A program made the translations under genes and the position numbers. Positions 1 to 64,000 of a stretch of 64,000 nucleotides of DNA are shown one piece after another. The stretch is from Stanieria cyanosphaera PCC 7437 (GTDB lineage Bacteria; Cyanobacteriota; Cyanobacteriia; Cyanobacteriales; Xenococcaceae): positions 124,001 through 188,000 of the forward strand of contig NC_019748.1 of NCBI RefSeq assembly GCF_000317575.1, given 5' to 3'. Under the pieces are notes generated by a model. That model was not told where the DNA came from, ran no database searches, and saw nothing but the letters and a program-made list of their open reading frames with translations. Every line of letters begins with the position of its first letter. The first letter of the stretch is position 1.

Positions 1-308
1 GAAGCACCCACAATCAAAGTTCCACCTTGGAGGTTTTGTAAATCTTCGATTGCCCGACAAGTTTCCTGACATAAAGCAATAATTCTCTCGCCATAACTAA
101 GTAACAAATGTCCTGCTTCTGTCAACTGCGCCCTTCTTCCTCCTCTGTCAAAAAGAGGAACATTTAGCTGTTTTTCTAAATTTTGTACCTGAAGACTTAC
201 TGCTGGTTGAGAAACATAAAGGCTGTCAGCAGCCCGTTTAAAACTCCCTTCAGCAGCGATCGCCTTGAGAATTCTGAGTTGGTCTAAAGTAAAAGGAATG
301 TCAGACAT
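1..308 (-). CDS. rbcR: LysR-type regulator RbcR, N-terminal part (cut by window edge)
   Basis: Only the first ~102 codons are present; the gene runs off the left edge. The ATG is at 306-308 and the product opens [18 protein letters not shown], followed by a winged helix-turn-helix (about residues 5-64) with the LysR signature segment [17 protein letters not shown] and then [15 protein letters not shown]. This N-terminus closely resembles cyanobacterial and plastid RbcR (Ycf30), the regulator of RuBisCO and carbon-fixation genes. The effector-binding half cannot be seen, so close paralogues such as CmpR or NdhR are not strictly excluded, although the opening residues favour RbcR. It diverges from the Z-ISO gene across about 184 bp, which probably holds both promoters. 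Confidence 0.88.
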
Positions 309-492
309 AAAATCTTGTTAACAGTTTTGTTAGTAATGAAGCAATTCTTGCTCCAAGGTTAAAAGCCTAATTAATTCAAAATATTACTTATTTAATTCCC
401 TCAGCTTGACAGTATCATAATCGGGGGATCGTATTTGTATGAAATCGTTGTTAACATCGAGTATGGTAAATAATACATATATTTAGATATCA

Positions 493-1209
493 ATGACAGG
501 AGCAAGTTGGTTTACCCCCAGTCATGGGATTATCATCAGTCTACTCTTCGGTTTTGCCCTTGCCCACAGTGGTTTAGCAGCCCTTCGTCCTTGGGGAGAA
601 GCTAAAATTGGCGCAAGACTATATCGCATTTTTTTTGCTTTGGTGAGCATACCTTTTGCTACTATCCTGATTATTTATTTCTTTAATCATCGTTATGATG
701 GCTTGCAATTATGGCAGGTTCAGGGAATACCAGGAATTAAGCCTGTAGTTTGGCTGCTTTCCTTGATTTCTTTTATTTTCCTCTATCCTGCTACCTTTAA
801 TTTATTAGAAATTGCTGCGATCTCTCGTCCTCAAGTTCATCTCTACGAAACTGGAATTATGCGGATCTCTCGTCATCCTCAAATGGTAGGGCAGGTAATT
901 TGGTGTATCGCTCATACTCTGTGGATTGGTACGACTTTTATGGTAGTAACTTCCCTCGGATTAATTGCTCACCATTTATTTGCCGTTTGGCATGGCGATC
1001 GCAGATTAGAACAACGTTATGGAGATGCTTTTCTTAAAGTTAAAGAACGTACTTCGGTAATTCCTTTTTTAGCCATTCTTGACGGTAGACAAACACTTAA
1101 ATTATCAGAATTTCTTCGTCCTGCTTATGTCGGTGTTTTGGGTTTTGTTTTATTATTTTGGTGGGGACATCCTTGGTTAATGCAAGTTACTGCTCAAGTA
1201 CCTTGGTAA
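493..1209 (+). CDS. 15-cis-zeta-carotene isomerase (Z-ISO), NnrU family
   Basis: Polytopic membrane protein of 238 residues in the NnrU/Z-ISO family. Plant Z-ISO isomerises the 15-cis bond of 9,15,9'-tri-cis-zeta-carotene in carotenoid biosynthesis, using heme b. The match to plant Z-ISO as I recall it is strong along the whole protein: HSGLAALRPWGE (from H25), NHRYDGLQLWQVQG (about 65-78), RISRHPQMVGQVIWC (about 124-138), LIAHHLF and GDRRLEQRYG. H25 and H141 are 116 residues apart, the spacing of the two heme-ligating histidines reported for plant Z-ISO. About five or six hydrophobic segments are visible. The gene is transcribed away from rbcR. Plain NnrU proteins of denitrifiers are less similar, so the carotenoid role is preferred. 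Confidence 0.85.
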   Translation: MTGASWFTPSHGIIISLLFGFALAHSGLAALRPWGEAKIGARLYRIFFALVSIPFATILIIYFFNHRYDGLQLWQVQGIPGIKPVVWLLSLISFIFLYPATFNLLEIAAISRPQVHLYETGIMRISRHPQMVGQVIWCIAHTLWIGTTFMVVTSLGLIAHHLFAVWHGDRRLEQRYGDAFLKVKERTSVIPFLAILDGRQTLKLSEFLRPAYVGVLGFVLLFWWGHPWLMQVTAQVPW

Positions 1210-1296
1210 TTTATTCTAAGTTTGTGGCGAGCGATCCCAATTGGTTGTAGCATAATTTCAAGTTGATAAAATTATTGATAAAACAATTCAGAAAAA

Positions 1297-1638
1297 ATGT
1301 TGCTTTCGGTTAACGAACAAAGCTTTAATCAAGAAGTTTTAAAGTCTTCTCAGCCAGTTTTAGTTCATTTTTGGGCTCCTTGGTGTGGTTTATGTCGCAT
1401 GATCGAACCTTTGCTAATTCAATGGCAAGCTGAGTTCTCTGAGCCAATCAAATTAGTCAGTATCAATGCTGATGAAAATTTTAAACTAGCTAACAGTTAT
1501 CGTTTAAAAAATTTACCGACTATAATGTTATTTGAGCGCGGTAATTTATTGACTAAAGTTGATAATTTTCAGAATCGTGAGGGCTTAAAACAAACTTTGA
1601 CTAAAATTGTTTCTAATTATGCAGCCCAATCGGCATGA
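1297..1638 (+). CDS. thioredoxin-family protein with CGLC active site
   Basis: A 113-residue single thioredoxin fold, usual length for the family. The active site WAPWCGLCR places the cysteines at 30 and 33, and the cis-proline lies in NLPTIMLF (P74). The first cysteine pair reads CGLC rather than the classical CGPC, which in other thioredoxins shifts redox potential and partner choice. It has no signal peptide, so it is cytosolic. A putative hairpin follows at 1681-1726, and pstB with its Pho boxes lies downstream, so the gene looks monocistronic. It is a thiol-disulfide oxidoreductase; the specific partner cannot be told from sequence. Confidence 0.85.
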   Translation: MLLSVNEQSFNQEVLKSSQPVLVHFWAPWCGLCRMIEPLLIQWQAEFSEPIKLVSINADENFKLANSYRLKNLPTIMLFERGNLLTKVDNFQNREGLKQTLTKIVSNYAAQSA

Positions 1639-1680
1639 TTTTAAATGAATATTTTTTTGTAATTAAAGTTTTCAAATTTT

Positions 1681-1726
1681 AGGATGAAAAAAACGGGAAA
1701 CTTTGTGTAAACCTTTTTTTCGTCCT
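1681..1726 (+). terminator. A/T-rich hairpin after the thioredoxin gene
   Basis: Inverted repeat whose arms are AGGATGAAAAAAACGG and CCTTTTTTTCGTCCT, pairing almost completely with one mismatch and one bulge around a loop of about 15 nt. The A run in one arm and T run in the other would allow termination in both directions. It lies 43 bp after the thioredoxin stop and before the Pho boxes. Placement and T run support a terminator; no proof. Confidence 0.5.
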
Positions 1727-1741
1727 GATTATTTTTAAGCT

Positions 1742-1807
1742 ATTTTAACAATAGATTAAGAAGAGGTTAAGTAATTTCTTAACCATAAGTTAAAGCGATG
1801 GTAACCC
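1742..1807. promoter_or_regulatory. double Pho box upstream of pstB
   Basis: Cyanobacterial PhoB (SphR) sites are 8-bp repeats near CTTAACCT spaced by 3 bp. On the plus strand CTTAACCA (1778-1785), GTTAAAGC (1789-1796) and GGTAACCC (1800-1807) follow an exact 11-bp period. Immediately upstream the minus strand reads CTTAACCT (1764-1771), CTTAATCT (1753-1760) and GTTAAAAT (1742-1749), again at 11 bp. The two triplets stand back to back with 6 bp between them, about 80 bp before the pstB start. The spacing makes a real phosphate-starvation operator likely. Confidence 0.75.
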
Positions 1808-1884
1808 TTGAGCGGTAGGATTAACTAACAGGTATATAGATTAAACATCAAGGCTTAGATTTTTTAAGTAAGAGCATTAATTTT

Positions 1885-2691
1885 ATGGTATACGGACAAC
1901 AAACAGCCAGTCAGACAGAGACTGTGCTAAAGGCGGAAAACGTCAACGTCTATTATGGGAATTTTTTAGCTTTAAAGGGTATTTATCTTGATATTCCCAA
2001 AAACAAAGTGACCGCCTTTATCGGACCGTCTGGTTGTGGTAAAAGTACTCTTCTACGTTGTTATAATCGCCTCAACGATTTAATTCCCATTTTTCGTCTT
2101 GAAGGATTAATTACCTATCATAATAACGATCTCTACGCTAAAGATATCGATCCAGTTCAAGTAAGACGTAGAATTGGGATGGTGTTTCAAAGACCTAATC
2201 CTTTTCCTAAATCAATTTATGAAAATATCGCTTTTGGTGCCAGAATCAATGGTTACAAAGGAGATATGGATGAATTGGTCGAACGTTCTCTCAAACAAGC
2301 AGCTTTATGGGATGAAGTTAAAGATAAACTGAAACAAAGTGGTTTGGCACTTTCTGGTGGACAACAGCAAAGATTATGTATTGCAAGAGCGATCGCATTA
2401 CAACCTGATGTAGTGTTAATGGATGAACCTTGTTCTGCACTTGACCCAATTTCTACTTTAAAAGTAGAAGAACTAATTCATCAACTCAAAGAAAATTACA
2501 CAATAGTAATAGTTACTCATAATATGCAACAAGCATCAAGAGTTGCAGATCTAACTGCTTTCTTTAATGTTACAGCCACAGAAAAAGGAAATCGCCAAGG
2601 CTATCTAGTCGAGTGCGATCGCACTGAAGTCATTTTCCAAAATCCCAAACAAGAAGCCACAATGGAATATGTAAGTGGGCGTTTTGGCTAA
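1885..2691 (+). CDS. pstB: phosphate ABC transporter ATP-binding protein PstB
   Basis: ATPase subunit (268 residues) of the high-affinity Pst phosphate importer. Walker [10 protein letters not shown] (47-55), Q-loop [10 protein letters not shown] (101-110, typical of PstB), signature LSGGQQQR (156-163), Walker B VVLMDEP (176-182) and the switch histidine in [12 protein letters not shown] are all present. The PstB tail EYVSGRFG is intact. A double Pho box lies upstream, so phosphate control is expected. Unusually, it is not next to pstC and pstA; pstS is 4 kb downstream with four unrelated genes in between. It may be a second pstB copy or a dispersed pst system. No clear Shine-Dalgarno precedes the ATG. 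Confidence 0.95.
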
Positions 2692-2782
2692 TTAAAACTT
2701 TTTGAGTCTATGTAATTGAAGAGTTCAGGGCGTGCCAATTCTTGATAGGATAGGTTGAATCTGGGATCGTTAACAATAAATT

Positions 2783-3187
2783 ATGTTTTCTAAAAAATAC
2801 TTATCGCGTTTACTAGCTTTAGTTTTAGTACTAGTAATAGGTTTAATCGGCTGTGGTAGCAGTCCTAGTGGGTTAACTGGAAATTATAGCCAAGATACAC
2901 TAGCTGTTTTACAAAATCTTTCCACAGCGATCAATCTTTCCAATGATGCACCTAATAAAAAGGAAGTAGTTACTCTGGCACGTCAGCAAATTAGTGATTA
3001 TGCTTCTCGTTATCGTCGTGATGCTAAAACTGCTGGACTTCGTTCTTTTACTACCATGCAAACTGCATTAAATGCCTTAGCAGGCTACTATAGTTCTTAT
3101 GGGATTCGTCCTTTACCAGATAAGCTTAAACAGCGTCTTCAACAAGAATTTAAACAGGTAGAAATATCTTTAAAACGAGGTGTGTAA
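2783..3187 (+). CDS. psb27: photosystem II assembly lipoprotein Psb27
   Basis: Lumenal lipoprotein that binds CP43 during photosystem II assembly and repair and keeps the manganese cluster from being loaded early. The 134-residue product has a signal peptide (K4-K5, hydrophobic 9-22) ending in lipobox LIGC with the acylated cysteine at 24. The mature part carries family signatures: GNYSQDTLAVL, DAPNKKE, YASRYRRD, SFTTMQTALNALAGYYSSYG and RLQQEFKQVE, forming the four-helix bundle. Length is normal. It stands alone between pstB and a recombinase remnant. Confidence 0.95.
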   Translation: MFSKKYLSRLLALVLVLVIGLIGCGSSPSGLTGNYSQDTLAVLQNLSTAINLSNDAPNKKEVVTLARQQISDYASRYRRDAKTAGLRSFTTMQTALNALAGYYSSYGIRPLPDKLKQRLQQEFKQVEISLKRGV

Positions 3188-3299
3188 AACATCTTTTCGT
3201 GAGTCTAACTGGCGTAAAGTAGTAAATGAATTAGTTCAAGCTGGTTTAGTTTCTCAATATCTTAAGCCCTATAGCTTGAGACACTCATTTATTACTTAG
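3186..3299 (+). pseudogene. remnant of a tyrosine recombinase/integrase C-terminus
   Basis: Beginning at the psb27 stop, the plus strand reads KTSFRESNWRKVVNELVQ then AGLVSQYLKPYSLRHSFIT and stops (TAG 3297-3299). The YSLRHSFIT segment resembles the catalytic LRHTFAT box of tyrosine recombinases in phage-type integrases of cyanobacteria. The N-terminal domain, first catalytic arginine and nucleophilic tyrosine are missing, and there is no start codon in a sensible place. I read it as a decayed fragment of a mobile element. The match is short, so certainty is moderate. Confidence 0.5.
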
Positions 3300-3613
3300 C
3301 CTCTAGGAAAGATTTTGATTTGCTAGAAATGTAAATCAACTTCTCTTTGTAAAGCGAAATTACACTAGAATTCAATTTAGCTGGAGCGATCGCGCTTTTC
3401 AACAAAGACTTACGTAACCTGAGTTCGGGTTAAACAAACTTATTTTTATAAAAAAATGACCAATCACTGCCAAGGTATCGTTAGGCAGATTTTGGTCATA
3501 GAGGTCTAGAGTTAAATCTTAAAACTTTTTAGACCTGAGTGGAAAAATTAATAACTATAATCGGGGCAATTAATGCCGGTAAATTCATTTTAAAAGAAAG
3601 CTAGATTTAATTC
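3300..3613. other. gene-free stretch between recombinase remnant and secreted protein gene
   Basis: No credible coding frame on either strand. It holds one GCGATCGC-like site near 3386, the short inverted pair AACCTGAGTTCGGGTT at about 3418-3433, and AT-rich DNA that probably includes the terminator region of the minus-strand gene at 3614. No RNA gene recognised. Confidence 0.4.
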
Positions 3614-3943
3614 TTAGTAGGGAAGATAATCAAAGTCAGATTGTAATTGATCAGCACTGTTGTACACACCTTGGTTAGTTACATTGCCGATACCTGAAGT
3701 AGCACTTTGGTTTTGTCCAGCTTGTACCGATTGTTGGATTTGAGGGTCGATACTGTAACCATCTAAACCTAATTGAGTTTGAGTTAAATCGTTAGAAACA
3801 GCTTGGTTAGTAACATTCCCAATGCCATGGGTAACAGCAGCATTAGAACCAGCTTGAACATTACTTTGTGCTTGCCCGGCAAATGCAGCTACGGGAGAGA
3901 GAGTTAAAGCGAGAGTGGAGATGATTAAAGCGTATTTTTTCAT
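3614..3943 (-). CDS. small secreted repeat protein, curlin-like (unknown function)
   Basis: Predicted exported protein of 109 residues; the signal peptide covers about 1-22 (MKKYALIIS start, cleavage after AFA). The mature part consists of two similar units of about 34 residues: QSNVQAGSNAAVTHGIGNVT (about 26-45) and QSVQAGQNQSATSGIGNVT (about 71-89), each followed by NQ and a Q/N-rich tail. The pattern Q-x-G-x-N then G-x-G-N-x-x-x-Q resembles curlin/CsgA strand-turn-strand repeats, hence a possible amyloid or surface matrix protein. That is inference from pattern only; no export partners (CsgG, CsgE) are nearby. The tail is acidic-aromatic (DFDYLPY). Monocistronic. Confidence 0.7.
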   Translation of the reverse strand: MKKYALIISTLALTLSPVAAFAGQAQSNVQAGSNAAVTHGIGNVTNQAVSNDLTQTQLGLDGYSIDPQIQQSVQAGQNQSATSGIGNVTNQGVYNSADQLQSDFDYLPY

Positions 3944-4412
3944 TGTTCTAGACCTCTAAAAGAATTTTGTTTGTTGTTTGTCTTCACTCTCTAGTTACGT
4001 TGAGTATGATTTTTTTATGCAGATGTAATTGATCAAATCACAAAAAATGAATCATTAAGTACCTAGGCAGAATTAATTGTGAGTAGAAGGTAGTTCTACT
4101 TACTACTTACTGCCCTCTACCCTCTAATTTCCTCTTTCAACTATCCAATAAATTTTGTTCACCTACTTATTGCTAGTTTGGAAAAAAAATAATTGCCTAA
4201 ATTAGCTTTAGCAACTTCTCAAACATATGCTATGGCTGCGCGCTTCAGCTTCGCTCTTGATCGCAATTAACCTATGAGTAGAAATGACAAAAGAAGGAAA
4301 AGTCTTTGTTTTTACAAGAAAAATAGTGTAAATTATTAAAAGTAATCTAGACGACTACGCTTAGGTAAAATTTAAGTAACGTAATCGCCTAGTTTTTAAA
4401 GCTGGCTACATT
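3944..4412. other. gene-free stretch with heptamer repeats
   Basis: Contains the promoter region of the curlin-like gene (near 3944-4010) and a 7-bp-period repeat at about 4098-4125: ACTTACT twice, then GCCCTCT and ACCCTCT. A GC-rich patch with GCGCGCTTCAGCTTCGCTC lies near 4238-4256. No coding frame or RNA gene is supported. Confidence 0.45.
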
Positions 4413-4541
4413 CTAATTGCCGTTAGATTTGTAGCCATAAGGCTTGTTCTCAGATGGCTCATTAGCAAAATAAGCCAGAGTTCCAATGGTGGCTGCCAAT
4501 AGCCAGCCTAGAGCTAAGACAGTGATAAGAGCGATAGTCAT
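4413..4541 (-). CDS. 42-residue single-helix membrane peptide (unknown)
   Basis: Short gene with ATG at 4539-4541 and a strong Shine-Dalgarno (GGAGG) 7 nt before it, which decides against a longer frame starting upstream. The peptide is MTIALITVLALGWLLAATIG (1-20) plus a hydrophilic tail with NKPYGYKS. One transmembrane helix (about 3-25) with the tail on the other side is the layout of many small thylakoid subunits of photosystems, NDH-1 and the cytochrome b6f complex, but I do not recognise it as a named one. Stop codon and ribosome site make it a real gene; function is unknown. Confidence 0.72.
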   Translation of the reverse strand: MTIALITVLALGWLLAATIGTLAYFANEPSENKPYGYKSNGN

Positions 4542-4830
4542 CTTTATCCTCCGAGTGTCAATACTCTTAAAGTTGCAATCACAAACTAACAATTCTTGAC
4601 AAGTTAACGCAACGATTCTTAACGGGATCGTCAAATTGTTATATTTAGAAACAATTTACTCATAATCTAATTATCTAGAAAATCAGCCTAAGTTTTACCA
4701 CTGCTTGTGTTGTCTTGTTATTTTGCTTGATCAAGGAAACCCAATCAAAATGAGAAAATAACATCAACCTTAAACTTGAAACTTGGGTAAACATCTACAC
4801 TGACTGATAGATGAAATTGAGGAAAAAAAA

Positions 4831-5250
4831 ATGTCAGGAGCAACAAATCACTCCAATCTCCAAATATTTAAAATTTTAGTAGCAGCAGCCTGGATAGATG
4901 GCTCAATTCAAGCAGAAGAACAAGAACATCTACAAAAAGTAGCTTCTTCTCAAAACCTTACAGATGAACCAGAAGTTCAATCTTTGTTAGCAGTGAGAGA
5001 ACCAATTCCTTCTGCACAATGTTATCAATGGTTAAATGATTATTTGGGTTCTCATCCTACTGAATCAGATTATCAGAATTTGCTTGAAGCGATCGCAGGA
5101 TTATTTTATAGTGATGATGAGATTGCAACTGAAGAAGCTAAACTGCTTTCCGAACTTCAGTCTTTAGCTCCTACTCATGAATCTTCTCAATCAACCTTTG
5201 ACAAATTACTTAAGGCTATTGGTAGGCTTTATCGACAGAAATTTCGTTAA
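4831..5250 (+). CDS. TerB-like tellurite-resistance-domain protein
   Basis: A 139-residue soluble helical protein. The segment FKILVAAAWIDGSIQAEEQE (about 12-31) and, in the second half, IAGLFYSDDEIATEEAKLL (about 87-105) have the TerB arrangement of paired acidic helices, proposed in that family to bind metal. It has a Shine-Dalgarno (GAGG) before the ATG. TerB-domain proteins are common in cyanobacteria without any link to tellurite, and no other ter genes are near, so a stress or membrane-associated role is only a guess. The gene ends next to the heptamer repeat at 5266-5321 and converges on glpQ. Confidence 0.7.
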   Translation: MSGATNHSNLQIFKILVAAAWIDGSIQAEEQEHLQKVASSQNLTDEPEVQSLLAVREPIPSAQCYQWLNDYLGSHPTESDYQNLLEAIAGLFYSDDEIATEEAKLLSELQSLAPTHESSQSTFDKLLKAIGRLYRQKFR

Positions 5251-5265
5251 TTTTTTTCTTAATTG

Positions 5266-5321
5266 TTGATTGTTAATTGTTGATTATTCATCCCTCATAA
5301 TTAGTAATTAGTAATTAGTAA
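5266..5321. repeat. heptamer tandem repeat overlapping the glpQ stop
   Basis: Eight consecutive 7-bp units: TTGATTG, TTAATTG, TTGATTA, TTCATCC, CTCATAA, then TTAGTAA three times. The last two units encode the final residues and stop of glpQ on the minus strand. The same order TTGATTA, TTCATCC, CTCATAA, TTAGTAA recurs at 58596-58623. It belongs to the short tandemly repeated repetitive (STRR) class known in cyanobacteria. Confidence 0.85.
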
Positions 5322-6369
5322 CTGTTTTAGCTGTGGCTGGAAAGTCAGTAAAGAAACCATCAATACCTAGTTCAATTAATTGTTGATATTCTAATTCTGG
5401 TTTGTTTTGATAATCATTAGCTAGAAAAATATTTTCATTGCGAAGAGTATAAGCATGAACTAATAAACCTGCTTGATGAGCATCTTTAATTAAGGAAGTA
5501 GGAGATAATAAATTGTTGTGCTGATCTACAGACATAATCAAATTTTTAGCTACACCTATTCCTACTGCATAGTTAACAATTTGGGTTAATCCTTGAGGAG
5601 TTATCAGATCTTGATAAGTCAAATTGTTATCAGAAATTTGTTGGTCGTAAGGTAAACCTGTACTGTTAATTAATTGAATTAAGGGTAAATCTACCCCAGC
5701 TTCAGGCATAATTGAATATTTTAAAGCTCGTAAATTATTTACTTCAAAAGACTGAATAAAAATTTGTTCTGGATTAGTAAAATTTTGAGCAGTTAAAGTA
5801 TCTATTAAAAGTCTTTCTATTGATAAATTAATTAAAGTACCGTCGATTTTTTTTCCTTCTTCCGCAAAATAAGTAGGATGTTTTGTTTCGGGATAAATTC
5901 CAATTTTTTTACCTGTTGCTTGTTCTACTTGTTGAACTAAATTGATAATTTCTACTAAAGTTGGAATTTTTAATTGATGATCATCGTATTCCGTACCGCG
6001 AAGTTCTGGCAAACGTTGAATCGCATTAATAGTTTTTAATTCTGCTAAAGTAAAGTCTTCAGTAAACCAGCCAGTAATAGTTTGACCATCAATTATTTTA
6101 GTAGTTAAACGGTTTTGAAATTGAGGATATTTAAAGACATCAGTAGTGGTATTGGTACGATTAATACTACCATCAGAATGAAGTATCGCAAGTGCATTTT
6201 CGTGACGAGCGACTAAAATCCCATCTTTGGTAGGTACTAAGTCTGGTTCAATAAAATCTGCTCCTTGTTCAATAGCTAATTGATAAGCTGCTAAAGTGTG
6301 TTCTGGACGTAAGCCACTAGCACCTCGATGAGCAATAATAATTGGTTTAGAGTAAGAAAATTTATTCAT
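5308..6369 (-). CDS. glpQ: glycerophosphodiester phosphodiesterase
   Basis: Hydrolyses glycerophosphodiesters to an alcohol and glycerol-3-phosphate, a phosphate source. The 353-residue TIM barrel shows the GDPD signature: HRGASGLRPEHTLAAY (14-29, catalytic histidine H14), GADFIEPDLVPTKDG (metal-binding E and D, about 36-50) and RHEN with the second catalytic histidine at about 56. It has the GlpQ-type insertion and the final GFFTDFPAT. No convincing signal peptide is visible, so location is uncertain. It diverges from pstS, and a Pho box lies between them, fitting phosphate-starvation control. The last codons lie inside a heptamer repeat. Confidence 0.93.
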   Translation of the reverse strand: MNKFSYSKPIIIAHRGASGLRPEHTLAAYQLAIEQGADFIEPDLVPTKDGILVARHENALAILHSDGSINRTNTTTDVFKYPQFQNRLTTKIIDGQTITGWFTEDFTLAELKTINAIQRLPELRGTEYDDHQLKIPTLVEIINLVQQVEQATGKKIGIYPETKHPTYFAEEGKKIDGTLINLSIERLLIDTLTAQNFTNPEQIFIQSFEVNNLRALKYSIMPEAGVDLPLIQLINSTGLPYDQQISDNNLTYQDLITPQGLTQIVNYAVGIGVAKNLIMSVDQHNNLLSPTSLIKDAHQAGLLVHAYTLRNENIFLANDYQNKPELEYQQLIELGIDGFFTDFPATAKTVTNY

Positions 6370-6559
6370 TATCTACACATTTTTTACAAAATTTTTAGGA
6401 TATTTTTAGAGTTGCAGGTAACTATTTAAATTAGTTTTCTTTAATTTAGTGGTTTTAATTCTAAGTAGCTTTTTAGTAAATTGATAACCTTGATTAAACA
6501 ATTTAGTATTATTTATCTTGACAAAAACACTTTAATTTGTATCTTATTTTTGAATTTTT

Positions 6560-6589
6560 AATTACCTTGTCTTAACCTTTTGTTTATCT
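6560..6589 (+). promoter_or_regulatory. Pho box upstream of pstS (shared with divergent glpQ)
   Basis: Three 8-bp units at an exact 11-bp period: AATTACCT (6560-6567), CTTAACCT (6571-6578, perfect consensus) and GTTTATCT (6582-6589); a weaker fourth (AATAAGCC) ends at 6600. It lies 60 bp before the pstS ATG, in the intergenic region shared with glpQ. Spacing and the consensus unit support SphR/PhoB binding. Confidence 0.72.
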
Positions 6590-6648
6590 GTCAATAAGCC
6601 TTGTTTCATAAGATATCTCAAACTAAAATATTTTTATCGAATTTGGTT

Positions 6649-7692
6649 ATGAGTTTAAAATTAAAAAACTGGAAGTCATTAGTAACTATAGGATTTGTTG
6701 CAGCTACCTTAACAGTAGTTGTTCCTCAAGTTAGCTCTCAAACACAATCTGTATCGCTAGTCGGTGCAGGTGCGAGTTTTCCCGCGCCTTTATACCAGTT
6801 GTGGTTTTCTGAATACAACAAACAAAATCCTAATGTTCAAGTAAGTTATCAATCTGTCGGAAGTGGTGCTGGAGTTGAACAATTTACCCAAGGAACTGTA
6901 GACTTTGGTGCTAGTGATGTGGCAATGGATGATGAAGAAATTGCTCAAGTTGAACAAGGTGTTGTTTTACTGCCTATGACTGCGGGTAGTATTGTTTTGG
7001 CTTATAATCTGCCTGATGTTCAAGATTTAAAACTATCTCGTCAAGTTTATACTGATATTTTATTGGGTAATATCACTCAATGGAACGATCCTGCGATCGC
7101 TCAAATAAATCCAGGTGTTCAATTACCTGATGAAACTATCACAGTAGTATATCGTTCTGACGGTAGCGGTACTACTGGTGTGTTTACTAAACATCTCAGT
7201 GCAATTAGTCCAGAATGGCAGGAAAAAGTAGGTGAAGGTAAAACAGTAGAATGGCCTACTGGTGTAGGTGCTAAAGGAAATGAAGGGGTTACGGCTCAAA
7301 TTCTCCAAACTGAAGGTTCGATTGGTTATATTGAATACGGCTATGCTAAACAACAAGATATTCCTGTCGCCAGCTTAGAAAATAAAGCAGGAAATTATGT
7401 TGCTCCTACTCCTGAATCGGCTCAAGCTAGTTTATCTGCAGTAACTCTACCAGAAAATTTGAGAGCATTTATTAGCGATCCAGAAGGAGCAGATTCTTAT
7501 CCCATCGTTACTTATACTTGGATTTTAGCTTATGAAGAATATGATGCAACTAAAGGTAATGCTTTTAAAGAATTAATTAATTGGTCACTTACAGAAGGAC
7601 AAGCTTACTCTGAAGAATTAGGTTATATTCCCTTACCTGATAATGTAGTTCAGAAGGTTCAAGCTAGTTTAGATACAATTCAAATTAAGTAA
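6649..7692 (+). CDS. pstS: phosphate-binding periplasmic protein PstS
   Basis: Substrate-binding protein of the Pst importer. Chosen start is the ATG at 6649; an upstream TTG at 6601 abuts the Pho box and would put charged residues before the signal sequence. From the ATG the product is about 347 residues with a Sec signal (hydrophobic VTIGFVAATLTVVVP). Family motifs: LVGAGASFPAPLYQLW, YQSVGSGAGVEQF (phosphate-binding serine and glycine), DFGASDV and YRSDGSGTTGVFT. Phosphate-specific rather than sulfate or molybdate binding is indicated by GSGAG/SDGSGTT. No pstC or pstA follows; an inverted repeat and a TPR gene on the other strand do. Confidence 0.95.
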   Translation: MSLKLKNWKSLVTIGFVAATLTVVVPQVSSQTQSVSLVGAGASFPAPLYQLWFSEYNKQNPNVQVSYQSVGSGAGVEQFTQGTVDFGASDVAMDDEEIAQVEQGVVLLPMTAGSIVLAYNLPDVQDLKLSRQVYTDILLGNITQWNDPAIAQINPGVQLPDETITVVYRSDGSGTTGVFTKHLSAISPEWQEKVGEGKTVEWPTGVGAKGNEGVTAQILQTEGSIGYIEYGYAKQQDIPVASLENKAGNYVAPTPESAQASLSAVTLPENLRAFISDPEGADSYPIVTYTWILAYEEYDATKGNAFKELINWSLTEGQAYSEELGYIPLPDNVVQKVQASLDTIQIK

Positions 7693-7718
7693 AAGAAATT
7701 GCCTAAAGAGCATTTACA

Positions 7719-7772
7719 GTAGGGAACGGGGCGGATAAAGCCTCGAATTCACTTCGAGGCACGGGTCCCTAC
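7719..7772. repeat. palindromic repeat downstream of pstS
   Basis: A 54-bp element bounded by GTAGGGA and TCCCTAC with an internal perfect hairpin GCCTCGAA/TTCGAGGC (7740-7747 and 7753-7760). GC-rich against an AT-rich background. Its GTAGGG/CCCTAC ends resemble the other palindromes of this window (11584, 15378, 24378). It sits between convergent pstS and the TPR gene and could stop transcription, but there is no T run. Confidence 0.7.
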
Positions 7773-7850
7773 ATGATTTAGGTTTTATTGGTATTGCTTA
7801 TTTCTTTGTTATTGGTTTGTAACTACACAGATGCTTAAATCAGAACAATT

Positions 7851-9677
7851 TTATTGATACTCTTGCAATAAAGTTGGTAAATAATCGTAACCATCAACTC
7901 CTATAACAGGAATAATTAAAGAGCGGACTTGTTGTAATAAATTTTGAAAGCCTTCTTCTCCTACTTGTCCCTTTAAAATTGTTAGTAACCCCGCAGGTTG
8001 TCGCCATTCAATGGCTTCGATTTGCTTGAGTAAATACATTCCTAGACAACTAGAATAGACAGTCTGAGACAGATTGGTTAACTGATAATAAGCTTCGGCT
8101 AGATAAACAAAGCTCAATCCTTGTAAATAAATATTTTGAGCTACCTGAGCTAATTGCACTCCTTTTTCCAAAGATGGTATGGCGGTTGCTGGTTGAGATA
8201 AAATTACGTAAGCAATGCCTAGGCTGTTATAACCAAACGCTTGACTAAAAACATCTCCTAATTTTTCAGCGAGATTCAATCCTTGTTCGAGATAACGAAT
8301 CGCTTCTTGATAAACTTCTGTATCTAAACTATCTAGTTGTCGGGCAGAAAATACTTTACTGTAGCCTAAATTAACTAAAGCATTTGCTTCACCTAATCGA
8401 TCTCCGACTTGACGAGCTAAAATTAAAGCTCTCTGACTATAGTTGATGGCAGTTTCATAATCTTGTTGATGAACACAAATGCGACTAAGGTGATTAAAAT
8501 TAGCAATTTCACAAATACGATCTTTGGTTTCTCTGGCAATTACTACAGCTTCTTGGTGAAATTCGTTAGCTTTGGCGTATCTTCCTAGGGTGCGTTGGGA
8601 ATAACCCAATAGAGTTAGAATACGAGCTTTTTCTCCTGTACCTGATACTTGTTTGAGAGGTTCATCAAAATATTGAAGAGTGTTTTGTAAGTTTTCTCCT
8701 GAAAAAGAAATAAACACCCCGCTATAAAGGGGAAAATCATCTCTGACTGCAAAAGTTCTCAGCGTTTGCAACATCAGTTGAAAACAACCATCGCTTAATT
8801 GATAACTGCTTGCCGAAAAAAGACTCGATAACTCTCCCCAAATAATGGCAAAAGAAAGAAAAGTACTATAAGAAAGTTGCTTACCAAATTTAGCGTTGTA
8901 AGGTTGTTGATCGAACCAATTGACTAAACCTCTTTCTAGGTAATGTAATAAAATAACCAACTCTACCCAAGCTCGTAATTCGGCACGACTGGCAAACTGT
9001 ACAAACTCTGTGAGAGGATGATTTTGTCCTAAAGTTGCAAATAACTGCCTAGGTAAAGGACTATTAACTTTTTTTGCCCAAAAACGCCAAGGATTGTTTG
9101 GTTCGGGTTCAAAACCAATGTAACTTTTCCCTGCTTCATAGATCCAGCTAACCAAATCTCCTTCCAAATCAGCAAAAGATTTTAAACCATCAATGATACC
9201 TATAGCTAATTGAGCTAATTGATGGTTGTTTTGGTTATCAGCAGTTGATTTTAAAGCTTTAGCTAACTGTTGCAGTTGATTTCTAGTTAAAGCTTGATTT
9301 TGATTTGGATCGATCGCATCAATTAAAGCGAGTAAATAGCGATCGCTTTCACTAGCTGTAATTTGGGTTTGAGCAGAAACAATCACTTGGTTTGACTGAT
9401 TTTCTGCTTGCCATCTCTGCCATTCTCCCTCGATAGTTTCTAAAGCTCTTAAGATGCGAGCAGCTTTTAGTTTCTTTTCTAATTGCGCTGTCGTAGTTTC
9501 GATTCTACTTGCCAAACAGCGTTCAAAAATTTCTCCTGTACCGCGCTCTATTCCTTCATGAAGCATTCGATATACTTGCGTTTTGGAACGAATTTTTCCT
9601 TGCAGAGTGAGATCAACAATGCGATCGATTAAATCAAAATAGCGGTTAGATAAGGAATTAATTTCTGATTCTGACAC
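7851..9677 (-). CDS. tetratricopeptide-repeat protein (unknown function)
   Basis: A 608-residue soluble protein. The N-terminal half (about 1-340) is helical, with no recognised domain. From about 345 to 560 there are TPR units of the kind found in large cyanobacterial TPR proteins: GEKARILTLLGYSQRTLGRY, NFNHLSRICVHQQDYETAI, GEANALVNLGYSKVFSARQ, AFGYNSLGIAYVILSQPATA. TPRs mediate protein-protein contacts. The start is GTG (9675-9677). No signal peptide or membrane segment. It diverges from the LivH gene across 89 bp. The N-terminal half could hold a novel domain. Confidence 0.8.
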   Translation of the reverse strand: MSESEINSLSNRYFDLIDRIVDLTLQGKIRSKTQVYRMLHEGIERGTGEIFERCLASRIETTTAQLEKKLKAARILRALETIEGEWQRWQAENQSNQVIVSAQTQITASESDRYLLALIDAIDPNQNQALTRNQLQQLAKALKSTADNQNNHQLAQLAIGIIDGLKSFADLEGDLVSWIYEAGKSYIGFEPEPNNPWRFWAKKVNSPLPRQLFATLGQNHPLTEFVQFASRAELRAWVELVILLHYLERGLVNWFDQQPYNAKFGKQLSYSTFLSFAIIWGELSSLFSASSYQLSDGCFQLMLQTLRTFAVRDDFPLYSGVFISFSGENLQNTLQYFDEPLKQVSGTGEKARILTLLGYSQRTLGRYAKANEFHQEAVVIARETKDRICEIANFNHLSRICVHQQDYETAINYSQRALILARQVGDRLGEANALVNLGYSKVFSARQLDSLDTEVYQEAIRYLEQGLNLAEKLGDVFSQAFGYNSLGIAYVILSQPATAIPSLEKGVQLAQVAQNIYLQGLSFVYLAEAYYQLTNLSQTVYSSCLGMYLLKQIEAIEWRQPAGLLTILKGQVGEEGFQNLLQQVRSLIIPVIGVDGYDYLPTLLQEYQ

Positions 9678-9766
9678 GGCATTAGCTGCAATAGTACTAT
9701 TCTTTAATTTAATAAATTTTTCGACTTGATATTAAAATATATTCGTCTTGCCAGAAAACAACCCGA

Positions 9767-10624
9767 ATGGATCTTCAATTAATTTTTAATGGTATTGCTG
9801 TTGGTAGTGTGCTTGCCTTAGCTGCAATTGGATTGACTTTAACTTATGGTATTTTGCGTCTCTCCAACTTTGCTCATGGAGACTTTTTAACTTTAGGCGC
9901 ATATTTAACTTGGTTAGCAAATGTTAATGGTGTCAATATTTGGTTGGCAATGGTACTAGGAGCAATAGGTACAGTTATCGCGATGCTGATTAGTGAGTTT
10001 CTGTTGTGGAAACCCATGCGCGATCGCAGAGCTACTTCTACTACTCTTATTATTATCTCAATTGGGTTAGCTTTATTTCTTCGCAGTGGGATTCTGTTAA
10101 TTTGGGGTGCTAGTAACCAATCTTACGATTTACCTGTAGTACAAGCTCTTGATGTAGGTGGCGTTAGAATTGCTTATTATCGTATCGTTGTGATTGTCTT
10201 AGCAATTATTGCGATCATTGCCCTTCACTTTTTATTACAAAAAAGTAAAATGGGTAAAGCTATGCGCGCAGTCGCCGATAATATCGATCTAGCTAGAGTA
10301 TCAGGAATTAATGTTGAACAAGTAGTCCTTTGGACTTGGATTATTGTTGGGATATTAACGGCGATATCTGGAGGAATGTACGGTTTAATCACCGCAGTAC
10401 GTCCTAATATGGGTTGGTTTTTGATTTTGCCTCTGTTTGCTTCAGTTATCTTAGGCGGAATTGGTAATGTTTACGGAGCAATTGTTGGTGCGTTAATTAT
10501 TGGTGTTGCTCAAGAATTAAGTGTGACGGTTCTCAATTCTCAATATAAATTAGGGGTTGCTTTGTTGATTATGGTAATTATTTTGTTTATTCGTCCCCAA
10601 GGATTATTTAAAGGAACAGCTTAA
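9767..10624 (+). CDS. livH: branched-chain/neutral amino-acid ABC transporter permease, LivH type
   Basis: Polytopic permease of 285 residues, the LivH half of a HAAT-family importer (NatD in the cyanobacterial N-I system). Hallmarks: NGIAVGSVLALAAIGLTLTY at the N-terminus, RLSNFAHGDFLTLGAY, KAMRAVADNIDLARVSGIN (the cytoplasmic EAA-like loop that contacts the ATPase) and LFIRPQGLFKG at the end. About eight membrane helices. None of the partner genes (binding protein, LivM, two ATPases) are next to it, so they must be elsewhere, as is common for Nat components in cyanobacteria. Confidence 0.92.
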   Translation: MDLQLIFNGIAVGSVLALAAIGLTLTYGILRLSNFAHGDFLTLGAYLTWLANVNGVNIWLAMVLGAIGTVIAMLISEFLLWKPMRDRRATSTTLIIISIGLALFLRSGILLIWGASNQSYDLPVVQALDVGGVRIAYYRIVVIVLAIIAIIALHFLLQKSKMGKAMRAVADNIDLARVSGINVEQVVLWTWIIVGILTAISGGMYGLITAVRPNMGWFLILPLFASVILGGIGNVYGAIVGALIIGVAQELSVTVLNSQYKLGVALLIMVIILFIRPQGLFKGTA

Positions 10625-10690
10625 AAAATTCAATATACTAAAATCAAATCAAAATGAGTAAAGTTTGCTTACGCATCCTTTCAATTAATT

Positions 10691-11278
10691 ATGGATACAA
10701 TTGCTGTTAGTCTACCCTCCCCTTTGCAATTATCTATCGATTTAACTGACGAACAGTTTTGGCAACTTTGTCAGCGTAACCGTGATTATCGTTTTGAAAG
10801 GAACGCTCAAGGGGATTTAATTGTTATGTCGCCTACGGGAAGTGATACAGGTAGAAGAAATATTAAAATAACTACGCAACTAGAAATTTGGAATCAACAA
10901 ACTAAATTAGGTGTCGCTTTTGATTCTTCTACAGGTTTTAAACTTCCTAATGGTGCGGAACGTTCACCCGATGCTTCTTGGGTAAAAAAAGAACAATGGG
11001 AATCATTAACTTTGGAAGAAAAAGAAAGATTTGCCCCAATTTGTCCTGATTTTGTGGTGGAATTACGTTCTAAAACTGATGCTCTTAAACCTTTACAAGA
11101 AAAGATGCAAGAGTATGTTGATAATGGTACTAAATTAGGTTGGTTAATCGATCGCCAAAATCAGCAAGTAGAAGTTTATCGTGTAGAGCAAGAAGTAGAA
11201 ATAATTAAGTCTCCTCAAACTTTATCAGGAGAAAATATTTTACCTGGCTTTGTTTTAGATTTGGCAGAGATTTTGTAA
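10691..11278 (+). CDS. Uma2-family (DUF820) restriction-endonuclease-fold protein
   Basis: Protein of 195 residues of the Uma2 family, extremely expanded in cyanobacteria. Features: LTDEQFWQLCQRNRDYRFER, GDLIVMSPTG, GFKLPNGAERSPDASWV and CPDFVVELRSKTD, the last containing the D...ExK-like catalytic arrangement of PD-(D/E)XK nucleases (here E-L-R-S-K). C-terminal GWLIDRQNQQVEVYR is typical. Biological role of the family is not settled; a nuclease of mobile origin is usually assumed. It follows livH by 66 bp and opens the accessory stretch. Confidence 0.88.
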   Translation: MDTIAVSLPSPLQLSIDLTDEQFWQLCQRNRDYRFERNAQGDLIVMSPTGSDTGRRNIKITTQLEIWNQQTKLGVAFDSSTGFKLPNGAERSPDASWVKKEQWESLTLEEKERFAPICPDFVVELRSKTDALKPLQEKMQEYVDNGTKLGWLIDRQNQQVEVYRVEQEVEIIKSPQTLSGENILPGFVLDLAEIL

Positions 11279-11305
11279 ATAGCAATTTATTATTGTTTTT
11301 TTTAT

Positions 11306-11548
11306 TTACTCAAAATAGCGTTTAAATCTGCTATCGAAGTGATGTTTTTTATTTTGATTGCAATGACTACAAAGAGTTTGAAGATTACTAATATCGTTAC
11401 TTCCACCTGTAGCTAAGGAAATAATATGATCGATATTTAGTTTGGTTTCTTGTTCAGTTTTACCACAACTTTGGCATTGATAATTATCGCGTTGTAATAC
11501 ATATTGTTTAACCGAATTTGGAATATTTATTCTGGGCGTTTTGGACAT
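11306..11548 (-). CDS. small HNH endonuclease
   Basis: Eighty residues forming one HNH domain: VLQRDNYQCQSCGKTEQET supplies the first CxxC, LNIDHIISLATGGSNDISNL supplies the catalytic histidine and the N, and LCSHCNQNKKHHF supplies the second CxxC. The two CxxC pairs bind structural zinc. Such minimal HNH proteins occur as solitary genes, in homing elements, and beside restriction or defence genes. It converges on the Uma2 gene; the ends are 27 bp apart. Confidence 0.85.
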   Translation of the reverse strand: MSKTPRINIPNSVKQYVLQRDNYQCQSCGKTEQETKLNIDHIISLATGGSNDISNLQTLCSHCNQNKKHHFDSRFKRYFE

Positions 11549-11583
11549 TCAATTTTGGTGTTATTTATAAATAAATATATTTT

Positions 11584-11611
11584 GTAGGGGTAATTCGCGA
11601 ATTGCCCCTAC
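11584..11611. repeat. 28-bp palindrome
   Basis: GTAGGGG and CCCCTAC arms enclose AATTCGCGAATT; only one base pair of the 28 is mismatched. It lies in the HNH/KGK intergenic gap. Same length and end design as the palindromes at 18754, 19270 and 24378. Confidence 0.8.
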
Positions 11612-11662
11612 CTACATGACGGATAATCCTTACATAAATCGTAAATTAATTCACAATTATAT

Positions 11663-12061
11663 TTATTGTTTAGAGATAGTTGAACGGATATCGTCTAAAG
11701 AATTGTTATCGATTTTATGATTGTCGATTTTTTCTGCTTCTTCAGGTTCGTCTGGGCAAAATTCTAAGACTACTCTCATTCTGATTTTGCCTTTTTTCCA
11801 ACTATTAAAATTAGGCTCTAATATTTCTGCATCAACGCCTTGAGTATTCCAATAAGAACCGAAATTTCTTAATACCAAAGAACCACTACCTGATTGTTTA
11901 AGTTGTTCTTCTACTTCTTGCAAAGTTTTATTACTAAATATTTGATTGGCAACTTCTAATAATTTACTGATTTTTAAAACACAATGATTACCAATAGAGA
12001 TTACTACAGAATTATTATTTATATCGCGGTAAGTTTTAGAAAAATTGTTGTCAGTAGTCAT
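11663..12061 (-). CDS. KGK-domain protein 1
   Basis: One of three adjacent KGK-family proteins (a small cyanobacteria-restricted family of unknown function). Length is 132 residues. It has the family core: an N-terminal region with SIGNHCVLKISKLLEVANQ, a middle LVLRNFGSYWNTQGVDAEIL and the naming motif NSWKKGKIRMRVVLEFCPDE (about 87-106). The C-terminal tail is acidic and polar with LDDIRSTIS, equivalent to LDEVRQEI in the next gene. Third and last gene of the minus-strand KGK run; 20 bp separate it from the second. Confidence 0.8.
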   Translation of the reverse strand: MTTDNNFSKTYRDINNNSVVISIGNHCVLKISKLLEVANQIFSNKTLQEVEEQLKQSGSGSLVLRNFGSYWNTQGVDAEILEPNFNSWKKGKIRMRVVLEFCPDEPEEAEKIDNHKIDNNSLDDIRSTISKQ

Positions 12062-12081
12062 AGTATTTACTAATTTTAAAA

Positions 12082-12444
12082 TTAACTATTAATTATTTCT
12101 TGGCGCACTTCATCCAAGGGTGATTCTGTTTTATCTGGTTCAAACTCTAATGTAACTTTGATTTTTATCTTTCCTTGCTGCCAGCCTTTAGAACCCGCTC
12201 GTAAAATAGAAAATTTTACACCTTCTTCAAACCATATATCATTTGCTTGTCCAAAATTAGGACGCATTGGTATAATGTGTATCTTATGTGGTGAATTTTT
12301 TAAATATTCATATAGCTGATTTGGAATAACAGTTTTAAATGCTTCAGTTATTGCTTGCTTGATTTTTCCTACTTTCAATAATTGCTCACCGAAAGATAAA
12401 ACATCATCATCTTTACATTGTTTTAAAAATTCGTTTAATTCCAT
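12082..12444 (-). CDS. KGK-domain protein 2
   Basis: KGK-family protein of 120 residues when started at the ATG 12442-12444, which has an AAGG ribosome site 5 nt ahead. A longer in-frame extension would reach into the first KGK gene and begins with unrelated sequence, so it is rejected. Core: ELNEFLKQCKDDDVLSFGEQ, FEEGVKFSILRAGSKGW, then WQQGKIKIKVTLEFEPDKTE and SPLDEVRQEI. The end TESPLDEVR is nearly identical to that of KGK protein 3 (TESPLDPIR), so these two are the closest pair and probably arose by tandem duplication. Function unknown. Confidence 0.78.
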   Translation of the reverse strand: MELNEFLKQCKDDDVLSFGEQLLKVGKIKQAITEAFKTVIPNQLYEYLKNSPHKIHIIPMRPNFGQANDIWFEEGVKFSILRAGSKGWQQGKIKIKVTLEFEPDKTESPLDEVRQEIINS

Positions 12445-12493
12445 TATTATTACCTTGATTTGATAATAGTAGTTGTGTTGATAATAACTATTT

Positions 12494-12778
12494 TTATTCC
12501 ATCTCTTTCCTGATGGGATCGAGTGGAGATTCAGTTTCATCTGGAGAAAACTGTAAAACTATTTTGACTTTGCCTTTTTTCCATCCCTGATTAGGAGTTA
12601 ATAATTGACAGGGAACACCATCAACACACCATTTTTCCATTTTATTTTTATCTATCCTTTTTCCAAGCTCTTGTAAAAACTCTTCTACTTTATAAGTGTG
12701 ATGGGCAATTAAAATATTGTCATCTCGATTTACGGATAAAACTTCGTCTTGATCTATAACTTGTTTTTGCTCTTCCAT
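12494..12778 (-). CDS. KGK-domain protein 3
   Basis: Smallest of the three KGK proteins (94 residues). Core motifs: DEVLSVNRDDNILIAHHTYK, VDGVPCQLLTPNQGWKKGK and VKIVLQFSPDETESPLD. The region between the N-terminal block and the KGK motif is shorter than in the other two. It is the first gene of the KGK run and lies 50 bp downstream of the dynamin-like gene end (12829), in the same direction, so co-transcription with it is possible. Confidence 0.8.
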   Translation of the reverse strand: MEEQKQVIDQDEVLSVNRDDNILIAHHTYKVEEFLQELGKRIDKNKMEKWCVDGVPCQLLTPNQGWKKGKVKIVLQFSPDETESPLDPIRKEME

Positions 12779-12828
12779 TTGATTTATTGGTGTAGTTAAT
12801 TAGAGGTGGGCATTGCCCACCTTAAGGG

Positions 12829-15293
12829 TTAGATTTCGGTTATAGCAAGAAGTGATTCGCTTTGACTGTAATCTTGGTTATCTTCATCAAATTGAACGGG
12901 TTCTTTGGCAATTTTATTCATCACAATTACTGGTAATTGATGTTCGTAAACTTGAATTGCTTGCAGACAATTATTAATGCTAGAAACTGCTTGATTGTAT
13001 TGCTCGATTTTCTGTTCGATTTCGATTTGTAATCTTTGATTGCGAGCAATTTTTTCGGCTGCTTCTTGTTCTAAAGTCTGTTCGAGATTGGCGCGTGCTT
13101 GGGGATATTGTTGTAAGATTTCGTCTGCTTGTTGGGTTGCTGTCGGTAGTAAATGAGTTTTCAAGGTTTGATTGATGGTTTGACGGAAGTTACGACGAAT
13201 GGTGGTAGAAACTTTGGGTTCAAAATCCAACTTTAATAACTGACGGATGGCAGGTTCGGCTTCTACCATACTCTGACAGTCATAACCTTGAGATGTTTGT
13301 TGCAAAGTTTGCCGAAATTGATAAATTGAAAAGGTACCCTCGTCATAAAATCGGGGACTTTCTCTTACATAGCGATCGCACTCCGTCTTAGCTTCACTAA
13401 TTAAGGCATGGGTTAATTGGGTTTCTAGTTGTTTGAGTTGAGTTTCAATACCTCCATCGTTATCCAAGAGGCGATACAACTGACGGTAATACTCGGCTTG
13501 TTTGACTCGATCTAATAAGCGTTGACAGAAGATTTGGACTAATTTATTTGATTCTTCGACTAAAACATCTTCCAATTCGTTGGCGAGATGATACAAAGCT
13601 TCGACTAAGACGGCAATTAAGGGTGCGGTGGCGTTACGGGGATGGGAAAGAGTAGCGCGACTATAAGCATTGGCGACAGAAAAGGTTTGTAGAAGTTCAT
13701 CGAGACGACTTACCATTCTCGCTTTTAATTGACGAAAATCTTGTTCAAAAGTAGGATCGCCGTTGGTAACAATTAGATTTACTTCGCTTTCAATGTGATG
13801 ACAAAATTCTTTTCCAGCTTGTTGGAGTTGTTGATTGAGTTGTCTCAATTCTTGCTGTTTCATTGCCTCAATTTCATGAGGTTGACTGTCTAAATCTTGC
13901 AGTTGTTGAAGATAATATTTTTTGAGATTAATACATAAAGGTTGTAGATCGTCGGCAAGAGTAGCAAACAGTTGAGGACGTTTTTCTTCAGTAAGATAAC
14001 GAGTAATGGCAGTGCGAAATTCTTCAATGCCACTATCCGTAATTAACTGTTGAATTAAATCTTTTCCTGATTCATTAAGGATACGACAATAGTTTTCATT
14101 GGGTGTTTCGTAACTATTAACCGAAACCTTAAAATTAGTGCGAGTTAGTTTACCAGAATTAGCACAGTAATTATTAAACTCACTAACAAATTGTGGTGTT
14201 TCTTCTTCCCCACCAATACCTTTAACACTTTCCGCAAAAATAGTATTTAAACCGAAGCGATCGCTACTATTCGTATTTTTGATTTGGCTGCCATAAAAAC
14301 CAAGTAAACCACTGGTTTTATAAACTTTAGTATTATCCCGAAATTGAGTTTGAATTAAACTATCTAAACGCTGTCGCAATTGCCCGTTATACCAAGTTTC
14401 ATCGATACGATTAAAAACATAAAAAACACGATCTCTTATACCAGAATTCGACCGCATTTTCTCCATTAATTCTGTTTCTTCTGAAGTCATTTCTCCTGCT
14501 GCTGCTGGTTTAAGGACACAAATTACCGCAGAAGTATCAGGATGTTCGATCTTGTTATAAGTTAATTCGGCATCTTTTTTAACTGGCGCATCAATCCCTG
14601 GCAAATCTACTAAAACATTGCCATCTTTTAGTAAGGGATGATAACAGTAATATCTAATTTTTTTAAAACTGCACTATTACTTCCTCGTCGAGCATAACTT
14701 GCTGCTTCGGCTAAATTAGAAAAGTGAAATTGCTCCATTGAATAGGTAGCATTTTGAGTAGTATGAATGCGGTCTTTATTATTAACAAATCCTTCTAATA
14801 ATAAACTTAGAGCTTTAGCTTGTTTGGCTCGTTCCGATTTACTTTCACCACCTTCTTGAGCAATAATATTGCTACAGTTTTCTTGTAGTGCTTGAATTAC
14901 TTGAAGTGGGTGAATACTATCTTTAACAAAGATGCCTAATTTTTGACAAAGTAAGGTGGCTTGTTCTCTAATTTCTGCTTCACTTAAAAAAGTTAAAACT
15001 ACTCTTTCTTGTTCAGATTCGGCATACTCAATATAACATTCCGTTCCTGTCGCATGACCTTCCGCACTATATAGTAATTGTCGCTCTAAAAGGGCATTAA
15101 TCAACATCGATTTTCCTGCACTAAAAGCACCAGCAAAAACAATCTCAAATTTAGGCGAAATTGCTTTTTTTAAAGATGCTTCAATTGAGGTAGTATCTTG
15201 TTGATGATGTAAGCTTGGTTCTTGTTGAAATAAAGTTAATAAGCTATTAACATTTTCTGATAAGTTCGCACAGTGAGGAGAAGGGTAATTCAT
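12829..15293 (-). pseudogene. dynamin-like GTPase, reading frame broken by a 1-nt shift
   Basis: Bacterial dynamin-family GTPase, a large membrane-remodelling type of about 815 residues if intact. The first part (start ATG 15291-15293; in frame to 14628) has the P-loop GAFSAGKSMLINALL and switch I threonine in HATGTECYIEY, then runs KKLDITVIIPY and stops. One base out of frame the strand continues CYHPLLKDGNVLVDLPGIDA (G3 box DLPG) and the rest follows to 12829: CVLKPAAAGEMTSEETEL, FNRIDETW (G4, NRID), then a long coiled-coil/helical stalk. A missing base near 14644-14648 (expected ACTTGT, seen ACTGT) explains this. It is a real mutation or a sequencing error; a TTG inside DLPG is not a plausible separate start. 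Confidence 0.85.
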
Positions 15294-15377
15294 ATACAAA
15301 ATAAACAGTTACAGTGATTCTATTGTTAGAATTCCCATTTCCTTAATCAATTATTTCTATTGATTTGAATGACATTA

Positions 15378-15425
15378 GTAGGGGCGCGAATAGCACTTAC
15401 CCTAAGATTCGTCAATAGCCCCTGC
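15378..15425. repeat. GTAGGGGCG...CCCCTGC palindromic element
   Basis: A 48-bp element bounded by GTAGGGGC and GCCCCTGC with a poorly paired centre, in the gap between the dynamin-like gene start and the ClC gene end. Another, degenerate member of the GTAGGG/CCCTAC repeat family of this window. Confidence 0.55.
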
Positions 15426-15452
15426 GTTCGTTAAATATGATGTTCTCATCCC

Positions 15453-18077
15453 CTACAAAGCATTGCGGAAGATAATTACTGTAGTATCAACTTTTCTGGC
15501 AATTTCTTCTGGAATATTACCGCGAACTGCATTTTGTAGTAATCCTTCGCTAGTTGCTCCAATAATAATTAAATCGTATTTTTCCGTAGTTGTAAGGCGA
15601 ATAATCGTTTCTGAAACAGAATAAGCGCGGATTGGTAAGATAGTTACAGGGAAATTGATTTTATCTCGCAAAGATTCTGCTGTTTTACTTAAGTGCTGAA
15701 GCGGTAAATCTGATTGATTAGGAGAATAAATTTGACACAGTTTTATTTTAGGTGTGCGAACTAGACCAGCAAAATTTGCCAAACCAGGTAGGATTTTTAA
15801 GGCTTTTTGAGTATTTGCTCCACCGGCAGTGGGAATTAACCATAAACCTGGTCGATCTAATTTATGAGGAAAAGAATAAGGTTTTTGTCCTAATTTGACC
15901 AGCATCAAATCGCAAGGAGCTTGTTTAATTAAAGTATCAACTACACTACCAAAAATCTGATCTGGACTAGAAGTACTTCCCTTCCAACCCATTAATAAAA
16001 GATTAATTTGTTCTTGTGCGATCGCTTCTAAAATAGCTTCTGCGGTATCGTTAGCAATCCGAATTTGAGTATGAATAGGAATATTATGCTGTTTTCCTGA
16101 CTGTTCTAAACGAGTCATTAAGGTTCGATTCGTAGTTAAATCTATTTGTGCTTGAGCAGGATAAATATATTTAGGTACAGAAATAACTTGCAGACAATCA
16201 ATTTCATACTTTTGATATTGTGCGATCGCTATGGCAATTTGTAACAAACTGGAGGCATTTTCAGGATTCGATAAAGGTAATAAAATGCGCCCCCTTCCCA
16301 TAGCAGGAGAACGAGTGCGATAAGCAACATAGGAAGGTTCTGGTTTAGCAGTTACTTCGCGATCGCCACTGAGTTGTTGTACTTCCGCTTTAATAATGTC
16401 ACTTTGAGTAATAATCCCGATCAGTTTACTACCCTGAGTTACAGGAAGACGAGATAATTGATAACGATTTAACAGATACAAAACATCTGCTAAAGAAGTA
16501 GTAGGATTAGCTGTAATCGGACGTGCTGTCATGATCTCTTTCAAGAGAATTGAATCATTTTTTGTGTTGGCAGTAGCTAAATCCGACTGAGTAATAATTC
16601 CTACCAAAGCACCTTCTTCCATCACAGGAAAACCACGGTGAGAAGAACGAGAAATAGCCTTCATAGCTTCTTCAACCGTCAAACTACTAGATAAAGTCTC
16701 TACCTGCGACTGCATCACATCAACCGCTTTTAATTTAGCCAAAAAATCATAATTAGGAGCATCTTCTTGAAGTTGAATCCCGCTAGCACTGAGAAGATGT
16801 TGATAAATCGAACCTCGATGAAAACTTTCGGCGACAATATAAGCCACCGCAGAAACAATCATCAACGGTAAAACTAGATTAAAATCCGTTGTCATTTCAA
16901 AGACAATCACAATTGCTGTGACGGGAACTCTGACTACTGCCGTAAAAAATGCACCCATGCCTGCCAAAGCAAAAGTATGAGCAGATTGACTAGCAATCAA
17001 ATTAACCTCTACCATCCCAACTAAATAGCCCAAAGCAGAACCCAAAACCAAAGCAGGAGCAAACAATCCCCCAGGTGCGCCACAACTATAAGCCAGAATC
17101 GTCAAGAAAAAATGAGCCGAAAAAGCGATCGCGATCGCTTGCCAACTCAATCCTCCAGAAATTAAAAATTCTCGTAAACCAGCATTATCACGAAAAAAAG
17201 TAGGTAAAAAAGCAATAATAATCCCAGAAATTAATCCTGCCAATCCCATTCGCAAAGGCATAGGTATTTTTAATTGACGGTTAAGTTTGATGCCGTAGAG
17301 AATACCGTGATTAAATAACACTCCCAACAAACCAGCTAAAATTCCCAACACAATATAAAAAGGAATCTCTTGAGCAGCAAAACTACTTTGTTGAGAAGAA
17401 CGTAACATAGTTGTAGGTATATTCAAGTCTGCCGAACCTAAACTACGAGAAACGACAGCCCCTGTAAAAGAAGCGACGATCGCTGTTTCTAAAGTCAAAC
17501 CCGAAACATCCCGCATCAACTCTTCAACCACAAATAAAACCCCTGCAATTGGCGTATTAAAACCTGCTGCTAATCCTGCTGCTGCACCTGCTGCAATCAT
17601 CTGACGGCGATTGGTAGGTGAATTAGGAATCCAACTACTTAACTGGGCTGCTAAAGCTGCGCCAATATGAACCGTCGGCCCGCGACGACCTAAAGTTAAA
17701 CCAGCACCCAAAACCAAAATAGTTCCAACCGCTTTTACTAAAGCAACTCTCAAATTCAAAGGCATCGGATATCTCGCTAATGCAGCTTTAACCTGGGGAA
17801 TACCACCTCCTGCTGCTTCTGGTGACAGAATTTCAATCGCCCAACCAGCAAGTGTCCCAAAGATCAAACCAGTTATTGGTAAAGTAATGATTGCACCATA
17901 TTCATAAGCAGTTTTGATCCGCCATCCTCCTAACCAGCCAATCCCCTGTTTCAGTAACAGAGCAGCTAATCCTGATAAAATACCGATTAAACAAGCTTCA
18001 ATTAACGCATAGCGGTTATCAATTGAACTGCGCGCCAAAACTCTGGATTTAAACCACTCATCAAGTCGATTCCTCAT
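15453..18077 (-). CDS. ClC-family anion channel/transporter with CBS pair and two Usp domains
   Basis: Large membrane protein (874 residues): ClC core about 25-425, CBS pair about 450-570 (VMQSQVETLSSSLTVEEAM; EIMTARPITANPTTSLADVL), then two universal-stress-protein modules about 590-735 and 745-874. The ClC core keeps GGGIPQVKAAL, FNTPIAGVLFVVEEL and GAPGGLFAPALVLG. Two filter positions differ from the classical type: GSGIP is GGGIP (G91) and the gating GREGP is GRRGP (R132 where the gating glutamate is expected). Loss of that glutamate usually removes proton coupling, so a passive channel is possible. CBS and Usp domains suggest nucleotide control. Diverges from bacterioferritin across 36 bp. 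Confidence 0.92.
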   Translation of the reverse strand: MRNRLDEWFKSRVLARSSIDNRYALIEACLIGILSGLAALLLKQGIGWLGGWRIKTAYEYGAIITLPITGLIFGTLAGWAIEILSPEAAGGGIPQVKAALARYPMPLNLRVALVKAVGTILVLGAGLTLGRRGPTVHIGAALAAQLSSWIPNSPTNRRQMIAAGAAAGLAAGFNTPIAGVLFVVEELMRDVSGLTLETAIVASFTGAVVSRSLGSADLNIPTTMLRSSQQSSFAAQEIPFYIVLGILAGLLGVLFNHGILYGIKLNRQLKIPMPLRMGLAGLISGIIIAFLPTFFRDNAGLREFLISGGLSWQAIAIAFSAHFFLTILAYSCGAPGGLFAPALVLGSALGYLVGMVEVNLIASQSAHTFALAGMGAFFTAVVRVPVTAIVIVFEMTTDFNLVLPLMIVSAVAYIVAESFHRGSIYQHLLSASGIQLQEDAPNYDFLAKLKAVDVMQSQVETLSSSLTVEEAMKAISRSSHRGFPVMEEGALVGIITQSDLATANTKNDSILLKEIMTARPITANPTTSLADVLYLLNRYQLSRLPVTQGSKLIGIITQSDIIKAEVQQLSGDREVTAKPEPSYVAYRTRSPAMGRGRILLPLSNPENASSLLQIAIAIAQYQKYEIDCLQVISVPKYIYPAQAQIDLTTNRTLMTRLEQSGKQHNIPIHTQIRIANDTAEAILEAIAQEQINLLLMGWKGSTSSPDQIFGSVVDTLIKQAPCDLMLVKLGQKPYSFPHKLDRPGLWLIPTAGGANTQKALKILPGLANFAGLVRTPKIKLCQIYSPNQSDLPLQHLSKTAESLRDKINFPVTILPIRAYSVSETIIRLTTTEKYDLIIIGATSEGLLQNAVRGNIPEEIARKVDTTVIIFRNAL

Positions 18078-18113
18078 AATAGGATAGAAACTGTATTGGT
18101 TAGCTGATGAATT

Positions 18114-18548
18114 ATGAAAGAACTAGATCGAGAAAAAACAACTACTATTCTCAACGAAATAATGGAATTTGAACTAGCTGGAGTTGTGCGTTACACTCAT
18201 TATTCCTTGATGGTTACTGGACCGAATCGTATTCCTATTGTGCAATTCTTTCAAGCACAAGCTAATGAATCTTTAACTCATGCTCAACAAGTAGGAGAAA
18301 TTCTGACTGGTTTAGAAGGGCATCCTAGTCTCAAAATCGCTCCGATTGAAGAAAGCTATGAACACAACCTTCATGCAATTTTATCGGAAAGTCTCAATCA
18401 TGAAAAAAAAGCTTTGGAACTATATAAGAAGTTACTCAGTGTGGTTGAAGATGCAAGTGTTTATCTTGAAGAGTTTACCCGTAGTATGATTGGACAAGAA
18501 GAATTACACAACATAGAAATTAGAAAGATGTTGCGCGATTTTGTTTAA
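18114..18548 (+). CDS. bfr: bacterioferritin
   Basis: Iron-storage protein of 144 residues, a four-helix ferritin-like subunit. Helix A carries EFELAGVVRYTHYSLM with ligand glutamates at 18/20, helix B has ANESLTHAQQVGEILTGLEG (E52 and H56), and helices C and D carry SLNHEKKALELYK and MIGQEELHNIEIRKML (E-x-x-H). Cyanobacteria usually encode two bacterioferritins that differ in heme and ferroxidase ligands; which type this is cannot be settled, because the methionine heme ligand is not obvious. Very short divergent gap with the ClC gene. Confidence 0.88.
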   Translation: MKELDREKTTTILNEIMEFELAGVVRYTHYSLMVTGPNRIPIVQFFQAQANESLTHAQQVGEILTGLEGHPSLKIAPIEESYEHNLHAILSESLNHEKKALELYKKLLSVVEDASVYLEEFTRSMIGQEELHNIEIRKMLRDFV

Positions 18549-18917
18549 TTGAATGTTTGCCACCAACATAAACCGAATTATCTATCCTTAGATAGATATA
18601 ACTGGATTAGTTGAGTTACATTTTTTATACTTGAGAGACAGGCACTAAATCAATTTTCTTGTTGAGGTGAGATATAACGGTTCTTAGCATTAATGAAATA
18701 CAGTTCGTGTTCCTGGTTGAGCGTTGATATTTGATGGTTAATTGAAAACTGGTGTAGAGACGCGATATATCGCGTCTCTACTAGTCACTGTTAATAGGTG
18801 AAGTACACCTATTTAAGAAAGGCTATATTTATTTCCTTCAATTAAAAATTGATCAAAATTCATTATTAAATTTAAGCGTAAAAATAATTATAAAAAATAA
18901 TAAAAATCAAAATAAAA
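18549..18917. other. gene-free stretch with a perfect 28-bp palindrome
   Basis: No coding frame. It holds the palindrome at 18754-18781, an inverted pair TATCTATCC/GGATAGATA-like hairpin near 18579-18599 just after bacterioferritin that could act as a terminator, and AT-rich DNA before the coiled-coil gene. No RNA gene recognised. Confidence 0.5.
18754..18781. repeat. 28-bp perfect palindrome
   Basis: Fully self-complementary: arms GTAGAGACGCGATA and TATCGCGTCTCTAC. Family members at 19270 and 24378 keep the GTAGAGACG/CGTCTCTAC frame with changed centres. Dispersed palindromic repeats of this type are common in cyanobacterial intergenic DNA. Confidence 0.9.
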
Positions 18918-19217
18918 ATGAATAATTATATTAATAACAAACAACTTTATCAACAAAAACTTAAAGTACAAATTGACAAACTAAATGTTCACATTGCAGA
19001 ACTTAAAACCCATGTTGAACATACTAAGACTGATGTCTCAAATCAATATCAAAGTAAATTAGAAGAACTATATACGAAACGCGAACTTGCCCAAATTAAA
19101 TTCCAAGAACTACAACAAACTAGTGAGGAAGCTTGGGAAGAAATGAAACAAGGACTTGAAAAAGCTTTGGCTGAACTAAATCAAGCCTGGAAAAATGCGA
19201 TTTATAAATTCAAATAA
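18918..19217 (+). CDS. small coiled-coil protein (unknown function)
   Basis: Hydrophilic helical protein of 99 residues. From about 8 to 75 it shows heptad-like charge and leucine spacing (KLKVQIDKLNVHIAELKTHV; SKLEELYTKRELAQIKFQEL), then an amphipathic tail EAWEEMKQGLEKALAELNQAW. This layout is shared by a family of cyanobacterial proteins of about 100 residues resembling apolipoprotein-like or late-embryogenesis-like helices. No signal peptide or enzyme motif. It stands alone between two palindromic repeats (18754 and 19270). Confidence 0.7.
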   Translation: MNNYINNKQLYQQKLKVQIDKLNVHIAELKTHVEHTKTDVSNQYQSKLEELYTKRELAQIKFQELQQTSEEAWEEMKQGLEKALAELNQAWKNAIYKFK

Positions 19218-19269
19218 AAAAAAATATGATGGCTACTCTTAAATTGGCTTTTACACTGACCAGTTACCA

Positions 19270-19297
19270 GTAAAGACGTAACATATTACGTCTCTAC
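19270..19297. repeat. 28-bp imperfect palindrome
   Basis: Arms GTAAAGACGTAA and TTACGTCTCTAC around CATA; one mismatch. Follows the coiled-coil gene. The 7-bp-period units TTCTGTC, TTCTGCC and TTTTACT follow at 19315-19335. Confidence 0.85.
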
Positions 19298-19346
19298 ATT
19301 AGTTATTAATTACCTTCTGTCTTCTGCCTTTTACTTTTGGACTTGC

Positions 19347-20219
19347 TTACTTAATTGTCTGAGTTTGTTTGTTAGCTAAACCTTCCTTACTATGGTCTAA
19401 GCGTAACTCTCCTTGGGGTTGTTGACGCAGTTGTTGAGGAGTTTGTTGACCAACTGAACCTTTGGCTACTGTTACTCCACCATCTGCTAACCATAATGCA
19501 CCTGTGACATAACTAGCTTCATCAGAAGCTAAAAAAGCGCAAACATTGGCTATTTCTTCTGGTGTACCTCGGCGTGCCATTGGAGTAGCTTCGATCAACA
19601 TTTTTTCCATTTCTGCATCCATTGGACCCGTTTCTTTGTGTGTCCAAGCAGTATCAATAGCACCAGGACAGTAACAATTAGCTCGAACTCCGTATTTGGC
19701 TTGTTCGACTGCAACTCCTTTCACAAAAGAATGCATCCATCCCTTAGTGCCACCATAAGGAGTATTTTGGGCTAAGCCATTAAAACCTGCTTCTGAACCT
19801 GCACAGACAATGTTACCTTTGGTTCTTTGCAGATAAGGGAGAGCGTATTTGGTCATAACAAAAGCAGAACGCAAGTTCATTTTTAGAGTTTGATCGAAAA
19901 CATCTATAGGGTAATCTTGAGTTTCTGCTGTAGCGAGGAAAACCCCCGCATTATTAACTAAAATATCCAACTTGTCGTATTGGTCGATCGCGGTTTGAAT
20001 ACATTTTAGAGCGTCTTTTTCTTCCGATACATCACCACAACAAGCAACTGCTTCACCACCATATTCTTTAATCGAAGCTACCACATCATCGACGGGATCG
20101 TAAGAAAACCCGTTAACTACTACTTTAGCTCCTTCTTTGGCAAATTTATGAGCGATCGCTTCTCCAATGCCCGTACCAGCACCAGTGACAATTGCTACTT
20201 TTCCTTCCAAACGTCTCAT
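19347..20219 (-). CDS. short-chain dehydrogenase/reductase (glucose-1-dehydrogenase-like)
   Basis: Classical SDR of 290 residues. Cofactor-binding TGAGTGIGEAIA (12-23), structural LVNNAGV, catalytic serine in AGSEAGFNG, Y-x-x-x-K in YGGTKGWMH (about 155-163) and the PG motif after it are in order. The core ends with SDEASYVTGALWLADGG, as in glucose-1-dehydrogenase and 3-oxoacyl reductase relatives; a C-terminal extension of about 35 residues is glutamine-rich (QQTPQQLRQQPQG). Substrate unknown. It lies 12 bp downstream of the next SDR gene in the same direction: a two-gene operon. Confidence 0.88.
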   Translation of the reverse strand: MRRLEGKVAIVTGAGTGIGEAIAHKFAKEGAKVVVNGFSYDPVDDVVASIKEYGGEAVACCGDVSEEKDALKCIQTAIDQYDKLDILVNNAGVFLATAETQDYPIDVFDQTLKMNLRSAFVMTKYALPYLQRTKGNIVCAGSEAGFNGLAQNTPYGGTKGWMHSFVKGVAVEQAKYGVRANCYCPGAIDTAWTHKETGPMDAEMEKMLIEATPMARRGTPEEIANVCAFLASDEASYVTGALWLADGGVTVAKGSVGQQTPQQLRQQPQGELRLDHSKEGLANKQTQTIK

Positions 20220-20231
20220 GATTTTTAATTC

Positions 20232-20969
20232 CTATAAAGCTTGAGCAGTGGGACGAATCAAAATTTCATTAACATCAACTTCAGGAGGCTGTTCGAGAGC
20301 ATACACAATCGCACGAGCGATCGCATCTGCATCAATAGCTTCTTGATAAATTGCTTCGATATTTTGAGAAGCTTCTGTATCTTGAATTGAATTAGTTAAT
20401 TCAGTAGCTACTGCACCTGGAGAGATAATTGTGCAACGAATATCTGCACCAACTTCTTGACGTAAACCTTCAGAAATTGCTCGTACTGCAAATTTACTAC
20501 CACAATAAACCGCACCACCTGGAAAGACTACGTGACCAGCCACTGAGGAAATATTAATAATATGACCGTTCTTAGCAGATTGCATGATCGGTAACACCGC
20601 AGCAATTCCGTATAAAACACCTTTAATATTTACATCAACAATCTTGTCCCATTCCTCAACTCTCAATTTATCAAGGCGGGATAAAGGCATTAAGCCAGCA
20701 TTATTGAGCAAAACATCGATTTTGCCATATTTATCAAGGGTTGTTTGAGCCAAAGCTTGCATTTGCTGATAATTAGTCACATCAACTGTTTGATAAGTCG
20801 CCGTTCCTCCTGCTTGTTCGATTTTACTTACCAAATCTTGTAGCCGTTCTTCACGACGTGCTGCTAACATTAATTTAGCTCCACGTTCAGCAAGCATTTT
20901 AGCTGTAGCTTCGCCAATACCACTACTAGCACCAGTAATAATTACACTTTTTCCAGAAATAGAGTTCAT
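20232..20969 (-). CDS. short-chain dehydrogenase/reductase, YdfG-like
   Basis: SDR of 245 residues: TGASSGIGEATAKMLAERGA (13-32), LLNNAGLMPL, catalytic serine in ISSVAGHVV and YCGSKFAVRAIS (Y-x-x-x-K, about 154-165). The arginine pair following the first strand (AARREERLQDL) favours NADP(H). The sequence EALRQE-like EGLRQEVGADIRCTIISPGA is typical of NADP-dependent hydroxy-acid or ketone reductases. It begins the two-gene operon with the SDR at 19347. Divergent from cheB with 205 bp between, which includes two AGCTAAN heptamers. Confidence 0.88.
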   Translation of the reverse strand: MNSISGKSVIITGASSGIGEATAKMLAERGAKLMLAARREERLQDLVSKIEQAGGTATYQTVDVTNYQQMQALAQTTLDKYGKIDVLLNNAGLMPLSRLDKLRVEEWDKIVDVNIKGVLYGIAAVLPIMQSAKNGHIINISSVAGHVVFPGGAVYCGSKFAVRAISEGLRQEVGADIRCTIISPGAVATELTNSIQDTEASQNIEAIYQEAIDADAIARAIVYALEQPPEVDVNEILIRPTAQAL

Positions 20970-21174
20970 ATATACTTATTTTGCGCTTAATTTGCAGTTG
21001 TGGTTATATAATTTGATTGAGACACTATCAGAACTCTAAGATTTATCTACAAATTATGTCTCTGCTGAGAGAAAGAGATTGGGAAATCAAATTTTAGTGT
21101 TGATGGCTGTTAGCTAAGAGCTAATTTCATCTCAACGAAACGAGCTTGACATCAAACTACTTTACACAACTAAA

Positions 21175-21759
21175 ATGAATCTTCCCGTTTTTGAAATTGT
21201 CGCTATGGCTGCCTCAGCAGGAGGATTAAATGCTATTAGTCAAGTATTATCAAACTTACCTGCCGATTTTGCTGCTGCTATTGTAGTCGTCCAACATCTC
21301 GATCCCTCTAGTCGCTCTTATATGGCAGAGATACTTAAGCGTCGCACCCCTTTAGCAGTTAAACAAGCCGAAGAAAACGATCGCATCAATTCGGGGACAA
21401 TTTATATTGCTCCTCCTAACTACCATCTTTTGATTAATCCTGACCATACTCTATCGTTAAGTAAATCAAAATTAGTTCATTTTGTGCGTCCTTCTGCCGA
21501 TTTACTGTTTGAGTCAGTAGCAGCTAGTTATCAAAAACGAGCGATCGCGGTTGTGCTAACAGGAACAGGTGAAGATGGCATTATGGGGGTACAGGCGATT
21601 CATGAAATGGGAGGGATCGTAATTGCTCAAGATGAAGCAACTTCTGAATATTTTGGGATGCCCAGTGCAGCGATTAAGACGGGAACAGTAGATTTTATCC
21701 TACCTATTAATGAAATCTCTGCAAAATTAATCGCTTTAGTAATGCCTAGAAAAGGTTAA
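21175..21759 (+). CDS. cheB: stand-alone CheB methylesterase domain
   Basis: A 194-residue CheB catalytic domain without the usual N-terminal receiver. The catalytic triad is visible: S14 in MAASAGGLNA, H41 in VVVQHLDPSS, D134 in GTGEDGIMG. MPSAAIKTGTVDFILP matches the family end. In chemotaxis CheB removes methyl groups from receptor glutamates; lacking the receiver, this version is not controlled by direct phosphorylation. Followed by cheR-PAS (22096) in the same direction, so they probably form one adaptation module that in other bacteria is a single fused CheB-CheR-PAS protein. Confidence 0.9.
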   Translation: MNLPVFEIVAMAASAGGLNAISQVLSNLPADFAAAIVVVQHLDPSSRSYMAEILKRRTPLAVKQAEENDRINSGTIYIAPPNYHLLINPDHTLSLSKSKLVHFVRPSADLLFESVAASYQKRAIAVVLTGTGEDGIMGVQAIHEMGGIVIAQDEATSEYFGMPSAAIKTGTVDFILPINEISAKLIALVMPRKG

Positions 21760-22095
21760 TTCCGAGCAAGCAGAATAACTTATGATTATTAGATGTATAA
21801 AACAAAAAACTATAAAATATTTTTTTTTATTTCTGATTTTTAATTTTTGAAGTTGTCTCATGTAGAAATAAATAATACTGTATTACTGTATCTATAAGTT
21901 TTTACAAGCTAAAAGCTAAGAGCGAACAGCTAATAGCTACGAACCTTATTACTCTCGGTTTTGACACATTCGCAGCCATCTCACCATCTCTCAGGAAGCA
22001 GTCATCTTACTATCACTCAAGAAGAAGCCATTTCACTATCGCTCAGAAAAAGGCTTTCAATCTTGTTTTGTTAATTAACCTTTCCAATCAAACAA
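21760..22095. other. cheB-cheR gap with two repeat tracts
   Basis: Contains heptamers AGCTAAA, AGCTAAG, AGCGAAC, AGCTAAT, AGCTACG (21907-21941) and a separate 26-bp-period triplicate (21972-22049). No coding frame; any cheR promoter would lie here. Confidence 0.6.
21972..22049. repeat. three degenerate 26-bp tandem units before cheR
   Basis: Units at 21972-21997, 21998-22023 and 22024-22049 share the skeleton GCAGCCATCTCACYATC followed by NCTCAGGAA. They differ at several positions, so they are not fresh. The array ends 46 bp before the cheR ATG. The spacing of 26 bp is about 2.5 helical turns. Confidence 0.8.
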
Positions 22096-23964
22096 ATGAA
22101 TTTTACAGATGATGATCGCGTTTTTGAAGAACTTTTAGAATATTTAAGAAGATCGCGGGGTTTCGATTTTACTGGTTACAAACGAACTAGCCTCAAACGT
22201 CGAGTACGCAAACAGATGCAATTGCGAGAACTAAACAGTTTTGAAGCTTATCTAGATTATTTGCAAGTTCACCAGGAAGAATTTCAATTACTTTTTAATA
22301 ATATTTTGATTAATGTTACTACTTTTTTTCGAGATAAATTGGCATGGAAATATTTGCAGGAACAAACTATTCCTCATTTAATTGAAGGCAAGTCACCGCG
22401 ATCGCCGATTCGGATTTGGAGTGCTGGTTGTGCTTCAGGAGAAGAAGCTTATACTCTCGCGATTTTGTTCGCAGACGTTTTGGGAGTAGAATTATTTCGT
22501 CAGCGAGTTAAAATTTATGCTACAGATGTAGACGAAGAAGCCCTGAATCAAGCTCGTCTAGCGAGCTACACTAGTCAACAAATCGAGCCAATTCCGCCAG
22601 AATTACGCGATCGCTTTTTTGAATTGCAAGGAGAACGCTATCTTTTTCGCCCAGACTTGCGCCGTGTGGTGATTTTTGGTCGTCACGACTTGGTACAAGA
22701 TGCACCGATTTCTCGCCTCGACTTGTTAGTCTGTCGTAATACATTAATGTATTTTAATGCCGAAACTCAAGCTAAAATTCTCAATCGTTTTCACTTCGCC
22801 CTTAATAATTCGGGATTTCTGTTTTTAGGTAAAGCAGAAATGTTGCTTACTCACGCAAATCTTTTTACTCCTGCCAATTTACAACATCGCATCTTTAGTC
22901 CAATAGCGATAACCAGAAAACGCGACCGACCAATCCTCATAGCTGACAATATCAATTTTGCGGAAGAAGAAGTGAACAATAATTCCCATTTTCATTGGCA
23001 ACTTCGAGAACTTGCTTTTGATACAGGTGCGATCGCTCAAATTATCATCGACCTCAATGGCAATATAGTACTAGCCAATGCTTCCGCTCGCAATCAATTT
23101 GGGATCAATTCCCTCGATTTGGGTCGACCTTTGCAAGATTTGGAAATTTCTTATCGTCCTCTAGAATTACGTTCTCCTCTCGAAAAGATTTACCAAGAAC
23201 GACAAATTATTATTATTGAAGATGTAGTTCGTAATCTCAACAAAAATGAAACTCAGTATTTAAATGTCCAGTTTATTCCCCTTGAAGGCGACAATGGTGC
23301 AATTTTGGGAGTAAGCATTTTATTTATTGATGTTACCCGTTATCATGACCTGCAAGTTCAACTTCAACAAGCGAATCAAGAATTAGAAACTGCTAATGAG
23401 GAACTTCAATCTAGTAATGAAGAGTTAGAAACCACTAATGAAGAATTGCAATCAACTAATGAAGAGTTGGAAACTACTAACGAAGAACTGCAATCAACTA
23501 ACGAAGAACTAGAGACAATGAATGAAGAACTGCAATCAACCAATGAAGAATTGCAGACTATCAATGACGAATTACGTCAACGGACAACCGAACTCAATCA
23601 AGCAAATAGTTTTCTAGGTTCGATTTTGGCAAGTATTCGCTCTGGTGTAATTGTAGTAGACTATCAGTTTAATATTCTCGGTTGGAATAATGAAGCCGAA
23701 AATCTCTGGGGATTGCGAGTCGATGAAGTTAAAGGACAATCTTTATTAGGTCTTGATATTGGTTTACCAGTTGCTCAATTACGAGAACCGATTCGTAGAT
23801 GTCTAAGTAGAAATAAAGACAAACAAGAAATCCAGCTTAAAGCTATTAATCGCCGAGGAAAAACTATTCAATGTCATATTAGTTTTAATCCCTTAATTGG
23901 GATTAATAAAGAACTTCAGGGTGTAATACTCTTGATAGATGAAATTGGGGCTTCAATTGACTAA
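22096..23964 (+). CDS. cheR: CheR methyltransferase with PAS domains and long coiled coil
   Basis: Fusion protein of 622 residues. Residues about 8-65 are the CheR N-terminal helices; 70-275 the SAM methyltransferase with FFRDKLAW, SAGCASGEEAYTLA (SAM loop) and RNTLMYFN. A PAS-like domain follows (about 305-415), then a striking coiled coil (about 420-495) made of heptads such as NEELQST and NEELETT repeated about nine times, then a PAS domain (about 500-620, ILASIRSGVIVVDYQ). There is no kinase part. This is the CheR-PAS half of the CheB/CheR/PAS proteins. The hybrid kinase at 24772 is a plausible partner. Confidence 0.9.
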   Translation: MNFTDDDRVFEELLEYLRRSRGFDFTGYKRTSLKRRVRKQMQLRELNSFEAYLDYLQVHQEEFQLLFNNILINVTTFFRDKLAWKYLQEQTIPHLIEGKSPRSPIRIWSAGCASGEEAYTLAILFADVLGVELFRQRVKIYATDVDEEALNQARLASYTSQQIEPIPPELRDRFFELQGERYLFRPDLRRVVIFGRHDLVQDAPISRLDLLVCRNTLMYFNAETQAKILNRFHFALNNSGFLFLGKAEMLLTHANLFTPANLQHRIFSPIAITRKRDRPILIADNINFAEEEVNNNSHFHWQLRELAFDTGAIAQIIIDLNGNIVLANASARNQFGINSLDLGRPLQDLEISYRPLELRSPLEKIYQERQIIIIEDVVRNLNKNETQYLNVQFIPLEGDNGAILGVSILFIDVTRYHDLQVQLQQANQELETANEELQSSNEELETTNEELQSTNEELETTNEELQSTNEELETMNEELQSTNEELQTINDELRQRTTELNQANSFLGSILASIRSGVIVVDYQFNILGWNNEAENLWGLRVDEVKGQSLLGLDIGLPVAQLREPIRRCLSRNKDKQEIQLKAINRRGKTIQCHISFNPLIGINKELQGVILLIDEIGASID

Positions 23965-24003
23965 ATTTAAACGTATCTTTAGATTGACTTTGAAAAAATA
24001 ATT

Positions 24004-24381
24004 ATGTCGGAACTAGAAAGTAAAAATTGGCATGAGCAGTTTATTGACGACCAAGAAAAAATTTCTCAAAATCATCAAAAAATTGCCGACAAATGTGCTC
24101 AAAAGCTCATTGAATTAGGCGAAAGGCTCCAAGCAGAAAATGAACCAGGAGGAAAATCTATTGCAGAACATGGTCAAAAAATTCTCCATTACACAAAAAT
24201 TGAACAGGAAAAAACTCAACAAGCATCCGAACAAAACGAAGTAAATGCTTATGAATCTACAGAAATAGCTGCCCAACAACGAAGAAAAGCAACTCAGGAA
24301 CACGTCCAAGCGATCGAAGAATATAACGCAATACTGCTGAAAAAAATCCAAGCTAATCAGGAGAAAAGTAAAAAGTCGTAG
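24004..24381 (+). CDS. small hydrophilic helical protein (unknown function)
   Basis: Protein of 125 residues, almost entirely charged or polar, with no hydrophobic segment: WHEQFIDDQEKISQNHQKIA at the start, a basic tail ending KKS. It looks helical and possibly coiled-coil. No family recognised. It lies 39 bp after cheR-PAS and before the hybrid kinase in the same direction, so it may belong to this signalling unit; that is context only. A 28-bp palindrome starts immediately before its stop codon. Confidence 0.65.
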   Translation: MSELESKNWHEQFIDDQEKISQNHQKIADKCAQKLIELGERLQAENEPGGKSIAEHGQKILHYTKIEQEKTQQASEQNEVNAYESTEIAAQQRRKATQEHVQAIEEYNAILLKKIQANQEKSKKS

Positions 24382-24405
24382 GGACGTAATATGTTACGTC
24401 TGTAC
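24378..24405. repeat. 28-bp imperfect palindrome overlapping a stop codon
   Basis: Arms GTAGGGACGTAA and TTACGTCTGTAC around TATG, two mismatches. The TAG stop of the 24004 gene (24379-24381) is inside its left arm. Same family as 18754 and 19270. Confidence 0.82.
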
Positions 24406-24771
24406 AAAAGTAAAAAGTTAGATAAAATATAAAAGATAATGCTACAAACAGTTAAATTTAACTTATAGTTTAGCTAAGAGCTAAGAGCTAAAAAAAACTC
24501 TATCTGTAGCCAACATTTAAGTATTTAATATTTAAAAAAGTTGAAGCTTAAATTTTTTTTAAAAGATTTTGTTGTGGTTAAAGCTAAAGTTTCTCTTCGC
24601 TTTATTGTTTTTTATATTTAAAGTTTATCTAATTTTATTTTGTGAAAATTTTGTGATTAGTAAATCACTTATATAATTATTTTAAAGATAATAACTTAAT
24701 AAAAAAGTTTATCTCATTCTGTACAATTGCGATCATTTTTTTGATTTTAATAAAAAATTTATAAATTAGTT
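24382..24771. other. AT-rich gene-free stretch upstream of the hybrid kinase
   Basis: Beyond the palindrome there are heptamers AGCTAAG, AGCTAAG, AGCTAAA (24472-24492), then about 250 bp of very AT-rich DNA that should include the promoter of the hybrid kinase. No coding frame or RNA gene supported. Confidence 0.5.
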
Positions 24772-26844
24772 ATGAATATCTCAAATTTTGAGAACCAAAT
24801 CAATAATGCTCAACAGCAATTAGCTAAAATGCAAGAGAATTTAGATCAACCTCCTTCTTCAGAAAGAGAAGCTGAAGCAATTACCGCCCTTTCTATTTCT
24901 ATTGAAGAACTGCACGTAGCTTTAGAAGAGTTAGAACAACAAAACTCAGAATTAATTATTACTCGCCAAGAACTAGAAAAAGAACGTCAGCAATATCAAA
25001 ATTTGTTTGAATTAGCTCCCGATGGATATATTGTGACCGATCGCAATGGCGTAATTCAAGCAGCCAATCGCTCTACAGAAAAATTGCTGCACGTAAGACG
25101 CGATCACTTATTAGGAAAACCTTTTATTCTTTTTATCTGCAAAACATCGCGCCATACTTTTCACCATTGTTTAGATTCTTTATTCCAAAGTTACGAGATT
25201 GAAGAATTGGAATTAGAATTGCAACCTCGTCATGGTAAACCTTTGATCGCAGGAATCTCTTTATCCGTAGAGCTAGATTTTAAAGGAAATATTACAAGAC
25301 TATTGTGGTCAATTCGCGATCTCAGCGAACGGATCGCTAATGAGCAAAAAAACCGCCAACAAGCTGCTTTATTGGACGTAGCTACAGAAGCAATTATTGT
25401 CAGCGACTTGGAAGATAAAATTACGTTTTGGAACTCTAGTGCCAAAAACATTTACGAATGGGAAGCACCAGAAGTTCTTGGTAAAAACGCGATGGAACTT
25501 TGGTGGCAAGAAACTGTACCTCAACTAGCAGAAGCCAAACAAAGTGCATTAGCACAAGGAAAATGGCAGGGAGAACTCAAAAAATATACTAAAACAGGTC
25601 GAGAAATCTTGGTAGAAAGTCACTGGTCAGTTATACGCGATCGCTCAGAACAACCAAAATCTATTCTAATTGTAGACACCGACATCACTGAAAAAAAACA
25701 ACTAGAATCTCAATTATTCCAATCCCAACGTTTAGAAAGTATCGGCACTCTGGCAAGCGGAATTGCCCATGATCTCAATAATATTCTTAATCCTATCTTA
25801 GGCTCGGTGCAAATTTTGCCTCGTCTGATCCCTCAACCAAACGAATCCTGTCGCAAATTAACTGAGTTAATCGAAACTAATGCTAAACGCGGTGCCAATA
25901 TCGTCAAACAAGTACTCGCATTCTCTCGGAGTGAAGAAGGCGAAAGGCAAAATCTTAAACTCAACAGTGTAATTGAAGAAGTTGAACATTTAATCCAAGA
26001 GACTTTTCCGAAAACAATTAATTTGGTCGTCAATACTCCCCCAGATTTATGGACAGTTTACGCCAATCCTACCCAAATGCATCAAGTATTACTCAATCTT
26101 TGCGTCAATTCTCGCGATGCAATGCCTTATGGTGGAACTTTGATGATTTGTGCCGAAAACCGAATTGTTACAGAAGACTACGCTCGCAAACATCTTGATG
26201 CCGAAGCAGGAGCTTATGTTGTTTTCTCAATCATCGATACTGGTTATGGCATTCCCCCTCAGATTCTGGAGCGAATTTTTGAGCCATTTTTCACGACAAA
26301 AGAAGTATATCAAGGTACTGGATTAGGACTTTTTACCGCGATGGGAATTGTGAAAAATCATGGAGGTTTTATTGAAGTATCGAGTGAATTGAAATCTGGT
26401 ACTCAATTTGAAATTTTCTTGCCAGCTATCGAAATCGAAAAAATAGAAACCAAAGTTTCAACATCAGCCTTACCCGAAGGCAAGGGAGAATTAATTTTGG
26501 TAGTCGACGATGAAAAAGACAACCTTTACATGACTCAAATTTTACTAGAAACTTCTGGTTATCGGGTACTAACTGCCAAAGACGGCTTAGACGCGGTCGC
26601 AATTTTTGAACAGCATTATGGTGAAATCGAACTAGTGTTAATGGATATGATGATGCCCAATCTGGATGGAGCCACTGCGATCGCGGAATTAGTAAAAATT
26701 GCTCCTCAAGTTAAAATAATCAGTCTTAGCGGACTGGCAACTGACTATTCTCTAGCCAGAAATTCTAAGGTTAAAGCCTTTTTAGCCAAACCAATTACCG
26801 CAGAAAGTTTACTGACTACTATTAAACAAGTTATTCAAAACTAA
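24772..26844 (+). CDS. hybrid histidine kinase (PAS-PAS-HisKA-HATPase-receiver)
   Basis: Soluble hybrid kinase of 690 residues: N-terminal coiled coil (about 5-80), PAS 1 (80-190, LFELAPDGYIVTDRNG), PAS 2 (200-315, ATEAIIVSDLEDKITFWN), HisKA with the phospho-histidine in SGIAHDLNNILNPI (about residue 332), HATPase (430-555; NLCVNSRDAMPYGG, DTGYGIP, TGLGLF) and a C-terminal receiver (565-690; VVDDEKDN, acceptor Asp in LVLMDMMMPN, lysine in LAKPI). No membrane segments, so it senses inside the cell. It is probably the output partner of the cheB and cheR-PAS genes upstream; the signal is unknown. Confidence 0.92.
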   Translation: MNISNFENQINNAQQQLAKMQENLDQPPSSEREAEAITALSISIEELHVALEELEQQNSELIITRQELEKERQQYQNLFELAPDGYIVTDRNGVIQAANRSTEKLLHVRRDHLLGKPFILFICKTSRHTFHHCLDSLFQSYEIEELELELQPRHGKPLIAGISLSVELDFKGNITRLLWSIRDLSERIANEQKNRQQAALLDVATEAIIVSDLEDKITFWNSSAKNIYEWEAPEVLGKNAMELWWQETVPQLAEAKQSALAQGKWQGELKKYTKTGREILVESHWSVIRDRSEQPKSILIVDTDITEKKQLESQLFQSQRLESIGTLASGIAHDLNNILNPILGSVQILPRLIPQPNESCRKLTELIETNAKRGANIVKQVLAFSRSEEGERQNLKLNSVIEEVEHLIQETFPKTINLVVNTPPDLWTVYANPTQMHQVLLNLCVNSRDAMPYGGTLMICAENRIVTEDYARKHLDAEAGAYVVFSIIDTGYGIPPQILERIFEPFFTTKEVYQGTGLGLFTAMGIVKNHGGFIEVSSELKSGTQFEIFLPAIEIEKIETKVSTSALPEGKGELILVVDDEKDNLYMTQILLETSGYRVLTAKDGLDAVAIFEQHYGEIELVLMDMMMPNLDGATAIAELVKIAPQVKIISLSGLATDYSLARNSKVKAFLAKPITAESLLTTIKQVIQN

Positions 26845-27204
26845 AATTTTCTTGAGATGAAATTAGTTTTTAGCTGTTGGCTAAACTTTTAAAAAATCAA
26901 ACTATTTGTAGTATTCTTTTTTCTATTTCATATATAGCAGTCGAAGGAAAGATCAGGACGCACAAATATTGTAAGAGCGATCGCTTCGCTGCACCTTCGG
27001 AGACGCGAATCGCCCCTACGATTCAATATTCTGTCTTAACCTATAGTTCGGTTGCTATAACTTTTGAACGGGCAGGGCAATGCCTTGCTCCTAGCTGACT
27101 TTTTGCGAGCTATTAATAATAAAATGTAGAGGCAATTTATGAATCACCTCTACTCCAATCTTCAAAACTTCTAATAATTAGCAAATAAACCTTTCAAGAG
27201 ATTT
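26845..27204. other. gene-free stretch containing a MITE-like element
   Basis: Holds the inverted-repeat element at 26933-27059 and short intergenic DNA before the hemerythrin gene end. A 73-codon frame across it is explained by the repeat and not accepted as a gene. Confidence 0.6.
26933..27059. mobile_element. MITE-like element, copy 1
   Basis: 127 bp bounded by terminal inverted repeats of about 27 bp: left starts TATAGCAGTCGAAGG, right (reverse complement) TATAGCAACCGAACT; inner ends read CAGGAC and TAAGAC. The centre contains GCGATCGC and GCGAATCGCCCCTAC, half of the GTAGGGGC palindrome. Flanking TA suggests TA-targeted insertion as in IS630/Tc1-type elements. It encodes no transposase. 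A second copy with the same ends is at 58467. Confidence 0.78.
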
Positions 27205-28236
27205 TTAGCCAGCCATTTCTAATTGCAATTGTTTTTTAGCTTCTTTAAATTCAGTTGCCATTTGTTGCTGTTGTTGAGAAGAACAGTTACTCTTGATGGC
27301 AGAGAACATTGTGCTTTCTTCTTGACGAGTATGGTCACCAACCATTTCTTTGACTTGCTGCAACATATCTTTGAATTCTTGAGAATCTGGCTCTAAAGAC
27401 TTCATCTGGTCAAGAATTTCTCTAAGTTGTGCTTGTTCATCATAAAGTTCTTGGGTATCTTCGTCGCCATAAAATGGACGTACAGTAGGATAAACAACTT
27501 GTTCTTCTGCTACTGAATGAACTAGTAAATCTTGATAAAGTTGACCAAAATATTCTTGGATTTTTTGATTATCATTACTTTGTTCAATTTCGCCAATTAA
27601 AACATTGACTTTTTGATGATCCATACGGATGATATCTTGAATTTTCAGATCTGATTGATCAGAGTTTTGAGTAGCCACACTACCTACTACACCAGTAAGT
27701 GCTGAAATGGCATCTTGAACACGACTCCAAAGTCCTTGGTCTGCTTCTTCTCCAGTTAATTCACGAGTTCCTAAAACTTCAAGTACTCCTTTTAGTTGCT
27801 CTTGATGAGCGCGGTTTTCAAAGTTAACCGTATTGATAGGTGCGAGGGCTGCTTGAACATCAGCACCAACTATCTGAGCAGCTTTATGTACAATTAGCCC
27901 AGACATAACTTGTCCGTGTTTTAGTAGTTCGTGTTGAGCCATTTTTTCGTACATGGTTAGGTCAGAACCCGACATCATTTCTTCGGCTTTCTGAACCATT
28001 TGTTGGACTTTATCTTTTGGTTCTGATTGAATACCGTATTGAGTAATGGCTGTTTCAATAATACCTAGATTCTTTTGGTCATCGGAAAGCATTTTTTGAA
28101 GGCGATCGCGAATCTCGGTATCATCACATTGATTGATAAACTCTTGTTCGTTAGAAATAATTAAATCTTGAATAGCTTTCATGCCTGCTAATTTTTCTGC
28201 AAGAGCAGCACGTTTTTCATCTGTTAAAGATACCAT
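27205..28236 (-). CDS. hemerythrin HHE-domain protein
   Basis: Protein of 343 residues. The C-terminal half (about 205-335) is a hemerythrin-like four-helix domain with iron ligands in RMDHQKVNVLIGE (H), LLVHSVAEEQVVYPTV (H-x3-E) and MVGDHTRQEESTMF (H-x3-E). The N-terminal half (about 1-165) is another helical bundle with conserved EQEFI and KMAQHELLKHGQVMSGLIVH, resembling ferritin-like/DUF-type bundles that often precede HHE in cyanobacteria. Likely role is oxygen, NO or iron handling in the cytosol. The protein has no signal peptide. Single gene, with a 480-bp gap upstream. Confidence 0.88.
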   Translation of the reverse strand: MVSLTDEKRAALAEKLAGMKAIQDLIISNEQEFINQCDDTEIRDRLQKMLSDDQKNLGIIETAITQYGIQSEPKDKVQQMVQKAEEMMSGSDLTMYEKMAQHELLKHGQVMSGLIVHKAAQIVGADVQAALAPINTVNFENRAHQEQLKGVLEVLGTRELTGEEADQGLWSRVQDAISALTGVVGSVATQNSDQSDLKIQDIIRMDHQKVNVLIGEIEQSNDNQKIQEYFGQLYQDLLVHSVAEEQVVYPTVRPFYGDEDTQELYDEQAQLREILDQMKSLEPDSQEFKDMLQQVKEMVGDHTRQEESTMFSAIKSNCSSQQQQQMATEFKEAKKQLQLEMAG

Positions 28237-28716
28237 TAGCTTTACCTCAAAAGACTTTATTTATTAAATTTGTTCTTATTTGAAGATAAATAATAAAAAC
28301 AAGTTATTTCATCAATCATTTGATAGAGGATTAAAACTAATTTTTGGTAATTTTGGTAAGTTAATGTTTTTGAATGAAATTATTTAAAATGTGTTCTATC
28401 TATAGATATAAAAATTTAAGCCCTTTTTACTTATTGATAATAATAATCAATAATTATCATAAAATTGCGAGACTGTTTGAAAATTTTAATTTTTAACTAT
28501 TATTTGATTAGGTAAGATTTTCAAGTGTAAAGTAATTAAGAATACAGATCAAAAGCAGATTAAAAACTATTAACAAAAAAGCGGACTCGCCCTTAGTGAG
28601 CCACAGAGCGAGTGCAAGTCAGTTATTTCAGTTACCAGTCACCAGTCATCAGTGACCAGTTATTAGTTTTTGATTTTTAACTTTTGCCTTTTGCCTTTTG
28701 CCTTGGTACTGTTTAC
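28237..28716. other. gene-free stretch with two heptamer arrays
   Basis: Includes the hemerythrin promoter region near 28240-28400, then a 7-bp-period tract at 28634-28668 (ACCAGTC twice, ATCAGTG, ACCAGTT, ATTAGTT) and another at 28682-28702 (TTTTGCC three times). No coding frame or RNA gene supported. Confidence 0.6.
28634..28702. repeat. two STRR heptamer arrays
   Basis: ACCAGTC-type units (five) and TTTTGCC-type units (three), 13 bp apart. Similar ACCAGTT units occur at 50504-50517 and 19258-19270. They lie just downstream of the SGNH hydrolase gene end. Confidence 0.85.
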
Positions 28717-30189
28717 TTAAGGATTAGATATTAGTTGGGGTTGGGGTTGGGGTTGAGATTGAATTTGAGGTTGTGATTGAGGTTGGAGTTCAGATTCAGT
28801 GTCTGGTTTAGTAATAGTAGGAACTACTTGCATTTTGGTCGAAGATGCGATCGCATAATATAATTGTTGTGCCAGCATTTTGTTTCCTTCTGGGCTGAGG
28901 TGAATTGCATCAATAAAACTAGGTGCAGGATATTCGTCTTGAAGAGGATATAACTCGATAGTTTTGACATTATAAGGAAAAACTCTTGCCAGTTCTTTAC
29001 TAGCAGCTACAAACTGCGGATAAAACTGTTTTGCTTTTTGGATATAATCTCTACCAAGTTCAGTAGTTACACTTCCTTCTACAGCAGTTAATCTACTAGG
29101 ATTTCTACCTGTAATTTCTGGTTGTACAGCGATAATTAAAGGAATACGCGCCCCAGCAGTCAAACCAGCCATTTGTTTATGATTTTGAAAATAGCGAGCA
29201 ATTCGACGTTGAGATTCACTTTGATCTTGAGGAAAATATTGAGCTAAGTTATTTAACTGTTCATCTAACAACCAAGTAACTTGTTGTTCTGAAGGTTTAA
29301 CCGATAGCCAATTATCCTGAATAAATCTAATTAGATAAACTTTATCGCGTAGAGGTTGCAGACTTTTTTTGAGATAGACACGCAAATAAGTTGGGCCATC
29401 ATCGAGCATTTTTTCGAGTTGAGGTATTTCAATCGCAGTTTGATTACTAGGAAGCATTAAATCTACATAGCCATCCAATACGATTACTAAATCGGGTTTA
29501 TACCGCAAAGTATCCAAAGCCAATTGAGCTAATTGGTTTCCCGAAGCATAACCAGGAACAGCAGCATTAATCACACGATAGTTGCCTGATTTAATTTTTA
29601 AAGGTTTGGCTAAAGCTTGTTTTTGTGCTTCTTCATCTCCAGAAATCGAATTAGAACGATACATTTGAGGAGAGTCTTTTTGTTGTTGGACTCTTTGATT
29701 TAGAAAAGCCTCTAATTGTTCACTAATTGTTTCTTGATTATTAAAACTACCGTAACCAAAAGCAGTCGAACCACCTAACAGAAAAATTCTAATTTCATCT
29801 TTAGGTTTAACAGTTGAAATTGGCTCTGTATCTCGAAAACCCTGCTCGTTAATTTGCCAATATTGATTTTTTTGATTAGGAATCAATTGATAGCCTAGAG
29901 AAACACTACGTTGAGCGACTAGAGTTCCATCTACTCCAATAGTTTGATAAGGTTGTCCAGTTTCTGTTACAAACTTGAGGCGATAAGCTTTTCTAACTTG
30001 AGTTTCTGTTTGACTTTGGCTAGACTCTTTTCTTTTACCCGCTACATCCATTACGATACGGGTTAATAGTTCAAGAACCATTAAAGAGAGAAGCAGAGAC
30101 AAAATGACCCATAACCAAGATAAATTGCGACGAGGTTTAGGTTTGCGTTTAGTAAAAATTAGACGTTCACGAGGGTGAGATTTAAACAT
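28717..30189 (-). CDS. membrane-anchored SGNH/GDSL hydrolase
   Basis: Protein of 490 residues: N-terminal basic cytosolic segment, one transmembrane helix (about 22-44, LSWLWVILSLLLSLMVLELL), then an SGNH hydrolase domain. Block I is LLGGSTAFGYGS (nucleophile Ser), then VINAAVPGYASGNQL (block II Gly), VIVLDGYVDLM (block III D in place of N), and FIDAIHLSPEGNKML (block V Asp-x-x-His). It is an esterase or acyl/acetyl hydrolase acting outside or on cell-surface carbohydrate. The C-terminus is a low-complexity PQPQ run (about 455-490) encoded by repeating TGGGGT-like DNA. Substrate unknown. Confidence 0.86.
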   Translation of the reverse strand: MFKSHPRERLIFTKRKPKPRRNLSWLWVILSLLLSLMVLELLTRIVMDVAGKRKESSQSQTETQVRKAYRLKFVTETGQPYQTIGVDGTLVAQRSVSLGYQLIPNQKNQYWQINEQGFRDTEPISTVKPKDEIRIFLLGGSTAFGYGSFNNQETISEQLEAFLNQRVQQQKDSPQMYRSNSISGDEEAQKQALAKPLKIKSGNYRVINAAVPGYASGNQLAQLALDTLRYKPDLVIVLDGYVDLMLPSNQTAIEIPQLEKMLDDGPTYLRVYLKKSLQPLRDKVYLIRFIQDNWLSVKPSEQQVTWLLDEQLNNLAQYFPQDQSESQRRIARYFQNHKQMAGLTAGARIPLIIAVQPEITGRNPSRLTAVEGSVTTELGRDYIQKAKQFYPQFVAASKELARVFPYNVKTIELYPLQDEYPAPSFIDAIHLSPEGNKMLAQQLYYAIASSTKMQVVPTITKPDTESELQPQSQPQIQSQPQPQPQLISNP

Positions 30190-30332
30190 AAGTTATACCT
30201 TATCAATCAATAGAAAATATCCACAATCTTGATCGAAGTAATTGATCGCTCTTTTGTTAAAAGTCTGTGATACATTTACTCTGACTAGCCCTAATCCATC
30301 AGGATTGAAAATTTTAAAATTCTTAATTGTTC

Positions 30333-30824
30333 ATGGCTTATAAATTATTGTTCGTTTGTTTAGGTAACATTTGTCGTTCTCCCTCAGCAGAGAATATTAC
30401 TAACCATTTAATTCAAGAAGCTGGTTTAGTAGGGAAAATTGTCTGTGATTCGGCAGGAACTTCTAGCTATCATATTGGTTCTCCTCCAGACCGTCGTATG
30501 ACTGCTGCTGCAACTAAAAGAGGAATCAAACTTCAAGGTCGGGCAAGGCAATTTCAACCATTGGATTTTGAAAAATTTGACCTAATTCTAGCTATGGATA
30601 AACAAAATTACCAAGATATTCTTTATCTTGACCGCCAAGACCAATACCAGGATAAAGTTCGCTTGATTTGCGATTTTGCCACTTCCTATCCAGACCGAGA
30701 AGTTCCCGATCCTTACTATGGAGGTTCTCAAGGGTTTGAATACGTAATTGATTTGTTATTAGATGCTTGTCAGGGTTTGTTGGCATACGTAGTTAAAACT
30801 CAAGAATATCAAGCAAAACTATAA
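30333..30824 (+). CDS. low-molecular-weight protein-tyrosine phosphatase
   Basis: Enzyme of 163 residues. The P-loop FVCLGNICRSPSAE (nucleophile C9, R15) and the acid segment VPDPYYGG with general-acid Asp identify the arsenate reductase/LMW-PTP fold. Start is the ATG at 30333; an in-frame TTG two codons upstream is less likely. In cyanobacteria such phosphatases act on tyrosine-phosphorylated proteins and polysaccharide-export kinases. It precedes the ABC exporter gene by 40 bp in the same direction. Confidence 0.93.
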   Translation: MAYKLLFVCLGNICRSPSAENITNHLIQEAGLVGKIVCDSAGTSSYHIGSPPDRRMTAAATKRGIKLQGRARQFQPLDFEKFDLILAMDKQNYQDILYLDRQDQYQDKVRLICDFATSYPDREVPDPYYGGSQGFEYVIDLLLDACQGLLAYVVKTQEYQAKL

Positions 30825-30864
30825 CTTCAAAAACTACTAACCACACTCTCTGATAGGTGTCAGT

Positions 30865-32562
30865 ATGATGAATAGATTTAACTTTCAAGTATTTAAAAGG
30901 TTTTGGGCGATCGCAAAACTTTATTGGTTTGGCAATGAAAAAAAAGGAGCTTGGACTCTACTCGGTTTATTATTTATTTTATTAATTGCCTATACATTAC
31001 TAAGTGTTAAATTAACTGAAGAGCAAGGCAATATTATTTCTTCTCTTTCGGCAAAAAGTCCAGAGAGATTTTGGACAACGATTAAAATATTTTTAGGAAT
31101 ACTAATTGTATATGTACCTTTATTTGCGGGTTTTAATTACGTTCAATATAGATTAGGTAATTATTGGCGTAGATGGCTGACCCAAAATTTTTTAGGACGT
31201 TATTTTAGTAATCGAGCTTTTTATGAATTAGGTAATTTTAATACAAATATTGATAATCCTGATCAACGTATTTCTGAAGATATTAAAGGTTTTACTCAAG
31301 ATTCTTTAGTATTTTTATTAGTAATTATTAACTCAATTTTTCAAGTAGCAGCTTTTAGTTTTGTCCTTTGGAAAATTTCACCAAATTTAGTTTGGCTACT
31401 AGTTGGATATGCTTTGGTTGGTACAATTTTTGCTACAGGAGTGTTTGGCAAAAAACTAGTTAAAGTTAATTTTGATCAACTTAAAAAAGAAGCTAATTTT
31501 CGTTTTGGTCTAGTTCGGATTCGAGAAAATTCTGAATCAATTGCTTTTTATCAAGGAGAAAATCAAGAAAATAATAAATTAAAACAAATCTTTCATGAGG
31601 TTTTTGAAAACTTTAATTTACTGATTCTATGGCAAGAATTATATTTTGGTTTATTTGTCAACACTTATGAATTTATTCCTTATATTATTCCTGCGATCGT
31701 AGTTGCTCCTAGTGTTTTTGATGGTACTTTTGAAGTAGGTAAAGTCACCGAAGCTCAAATTGCTTTTGCTAGAGTTTTTGCTTCTTTAAATATTATTGTT
31801 AGTCGTTTTCAATCCTTGACTGCTTTTGTCGCTGGAATTGATCGCTTATCTTCTTTGGATGAATATCTCAATCGTCTTGAACACAAAACTACTCGACGAG
31901 AACGCCCCACTATCGATACAGTTGAAGATGGTCGTTTAGCCATTCAACGTCTAACTTTACAAACACCCAATTATCAAAAAACCCTCGTCCGCAATCTTTC
32001 CTTCGCCCTCGAACCAAGAACAGGATTACTAATTATGGGATCGAGTGGCTGTGGTAAAAGTTCCTTATTAAGAGCGATCGCAGGGTTGTGGAATTCTGGC
32101 ACAGGAGTAATTACTCGTCCTCATTTAGCCCAAATGCTGTTTTTGCCACAAAAACCCTACATGATCCTAGGAACTCTGCGCAATCAGTTGATTTATCCTC
32201 AAGCTGAGTTGTCTATAGAAGACCAACAACTATATCATGTTCTAGAACAAGTGAATTTAGCCGATTTAGCCGACCGATTTGGTGGATTAAACGCCGAACA
32301 AGATTGGGGAGATGTTTTATCTTTAGGAGAACAACAAAGATTAGCTTTTGCTCGCATCCTGATTAACAAGCCAAAATACACCATTTTGGACGAAGCTACT
32401 AGCGCGTTAGATCTGAAAAACGAAGAAAATCTTTACAATCATTTGAAAAAAAGCGAAACTACGTTTATCAGTGTGGGTCATCGTTCTACTTTACTCAAAT
32501 ATCATAAATTAGTCTTAAAAATCGAGAATAGCGAACAATGGCAACTCGAACAAGTCACTTAA
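30865..32562 (+). CDS. SbmA/BacA-like ABC transporter (membrane plus ATPase domains)
   Basis: ABC protein of 565 residues with fused domains. The N-terminal membrane part (about 1-330) has YWRRWLTQNFLGRYFSNRAFY and NIDNPDQRISEDIKGF, motifs of the SbmA_BacA/ABCD group; the C-terminal ATPase has GSSGCGKSSLLRAIAGLW (Walker A), LSLGEQQRLAFARIL (signature) and TILDEATSALD (Walker B). Relatives include peroxisomal fatty-acyl transporters and bacterial YddA; the substrate cannot be told here. Its stop is directly adjacent to the mtnD stop on the other strand. The upstream phosphatase gene may share its transcript. Confidence 0.9.
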   Translation: MMNRFNFQVFKRFWAIAKLYWFGNEKKGAWTLLGLLFILLIAYTLLSVKLTEEQGNIISSLSAKSPERFWTTIKIFLGILIVYVPLFAGFNYVQYRLGNYWRRWLTQNFLGRYFSNRAFYELGNFNTNIDNPDQRISEDIKGFTQDSLVFLLVIINSIFQVAAFSFVLWKISPNLVWLLVGYALVGTIFATGVFGKKLVKVNFDQLKKEANFRFGLVRIRENSESIAFYQGENQENNKLKQIFHEVFENFNLLILWQELYFGLFVNTYEFIPYIIPAIVVAPSVFDGTFEVGKVTEAQIAFARVFASLNIIVSRFQSLTAFVAGIDRLSSLDEYLNRLEHKTTRRERPTIDTVEDGRLAIQRLTLQTPNYQKTLVRNLSFALEPRTGLLIMGSSGCGKSSLLRAIAGLWNSGTGVITRPHLAQMLFLPQKPYMILGTLRNQLIYPQAELSIEDQQLYHVLEQVNLADLADRFGGLNAEQDWGDVLSLGEQQRLAFARILINKPKYTILDEATSALDLKNEENLYNHLKKSETTFISVGHRSTLLKYHKLVLKIENSEQWQLEQVT

Positions 32563-33117
32563 TCAAACTGTGACGGGAGTAGCAAACCGAATTTCTGTAT
32601 TGTTATATTCGGGAAGCCAACCCTCAGTAGTGGTGAAATACCGTACTGCTTTAATTTTTGATTGTTTAGTTAAATAAAACCAATGTTGTGTTCCTGCGGG
32701 TACGTTAATATATTCTTCTGGTTGGATGGTTAATTCTACTTGCGAACCATCAGGAAGAACAAACCCAAACACACCTTCGCCAGCAACAATGTAGCGGACT
32801 TCATCATCAGCATGAGTGTGACAGCGATTAAATTTAGATAATAAGGTATCCAGGTTAGGCGTATCAGGATTGAGAACAATCAAATCGCGAGCTTGATAAC
32901 CAGCAGTTTGTTTTAATTGCTCAAAATAATGGTCTAAAGCTTGTAAAACTGCTTCTTTTTGGCTTTCTGTTAGACTATCTTGGGCTAGAAGACGGTTGAG
33001 TTGAGAATCATCACCGACAGTCCAATAATTTAACTCAATATTAAGGGGAGCAAGTTTTTGAGCAATATCTTCTAGTTGAGTATAAGTTGTGCCATTTTCT
33101 AAACGCAATACTGCCAT
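32563..33117 (-). CDS. mtnD: acireductone dioxygenase
   Basis: Cupin enzyme of the methionine salvage pathway that oxidises 1,2-dihydroxy-3-keto-5-methylthiopentene. From the ATG at 33117 (GGAG 4-8 nt before it, preferred over a GTG four codons upstream) the protein is 184 residues. Metal ligands are in CHTHADDEVRYIVAGEG (H, H, E) and GTQHWFYL (H). Closest to ARD of plants and bacteria by ENGTTYTQLEDIAQKL and VRYFTTTEGW. Last gene in a minus-strand set with cysteine synthase and SQR, all concerned with sulfur. No other mtn gene is in the window. Confidence 0.9.
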   Translation of the reverse strand: MAVLRLENGTTYTQLEDIAQKLAPLNIELNYWTVGDDSQLNRLLAQDSLTESQKEAVLQALDHYFEQLKQTAGYQARDLIVLNPDTPNLDTLLSKFNRCHTHADDEVRYIVAGEGVFGFVLPDGSQVELTIQPEEYINVPAGTQHWFYLTKQSKIKAVRYFTTTEGWLPEYNNTEIRFATPVTV

Positions 33118-33208
33118 AGTTCTCTCCACAAGTTATTTATAACCAAATAAAGGTTAGGCATAACCCAACCTCTTTCTAATTGTCAGGAAAATAAATTTAA
33201 ATTGCAAC

Positions 33209-34183
33209 TTAATCGGGCAAAAGACCTTTTTCTGCCAACCACTGCTGATTATACAATCGCGATTGATAACGACTGCCACCATCACACAAAACAGTTACAA
33301 TCGTATGACCAGGCCCTATTTGTTTGGCTAAAGCTACCGCAGCAGCAACGTTAATTCCTACCGAACCCCCCATAAATAAACCATCTTGACGAAGTAATTG
33401 ATAAAGAACTCTCACACATTCCTGGTCGTCAACTTGAATGGCATCGTCCATTGGTGCGCCTTCCATATTAGCCGTAACGCGACTGTTACCAATTCCTTCA
33501 GTAATTGAGTTACCTTCGGTTTTAATTTCTCCTGTTTTTACATAGCTATACAGTCCGCTACCCATAGGATCGGCTACTACGCATCGAATCTCGGGATTTT
33601 GATCTTTGAGAAACATCGCTACCCCAGCATAAGTGCCACCTGTACCTGTAGCTGTTACCCAAGCATCAATTTTGCCATCGGTTTGTTCCCAGATTTCTTT
33701 ACCAGTGGTTTCATAATGTGCCTGGCGATTGGCTAAATTATCAAATTGATTAGCCCAGATAGCGTTATCCATCTCTGCTGCCAAACGTCCTGAAAGTTTG
33801 ACATAGTTATTTGGATTTTTATAAGGTACGGCGGGAACAGTACGAACCTCAGCCCCCAAAGTTCTTAATGTATCTATTTTTTCTTGAGATTGAGTTTCAG
33901 GAATAATAATTAAACACTTGTATCCTTTAGCATTACAAATATGTGCCAAGCCAATTCCTGTATTACCAGCCGTTCCTTCGACAACTGTTCCTCCAGGCTT
34001 TAATAATTCTTTTTGTTCGGCATCTTCAATAATATATAAAGCAGCCCTATCTTTAACTGAACCTCCAGGATTAAGGAATTCTGCTTTACCAAGAATTTCA
34101 CAACCTGTTGCTTCACTAAAGCTGTTTAAGCGAATTAAAGGTGTATTGCCAACTGTACCTACAAAACCGTCTTTAATATCCAT
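33209..34183 (-). CDS. cysK: cysteine synthase-type PLP enzyme
   Basis: Fold-type II PLP enzyme of 324 residues. The Schiff-base lysine is K44 in GGSVKDRAALY; GTAGNTGIGLAHI is the substrate-binding loop and VTATGTGGTYAGVAMFL binds the phosphate. This is the subgroup with GTAGNTGIG instead of GTSGNTGI, shared by cyanobacterial and fungal cysteine synthase-like proteins. It makes cysteine from O-acetylserine and sulfide, or a related beta-replacement. Directly upstream is a sulfide:quinone oxidoreductase (47 bp apart). Which acceptor it uses cannot be decided from sequence. Confidence 0.88.
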   Translation of the reverse strand: MDIKDGFVGTVGNTPLIRLNSFSEATGCEILGKAEFLNPGGSVKDRAALYIIEDAEQKELLKPGGTVVEGTAGNTGIGLAHICNAKGYKCLIIIPETQSQEKIDTLRTLGAEVRTVPAVPYKNPNNYVKLSGRLAAEMDNAIWANQFDNLANRQAHYETTGKEIWEQTDGKIDAWVTATGTGGTYAGVAMFLKDQNPEIRCVVADPMGSGLYSYVKTGEIKTEGNSITEGIGNSRVTANMEGAPMDDAIQVDDQECVRVLYQLLRQDGLFMGGSVGINVAAAVALAKQIGPGHTIVTVLCDGGSRYQSRLYNQQWLAEKGLLPD

Positions 34184-34230
34184 TTTAATTAATCATGCTT
34201 TTACCGATCTAGATTAGCGGTAACTAGGTA

Positions 34231-35463
34231 TTAATTTTTCAAAAGAGATCTTTCAAAAGATTTTCCTTTTAACATTCGATTCCAATACAAATAGGGCAAA
34301 CCGTATTTTTTCAACAGCCACATACTGTATCTTTCTTTAGCGGGATCGAGAGGAAAGGTAGGACTAGGATTCTTATCATAATCAAATTCGGCAAAAATTA
34401 CCTTGCCATAGCCAGTAATTAGGGGACAACAGGCATAACCATCGTATTGTTTATCCAAAGATTGAGAAGCCATTACTGAGAGTAAATTTTGAACTAAAAC
34501 AGGGGCTTCTGCACGTACCGCAGCAGCAGTTTTAGAAGTAGGCAAAGAAGAAGCATCACCCAAAGAAAAGACATTAGGATAAGTTTTATGTTGCAAACTG
34601 TATTTATCTACGTCTACCCAACCATCGCCATCAGCTAATTTACTATTTTTAATAAAATCTGGCGCACTCATCGGAGGCGTAACGTGAATCAGATCGTATT
34701 TAATTGTTACGTCTGCAATACCTTCAGCAGTGGTGACAGTAAAAATGGCTTCTTTAGTATCAGCTTTGATCGCTTTAAGATTGTGATTAGTTTTGAGTTC
34801 GATATCTTTGCGATTGACTACTTCCATTAAAGGTTTAGCATAGGCAGGCACACCAAAAATACCTCCTGCTGCTGTGCAATAAATAATCTTAGATTTGTTA
34901 CGTATTCCTTGATCGCGAAAAGTATCATCAGCTAGATACATAATTTTTTGAGGCGCGCCAGCACATTTGATCTGAGTGTTGGGATAGGTAAAGATGGCTG
35001 TACCGCCTTGGAAATTGCTAATCATCTCCCAGGTTTTTGGAGCTTGTTCGTAGGCATAATTGCTACAAACTCCATTTTTACCCAATGCATCTGGTAAACC
35101 TTCAACTAGATGCCAGTCGATTTGAATTCCTGGACATACTACCAAATAATCGTAGGTAATTTTAGTACCGTTTTGAGTAATTACTGCATTGTTGTCAGGG
35201 TCTAAATTTTGACAATAATCTTTAATCCAAGTAGCTTGGGAAGGAATAACTTCTTTTTCTAGTTTAACCGTAGCTTCTGCTTGATAAGCACCACCACCAA
35301 CTAAAGTCCAAGCTGGTTGATAGTAATGTTTGTCTGAAGGTTCGATCAGGGCAAGCTCTAAATTTTGGTTAGCTGCCAACAGTTGAGAAGCAACTGTAAT
35401 TCCTGCTGCGCCTCCGCCAATGATGACAATTTGATGATGAATTTCTTTGGTTGTGGTTGACAT
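34231..35463 (-). CDS. sqr: sulfide:quinone oxidoreductase-type flavoprotein
   Basis: FAD protein of 410 residues from the ATG at 35463. N-terminal IVIIGGGAAGITVASQLL (Rossmann FAD), HYYQPAWTLVGGGAYQ, TYDYLVVCPGIQI, TQIKCAGAPQKIMYLADD and YACCPLITGYGKVIFAEFDY are SQR hallmarks; the two catalytic cysteines fit the KCAG and CCPL motifs. The C-terminal LKKYGLPYLYWNRMLKG is the amphipathic membrane anchor. It resembles the type II SQRs shared by cyanobacteria and mitochondria. It would oxidise sulfide, feeding electrons to plastoquinone. Followed by cysK and mtnD in the same direction. Confidence 0.88.
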   Translation of the reverse strand: MSTTTKEIHHQIVIIGGGAAGITVASQLLAANQNLELALIEPSDKHYYQPAWTLVGGGAYQAEATVKLEKEVIPSQATWIKDYCQNLDPDNNAVITQNGTKITYDYLVVCPGIQIDWHLVEGLPDALGKNGVCSNYAYEQAPKTWEMISNFQGGTAIFTYPNTQIKCAGAPQKIMYLADDTFRDQGIRNKSKIIYCTAAGGIFGVPAYAKPLMEVVNRKDIELKTNHNLKAIKADTKEAIFTVTTAEGIADVTIKYDLIHVTPPMSAPDFIKNSKLADGDGWVDVDKYSLQHKTYPNVFSLGDASSLPTSKTAAAVRAEAPVLVQNLLSVMASQSLDKQYDGYACCPLITGYGKVIFAEFDYDKNPSPTFPLDPAKERYSMWLLKKYGLPYLYWNRMLKGKSFERSLLKN

Positions 35464-35684
35464 AATTAATAATTGCGATCGCAATATCTAACAAAACTTA
35501 AGCTATCCAAAAGCCTATTTAAAACAATAATTACTGAACTAGGTAATCAACAGAAAGGTTCAAACAATCTTTAGACTTACTGTGTATTAACCCAATTCAG
35601 TAACGCTAACCACTTAACTAAACTTAATTACAAATTAGGGAGTAGCTATATTTTGTTCTTTCCCTATCTTCAGTAACACTCCTT

Positions 35685-36323
35685 TTATTTATCAGGTTGA
35701 GGAGTCATCCGTAAATAAGGTTTGATTTCAGTTACTCCTTTGGGGAATTTTTGTTTAGCTTCTTCGGTAGGAATAGAAGGCGCAACTACAACATCATCAC
35801 CCTCTTTCCAGTTGACAGGAGTAGCAACAGAGTATTTATCAGTCAGTTGTAAAGAGTCAATCACTCTTAAAATTTCTTCAAAGTTTCGTCCAGTGCTAGG
35901 TGGATAAGTAATAGTCAAACGTAACTTTTTATCTGGGTCAATTACAAATACTGTTCTAACCGTTACTTTAGCATTAGCATTTGGGTGAATCATGTCATAA
36001 AGGTCAGAAACCTTTTGATTTTCATCAGCTAAAATTGGATAGTTAACAGTAGTATTTTGAGTTTCGTTGATATCACCAATCCAACCTTGATGAGAATCTA
36101 CACCATCAACACTTAAAGCAATTACTTTGACATTGCGCTGATCAAATTCTGGTTTGAGTTTAGAAACTTCCCCTAATTCGGTGGTGCAAACAGGGGTATA
36201 ATCGGCTGGGTGAGAAAATAGCACTACCCAACTATCTCCAGCCCATTCGTAGAAAGAAATATCTCCCATATTGGAAGCTTGAGTAAAATCAGGTACTGTA
36301 TCGCCTAATCTAAGAGCTACCAT
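35685..36323 (-). CDS. 1-Cys peroxiredoxin (Prx6 type)
   Basis: Thiol peroxidase of 212 residues. The active site HPADYTPVCTTELGE holds the peroxidatic cysteine C46; no resolving cysteine follows, and the Prx6-type C-terminal half is present (RLTITYPPSTGRNFEEILRV; WKEGDDVVVAPSIP). It reduces hydroperoxides in the cytosol. GAGG ribosome site precedes the ATG. It diverges from ftsH across 527 bp and may be light- or oxidant-regulated, but no operator was recognised. Confidence 0.94.
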   Translation of the reverse strand: MVALRLGDTVPDFTQASNMGDISFYEWAGDSWVVLFSHPADYTPVCTTELGEVSKLKPEFDQRNVKVIALSVDGVDSHQGWIGDINETQNTTVNYPILADENQKVSDLYDMIHPNANAKVTVRTVFVIDPDKKLRLTITYPPSTGRNFEEILRVIDSLQLTDKYSVATPVNWKEGDDVVVAPSIPTEEAKQKFPKGVTEIKPYLRMTPQPDK

Positions 36324-36850
36324 TTGAAATTCCTCGTGTATTATCTGAGCAATTTTTTATCTTCCCATAAAACCATCTTGGTAAACTTTTGATAGAAACT
36401 TTTGATGGAAATAATTTAATCAAAACTACACCAATACACTTTTACTAATCCAAACAATAGATCAGCTTTTGATATTTGCTTGCTTGAGTAAAGACAAAAA
36501 AAATTGTTGACTCATCAGTGGTGGGAAATAATTAGTTACAGTTGAATTAATTAGAGAAGTAAACTTTCAGTCTTTTAGCCCACCTTGATAAGATAAAGAA
36601 AAAATATATTTAATCAAGTTAGTTCTCGGTAACGCGATCGCAGGTAACTGTCAAAAGTTGGTAATTTTTTAGTCAATAGTTACTGAGAAACGTTAACATA
36701 AATTAACAATAGTGAATTGATTTAAATATGGATTAATCACTTTCCCATAACTAAAAGCAATTTTAAGCTAGGAGAGGTAATGGCTAGAGATAACTAGACA
36801 GCCTCAAATAAATAGATAAAATTTATTTTCAACCGTAGGAGACTCCCAGA
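36324..36850. other. divergent promoter region between peroxiredoxin and ftsH
   Basis: Contains one HIP1 core (GCGATCGC near 36634), AT-rich DNA expected to hold both promoters, and a minimal frame ATG-GCT-AGA-GAT-AAC-TAG (36780-36797) right after a ribosome-like AGGAGAGG. The ftsH GTG is preceded by GGAG 12 nt upstream. No RNA gene recognised. Confidence 0.5.
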
Positions 36851-38701
36851 GTGACCAAAAACAATAACAAAAAGTGGCGCAATGCTGGACTATATGTACT
36901 ACTCGCAGTAGTAGTAGTAGCTCTTGGTACTGCCTTTTTAGATAAACAACCTCAAAGTAGACAAACTTGGAAATATAGTAAATTTATTAACGAAGTTGAA
37001 ACAGGCAACGTAGAAAGCGTCAAAATCAGTGCAGACCGCACTAGAGCAGTAGTGATTGGTCAAGAAGGCAATCCTATTGTGGTTAATCTACCCAACGATC
37101 CTCAATTAATCGATATCCTCAGTCAAAAAGGAGTAGATATTGCGGTTCTACCTCAAAGTGATGAAGGATTTTGGTTTAGAGCTTTAAGTAGTCTGTTTTT
37201 CCCTATTTTATTGTTAGTTGGTTTATTTTTCTTGCTCAGAAGAGCGCAAAGCGGTCCTGGTTCTCAAGCAATGAACTTTGGTAAATCAAAAGCTAGAGTT
37301 CAAATGGAACCTCAAACCCAAGTTACTTTTGGTGATGTAGCTGGCATCGAACAAGCCAAACTAGAATTAACTGAAGTAGTCGATTTCCTCAAAAATGCAG
37401 ACCGTTTTACGGCAATTGGAGCAAAAATTCCCAAAGGGGTTTTATTAGTAGGCCCTCCTGGAACTGGTAAAACTTTACTTGCTAAAGCAGTAGCAGGAGA
37501 AGCAGGAGTACCTTTCTTTAGTATTTCTGGTTCTGAATTTGTGGAAATGTTTGTTGGGGTCGGTGCATCCCGTGTCCGTGATTTATTCGAGCAAGCTAAA
37601 GCTAACGCTCCTTGTATTGTTTTTATCGATGAGATTGATGCTGTTGGTCGTCAGCGTGGTGCTGGTTTAGGTGGTGGTAATGATGAGCGAGAACAAACAC
37701 TCAACCAGCTATTAACCGAAATGGATGGTTTTGAAGGCAATACAGGAATCATCATCATCGCTGCGACTAACCGTCCTGATGTATTGGATGCTGCGTTGTT
37801 GCGTCCTGGACGTTTTGACCGTCAAGTAGTTGTAGACCGTCCCGACTATGCAGGTCGTCAAGAAATCCTTAAAGTCCACGCTCGTGGTAAGAGTTTAGCT
37901 CAAGACGTAGATTTAGATAAAATTGCCCGTCGTACTCCTGGTTTTACTGGTGCTGACTTATCCAATCTCCTCAATGAAGCTGCGATCTTAGCTGCACGTC
38001 GTAATTTAACTGAAATCTCCATGGATGAGATTAACGATGCGATCGACCGCGTTTTAGCTGGGCCAGAGAAGAAAAACCGTGTTATGAGCGAAAAACGCAA
38101 GGAATTAGTCGCTTATCACGAAGCTGGTCACGCTTTAGTTGGTGCATTAATGCCAGATTATGACCCAGTTCAAAAAATTAGTATTATTCCTCGTGGACGT
38201 GCTGGTGGTTTAACTTGGTTTACTCCTAGTGAAGACCGCATGGAGTCTGGTTTGTATTCTCGCTCTTACTTACAAAACCAAATGGCCGTAGCTTTAGGTG
38301 GTCGTATTGCTGAAGAAATTATCTTTGGTGAAGAAGAAGTCACTACAGGTGCATCTAACGACTTACAACAAGTAACCAGAGTTGCTCGTCAGATGGTCAC
38401 TCGTTTTGGCATGAGCGATCGCTTGGGACCTGTTGCGTTAGGTCGTCAAAGTGGGAATGTTTTCCTCGGACGTGATATTGCTTCTGACCGAGATTTCTCT
38501 GATGAAACCGCAGCAGCTATTGATGAAGAAGTACGTAACCTAGTCGATCAAGCTTATCGTCGCGCTAAAGAAGTATTAGTTGGTAATCGTCACATTCTTG
38601 ATAAATTAGCAGATATGCTAGTAGAAAAAGAAACTGTAGACTCAGAAGAATTTCAAGATTTGTTGGCTAACAATGATGTCAAAATGGCAGCTTTAGCTTA
38701 A
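36851..38701 (+). CDS. ftsH: ATP-dependent membrane metalloprotease FtsH (FtsH3 group)
   Basis: AAA protease of 616 residues, GTG start at 36851. N-terminal transmembrane helix (about 10-28) and a second (about 110-130) flank the lumenal/periplasmic domain; then [19 protein letters not shown] (Walker A), [13 protein letters not shown] (Walker B), second region of homology [20 protein letters not shown], and the protease domain with HEAGH (zinc) and LGGRIAEE. The beginning [11 protein letters not shown] and length match Synechocystis Slr1604 (FtsH3) as I recall it. FtsH degrades damaged membrane proteins such as photosystem II D1; FtsH1/3 form an essential complex. A clean terminator follows. 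Confidence 0.94.
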
Positions 38702-38734
38702 CCGCAAAATCTAATTAAAAATAATTAATCCAAG

Positions 38735-38760
38735 CAGCATCAAAAGATGCTGTTTTTTTT
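38735..38760 (+). terminator. intrinsic terminator of ftsH
   Basis: Perfect 7-bp stem CAGCATC/GATGCTG with an AAAA loop and eight T directly after, 34 bp downstream of the ftsH stop. A second, unpaired copy of the left arm (CAGCATCAAAA) is at about 38776. Confidence 0.9.
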
Positions 38761-39140
38761 GTCAAATTTGGCAAACAGCATCAAAAAATTCGGATCCAAT
38801 TGAAAGCGTAAAAAAAAGAATGAATCAAAAGTCATCGCAGTCAATTAGCTTAACCAGATCTGCCGATGATTTGGTAATACTTCATGATAATTTAAAGGTT
38901 ATTAAGCAATGTCGAAGGTACTCCGTTTCGCCAAGACATCATCAATGAGTGGTTGACAAAAAAATGAGATTGAAACTGAAGAAAAAAAAACTCAAATAGT
39001 TCACACATTAGATGAACACCAAAAAAACTTGGTTTCAACTTCCTAAGATTTGAGATAAAACAATTCAGAGCAGGTAAATACCACTCTGGCAAAAAAAAAT
39101 TTACAATAATTAAACCATTAATCAGGATAGATAGTTAATT
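38761..39140. other. gene-free stretch before NAD kinase
   Basis: A-rich DNA after the ftsH terminator with no credible gene on either strand; a 66-codon minus-strand frame at 38892-39092 has no ribosome site and low-complexity phenylalanine content. The nadK promoter must lie near its end. Possible remnant of lost coding DNA, but nothing could be identified. Confidence 0.4.
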
Positions 39141-40064
39141 GTGGGAAAGCCAAAAGCAGGCATCGTCTACAACGATATCAAACCCATAGCTTGTAAAGTT
39201 GCTTCAGATTTAGAAAAAACGCTGATTGCGAAAGGTTGGCAAGTTTGTTTAGCTTCAGGTATTGGAGGAATTCTTGAATACTCTACTCCAGGTAGTCCTG
39301 TTTGTCATACGCGGATTGAACAGTTAAGACCAGCTAATTTTGACCAAGATGTTGCTTTTGCTATAGTTTTAGGCGGAGATGGTACTGTTTTATCGGCTTT
39401 TCGGCAACTTGCTCCATCTGGAATTCCTATACTTTCCGTCAATACAGGTCATATGGGTTTTTTGACTGAGACTTATCTCAATCACCTACCTCAAGCTTTG
39501 GAAAAACTGTTAACGCAAGATTACGAAATTGAAGAGCGTTCAATGCTAGCAGTTAGAGTATTTCGTAATGAGGCTTTATTATGGGAAGCTCTGTGTTTAA
39601 ATGAAATGGTGCTTCATCGTGAACCTTTGACCAGTATGTGTCATTTTGAAATTCAAATTGGTCGGCACGCGCCTATAGATATTGCAGCAGATGGGATTAT
39701 TATTTCTACTCCTACTGGTTCTACTGCTTATTCTCTTAGTGCTGGCGGTCCGGTAGTCACACCAGAAGTACCAGTGTTGCAACTAGCTCCAATTTGTCCT
39801 CATTCTTTGGCATCGAGAGCTTTAGTTTTTTCAGACCAAGAAGTAGTTAATGTTTTTCCTGCCACTCCTAATCGAATGGTGATGGTAGTAGATGGCAATG
39901 GCGGTTGTTATATTTTGCCAGATGATCGCATTTGTATTGAAAAATCAGTTTATTCGGCTCGATTTATTCGTTTACAACCACCAGAATTTTTTCGTATCCT
40001 TAGAGAAAAGTTAGGTTGGGGATTGCCTCATATTGCTAAACCTACTTCTGTGGAACTTCCTTAA
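39141..40064 (+). CDS. nadK: NAD kinase
   Basis: Makes NADP from NAD and ATP. The 307-residue enzyme starts with GTG and carries the diacylglycerol-kinase-like loop [12 protein letters not shown] (catalytic GGDGT), [29 protein letters not shown] with the NE/D substrate motif, and [16 protein letters not shown]. It lies 38 bp upstream of the nblR-type gene in the same direction, an order found in several cyanobacteria. Confidence 0.94.
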
Positions 40065-40102
40065 TCGATTAATGGTCATTAAAATAACTTCCTACAGTAC
40101 TT

Positions 40103-40828
40103 ATGGTTACTAGCAGCGTCGTCACAGCTTCTAACTCCTGCATTTTAATTCTTGCTGATGATGTTCTTGCTCAACAAATTAGCATGGATTTGCAGGCAGT
40201 AGGTTACATTTGTGAAAAGGAGTCAAATCATACCAAACTGTTGTCCAGATTTCAAGAATTAGCTCCTGCTATGGTTGTCATCGATCAGAGTTGGGCGAAT
40301 AATTCTGGTTTACTTTGTTGTCGTCAATTAAGAAATTTGGGTAGTCGAATTCCAATTTTAATCTTGATCGAAGAAGAAATTGTTGAAGAAAGAGTTGCTT
40401 GTTTAGAAGCTGGTGCAGACGACTATATTTTAAAACCATATAATCGAGAGAGTTTACTAGATTTAATTTCTCTGTATTTAAAAACAGAAGTTAATTTCCA
40501 AGAACAACTACGTTTTGCCGATTTAATTTTAGATTTGACTACACGTAGAGTGATTAAAGGCGGTCAGCCCGAAGGGCTGGCGCAGAAACCTCGCACTATC
40601 GATCTAACAATGAAGGAGTTTGAGTTACTTAAGTATTTGATGTCTAATCCTCGTAAAGTACTTACTAGAGAAGAAATTATTGAAAATGTCTGGGGTTACG
40701 ATTACCGAGGTGAATCAAATGTCATTGAGGTTTATATTCGTTATTTACGACTCAAGATTGAAACCGAAGGACAAAAACGGTTGATTCAAACTGTTAGAGG
40801 TGTAGGTTATGTGTTGAGAGAACCTTAA
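40103..40828 (+). CDS. nblR: OmpR-type response regulator, NblR-like
   Basis: Regulator of 241 residues: receiver (about 12-130) with D61 in MVVIDQSW, DDYILKPY (the K), and a winged-helix DNA-binding domain (about 150-240; LTMKEFELLKYLMSNP, YIRYLRLKIETEG, RGVGYVLREP). Receiver features and position beside NAD kinase match NblR, the regulator of phycobilisome degradation and survival under nutrient or high-light stress, which is known to work without ordinary phosphorylation. An extra segment of about nine residues (GQPEGLAQK) sits in the linker at about 152-163, encoded by a palindrome (40565-40579). Confidence 0.8.
   Translation: MVTSSVVTASNSCILILADDVLAQQISMDLQAVGYICEKESNHTKLLSRFQELAPAMVVIDQSWANNSGLLCCRQLRNLGSRIPILILIEEEIVEERVACLEAGADDYILKPYNRESLLDLISLYLKTEVNFQEQLRFADLILDLTTRRVIKGGQPEGLAQKPRTIDLTMKEFELLKYLMSNPRKVLTREEIIENVWGYDYRGESNVIEVYIRYLRLKIETEGQKRLIQTVRGVGYVLREP
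40565..40579. repeat. palindrome inside the NblR linker
   Basis: CAGCCC-GAA-GGGCTG, perfect 6-bp stem with a 3-nt loop, in frame inside the nblR-type gene and much more GC-rich than its neighbours. It encodes QPEGL in a segment absent from the usual OmpR-family linker. Likely inserted repetitive DNA. Confidence 0.65.
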
Positions 40829-40865
40829 ATAATTAAATCTGAGAGGAATTGTTATCATTTATCAA

Positions 40866-41384
40866 ATGAACAGGAAAAATAGTTGGGTAGTTTTTTTACT
40901 GATTGGCGTTTTATTCAATTCTGGTGCTGTTATTTTATCTAGCACTTTACTAGCAACAGCCTCGGCTTCTGAATCTCAACCTCAAGGACAAATTTTACCT
41001 ATTGCAGCCAAAACTAACATTAAAGGACAAATTATTGAATTAGAAGTAGCTCAAACTCCCGAACAACAAGCTACAGGATTGATGTTTCGCGATTCCTTAC
41101 CAGATAATAGAGGAATGCTTTTTTCTTTCGATACACCACAAGTTACCAGCTTTTGGATGAAAAATGTCAGCATTTCTTTGGATATGATTTTTTTATATCA
41201 AGGAAAAGTTAAAGCGATCGCTGCTAATGTTCCTCCTTGTACTACTAATCCTTGTCCTGTTTATGGCCCAAAAACTATCATCGATCAAGTTATTGAGTTA
41301 CGAGGCGGTCGAGCTAAAGAATTAGGTTTAAAAGTTAACGATTTGGTGCAAATAGAATTTTTAGCTCAATCCTCAGAACATTAA
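40866..41384 (+). CDS. DUF192 protein, secreted or membrane-anchored
   Basis: Protein of 172 residues: N-terminal hydrophobic segment (about 8-32) as signal peptide or anchor, then one DUF192 domain with LEVAQTPEQQATGLMFRDSL, GMLFSFDTPQVTSFWMKNV and PPCTTNPCPVYGP. DUF192 is widespread and of unknown function. Follows the nblR-type gene by 37 bp in the same direction. A ribosome site is not obvious (GAGAGGAATTG about 15 nt before). Confidence 0.85.
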   Translation: MNRKNSWVVFLLIGVLFNSGAVILSSTLLATASASESQPQGQILPIAAKTNIKGQIIELEVAQTPEQQATGLMFRDSLPDNRGMLFSFDTPQVTSFWMKNVSISLDMIFLYQGKVKAIAANVPPCTTNPCPVYGPKTIIDQVIELRGGRAKELGLKVNDLVQIEFLAQSSEH

Positions 41385-41410
41385 GTTTTAAATTAACAAT
41401 TAACTATCAA

Positions 41411-42517
41411 CTAATATTCATCTTCTACTTCTTGATAAATATCTTTTAAAGATTGATTTTCGTATAATTCTTGAAGATTTTGATGTTTTTGTTTGCGAGA
41501 AGAACGACGGTATTTTTTTGTTTCTAATTTAGGTTCGTATTGACGTTTACCATCTCGTTTCATTTTTAACTTTAAACTTGATTCTTCATCAGGGGTTTTT
41601 TGTTGTTCGGCTTGATGAGCGATCGCTTCTTCTAAAAATTTGAGATAATATTCATAACGTTCCCAGTCTCCCCTCACCGCACAGTTAGGTTCATCTCGAT
41701 GCAAACAATTACTAAACTGGCAGCTTTGTTGAGCTAATCTAACTCTAGCTTCAGGAAAATAACTAATTAAATCGCTTGGTTGACAATTTAAAGATGGTTG
41801 ATTAAATCCTGGACTATCTGCCAATAAACCACCTCCAGGAAGTTCAAATAATTCGACGTGACGAGTAGTATGACGACCTCGTTGCAATTTACCCGATACT
41901 TCCCCTACTCTCAAATCAATCGAAGGGATTAAATAGTTAATTAAACTAGATTTACCTACTCCACTAGGACCTGCAACTACCGTAATTTTGTTCTGTAAAT
42001 GATGGTAGAGCAACTCGATCCCTTGCTGCTTCACTACACTAATAAACAAGGGAGCGTAACCCCATTTTTGTAAACCTATTTGCCATTTTTGTTGTTCTTG
42101 GTGAGAAATTAGATCGCTTTTATTCAAACACAAACATAAATCTAAACCAGTCGACTCTGCTTTGACTAAAAAACGACTTAATTGCCAAGGGTCTAAACCA
42201 GGTTCTTCTAGTGCAAAAACTAACAGAATTTGGTCTACATTAGCAACTGGCGGACGTTGTAATTCCGTTTTTCGTGGTAAAACTTCAGCGATCGCTCCTC
42301 GTCGGTCTAACCAATCAGGCTCTTCAACTACAACGAGATCGCCTACCATCACCTTTTGACCAATTTTCTTAAGACGAGTTCTGCGAGTACATAGAAGAGC
42401 TAAATCATCAGTTGGTAAGAAATTCAAACCGCTCATTTCTACTGGTTGTTGTAACCGTACTTGATAAAAATTAGCTTGTACGGCGACTACTGTTCCCAGT
42501 AGTTCTGAATTTATCAT
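41411..42517 (-). CDS. rsgA: ribosome small subunit-dependent GTPase RsgA
   Basis: Circularly permuted GTPase that checks maturation of the 30S ribosomal subunit. 368 residues: N-terminal OB fold (about 5-70), GTPase with permuted order NKSD (G4), then SVVKQQG, G1 GPSGVGKSSLINYL, G3 DSPGF, and a C-terminal zinc knuckle CQFSNCLHRDEPNC. A basic tail (about 320-368) extends beyond the zinc domain. Last gene of the minus-strand run grpE-dnaK-dnaJ-tusA-rsgA, 37 bp after tusA. Confidence 0.95.
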   Translation of the reverse strand: MINSELLGTVVAVQANFYQVRLQQPVEMSGLNFLPTDDLALLCTRRTRLKKIGQKVMVGDLVVVEEPDWLDRRGAIAEVLPRKTELQRPPVANVDQILLVFALEEPGLDPWQLSRFLVKAESTGLDLCLCLNKSDLISHQEQQKWQIGLQKWGYAPLFISVVKQQGIELLYHHLQNKITVVAGPSGVGKSSLINYLIPSIDLRVGEVSGKLQRGRHTTRHVELFELPGGGLLADSPGFNQPSLNCQPSDLISYFPEARVRLAQQSCQFSNCLHRDEPNCAVRGDWERYEYYLKFLEEAIAHQAEQQKTPDEESSLKLKMKRDGKRQYEPKLETKKYRRSSRKQKHQNLQELYENQSLKDIYQEVEDEY

Positions 42518-42554
42518 GTTCTTCTTTCCTTGCTGATACTTATCTCTCCATTGT

Positions 42555-42839
42555 TTAAAGCGATGTTGGACGACGAATTAACAAAGAGAAAAACTCTTGA
42601 CGGGGTTCAATCGACTCTAGTTGATAACCTTCCATAACCAGACTATCTGGTACTTGTTCTACTGGTTCGCCTGGATCTAGCCATACCTCCAGCAAAGAAT
42701 TAGGAGGCATTTGTTCTAATTTCAATTTAGTGCGAACAAAATTAATTGGACAAGGTGTACCCCGTAAATCCAGATGAGCATCAGCTATGAAGGACTGATT
42801 TTCATTGTTATTGTTTTGAATAGGTGGAGAGTCGCTCAT
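42555..42839 (-). CDS. TusA/SirA-family sulfurtransferase-like protein
   Basis: Small protein of 94 residues with the TusA signature [20 protein letters not shown] (catalytic-type cysteine followed by P, about 29-32) and [16 protein letters not shown]. TusA-type proteins carry sulfur as persulfide. Its ATG overlaps the dnaJ stop as ATGA (42836-42839), so translation is coupled to DnaJ. The linkage with dnaJ is common in cyanobacteria; the biological reason is unclear. Confidence 0.88.
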
Positions 42840-43966
42840 TTGTGAAACAATCCTCCTAAAAACCCCTCAATACCACCTTTTCCCGTATGTTCCCCTTTAA
42901 TCTTAGCTAGTTTTTCTAGTAATTCCCTTTCTTCTGCATTAATTTTAGTGGGAATCCCTACTTTGATCGTAATTAGATGATCGCCTCGACTAACGGAATT
43001 ACCTAATTTAGGTACTCCTTTATTTTCCAGAGTCAAAACGGTATCTGGTTGTGTTCCTGAAGGAATAGTTAATTCTTCTTTGCCATCGACTGTATTAACT
43101 TCCAGACGACATCCTAAAATTGCTTGCAGATAACTAATCGTAATCGTAGATTTAATATTAATTCCTTCTCTGGTAAATTCTCGATCCGATTCCACAAACA
43201 GATAAACATATAAATCTCCAGGAGTTCCACCTCTCACTCCAGCATCTCCTTCTGAAGATACTCGCAGTCGGGTTCCGTTATCTACGCCTGGAGGAATAGT
43301 AATTTTAAGCTTTTTAGTTTCTTGCTTACGACCAGCACCACCACAAGCTTCACATTTCTCCTCAATTACTTCACCCGTCCCGTTGCAAGTAGGACAAACA
43401 GAAACTTGAGCAAACGAGCCAAACGGAGTTCTAGTAGCACGACGAACTTGACCACTACCATTACAAGTATTACAAGTATGCGCTCCAGTTCCAGGTTTAG
43501 CACCAGTTCCCTCACAAACTTGGCAACTTTCTAGGTGAGGAATGCGAATTTGCTTTTCACCACCAAAAACTGCTTCGCGAAATTCAAGTTTTAAATCTAG
43601 CCTGAGATCATCTCCTCGTACAGGGCCACTGCGACGACGGGAAGTAGTACCACTACCCATCCCACCAAAACCACTAAAAATTGTCTCAAAGATATCTGCA
43701 AAACCACCTATATCACCATAGTCAAACCCCACTCCTCCAGCACCAGAAGCAACTCCCGCTTCTCCAAAGCGATCGTATCTAGAACGAGTTTCTGGCTCAG
43801 ATAAAACTTCATAAGCGCGATTAATCTCTTTAAATCGTTCCTCTGCTCCTGCTTCTTTATTAACATCTGGATGATATTTCCGAGCGAGGCGACGATAAGC
43901 ACGCTTTATTTCTTCTTTGCTTGCATCGCGGGATATGCCAAGAATTTGATAATAGTCGCCTGCCAT
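42836..43966 (-). CDS. dnaJ: chaperone DnaJ
   Basis: Full-length (type I) DnaJ of 376 residues: J domain with [20 protein letters not shown] and HPD (about 32-34), Gly-rich linker (72-120), zinc region with four CxxCxGxG repeats ([32 protein letters not shown]), then the substrate-binding C-terminal domain. It stimulates DnaK ATPase and delivers substrates. Third gene of the operon; 103 bp after dnaK. Confidence 0.96.
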
Positions 43967-44069
43967 AAATTTCTAGATTTTAATTCTTTATTTGAGTTTT
44001 GAAGTTAATTAATCGTACTTTAGCAAAATCAGGACAAGAAAACACTATCTAATCCTAAAGCATAATAGT

Positions 44070-46082
44070 TTAATCGACCGATTCAAAATCTTCTATACTA
44101 GATTCGATTCCGTATTCTATCTCATCAAGATTAGCAAGTTTGGCATTTTGATCGACACTTACTACTAAAGCTTTATTGTGTTCTTCTTCTAAAACATCAA
44201 TTTGAGTTTCTGCACTCGCTATTTGAGGTTCTCTAGATGATTTTTCATTATATGGTTGACCTTGATTAACATTGCTTTGTTGATAAACATCGGTACCCAC
44301 TTCTAAAAGAGTTTGTTGTAACAATTCCAATAAATTCTTCACCTCGTCAATGCTAGAAGTTGAACTCTTAAATGCTATTGCCAATTGCGCTTTTTGTTGC
44401 TGAATTTTGGCTTTCAGTTCGGAACGAATTACATTTCCTCTTTCTTTAAGAGTTAATTCGTAGTTATACAATAAATTATCTGCTTGATTTTTTAACTCAA
44501 TTAACTCCATGCGACGAAGATCTTGTTCGGCGTATTTTTCTGCGTCGCGACGCATCTTTTCTACTTCATCTGAAGTTAGTCCACCAGTGTTGGTAATTGT
44601 AATGCTTTGTTGCCTTTTTGTGCCTTTATCTTCAGCAGATACATTTAAAATTCCATTGACATCGATTTCAAAACTAACTTCGATTTGGGGTAAGCCTCGG
44701 GGAGCTACGGGAATACCTGTTAATAAAAATTTTCCCAAGCTAATATTGTCTTTTGCTAAAGCCCTTTCTCCCTGTAAAACATGAATTTCTACTGAAGTTT
44801 GTCCATCTGTAGCAGTGGAAAAAATTTGCGATTTACTGGTTGGTACAGTCGTATTTCTATCAATAATTTTAGTGAAGACTTCTCCTAAAGTTTCAATTCC
44901 TAACGATAAAGGAGTAACATCTAATAGCAGAACATCTTCAATTTCTCCTCCTAAAACTCCACCTTGAATTGCTGCGCCTAAGGCAACAGCTTCATCGGGA
45001 TTGATTGAACGATCTATTTGAACTTGTTTAAAAATAGTTTGAATTGCTTTTTGAACTGCAGGAATTCTGGTTGATCCTCCTACTAAAATAACTCGGTCAA
45101 TTTCATCTGGAGATAGTTCTGAATCTTTAAGTGCTTGTTGAACTGGTTCAATCGTTTTATCAATTAATGAACGAGCTAGTTCTTCAAATTGAGCGCGACT
45201 CAATTCCATTTCTAAGTGTTTAGGACCACTTTCGTTAGCAGTAATAAAAGGAAGATTAATCGAGGTGGTTAAAGTTGAAGAGAGTTCAATTTTTGCTTTT
45301 TCTGCTGCTTCGCGTAGACGCTGCAAAGCCATTTTATCTGTTCTTAGGTCGATTTTTTCTTGAGCATAAAAAGCTTTGATCATCCAACGCACGATGACGT
45401 TATCAAAATCATCACCACCTAAATGATTATTACCATGAGTAGCTTTTACTTCAAAAACACCGTTGCCTAATTGCAAAATAGAAACATCAAAAGTTCCACC
45501 ACCAAGGTCAAATACCAAAATATTTTGTTCTTGGCTTTGTTTTTCCAATCCATAGGCTAACGCAGCAGCAGTAGGCTCGTTAATAATTCTCAATACTTCC
45601 AGTCCAGCAATTGTACCTGCGTCTTTAGTTGCTTGTCTTTGAGCATCAGTGAAATAAGCTGGTACAGTAATGACAACTTGAGTTACTGTTTCGCCCAAAA
45701 AGCTTTCTGCATCAGCTTTCAGCTTCTGTAAGATCATTGCTGAAATTTCTTGTGGTGTGTATTGACGACCTTGCAGTTCTACATCTACCGTACTATCGCG
45801 ACCTTGAACACATTTGTAGGCAACTCTAGAACGCTCTGCTTCTGTTTCATCCCAACGTCTGCCAATAAACCTCTTAATACTATTGACAGTATTAGTTGCA
45901 TTTGTAACTGATTGTCGTTTAGCTAATTGACCAACTAAACGAGTATTTCCTTTGGCAAAGGCGACCATACTGGGAGTGGTACGCCCGCCTTCTGAATTAG
46001 TTACTACTATTGGTTTGCCTCCCTCAAGAACAGCAACGCAACTGTTGGTAGTTCCTAAGTCAATACCGATAACTTTTGCCAT
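44070..46082 (-). CDS. dnaK: molecular chaperone DnaK (DnaK2 type)
   Basis: Hsp70 of 670 residues. N-terminal [60 protein letters not shown] in the ATPase domain; [20 protein letters not shown] begins the substrate domain. Extra C-terminal acidic tail. Gene order grpE-dnaK-dnaJ corresponds to the heat-inducible DnaK2 of other cyanobacteria. 154 bp separates it from grpE. It folds new and stress-damaged proteins in the cytosol. Confidence 0.95.
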
Positions 46083-46236
46083 AGTGTTTGGGCAGTAAAA
46101 TTGTCCATAGCAGTTTAGTTAGATGATTTTGACTGTAGCCTTTAATTTAGTTATTTCATTGGCTAATGCCCTTTTAATCAATAATTAGAGAGCAAAAACT
46201 GTCATACAAACAAGTATGTATTCATACCCGTTTTGG

Positions 46237-47016
46237 TTAATCTTCTACTTTTGCTGTTTCCTCTTCCGAGGTTATCATGGGTTCTTTAGGAACAGCAACC
46301 TTAACCATTGCATGACGTAATACTTGATCTCCGAGAAGATATCCTCTCATCAATTGTTCAATTACTGTTCCCTCGGGATGTTCATTAGTAGCTTCTCGTA
46401 ACATTGCTTCATGAAAATTAGGATCGAACTGTTCTCCTTCGGGACGCATAGCAGCAACTCCCATACGTTTGAGACAATCTACTAAAGTTTTATAAACTCC
46501 TTGATAACTGTTGTGAATTGTTTGTTCTCCCTCATTATTTGGCTTGATTTGAGTTCGAGCGCGTTCAAAGTTATCTATAACAGGTAATAGCTCGATAATG
46601 ATGCTTTTTTTGGTTTGTTGTTCGAGATTTTCTTTTTCTTTACTTGTTCTTCGGCGAAAATTGTCAAAATCTGCTGCTAGTCGAGCATATTGAGCTTTAG
46701 TGTTGTTGTTTTGCTCAGTTTGCTCATCTAATAATTTTTTGAGGTTAGCATTTTCTTGTTGCAGCACACTAATAATCTCTTCGGCTTCTGTAAAATCGCT
46801 ATTTTCTGCTTCTAGAGAATTTTCCACAGTTGATGTTTCAGGTTGAACTTCTTCAATTACGCTAGAGTCTGCGGAGGTAGCTGTTGAGACTGAGGAGTCT
46901 GGAGAGGAAAGCTCGTTTGGGTTAATCGAGTCATTGTGGTCTGATGTCTCGAATGAGGTAGAAATAGATTCTTGATTATCTAATGTATTCTCTAGAGGAT
47001 TTTGCTCGTCAATCAT
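46237..47016 (-). CDS. grpE: nucleotide exchange factor GrpE
   Basis: Cofactor of DnaK, 259 residues, longer than the usual 200 because of an acidic, serine-rich N-terminus (about 1-85). The core has the long helix QYARLAADFDNFRRRTSKEK, LLPVIDNFERA, LVDCLKRMGVAAMRPEGEQF and beta domain EQLMRGYLLGDQVLRHAMVK. First gene of the chaperone operon. No CIRCE inverted repeat was seen upstream. Confidence 0.95.
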   Translation of the reverse strand: MIDEQNPLENTLDNQESISTSFETSDHNDSINPNELSSPDSSVSTATSADSSVIEEVQPETSTVENSLEAENSDFTEAEEIISVLQQENANLKKLLDEQTEQNNNTKAQYARLAADFDNFRRRTSKEKENLEQQTKKSIIIELLPVIDNFERARTQIKPNNEGEQTIHNSYQGVYKTLVDCLKRMGVAAMRPEGEQFDPNFHEAMLREATNEHPEGTVIEQLMRGYLLGDQVLRHAMVKVAVPKEPMITSEEETAKVED

Positions 47017-47376
47017 AGTAATTAATCAAGGTTTTGCTTGTTAAATACAACTCAGTTATTATTTGCGTTGCTGATTAAATTAAGGAAAACTAGTCGTTTT
47101 TAATTAGTTTGGTCACTCATACTCAACGAGCAGAGCAATAGCAATAAATTGGGAATTTTAGAAATGCAGATTAGGATACTGCCTTCTAACTGTAACATTT
47201 GCCGTCACTAAATAGGTAATAGCGTAAGGAATAATTCCTGATTAGCAGATAGATTTTGGCTGTTAATTCAGTTTAGTAGAGTAGAGATTTTTTTGTCTAA
47301 GAAAATTTAATTTTAACAATCTTTTCGGGAACACTAATCACAGTCAGGAGATATTTTATATGACCTTATTTATTTT
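47017..47376. other. divergent promoter region grpE / pilB
   Basis: Separates the chaperone run from the pilus run. Near the pilB end it carries a strong ribosome site (AGGAG 47346-47350) followed by a six-codon frame whose TGA overlaps the pilB ATG. No CIRCE or RNA gene seen. Confidence 0.55.
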
Positions 47377-49380
47377 ATGACTTATTCTTCATCTTCAAAA
47401 CGAACTAGAGCGATCGCATTACGCAATTACTTTTCTCCTTTTGGTAATAAGTTAATTCAAGTCGGCTTTGTAAATGGAGATCAGATGCAGCAGGCTTTAT
47501 CACAAAGTCGCACGTCTGGGCAATCGCTAATTGATGTGCTGGAATCGCTTACTGGTCAACAATTACCTCCTGATTTAGTACGTCAGTATAAAAAACACCA
47601 TTTATTTGAACTAAAGGTTTTATATGGGGTTGAATGCTTAGATCCTGAAATCAGTCCAATCAATAATAATCAGATGAGTCATTTAATTGATACTCTGATT
47701 CCGATTGATATTTGTCGTCGCTATCAATTAATCCCTCTACAAAGAGAGGACAAACAACCTCCTGTTTTATTGGTAGCAATGGTTGATCCCGAAAACTTAG
47801 AAGCTCAAGATGATCTCAACCGCATCTTACGTCCTAAAGGAATTGAGCTACAAAGGATGGTAATCACTCCGACAGATTATCAAAGACTGATCGATCAATA
47901 TTTAGACGAGCAAGTTAAAAAAGAAGAAACTAAAAAATCTGAAGCGAAAGTTGATGTTTCAATCAATTTAGAAAATTTAGATTTTAATTTAGAAGAAACA
48001 GCCGATGAAGTAGAAGACGATTTAGGGGCTGCTAATGATGCTCAAGGCGCACCAATCATTAGTTTAGTTAATAAAATTTTGGCTAGAGCTTTACAAGATG
48101 GTATTTCTGATATTCATGTCGAACCTCAAGAAGAATTTTTACGGGTTCGTTATCGCAAAGACGGAGTATTACAACAACCATTCGATCCTCTTCCCAAAAA
48201 AATTACGCCCGCAGTAGTTGCTCGTTTCAAAATCATGGCAGATTTAGATATTGCTGAAAAACGTTTACCTCAAGATGGTAAGATTCGGCGAATGTTTCAG
48301 GGACGCAAAGTAGATTTTCGGGTTAGTAGTTTACCTAGTCGCTATGGAGAAAAAGTTTGTTTACGAATTCTAGATAACTCTGCCACTCAGTTAGGTTTAG
48401 ATAAATTAATTAGTGATGAGTCTACTTTAGCCATAGTTAGGGAGTTAGCTGCTCGTCCTTTTGGCTTAATTTTAGTAACAGGGCCTACGGGTTCGGGTAA
48501 ATCTACCACTCTTTATTCAATTCTGGCAGAACGAAATAATCCTGGCGTTAATATTAGTACGGCAGAAGATCCTATTGAATATTCTTTGGATGGGATTACT
48601 CAGGTACAGGTAATTCGTGAGAAAGGCATGAATTTTGCCTCGATCTTAAGAGCTTTCCTTCGACAAGACCCTGATGTCATTCTAGTAGGTGAGACTAGAG
48701 ATCCTGAAACAGCCAAAACAGCAATTGAAGCAGCGTTGACTGGTCACTTAGTTATTACAACTCTTCACACTAATGACGCAGCAGGCGCGATCGCTCGTTT
48801 GGATGAAATGGGTATTGAACCTTTTATGATTTCTGGCGGTTTATTGGGAGTAGTAGCTCAAAGATTAATGCGTCGAGTTTGTGGTGAATGTCGGATTGCT
48901 TACAATCCTACTCATGAAGAATTAGCCAGATTTGGTTTATCTGCCAGCAATGAAGAAGAAATAACTTTTTATAAAGCTAACACTTTAAACCCAGAACAAA
49001 TAAACGAAGCAAGAGCTAATGGCACTCTTTGTCCTAAGTGTACTGGTATTGGTTACAAAGGCAGGGTTGGTGTTTACGAAGTAATGCGTAATTCTGAGCG
49101 CTTAGAGAATTTAATTAACACTGGAGCAACAACCGACCGCATCAAGGAAGTTGCTGTTGAAGATGGCATGGTTACCTTACTGGCATATAGTCTAAATTTA
49201 GTTCGTCAAGGTCATACAACTCTAGAGGAAGTCGAACGCGTAACCTTCACTGATTCTGGTTTGGAAGCAGAGTTAAAAGCCAAACGCAAGAGCGGTTTAA
49301 TTTGTCGTACTTGTAATGCAGAGTTAAAACCCGAATGGCTAGATTGTCCCTACTGTACAACATCTAGATTTAGCGATTAA
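47377..49380 (+). CDS. pilB: type IV pilus extension ATPase PilB
   Basis: Hexameric ATPase powering pilus assembly, 667 residues. N-terminal MshEN-type domain (about 15-150), then the ATPase with Walker A GPTGSGKSTTLYS, Asp box VNISTAEDPIEY, Walker B ILVGETRDPETA, His box LTTLHTNDAAGAIARL and zinc-binding CGEC...CPKC. A further C-terminal CxxC pair (CRTCNAELKPEWLDCPYC) is present. In cyanobacteria PilB1 is required for motility and DNA uptake. First gene of pilB-pilT-pilC. The strong ribosome site serves an upstream minicistron overlapping its ATG. Confidence 0.95.
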   Translation: MTYSSSSKRTRAIALRNYFSPFGNKLIQVGFVNGDQMQQALSQSRTSGQSLIDVLESLTGQQLPPDLVRQYKKHHLFELKVLYGVECLDPEISPINNNQMSHLIDTLIPIDICRRYQLIPLQREDKQPPVLLVAMVDPENLEAQDDLNRILRPKGIELQRMVITPTDYQRLIDQYLDEQVKKEETKKSEAKVDVSINLENLDFNLEETADEVEDDLGAANDAQGAPIISLVNKILARALQDGISDIHVEPQEEFLRVRYRKDGVLQQPFDPLPKKITPAVVARFKIMADLDIAEKRLPQDGKIRRMFQGRKVDFRVSSLPSRYGEKVCLRILDNSATQLGLDKLISDESTLAIVRELAARPFGLILVTGPTGSGKSTTLYSILAERNNPGVNISTAEDPIEYSLDGITQVQVIREKGMNFASILRAFLRQDPDVILVGETRDPETAKTAIEAALTGHLVITTLHTNDAAGAIARLDEMGIEPFMISGGLLGVVAQRLMRRVCGECRIAYNPTHEELARFGLSASNEEEITFYKANTLNPEQINEARANGTLCPKCTGIGYKGRVGVYEVMRNSERLENLINTGATTDRIKEVAVEDGMVTLLAYSLNLVRQGHTTLEEVERVTFTDSGLEAELKAKRKSGLICRTCNAELKPEWLDCPYCTTSRFSD

Positions 49381-49403
49381 AACTGATTTTTAGGAGAAAA
49401 ATT

Positions 49404-50498
49404 ATGGATTTAATGATTGAAGATTTGATGGAGCGATTAGTGGAAATGGGTGGCTCAGATATGCATATTCAAGCTACCGCACCAGTCTATTTTCGCATTA
49501 GTGGCAAACTGACTCCGATTGGAGAGGAGTTGAGTCCTCAAGAATGTCAAAAACTAATCTTTAGTATGCTCAACAACAATCAACGTAAAGATTTAGAGCA
49601 GAATTGGGAATTAGATTGTTCTTATGGGGTAAAAGGATTAGCTCGTTTTCGGGTCAATGTCTATAAAGAACGCGGTTGTTATGCTGCTTGTTTGCGAGCC
49701 TTATCTTCTAAAATTCCCAATTTCGATCAGTTGGGTTTACCAGATGTAGTCCGCGATATGACTCATCGACCGAGAGGTTTAATTTTAGTAACAGGGCCTA
49801 CTGGTTCGGGTAAAACTACTACTTTAGCAGCCATGCTGGACTTAATCAATCGCACTAGAGCGGAGCATATTTTAACAGTAGAAGACCCGATTGAATACGT
49901 TTTCCCGAATGCTAAAAGTTTATTTCATCAAAGACAAAAAGGTGAAGATACCAAAAGTTTTGCCAATGCTCTCAAAGCTGCTTTACGGGAAGATCCAGAT
50001 ATTATTTTGGTAGGAGAAATGCGGGATTTGGAAACAATTTCTTTGGCTATCTCGGCAGCAGAAACAGGTCACTTAGTTTTTGGCACACTTCATACTAGTT
50101 CGGCTGCTAGTACGGTAGACAGGATGATTGATGTTTTTCCTTCGGGACAACAAGCACAAATTCGTGCCATGCTTTCTAATTCCTTAGTGGCTGTATTTAG
50201 TCAAACTCTGGTCAAAAAGAAAAACCCCAAACCAGGAGAGTTTGGACGAGTAATGGTACAAGAAATCATGATTGTTACTCCAGCGATCGCAAATTTAATT
50301 CGTGAAGGAAAAGCTTCCCAAGTTTATTCAGCTATTCAAACAGGAGCTAAGTTGGGAATGCAAACGATGGAACAAGCTCTTGCTCATCTGGTTAACAGTG
50401 GCACGATTGATATTGAAGAAGGCTTGGCTAAAAGTAGTAAACCCGATGAATTACAGCGTTTAGTAACTGGTTTAGCAGCAACAGCTAAGACTAGATAA
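49404..50498 (+). CDS. pilT: type IV pilus retraction ATPase PilT
   Basis: Retraction motor of 364 residues. MGGSDMHIQATAPVYFRISG at the N-terminus, Walker A GPTGSGKTTTLAAML, Asp box ILTVEDPIEYVF, Walker B IILVGEMRDLET and His box LVFGTLHTSSAASTVDRM. Lacks the PilB-specific zinc cysteines. TAGGAG ribosome site 7 nt before the ATG, 23 bp after pilB. A heptamer repeat separates it from pilC. Confidence 0.95.
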   Translation: MDLMIEDLMERLVEMGGSDMHIQATAPVYFRISGKLTPIGEELSPQECQKLIFSMLNNNQRKDLEQNWELDCSYGVKGLARFRVNVYKERGCYAACLRALSSKIPNFDQLGLPDVVRDMTHRPRGLILVTGPTGSGKTTTLAAMLDLINRTRAEHILTVEDPIEYVFPNAKSLFHQRQKGEDTKSFANALKAALREDPDIILVGEMRDLETISLAISAAETGHLVFGTLHTSSAASTVDRMIDVFPSGQQAQIRAMLSNSLVAVFSQTLVKKKNPKPGEFGRVMVQEIMIVTPAIANLIREGKASQVYSAIQTGAKLGMQTMEQALAHLVNSGTIDIEEGLAKSSKPDELQRLVTGLAATAKTR

Positions 50499-50503
50499 CA
50501 GTG

Positions 50504-50545
50504 ACCAGTTACCAGTTAACAATCAACCATTAACTATTAACTATT
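50504..50545. repeat. heptamer array in the pilT-pilC gap
   Basis: Six consecutive 7-bp units: ACCAGTT twice, AACAATC, AACCATT, AACTATT twice, filling nearly the whole gap between pilT and pilC. It is within the predicted pil transcript, so it must be tolerated in the mRNA. Confidence 0.85.
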
Positions 50546-50554
50546 AACAAAATT

Positions 50555-51769
50555 ATGTCTATATACGTAGCTAAAGTTAAAGACCATTCAGGCAAAATTT
50601 TTAAGGAAAAAATTGAAGCTAGTTCTCCTGAACAAGCCTATAGTATTCTCAAAAATAGATATAAAGCAGTAGGAAAAATTAATAAATCTGCTTTAGATTT
50701 AGATTTATCTCAATTAGAATTACTTCTGAGTAAAGTTTCAATTAAAGATAAAGCAGTATTTTCTCGTCAATTTTCAGTCATGGTTAATGCAGGAGTTGCG
50801 ATCGTTCGTGCTTTAGCAATCTTAGCAGATCAAGCTCCTAATCCAAAATTAAAAAAGGCTTTACTCGCAATTAGTGCCGAAGTGCAACAGGGAAATAATT
50901 TGTCTGAAGCTATGAGTAAACACCCTGAATGTTTTGATGACCTTTACGTCAGCATGGTAGAAGCAGGAGAAACTGGTGGTGTTTTAGACGAAGTTATGGA
51001 ACGTCTTGCCAAGTTACTCGAAGATGTCGCCAAATTGAGAAATCAGATCAAATCGGCAATGGCTTATCCTGTAGTGGTTGGTATTTTTGCTGTGCTTGCT
51101 TTTTTGGGGATGACGATTTTTCTAATCCCGGTATTTGCAGGGATTTTTGAGCAATTAGGCGCAGAATTACCAGCTTTAACTAAGTTTATGTTGTTTTTAA
51201 GTGATACTCTCAGAAGTTGGAAAGCTATTATTCCGATTGGGTTTTTTATGGGAGCAAGTTTTCTCTTCCGAATGTACTATAAAACTCCTGCTGGAAGGTT
51301 ACAAATTGATGCTTTTTTTCTAAAAATGCCTTTATTTGGCGATCTGAATGAAAAATCTGCGGTAGCTCGTTTTTGTCGCGTATTTGGAACTCTGACTCGT
51401 TCTGGAGTACCTGTACTCAATTGTTTTGATATTGTTTGTAATACTATTGGCAATCAAGTCATTGTTAATGCAGTTACTTCAGCTAAAAAGGAAATTCAAC
51501 AAGGAGGCATGATTTCTTTAGCAATTCAAAAAGAAAAGATTTTTCCTCCTTTAGCAATTCAAATGATTAGTATTGGCGAAGAAACTGGGGAATTAGATGA
51601 AATGATGTCCAAAGTGGCTGATTTTTATGAAGATGAAGTAGAACAAGCGGTTAAAGCTTTAACTAGTATTATTGAACCTTTGATGATGGTTGGCATTGCA
51701 GGGATGGTAGGTACAATTTTGCTGTCGATGTATTTGCCAATGTTCTCGATCTTCGATCAATTAGGTTAG
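50555..51769 (+). CDS. pilC: type IV pilus inner-membrane platform protein PilC
   Basis: Platform protein of 404 residues (GspF family) with two related T2SSF halves: FSRQFSVMVNAGVAIVRALA...GNNLSEAMSKHPECF...MVEAGETGG and VARFCRVFGTLTRSGVPVLN...FPPLAIQMISIGEETGELDEM. Three transmembrane helices (about 172-195, 220-240, 375-395). It couples the PilB/PilT motors to pilin assembly. Third gene of the run. Confidence 0.95.
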   Translation: MSIYVAKVKDHSGKIFKEKIEASSPEQAYSILKNRYKAVGKINKSALDLDLSQLELLLSKVSIKDKAVFSRQFSVMVNAGVAIVRALAILADQAPNPKLKKALLAISAEVQQGNNLSEAMSKHPECFDDLYVSMVEAGETGGVLDEVMERLAKLLEDVAKLRNQIKSAMAYPVVVGIFAVLAFLGMTIFLIPVFAGIFEQLGAELPALTKFMLFLSDTLRSWKAIIPIGFFMGASFLFRMYYKTPAGRLQIDAFFLKMPLFGDLNEKSAVARFCRVFGTLTRSGVPVLNCFDIVCNTIGNQVIVNAVTSAKKEIQQGGMISLAIQKEKIFPPLAIQMISIGEETGELDEMMSKVADFYEDEVEQAVKALTSIIEPLMMVGIAGMVGTILLSMYLPMFSIFDQLG

Positions 51770-51780
51770 TGTGACTTTTT

Positions 51781-52350
51781 ATGTCTGTTAAACAATCTGA
51801 TTATGAAAATTTATTGGCAGAGTATAGTTCTTGTGAAGGCGCGATCGCTCTTTTGAAGCAATATCGACCTTATCTAGAAAAAATCCCTAGTATTCGCCGA
51901 CCAGAACAAAGTTTAATTACAATTCCTCTTCCTGTCGCTAGAATTGCTCAACCTCAAACTAATTCGGCATCTTTATCTGGTTTTCCTGCACCTAAAGTTG
52001 CGACTCATCTACCTTGTGAGTTGGCAATTTTAATGTGCGATCCTGAATGGAAAATTAAACTAGGAGCAGAAATTTTAGTTCTAATTCATCGTCCTGAAGA
52101 AGATTTTTCGCAATTGTTAAATCGATGGCGACAAATCCAAGTTTATCTTGACCGAGACTATGAATGGCTGATGCCTCCAACTGAACAACATTTGTTTAGC
52201 GAAGCAGCAGAACAAATTTATCCTTTATTTGTGGTTTTTGAACAAACTTTAGACCGAGTTAAACAAGGATTAGCTGGTGCTGGATTACCCTTTATTATGA
52301 GAACGAGTCATTTAACAGATCATGAAATAACAGAAATTTTGTCTACTTAA
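51781..52350 (+). CDS. uncharacterised protein downstream of pilC
   Basis: Protein of 189 residues with no recognised domain, 11 bp after pilC in the same direction, hence in the pil operon. The first 55 residues are helical and polar; the rest has APKVATHLPCELAILMCDPE, LGAEILVLIHRPEEDFSQLL and DHEITEILST. It has no signal peptide or membrane segment. A pilus-linked role is only implied by position. Confidence 0.72.
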   Translation: MSVKQSDYENLLAEYSSCEGAIALLKQYRPYLEKIPSIRRPEQSLITIPLPVARIAQPQTNSASLSGFPAPKVATHLPCELAILMCDPEWKIKLGAEILVLIHRPEEDFSQLLNRWRQIQVYLDRDYEWLMPPTEQHLFSEAAEQIYPLFVVFEQTLDRVKQGLAGAGLPFIMRTSHLTDHEITEILST

Positions 52351-52369
52351 GATTAAATTTTTATCTAAC

Positions 52370-52478
52370 AAGGGATTTACAGCTTTTTCAATTGGGTAGA
52401 AAGGTATCTAAAGTATTTATAGCTCTCACTTTTTTTACCATGAGTTCTACTCAACTAAAATTAACAGTAAAATCCCTT
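52370..52478. other. widely spaced inverted repeat after the pil operon
   Basis: AAGGGATTTAC (52370-52380) and GTAAAATCCCTT (52467-52478) are inverted copies about 86 bp apart in the gap between the convergent pil operon and the EF-G-like gene. Could form a long hairpin on the transcript or mark the ends of a small element. Confidence 0.45.
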
Positions 52479-52495
52479 ATTATTTGGTTGACTAT

Positions 52496-61712: not shown

Positions 61713-62099
61713 ATGAAAAAAATGGGAACTCACCTGGTGGTAGACGCTTGGGGCGCACCAGCCGATTTGCTTAACGATCCAGAAAAAATTCGTCGTGGTA
61801 TGATAGAAGCGATCGCTGCTGGAGAAGCTACTCTAATCGATTTGTGCGTACACCAGTTTAGTCCCCACGGTGTTACAGCAACTGCTACTTTAGCGGAATC
61901 TCATATTGCGATTCATACCTGGCCAGAATATGGTTATTTTGCAGCAGATCTGTTTTTCTGCGGAAAAGGAAAACCAGTAGTAGCCATGGAAGTTCTGCAA
62001 AAAGCCCTTCAAGCTAAAGAAATGACAATGCAAGAAACTGACCGTGGTTTTCCTAGCCATGTTGCTGCCGAACTGCAACTAGAAGCATCAGTATCATAA
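61713..62099 (+). CDS. speD: S-adenosylmethionine decarboxylase proenzyme (SpeD)
   Basis: Makes decarboxylated SAM for spermidine synthesis. The self-cleavage site is ATLAESHIAIHTWPEYGYFA (serine becoming the pyruvoyl group); catalytic histidine, cysteine (LIDLCVHQFSPHGV) and DLFFCG follow the short bacterial type. The best start is the ATG at 61713 (a TTG at 61704 just after GGGGG is an alternative), giving about 128 residues. Single gene; no speE nearby. Confidence 0.92.
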   Translation: MKKMGTHLVVDAWGAPADLLNDPEKIRRGMIEAIAAGEATLIDLCVHQFSPHGVTATATLAESHIAIHTWPEYGYFAADLFFCGKGKPVVAMEVLQKALQAKEMTMQETDRGFPSHVAAELQLEASVS

Positions 62100-62155
62100 A
62101 AACTGAATCCAAATTTTCAATAATTACTGAGATTTTTTTATTTATCTAGCTCAAA

Positions 62156-62596
62156 ATGACTCATAGTCTTGTCATCAAGCTAGCTTTAATCTTGTTGCTA
62201 AGTATACTACCTTCACTCATTTCCATTTTTATTTTGCACCGAGTGAAGCAAAGATGGCAGTCGAAGTTACTCCGTCTTCTCACGGCGGAACGGAGCTTAC
62301 AAGGTTCTGAATTCGATTCAGAACACAGCCCCTTGCCTGCTTCGACTTCGTCAAGATTGAGAAGAGTTCGTTTGATGACAGATTATACTTCAAGCGTTAG
62401 TTCTTCAGGGAACGAGTTATTGGGGCATTTTTACGAATACGAGTTAGATAGTTTTGGTAATCAATATTCCACCGAGTTCAAAAAATATTTTGTGGGTGAT
62501 GTAAGTTGTCGTTACAACGCTTATTCTCCCTATATTCGTTGTGCTGTTAATCCTGATGGCCCTTGTCAAGATTGTATTCATTATCAAGCTAAGTAG
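62156..62596 (+). CDS. DUF6464-like protein with internal palindromic segment
   Basis: Protein of 146 residues: N-terminal helix (about 5-27, LALILLLSILPSLISIFIL), a basic linker, and a conserved C-terminal part EYELDSFGNQYSTEF and GDVSCRYNAYSPYIRCAVNP with GPCQDCIHYQ, four cysteines that suggest metal or disulfide. The cysteine domain matches the cyanobacterial DUF6464 group as I recall it. Residues about 36-64 are coded by an 87-bp nested palindrome (62260-62346), probably an in-frame insertion in the linker. Function unknown. Confidence 0.72.
   Translation: MTHSLVIKLALILLLSILPSLISIFILHRVKQRWQSKLLRLLTAERSLQGSEFDSEHSPLPASTSSRLRRVRLMTDYTSSVSSSGNELLGHFYEYELDSFGNQYSTEFKKYFVGDVSCRYNAYSPYIRCAVNPDGPCQDCIHYQAK
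62260..62346. repeat. 87-bp nested palindrome inside the DUF6464-like gene
   Basis: Outer arms GTCGAAG (62260-62266) and CTTCGAC (62340-62346); inner hairpin 1 CTCCGT/ACGGAG (62270-62275 and 62290-62295); inner hairpin 2 GTTCTGAAT-TCG-ATTCAGAAC (62304-62324) with CAAGG/CCTTG extending it. 87 bp equals 29 codons and keeps the frame open. Strongly folded RNA is predicted. Confidence 0.75.
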
Positions 62597-62752
62597 TAAT
62601 CTCTAGCGGTTTTTAAATAAATTAAAGAAGTCAGAGGTAAGTAATTAGTAATTACTTTCTTTGATTCAACTTGTTTTCGTAAGGAGTCCCATACTTACCC
62701 GAAGGGAAGCGATGGGTAATTGACTTTCTCTCACGATTAAATCAAATTGGTA

Positions 62753-63214
62753 TTAACTTGGATCGCAACGAATTTCAATCATAAAACCATCAGGATCGAA
62801 AAAATAAATTCCTTTGCCAGTAGGACGAGTTACAGGACCACTATCAATCTGAATTTGATTAGCTTTTAAAACTTCTACTGCCGAATCAAATAATTGGGGA
62901 TCGATATCAAAGGCTAGATGATTAGCACGAGTAAAAGCTTGACTAGGATCAGGATGGGGTGGAGATAAATCTGGTTCGCAGAATAAATCAATTACAGTGC
63001 CATCAGCAGTAATAAAATTAGCTACTTTACCTGCTGCTACTAGATTAATAAGAGTTTTCGGCACTTCTTCGCCTGTGAGTTCATGTAAGCCCAAAATTTT
63101 GCCATAAAAATGACGAGATGCAGCCATATCTTTCACATTTAAAGCAATATGATGAACTTTACGTAAACTTCCTGGTCTAAGAGAGTTTGATTTAATTTCT
63201 GGCTTTACAGTCAT
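62753..63214 (-). CDS. VOC-superfamily (glyoxalase/bleomycin-resistance-like) protein
   Basis: Protein of 153 residues with one pair of beta-alpha-beta-beta-beta modules: KVHHIALNVKDMAASRHFYG (metal H), ILGLHELTGEEV, RANHLAFDIDPQLFDSAVEV (second H) and GKGIYFFDPDGFMIEIRCD (E ligand). The family contains glyoxalases, dioxygenases and resistance proteins; no substrate is implied here. The first 11 codons fall in the 120-bp tandem duplication, whose second copy carries a duplicate start region upstream. Confidence 0.85.
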   Translation of the reverse strand: MTVKPEIKSNSLRPGSLRKVHHIALNVKDMAASRHFYGKILGLHELTGEEVPKTLINLVAAGKVANFITADGTVIDLFCEPDLSPPHPDPSQAFTRANHLAFDIDPQLFDSAVEVLKANQIQIDSGPVTRPTGKGIYFFDPDGFMIEIRCDPS

Positions 63215-63421
63215 GATTTTACTTAAGTTACAACGGTTAAAGCTGAAGTTAAAAGTTTAGTTTGCCAAGTACCCAAATCTGTTAAAGAGCGATCGCGATA
63301 TAGAGTTTGATTTAATTTCTGGCTTTACAGTCATGATTTTACTTAAGTTACAACGGTTAAAGCTGAAGTTAAAAGTTTAGTTTGCCAAGTATCCAAATCT
63401 GTTAAAGAGCGATCGCGATAT
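63182..63421. repeat. 120-bp tandem duplication spanning trmFO 3' end and VOC 5' end
   Basis: Copies 63182-63301 and 63302-63421 are identical except C at 63272 versus T at 63392. Copy 1 holds the VOC start codon; copy 2 holds the trmFO stop (63343-63345). Hence copy 1 also has an inert trmFO end and copy 2 an inert VOC beginning. 119 of 120 identities means the event is recent or under gene conversion. Confidence 0.95.
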
Positions 63422-64000
63422 TGTCCATATCTTTCTCTTTTATTGCGAATTTTACTAGGTAACTGCGGTAAAATGCCAAAGTTGGGAGGCATGGGTTGAA
63501 AATGTTTAGGAGAAGCAGAACTAATAAAATCAAACAATGCACCCATCATAGTAGTATTGGGTATAATTAGAGGTTCTTTGCCTAAAATTAATCTAGCTGC
63601 ATTAGTTCCTGCTAACCAACCTCCAGCAGTAGCAGCAGTGTATCCTTCTGTCCCTACTAATTGACCCGCAGCGAGTAAAGTTTCTCTAGATTGAAATTGT
63701 AAAGTGGGATGAAGAAGTCCAGGGGAATTAATAAAAGTGTTGCGATGCATCACTCCCATGCGGACAAATTCAGCTTTTTCTAAACCAGGAATGAGGCTAA
63801 ACACTCGTTTTTGTTCTCCCCATTTTAAATTGGTTTGAAAACCTACCATATTCCATAGTTCTCCTGCTTTATCTTCCTGACGCAATTGCACCACTGCATA
63901 AGGACGTTTAGATTTGTTGACTGGATCGCGAAAATCTCCTAAACGAGAGTCAAATAGTCCGACAGGTTTGAGAGGACCATAACGCATGGTATCTTCGCCA
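63343..64000 (-). CDS. trmFO: tRNA (uracil-54 C5) folate-dependent methyltransferase TrmFO, C-terminal part
   Basis: Final ~218 codons of a gene that continues beyond the right edge (residues before [12 protein letters not shown] are missing). TrmFO methylates U54 of the tRNA T-loop using methylenetetrahydrofolate and FADH2. Diagnostic segments: [93 protein letters not shown]. The last codons lie inside the 120-bp duplication. Confidence 0.93.

Follow-up and report, generated by a model that had tools for sequence, protein, structure and literature searches.

A probable recent 120-bp tandem duplication across the junction of trmFO and a VOC-family gene in a Stanieria-like cyanobacterial chromosome

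Short RecA-independent tandem duplications in bacteria arise by replication slippage, template switch or end joining. Microhomology at the junction is usual for slippage but not obligatory, and tandem copies of approximately the size described here can collapse and homogenise. For spontaneous duplications in Salmonella, the parts of one report drawn on here describe confirmation of five of eight tested candidates and a deduced cut-off of at least 11 bp of microhomology, with candidates having 7 and 9 bp failing confirmation (PMC3411829). As the same parts describe candidates that were preselected for microhomology and class splits of >5 kb as duplications, these results bear loosely on an event of 120 bp. 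In a partial literature search, no paper on the present locus was found, by title or abstract opening, among the matches listed for two strain names.

The locus lies in a window (i.e. the whole stretch of DNA that was analysed, 64,000 nucleotides in length) for which a sequence-only reading had claimed two adjacent copies of a repeat, differing at one base, at a trmFO-VOC junction, and a resulting doubling of the trmFO end and the VOC start. This description held in full. The copies were recovered at exact coordinates, two in number, with a spacing of 120 and 119/120 matching positions; the genes were confirmed by matches to NCBIfam TIGR00137 for TrmFO (E 7.4e-226, using the full-length protein, the rest of which was read from the genome beyond the window) and to Pfam PF00903 for the VOC protein (E 1.5e-18); and each copy holds both gene ends, one live and one dead (Table 1). 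The head-to-tail pair produced the top score of the 17 TRF rows in the window (period 120, 2.0 copies, 99% matches, score 473). The sole mismatch is at unit position 91, where base 63272 is C and base 63392 is T, and matching ends immediately outside both copies (i.e. 63181 versus 63301 and 63302 versus 63422). The matched length equals the period, so that the junction microhomology is 0 bp and the usual mark of slippage is absent. Agreement at 119/120 positions over a constant offset does not arise by chance.

Both genes are on the minus strand with trmFO upstream of the VOC gene, and the unit extends from within the VOC start to within the trmFO end. A sister genome (i.e. G001), belonging to another species and the sole other genome of the genus that was compared, carries the unit once and has trmFO next to the VOC gene in the order seen here; the gap from the trmFO stop to the VOC start is 8 nt in this sister and 128 nt here. 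Both predicted proteins stay full length despite the duplication, a point that the sequence-only reading does not mention; for the VOC protein, equality of length is counted from the ATG, the sister frame being also listable from an earlier TTG as 171 aa. Scores of the VOC protein against the NCBIfam glyoxalase and Fos models were far under the cut-offs (best 46.4 bits versus 140, among the best 25 of 33 rows), and it was therefore given no specific function assignment.

Table 1. Features at the duplicated trmFO-VOC junction, in window coordinates; sister, genome G001.
Feature	Coordinates	Strand	Description
Copy 1 of 120-bp unit	63182..63301	-	Live VOC start (ATG 63214-63212) and dead trmFO tail with probably derived C at 63272
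Copy 2 of 120-bp unit	63302..63421	-	Live trmFO tail (stop 63345-63343) and dead VOC start (ATG 63334-63332)
trmFO	63343..63999	-	C-terminal 218 residues in window; full protein 456 aa, length as in sister
VOC-family (glyoxalase-fold) protein	62753..63214	-	153 aa, from-ATG length as in sister
Relic ORF, 25 codons	63257..63334	-	Predicted by translation; made by the duplication, opens at old VOC ATG
Palindrome GCGATCGC (presumed HIP1)	63289..63296	.	5 nt from internal breakpoint; second copy 63409-63416

The genome containing the window consists of six contigs (5,544,990 bases), with the chromosome in a single contig of 5,041,209 bases, whilst the sister has two contigs and a chromosome of 5,319,768 bases. 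A chromosome of 5.04 Mb and five plasmids are given for Stanieria cyanosphaera PCC 7437 in the part of PMC7381351 drawn on, which agrees with the six-contig assembly. The genus search took in these two genomes. Positions 1-549 and 555-1247 of the junction query matched stretches of the sister that overlap by 115 bases, and the sister exhibited a single match to the 120-bp unit (106 bases) and a single match to the doubled unit (115 bases). A search of 27 genomes of the family detected a match to the doubled unit in 13 and none in 14. Among the 13, the genome under study matched the whole doubled unit and the sister matched one copy; the 11 others each had one short match of 26 to 49 bases at the trmFO end, which is too short to test the whole unit. 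Two matches to the doubled unit were observed in none of the 25 family genomes other than this genome and the sister. The two genes were found together in four of 85 loci (L002-L086), two from this genome and two from the sister, and not together in the 81 loci from outside the genus (28 obtained via trmFO-region DNA and 53 via the VOC protein), for which flanks were limited and often short; conservation of the junction across cyanobacteria was rejected within this scope, although the two genes may still be neighbours at some of these loci. The VOC protein scan of contigs that supplied the 53 loci omits this genome and very near ones, and hence provided no extra Stanieria record. The extra copy would have been either derived here or lost in the sister.

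The frequency of comparable repeats was assessed with our own script, which retained the smallest period per place, for tandem pairs with a period of 40-2000 and an identity of at least 90%. Five such pairs were present in 41 stretches of this genome (864,000 bases or ~16%, window included), and the other four, of which one lies in stretch L100, two in stretch L102 and one at 23415 of the window, had identities of 96.5, 94.9, 91.0 and 90.5%; no other pair at an identity of at least 99% was therefore present in the 864 kb sampled of this 5.54-Mb genome. One pair, of 90.5%, was detected in 20 stretches (400,000 bases) of the sister. A whole-genome search with the unit at E up to 1 generated 13 matches, of which two were full copies, both at this locus, and the remaining 11 were matches of 16 to 26 bases (E 0.013 to 0.58). 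As the genome lacked further full copies and the sample lacked further 99% pairs, neither a dispersed element nor an assembly-wide recurrent fault is indicated, and a mobile insertion was ruled out by the lack of another full copy.

Other repeats and length differences were observed near the locus and elsewhere. The DUF6464 gene at 62156-62596 encodes 146 aa as compared to 103 aa in the sister, with 90 bp extra in frame at 62260-62349 and a second in-frame difference of 39 bp extra at 62454-62492. Approximately 45 bp of the larger insert (near 62289-62335) recurs at seven other places in the genome with 78-84% identity, on contigs C1, C3 and C4; with an E threshold of 0.01, the search with this insert yielded 11 matches, counting the insert itself and three short pieces. 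This resembles the entry of a small dispersed repeat into the coding frame. A protein of pentapeptide-like A(D/N)LXX repeats, which we take to be a pentapeptide repeat protein, is encoded at 60558-61568 with several short tandem arrays. Tandem arrays with periods of 21 and 42 (42-bp unit, 4.3 copies, 81% matches) at 23366-23573 of the window are perhaps a coding repeat, and arrays with periods of 111 and 198 (91.0 and 94.9% identity) at 16505-16994 of stretch L102 (this genome, C1 at about 3.787 Mb) perhaps belong to a gene for a repetitive protein.

The polarity of the single difference was examined by comparison with the sister, which carries T at the variable position, as does copy 2, the copy encoding the TrmFO end. 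The codon specifies Asp441 in the live trmFO frame and would read Gly in the dead copy. Gly occurs in 0 of 33 aligned rows at this column (30 genomes, with three rows from this genome and two from the sister); residues vary at this position (D 11, E 8, A 5, T 5, N 2, S 1, I 1). Because the sister has T and none of the 33 TrmFO rows has Gly, the change is placed in copy 1: the C at 63272 most likely arose in its dead trmFO tail, or is a sequencing error there.

The sequence-only reading had offered a recent event or an assembly artefact, and the first of these is supported by the presence of one copy in the sister and by the contrast between one difference in 120 between copies and 66 differences in 326 four-fold sites between species (0.202, JC 0.236; trmFO, VOC and speD combined). 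The four-fold sites of speD alone differ at five of 65 positions. Divergence between species is 8.2% for trmFO, 10.0% for VOC and 3.0% for the slower speD, as compared to 0.8% between the copies. With the 120-bp unit taken as unconstrained, the age of the duplication would be ~4% of the time since the species split (i.e. 1/120 versus a JC value of 0.236), with a Poisson range of about 0.1 to 20%. Gene conversion between the copies would result in a true age exceeding this estimate.

Signals in and around the unit were also investigated. Simple consensus searches of 62600-63600 detected three promoter-like sites, as compared to a mean of 3.2 in shuffled sequences. These three all lie outside the unit and on the plus strand, the minus strand having none, and terminator-like sites were absent. 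With this count at the level of the shuffles and no terminator-like site, a new promoter or terminator was rejected, as was a structured RNA, since nothing in 62500-64000 matched Rfam at gathering score. As single-stranded DNA, the 120-nt unit folds unremarkably (z 0.76, with 150 of 200 shuffles at least as stable), and a palindrome-driven event was discarded since this fold is no better than those of the shuffles. The palindromic octamer GCGATCGC, presumably HIP1, has 724 occurrences in the 864,000 sampled bases; the chance of either breakpoint falling within 5 nt of one is ~0.03, and a role at the inner breakpoint was set aside given this figure and the post hoc nature of the observation.

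Taken as a whole, the locus is probably best explained as an ordinary, recent and likely neutral 120-bp tandem duplication, which would be present in the cell as well as in the assembly. Through a replication or repair accident, the trmFO tail would have been rejoined at its inner end to the VOC start; we infer template switching or end joining that involved sister strands to be the simplest route. Copy 2 completes TrmFO and copy 1 starts VOC, and the spacer separating the two genes includes the dead versions of the trmFO tail and the VOC start. Since the unit takes in the trmFO end together with the VOC start, both proteins are unaltered and the event would be able to persist. The lack of shared junction bases, of another full copy and of any sign of a mobile element makes an origin by homologous recombination or transposition unlikely. 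A selected regulatory change, in which the extra 120 bp either breaks the coupling of VOC translation to trmFO or adds a short upstream ORF, concerns the effect of the event and is compatible with the origin proposed here. The increase of the gap from 8 to 128 nt and the opening of a 25-codon ORF at the old VOC start fit such a change; if true, a tight trmFO-VOC pair would have become a pair separated by 128 nt with a leader ORF, and VOC translation would be altered. The searches reported above, with neither promoter-like sites on the minus strand nor terminator-like sites, no Rfam match and ordinary folding of the unit, argue against this change, which we consider very improbable.

The absence of junction microhomology counts against a duplication. 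Two contig ends placed in succession would likewise be consistent with the exact unit edges and with the mismatch, which is the 30th base counting back from where copy 1 ends. An assembly artefact of this type, with two contigs sharing a 120-bp overlap joined unmerged and one base error near a contig end, would account for the matched length being exactly the period, for the location of the derived base and for the single copy in the sister. This artefact is rather unlikely as the pair is the sole one of its kind in the 864 kb sampled and the chromosome is a single contig in the six-contig assembly. Exact k-mer overlaps, moreover, carry no mismatch, and the mismatch observed is a transition in a stretch free of coding duty, as true divergence could produce. 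The extra copy could alternatively date from the ancestor of both species, with loss by recombination in the sister and maintenance of near identity by gene conversion here. The propensity of such tandem copies to collapse and homogenise would permit this history, and the two-genome genus set provides no third genome for polarity; however, the copies are 119/120 identical in the face of the divergence of trmFO and VOC (and the slower speD) between the species, and two additional processes would be required. An old duplication is thus highly unlikely.

A recent tandem duplication would make this locus a small, clear example of an event that bridges a gene junction and escapes purifying selection, each gene retaining one intact end. 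The locus is a site at which copy number may vary between cultures, and the assembly deserves checking at this spot. An unmerged contig overlap would also produce two neighbouring copies that are almost identical and have exact edges; the present case differs in that the chromosome is one contig and the pair is a single case in the sample. The pair resembles the short RecA-independent tandem duplications of bacteria in its head-to-tail arrangement, near identity of two copies, lack of any mobile-element sign and single copy in the sister. It differs from these in having no junction microhomology and in consisting of a unit that bridges two genes, both of which are intact.
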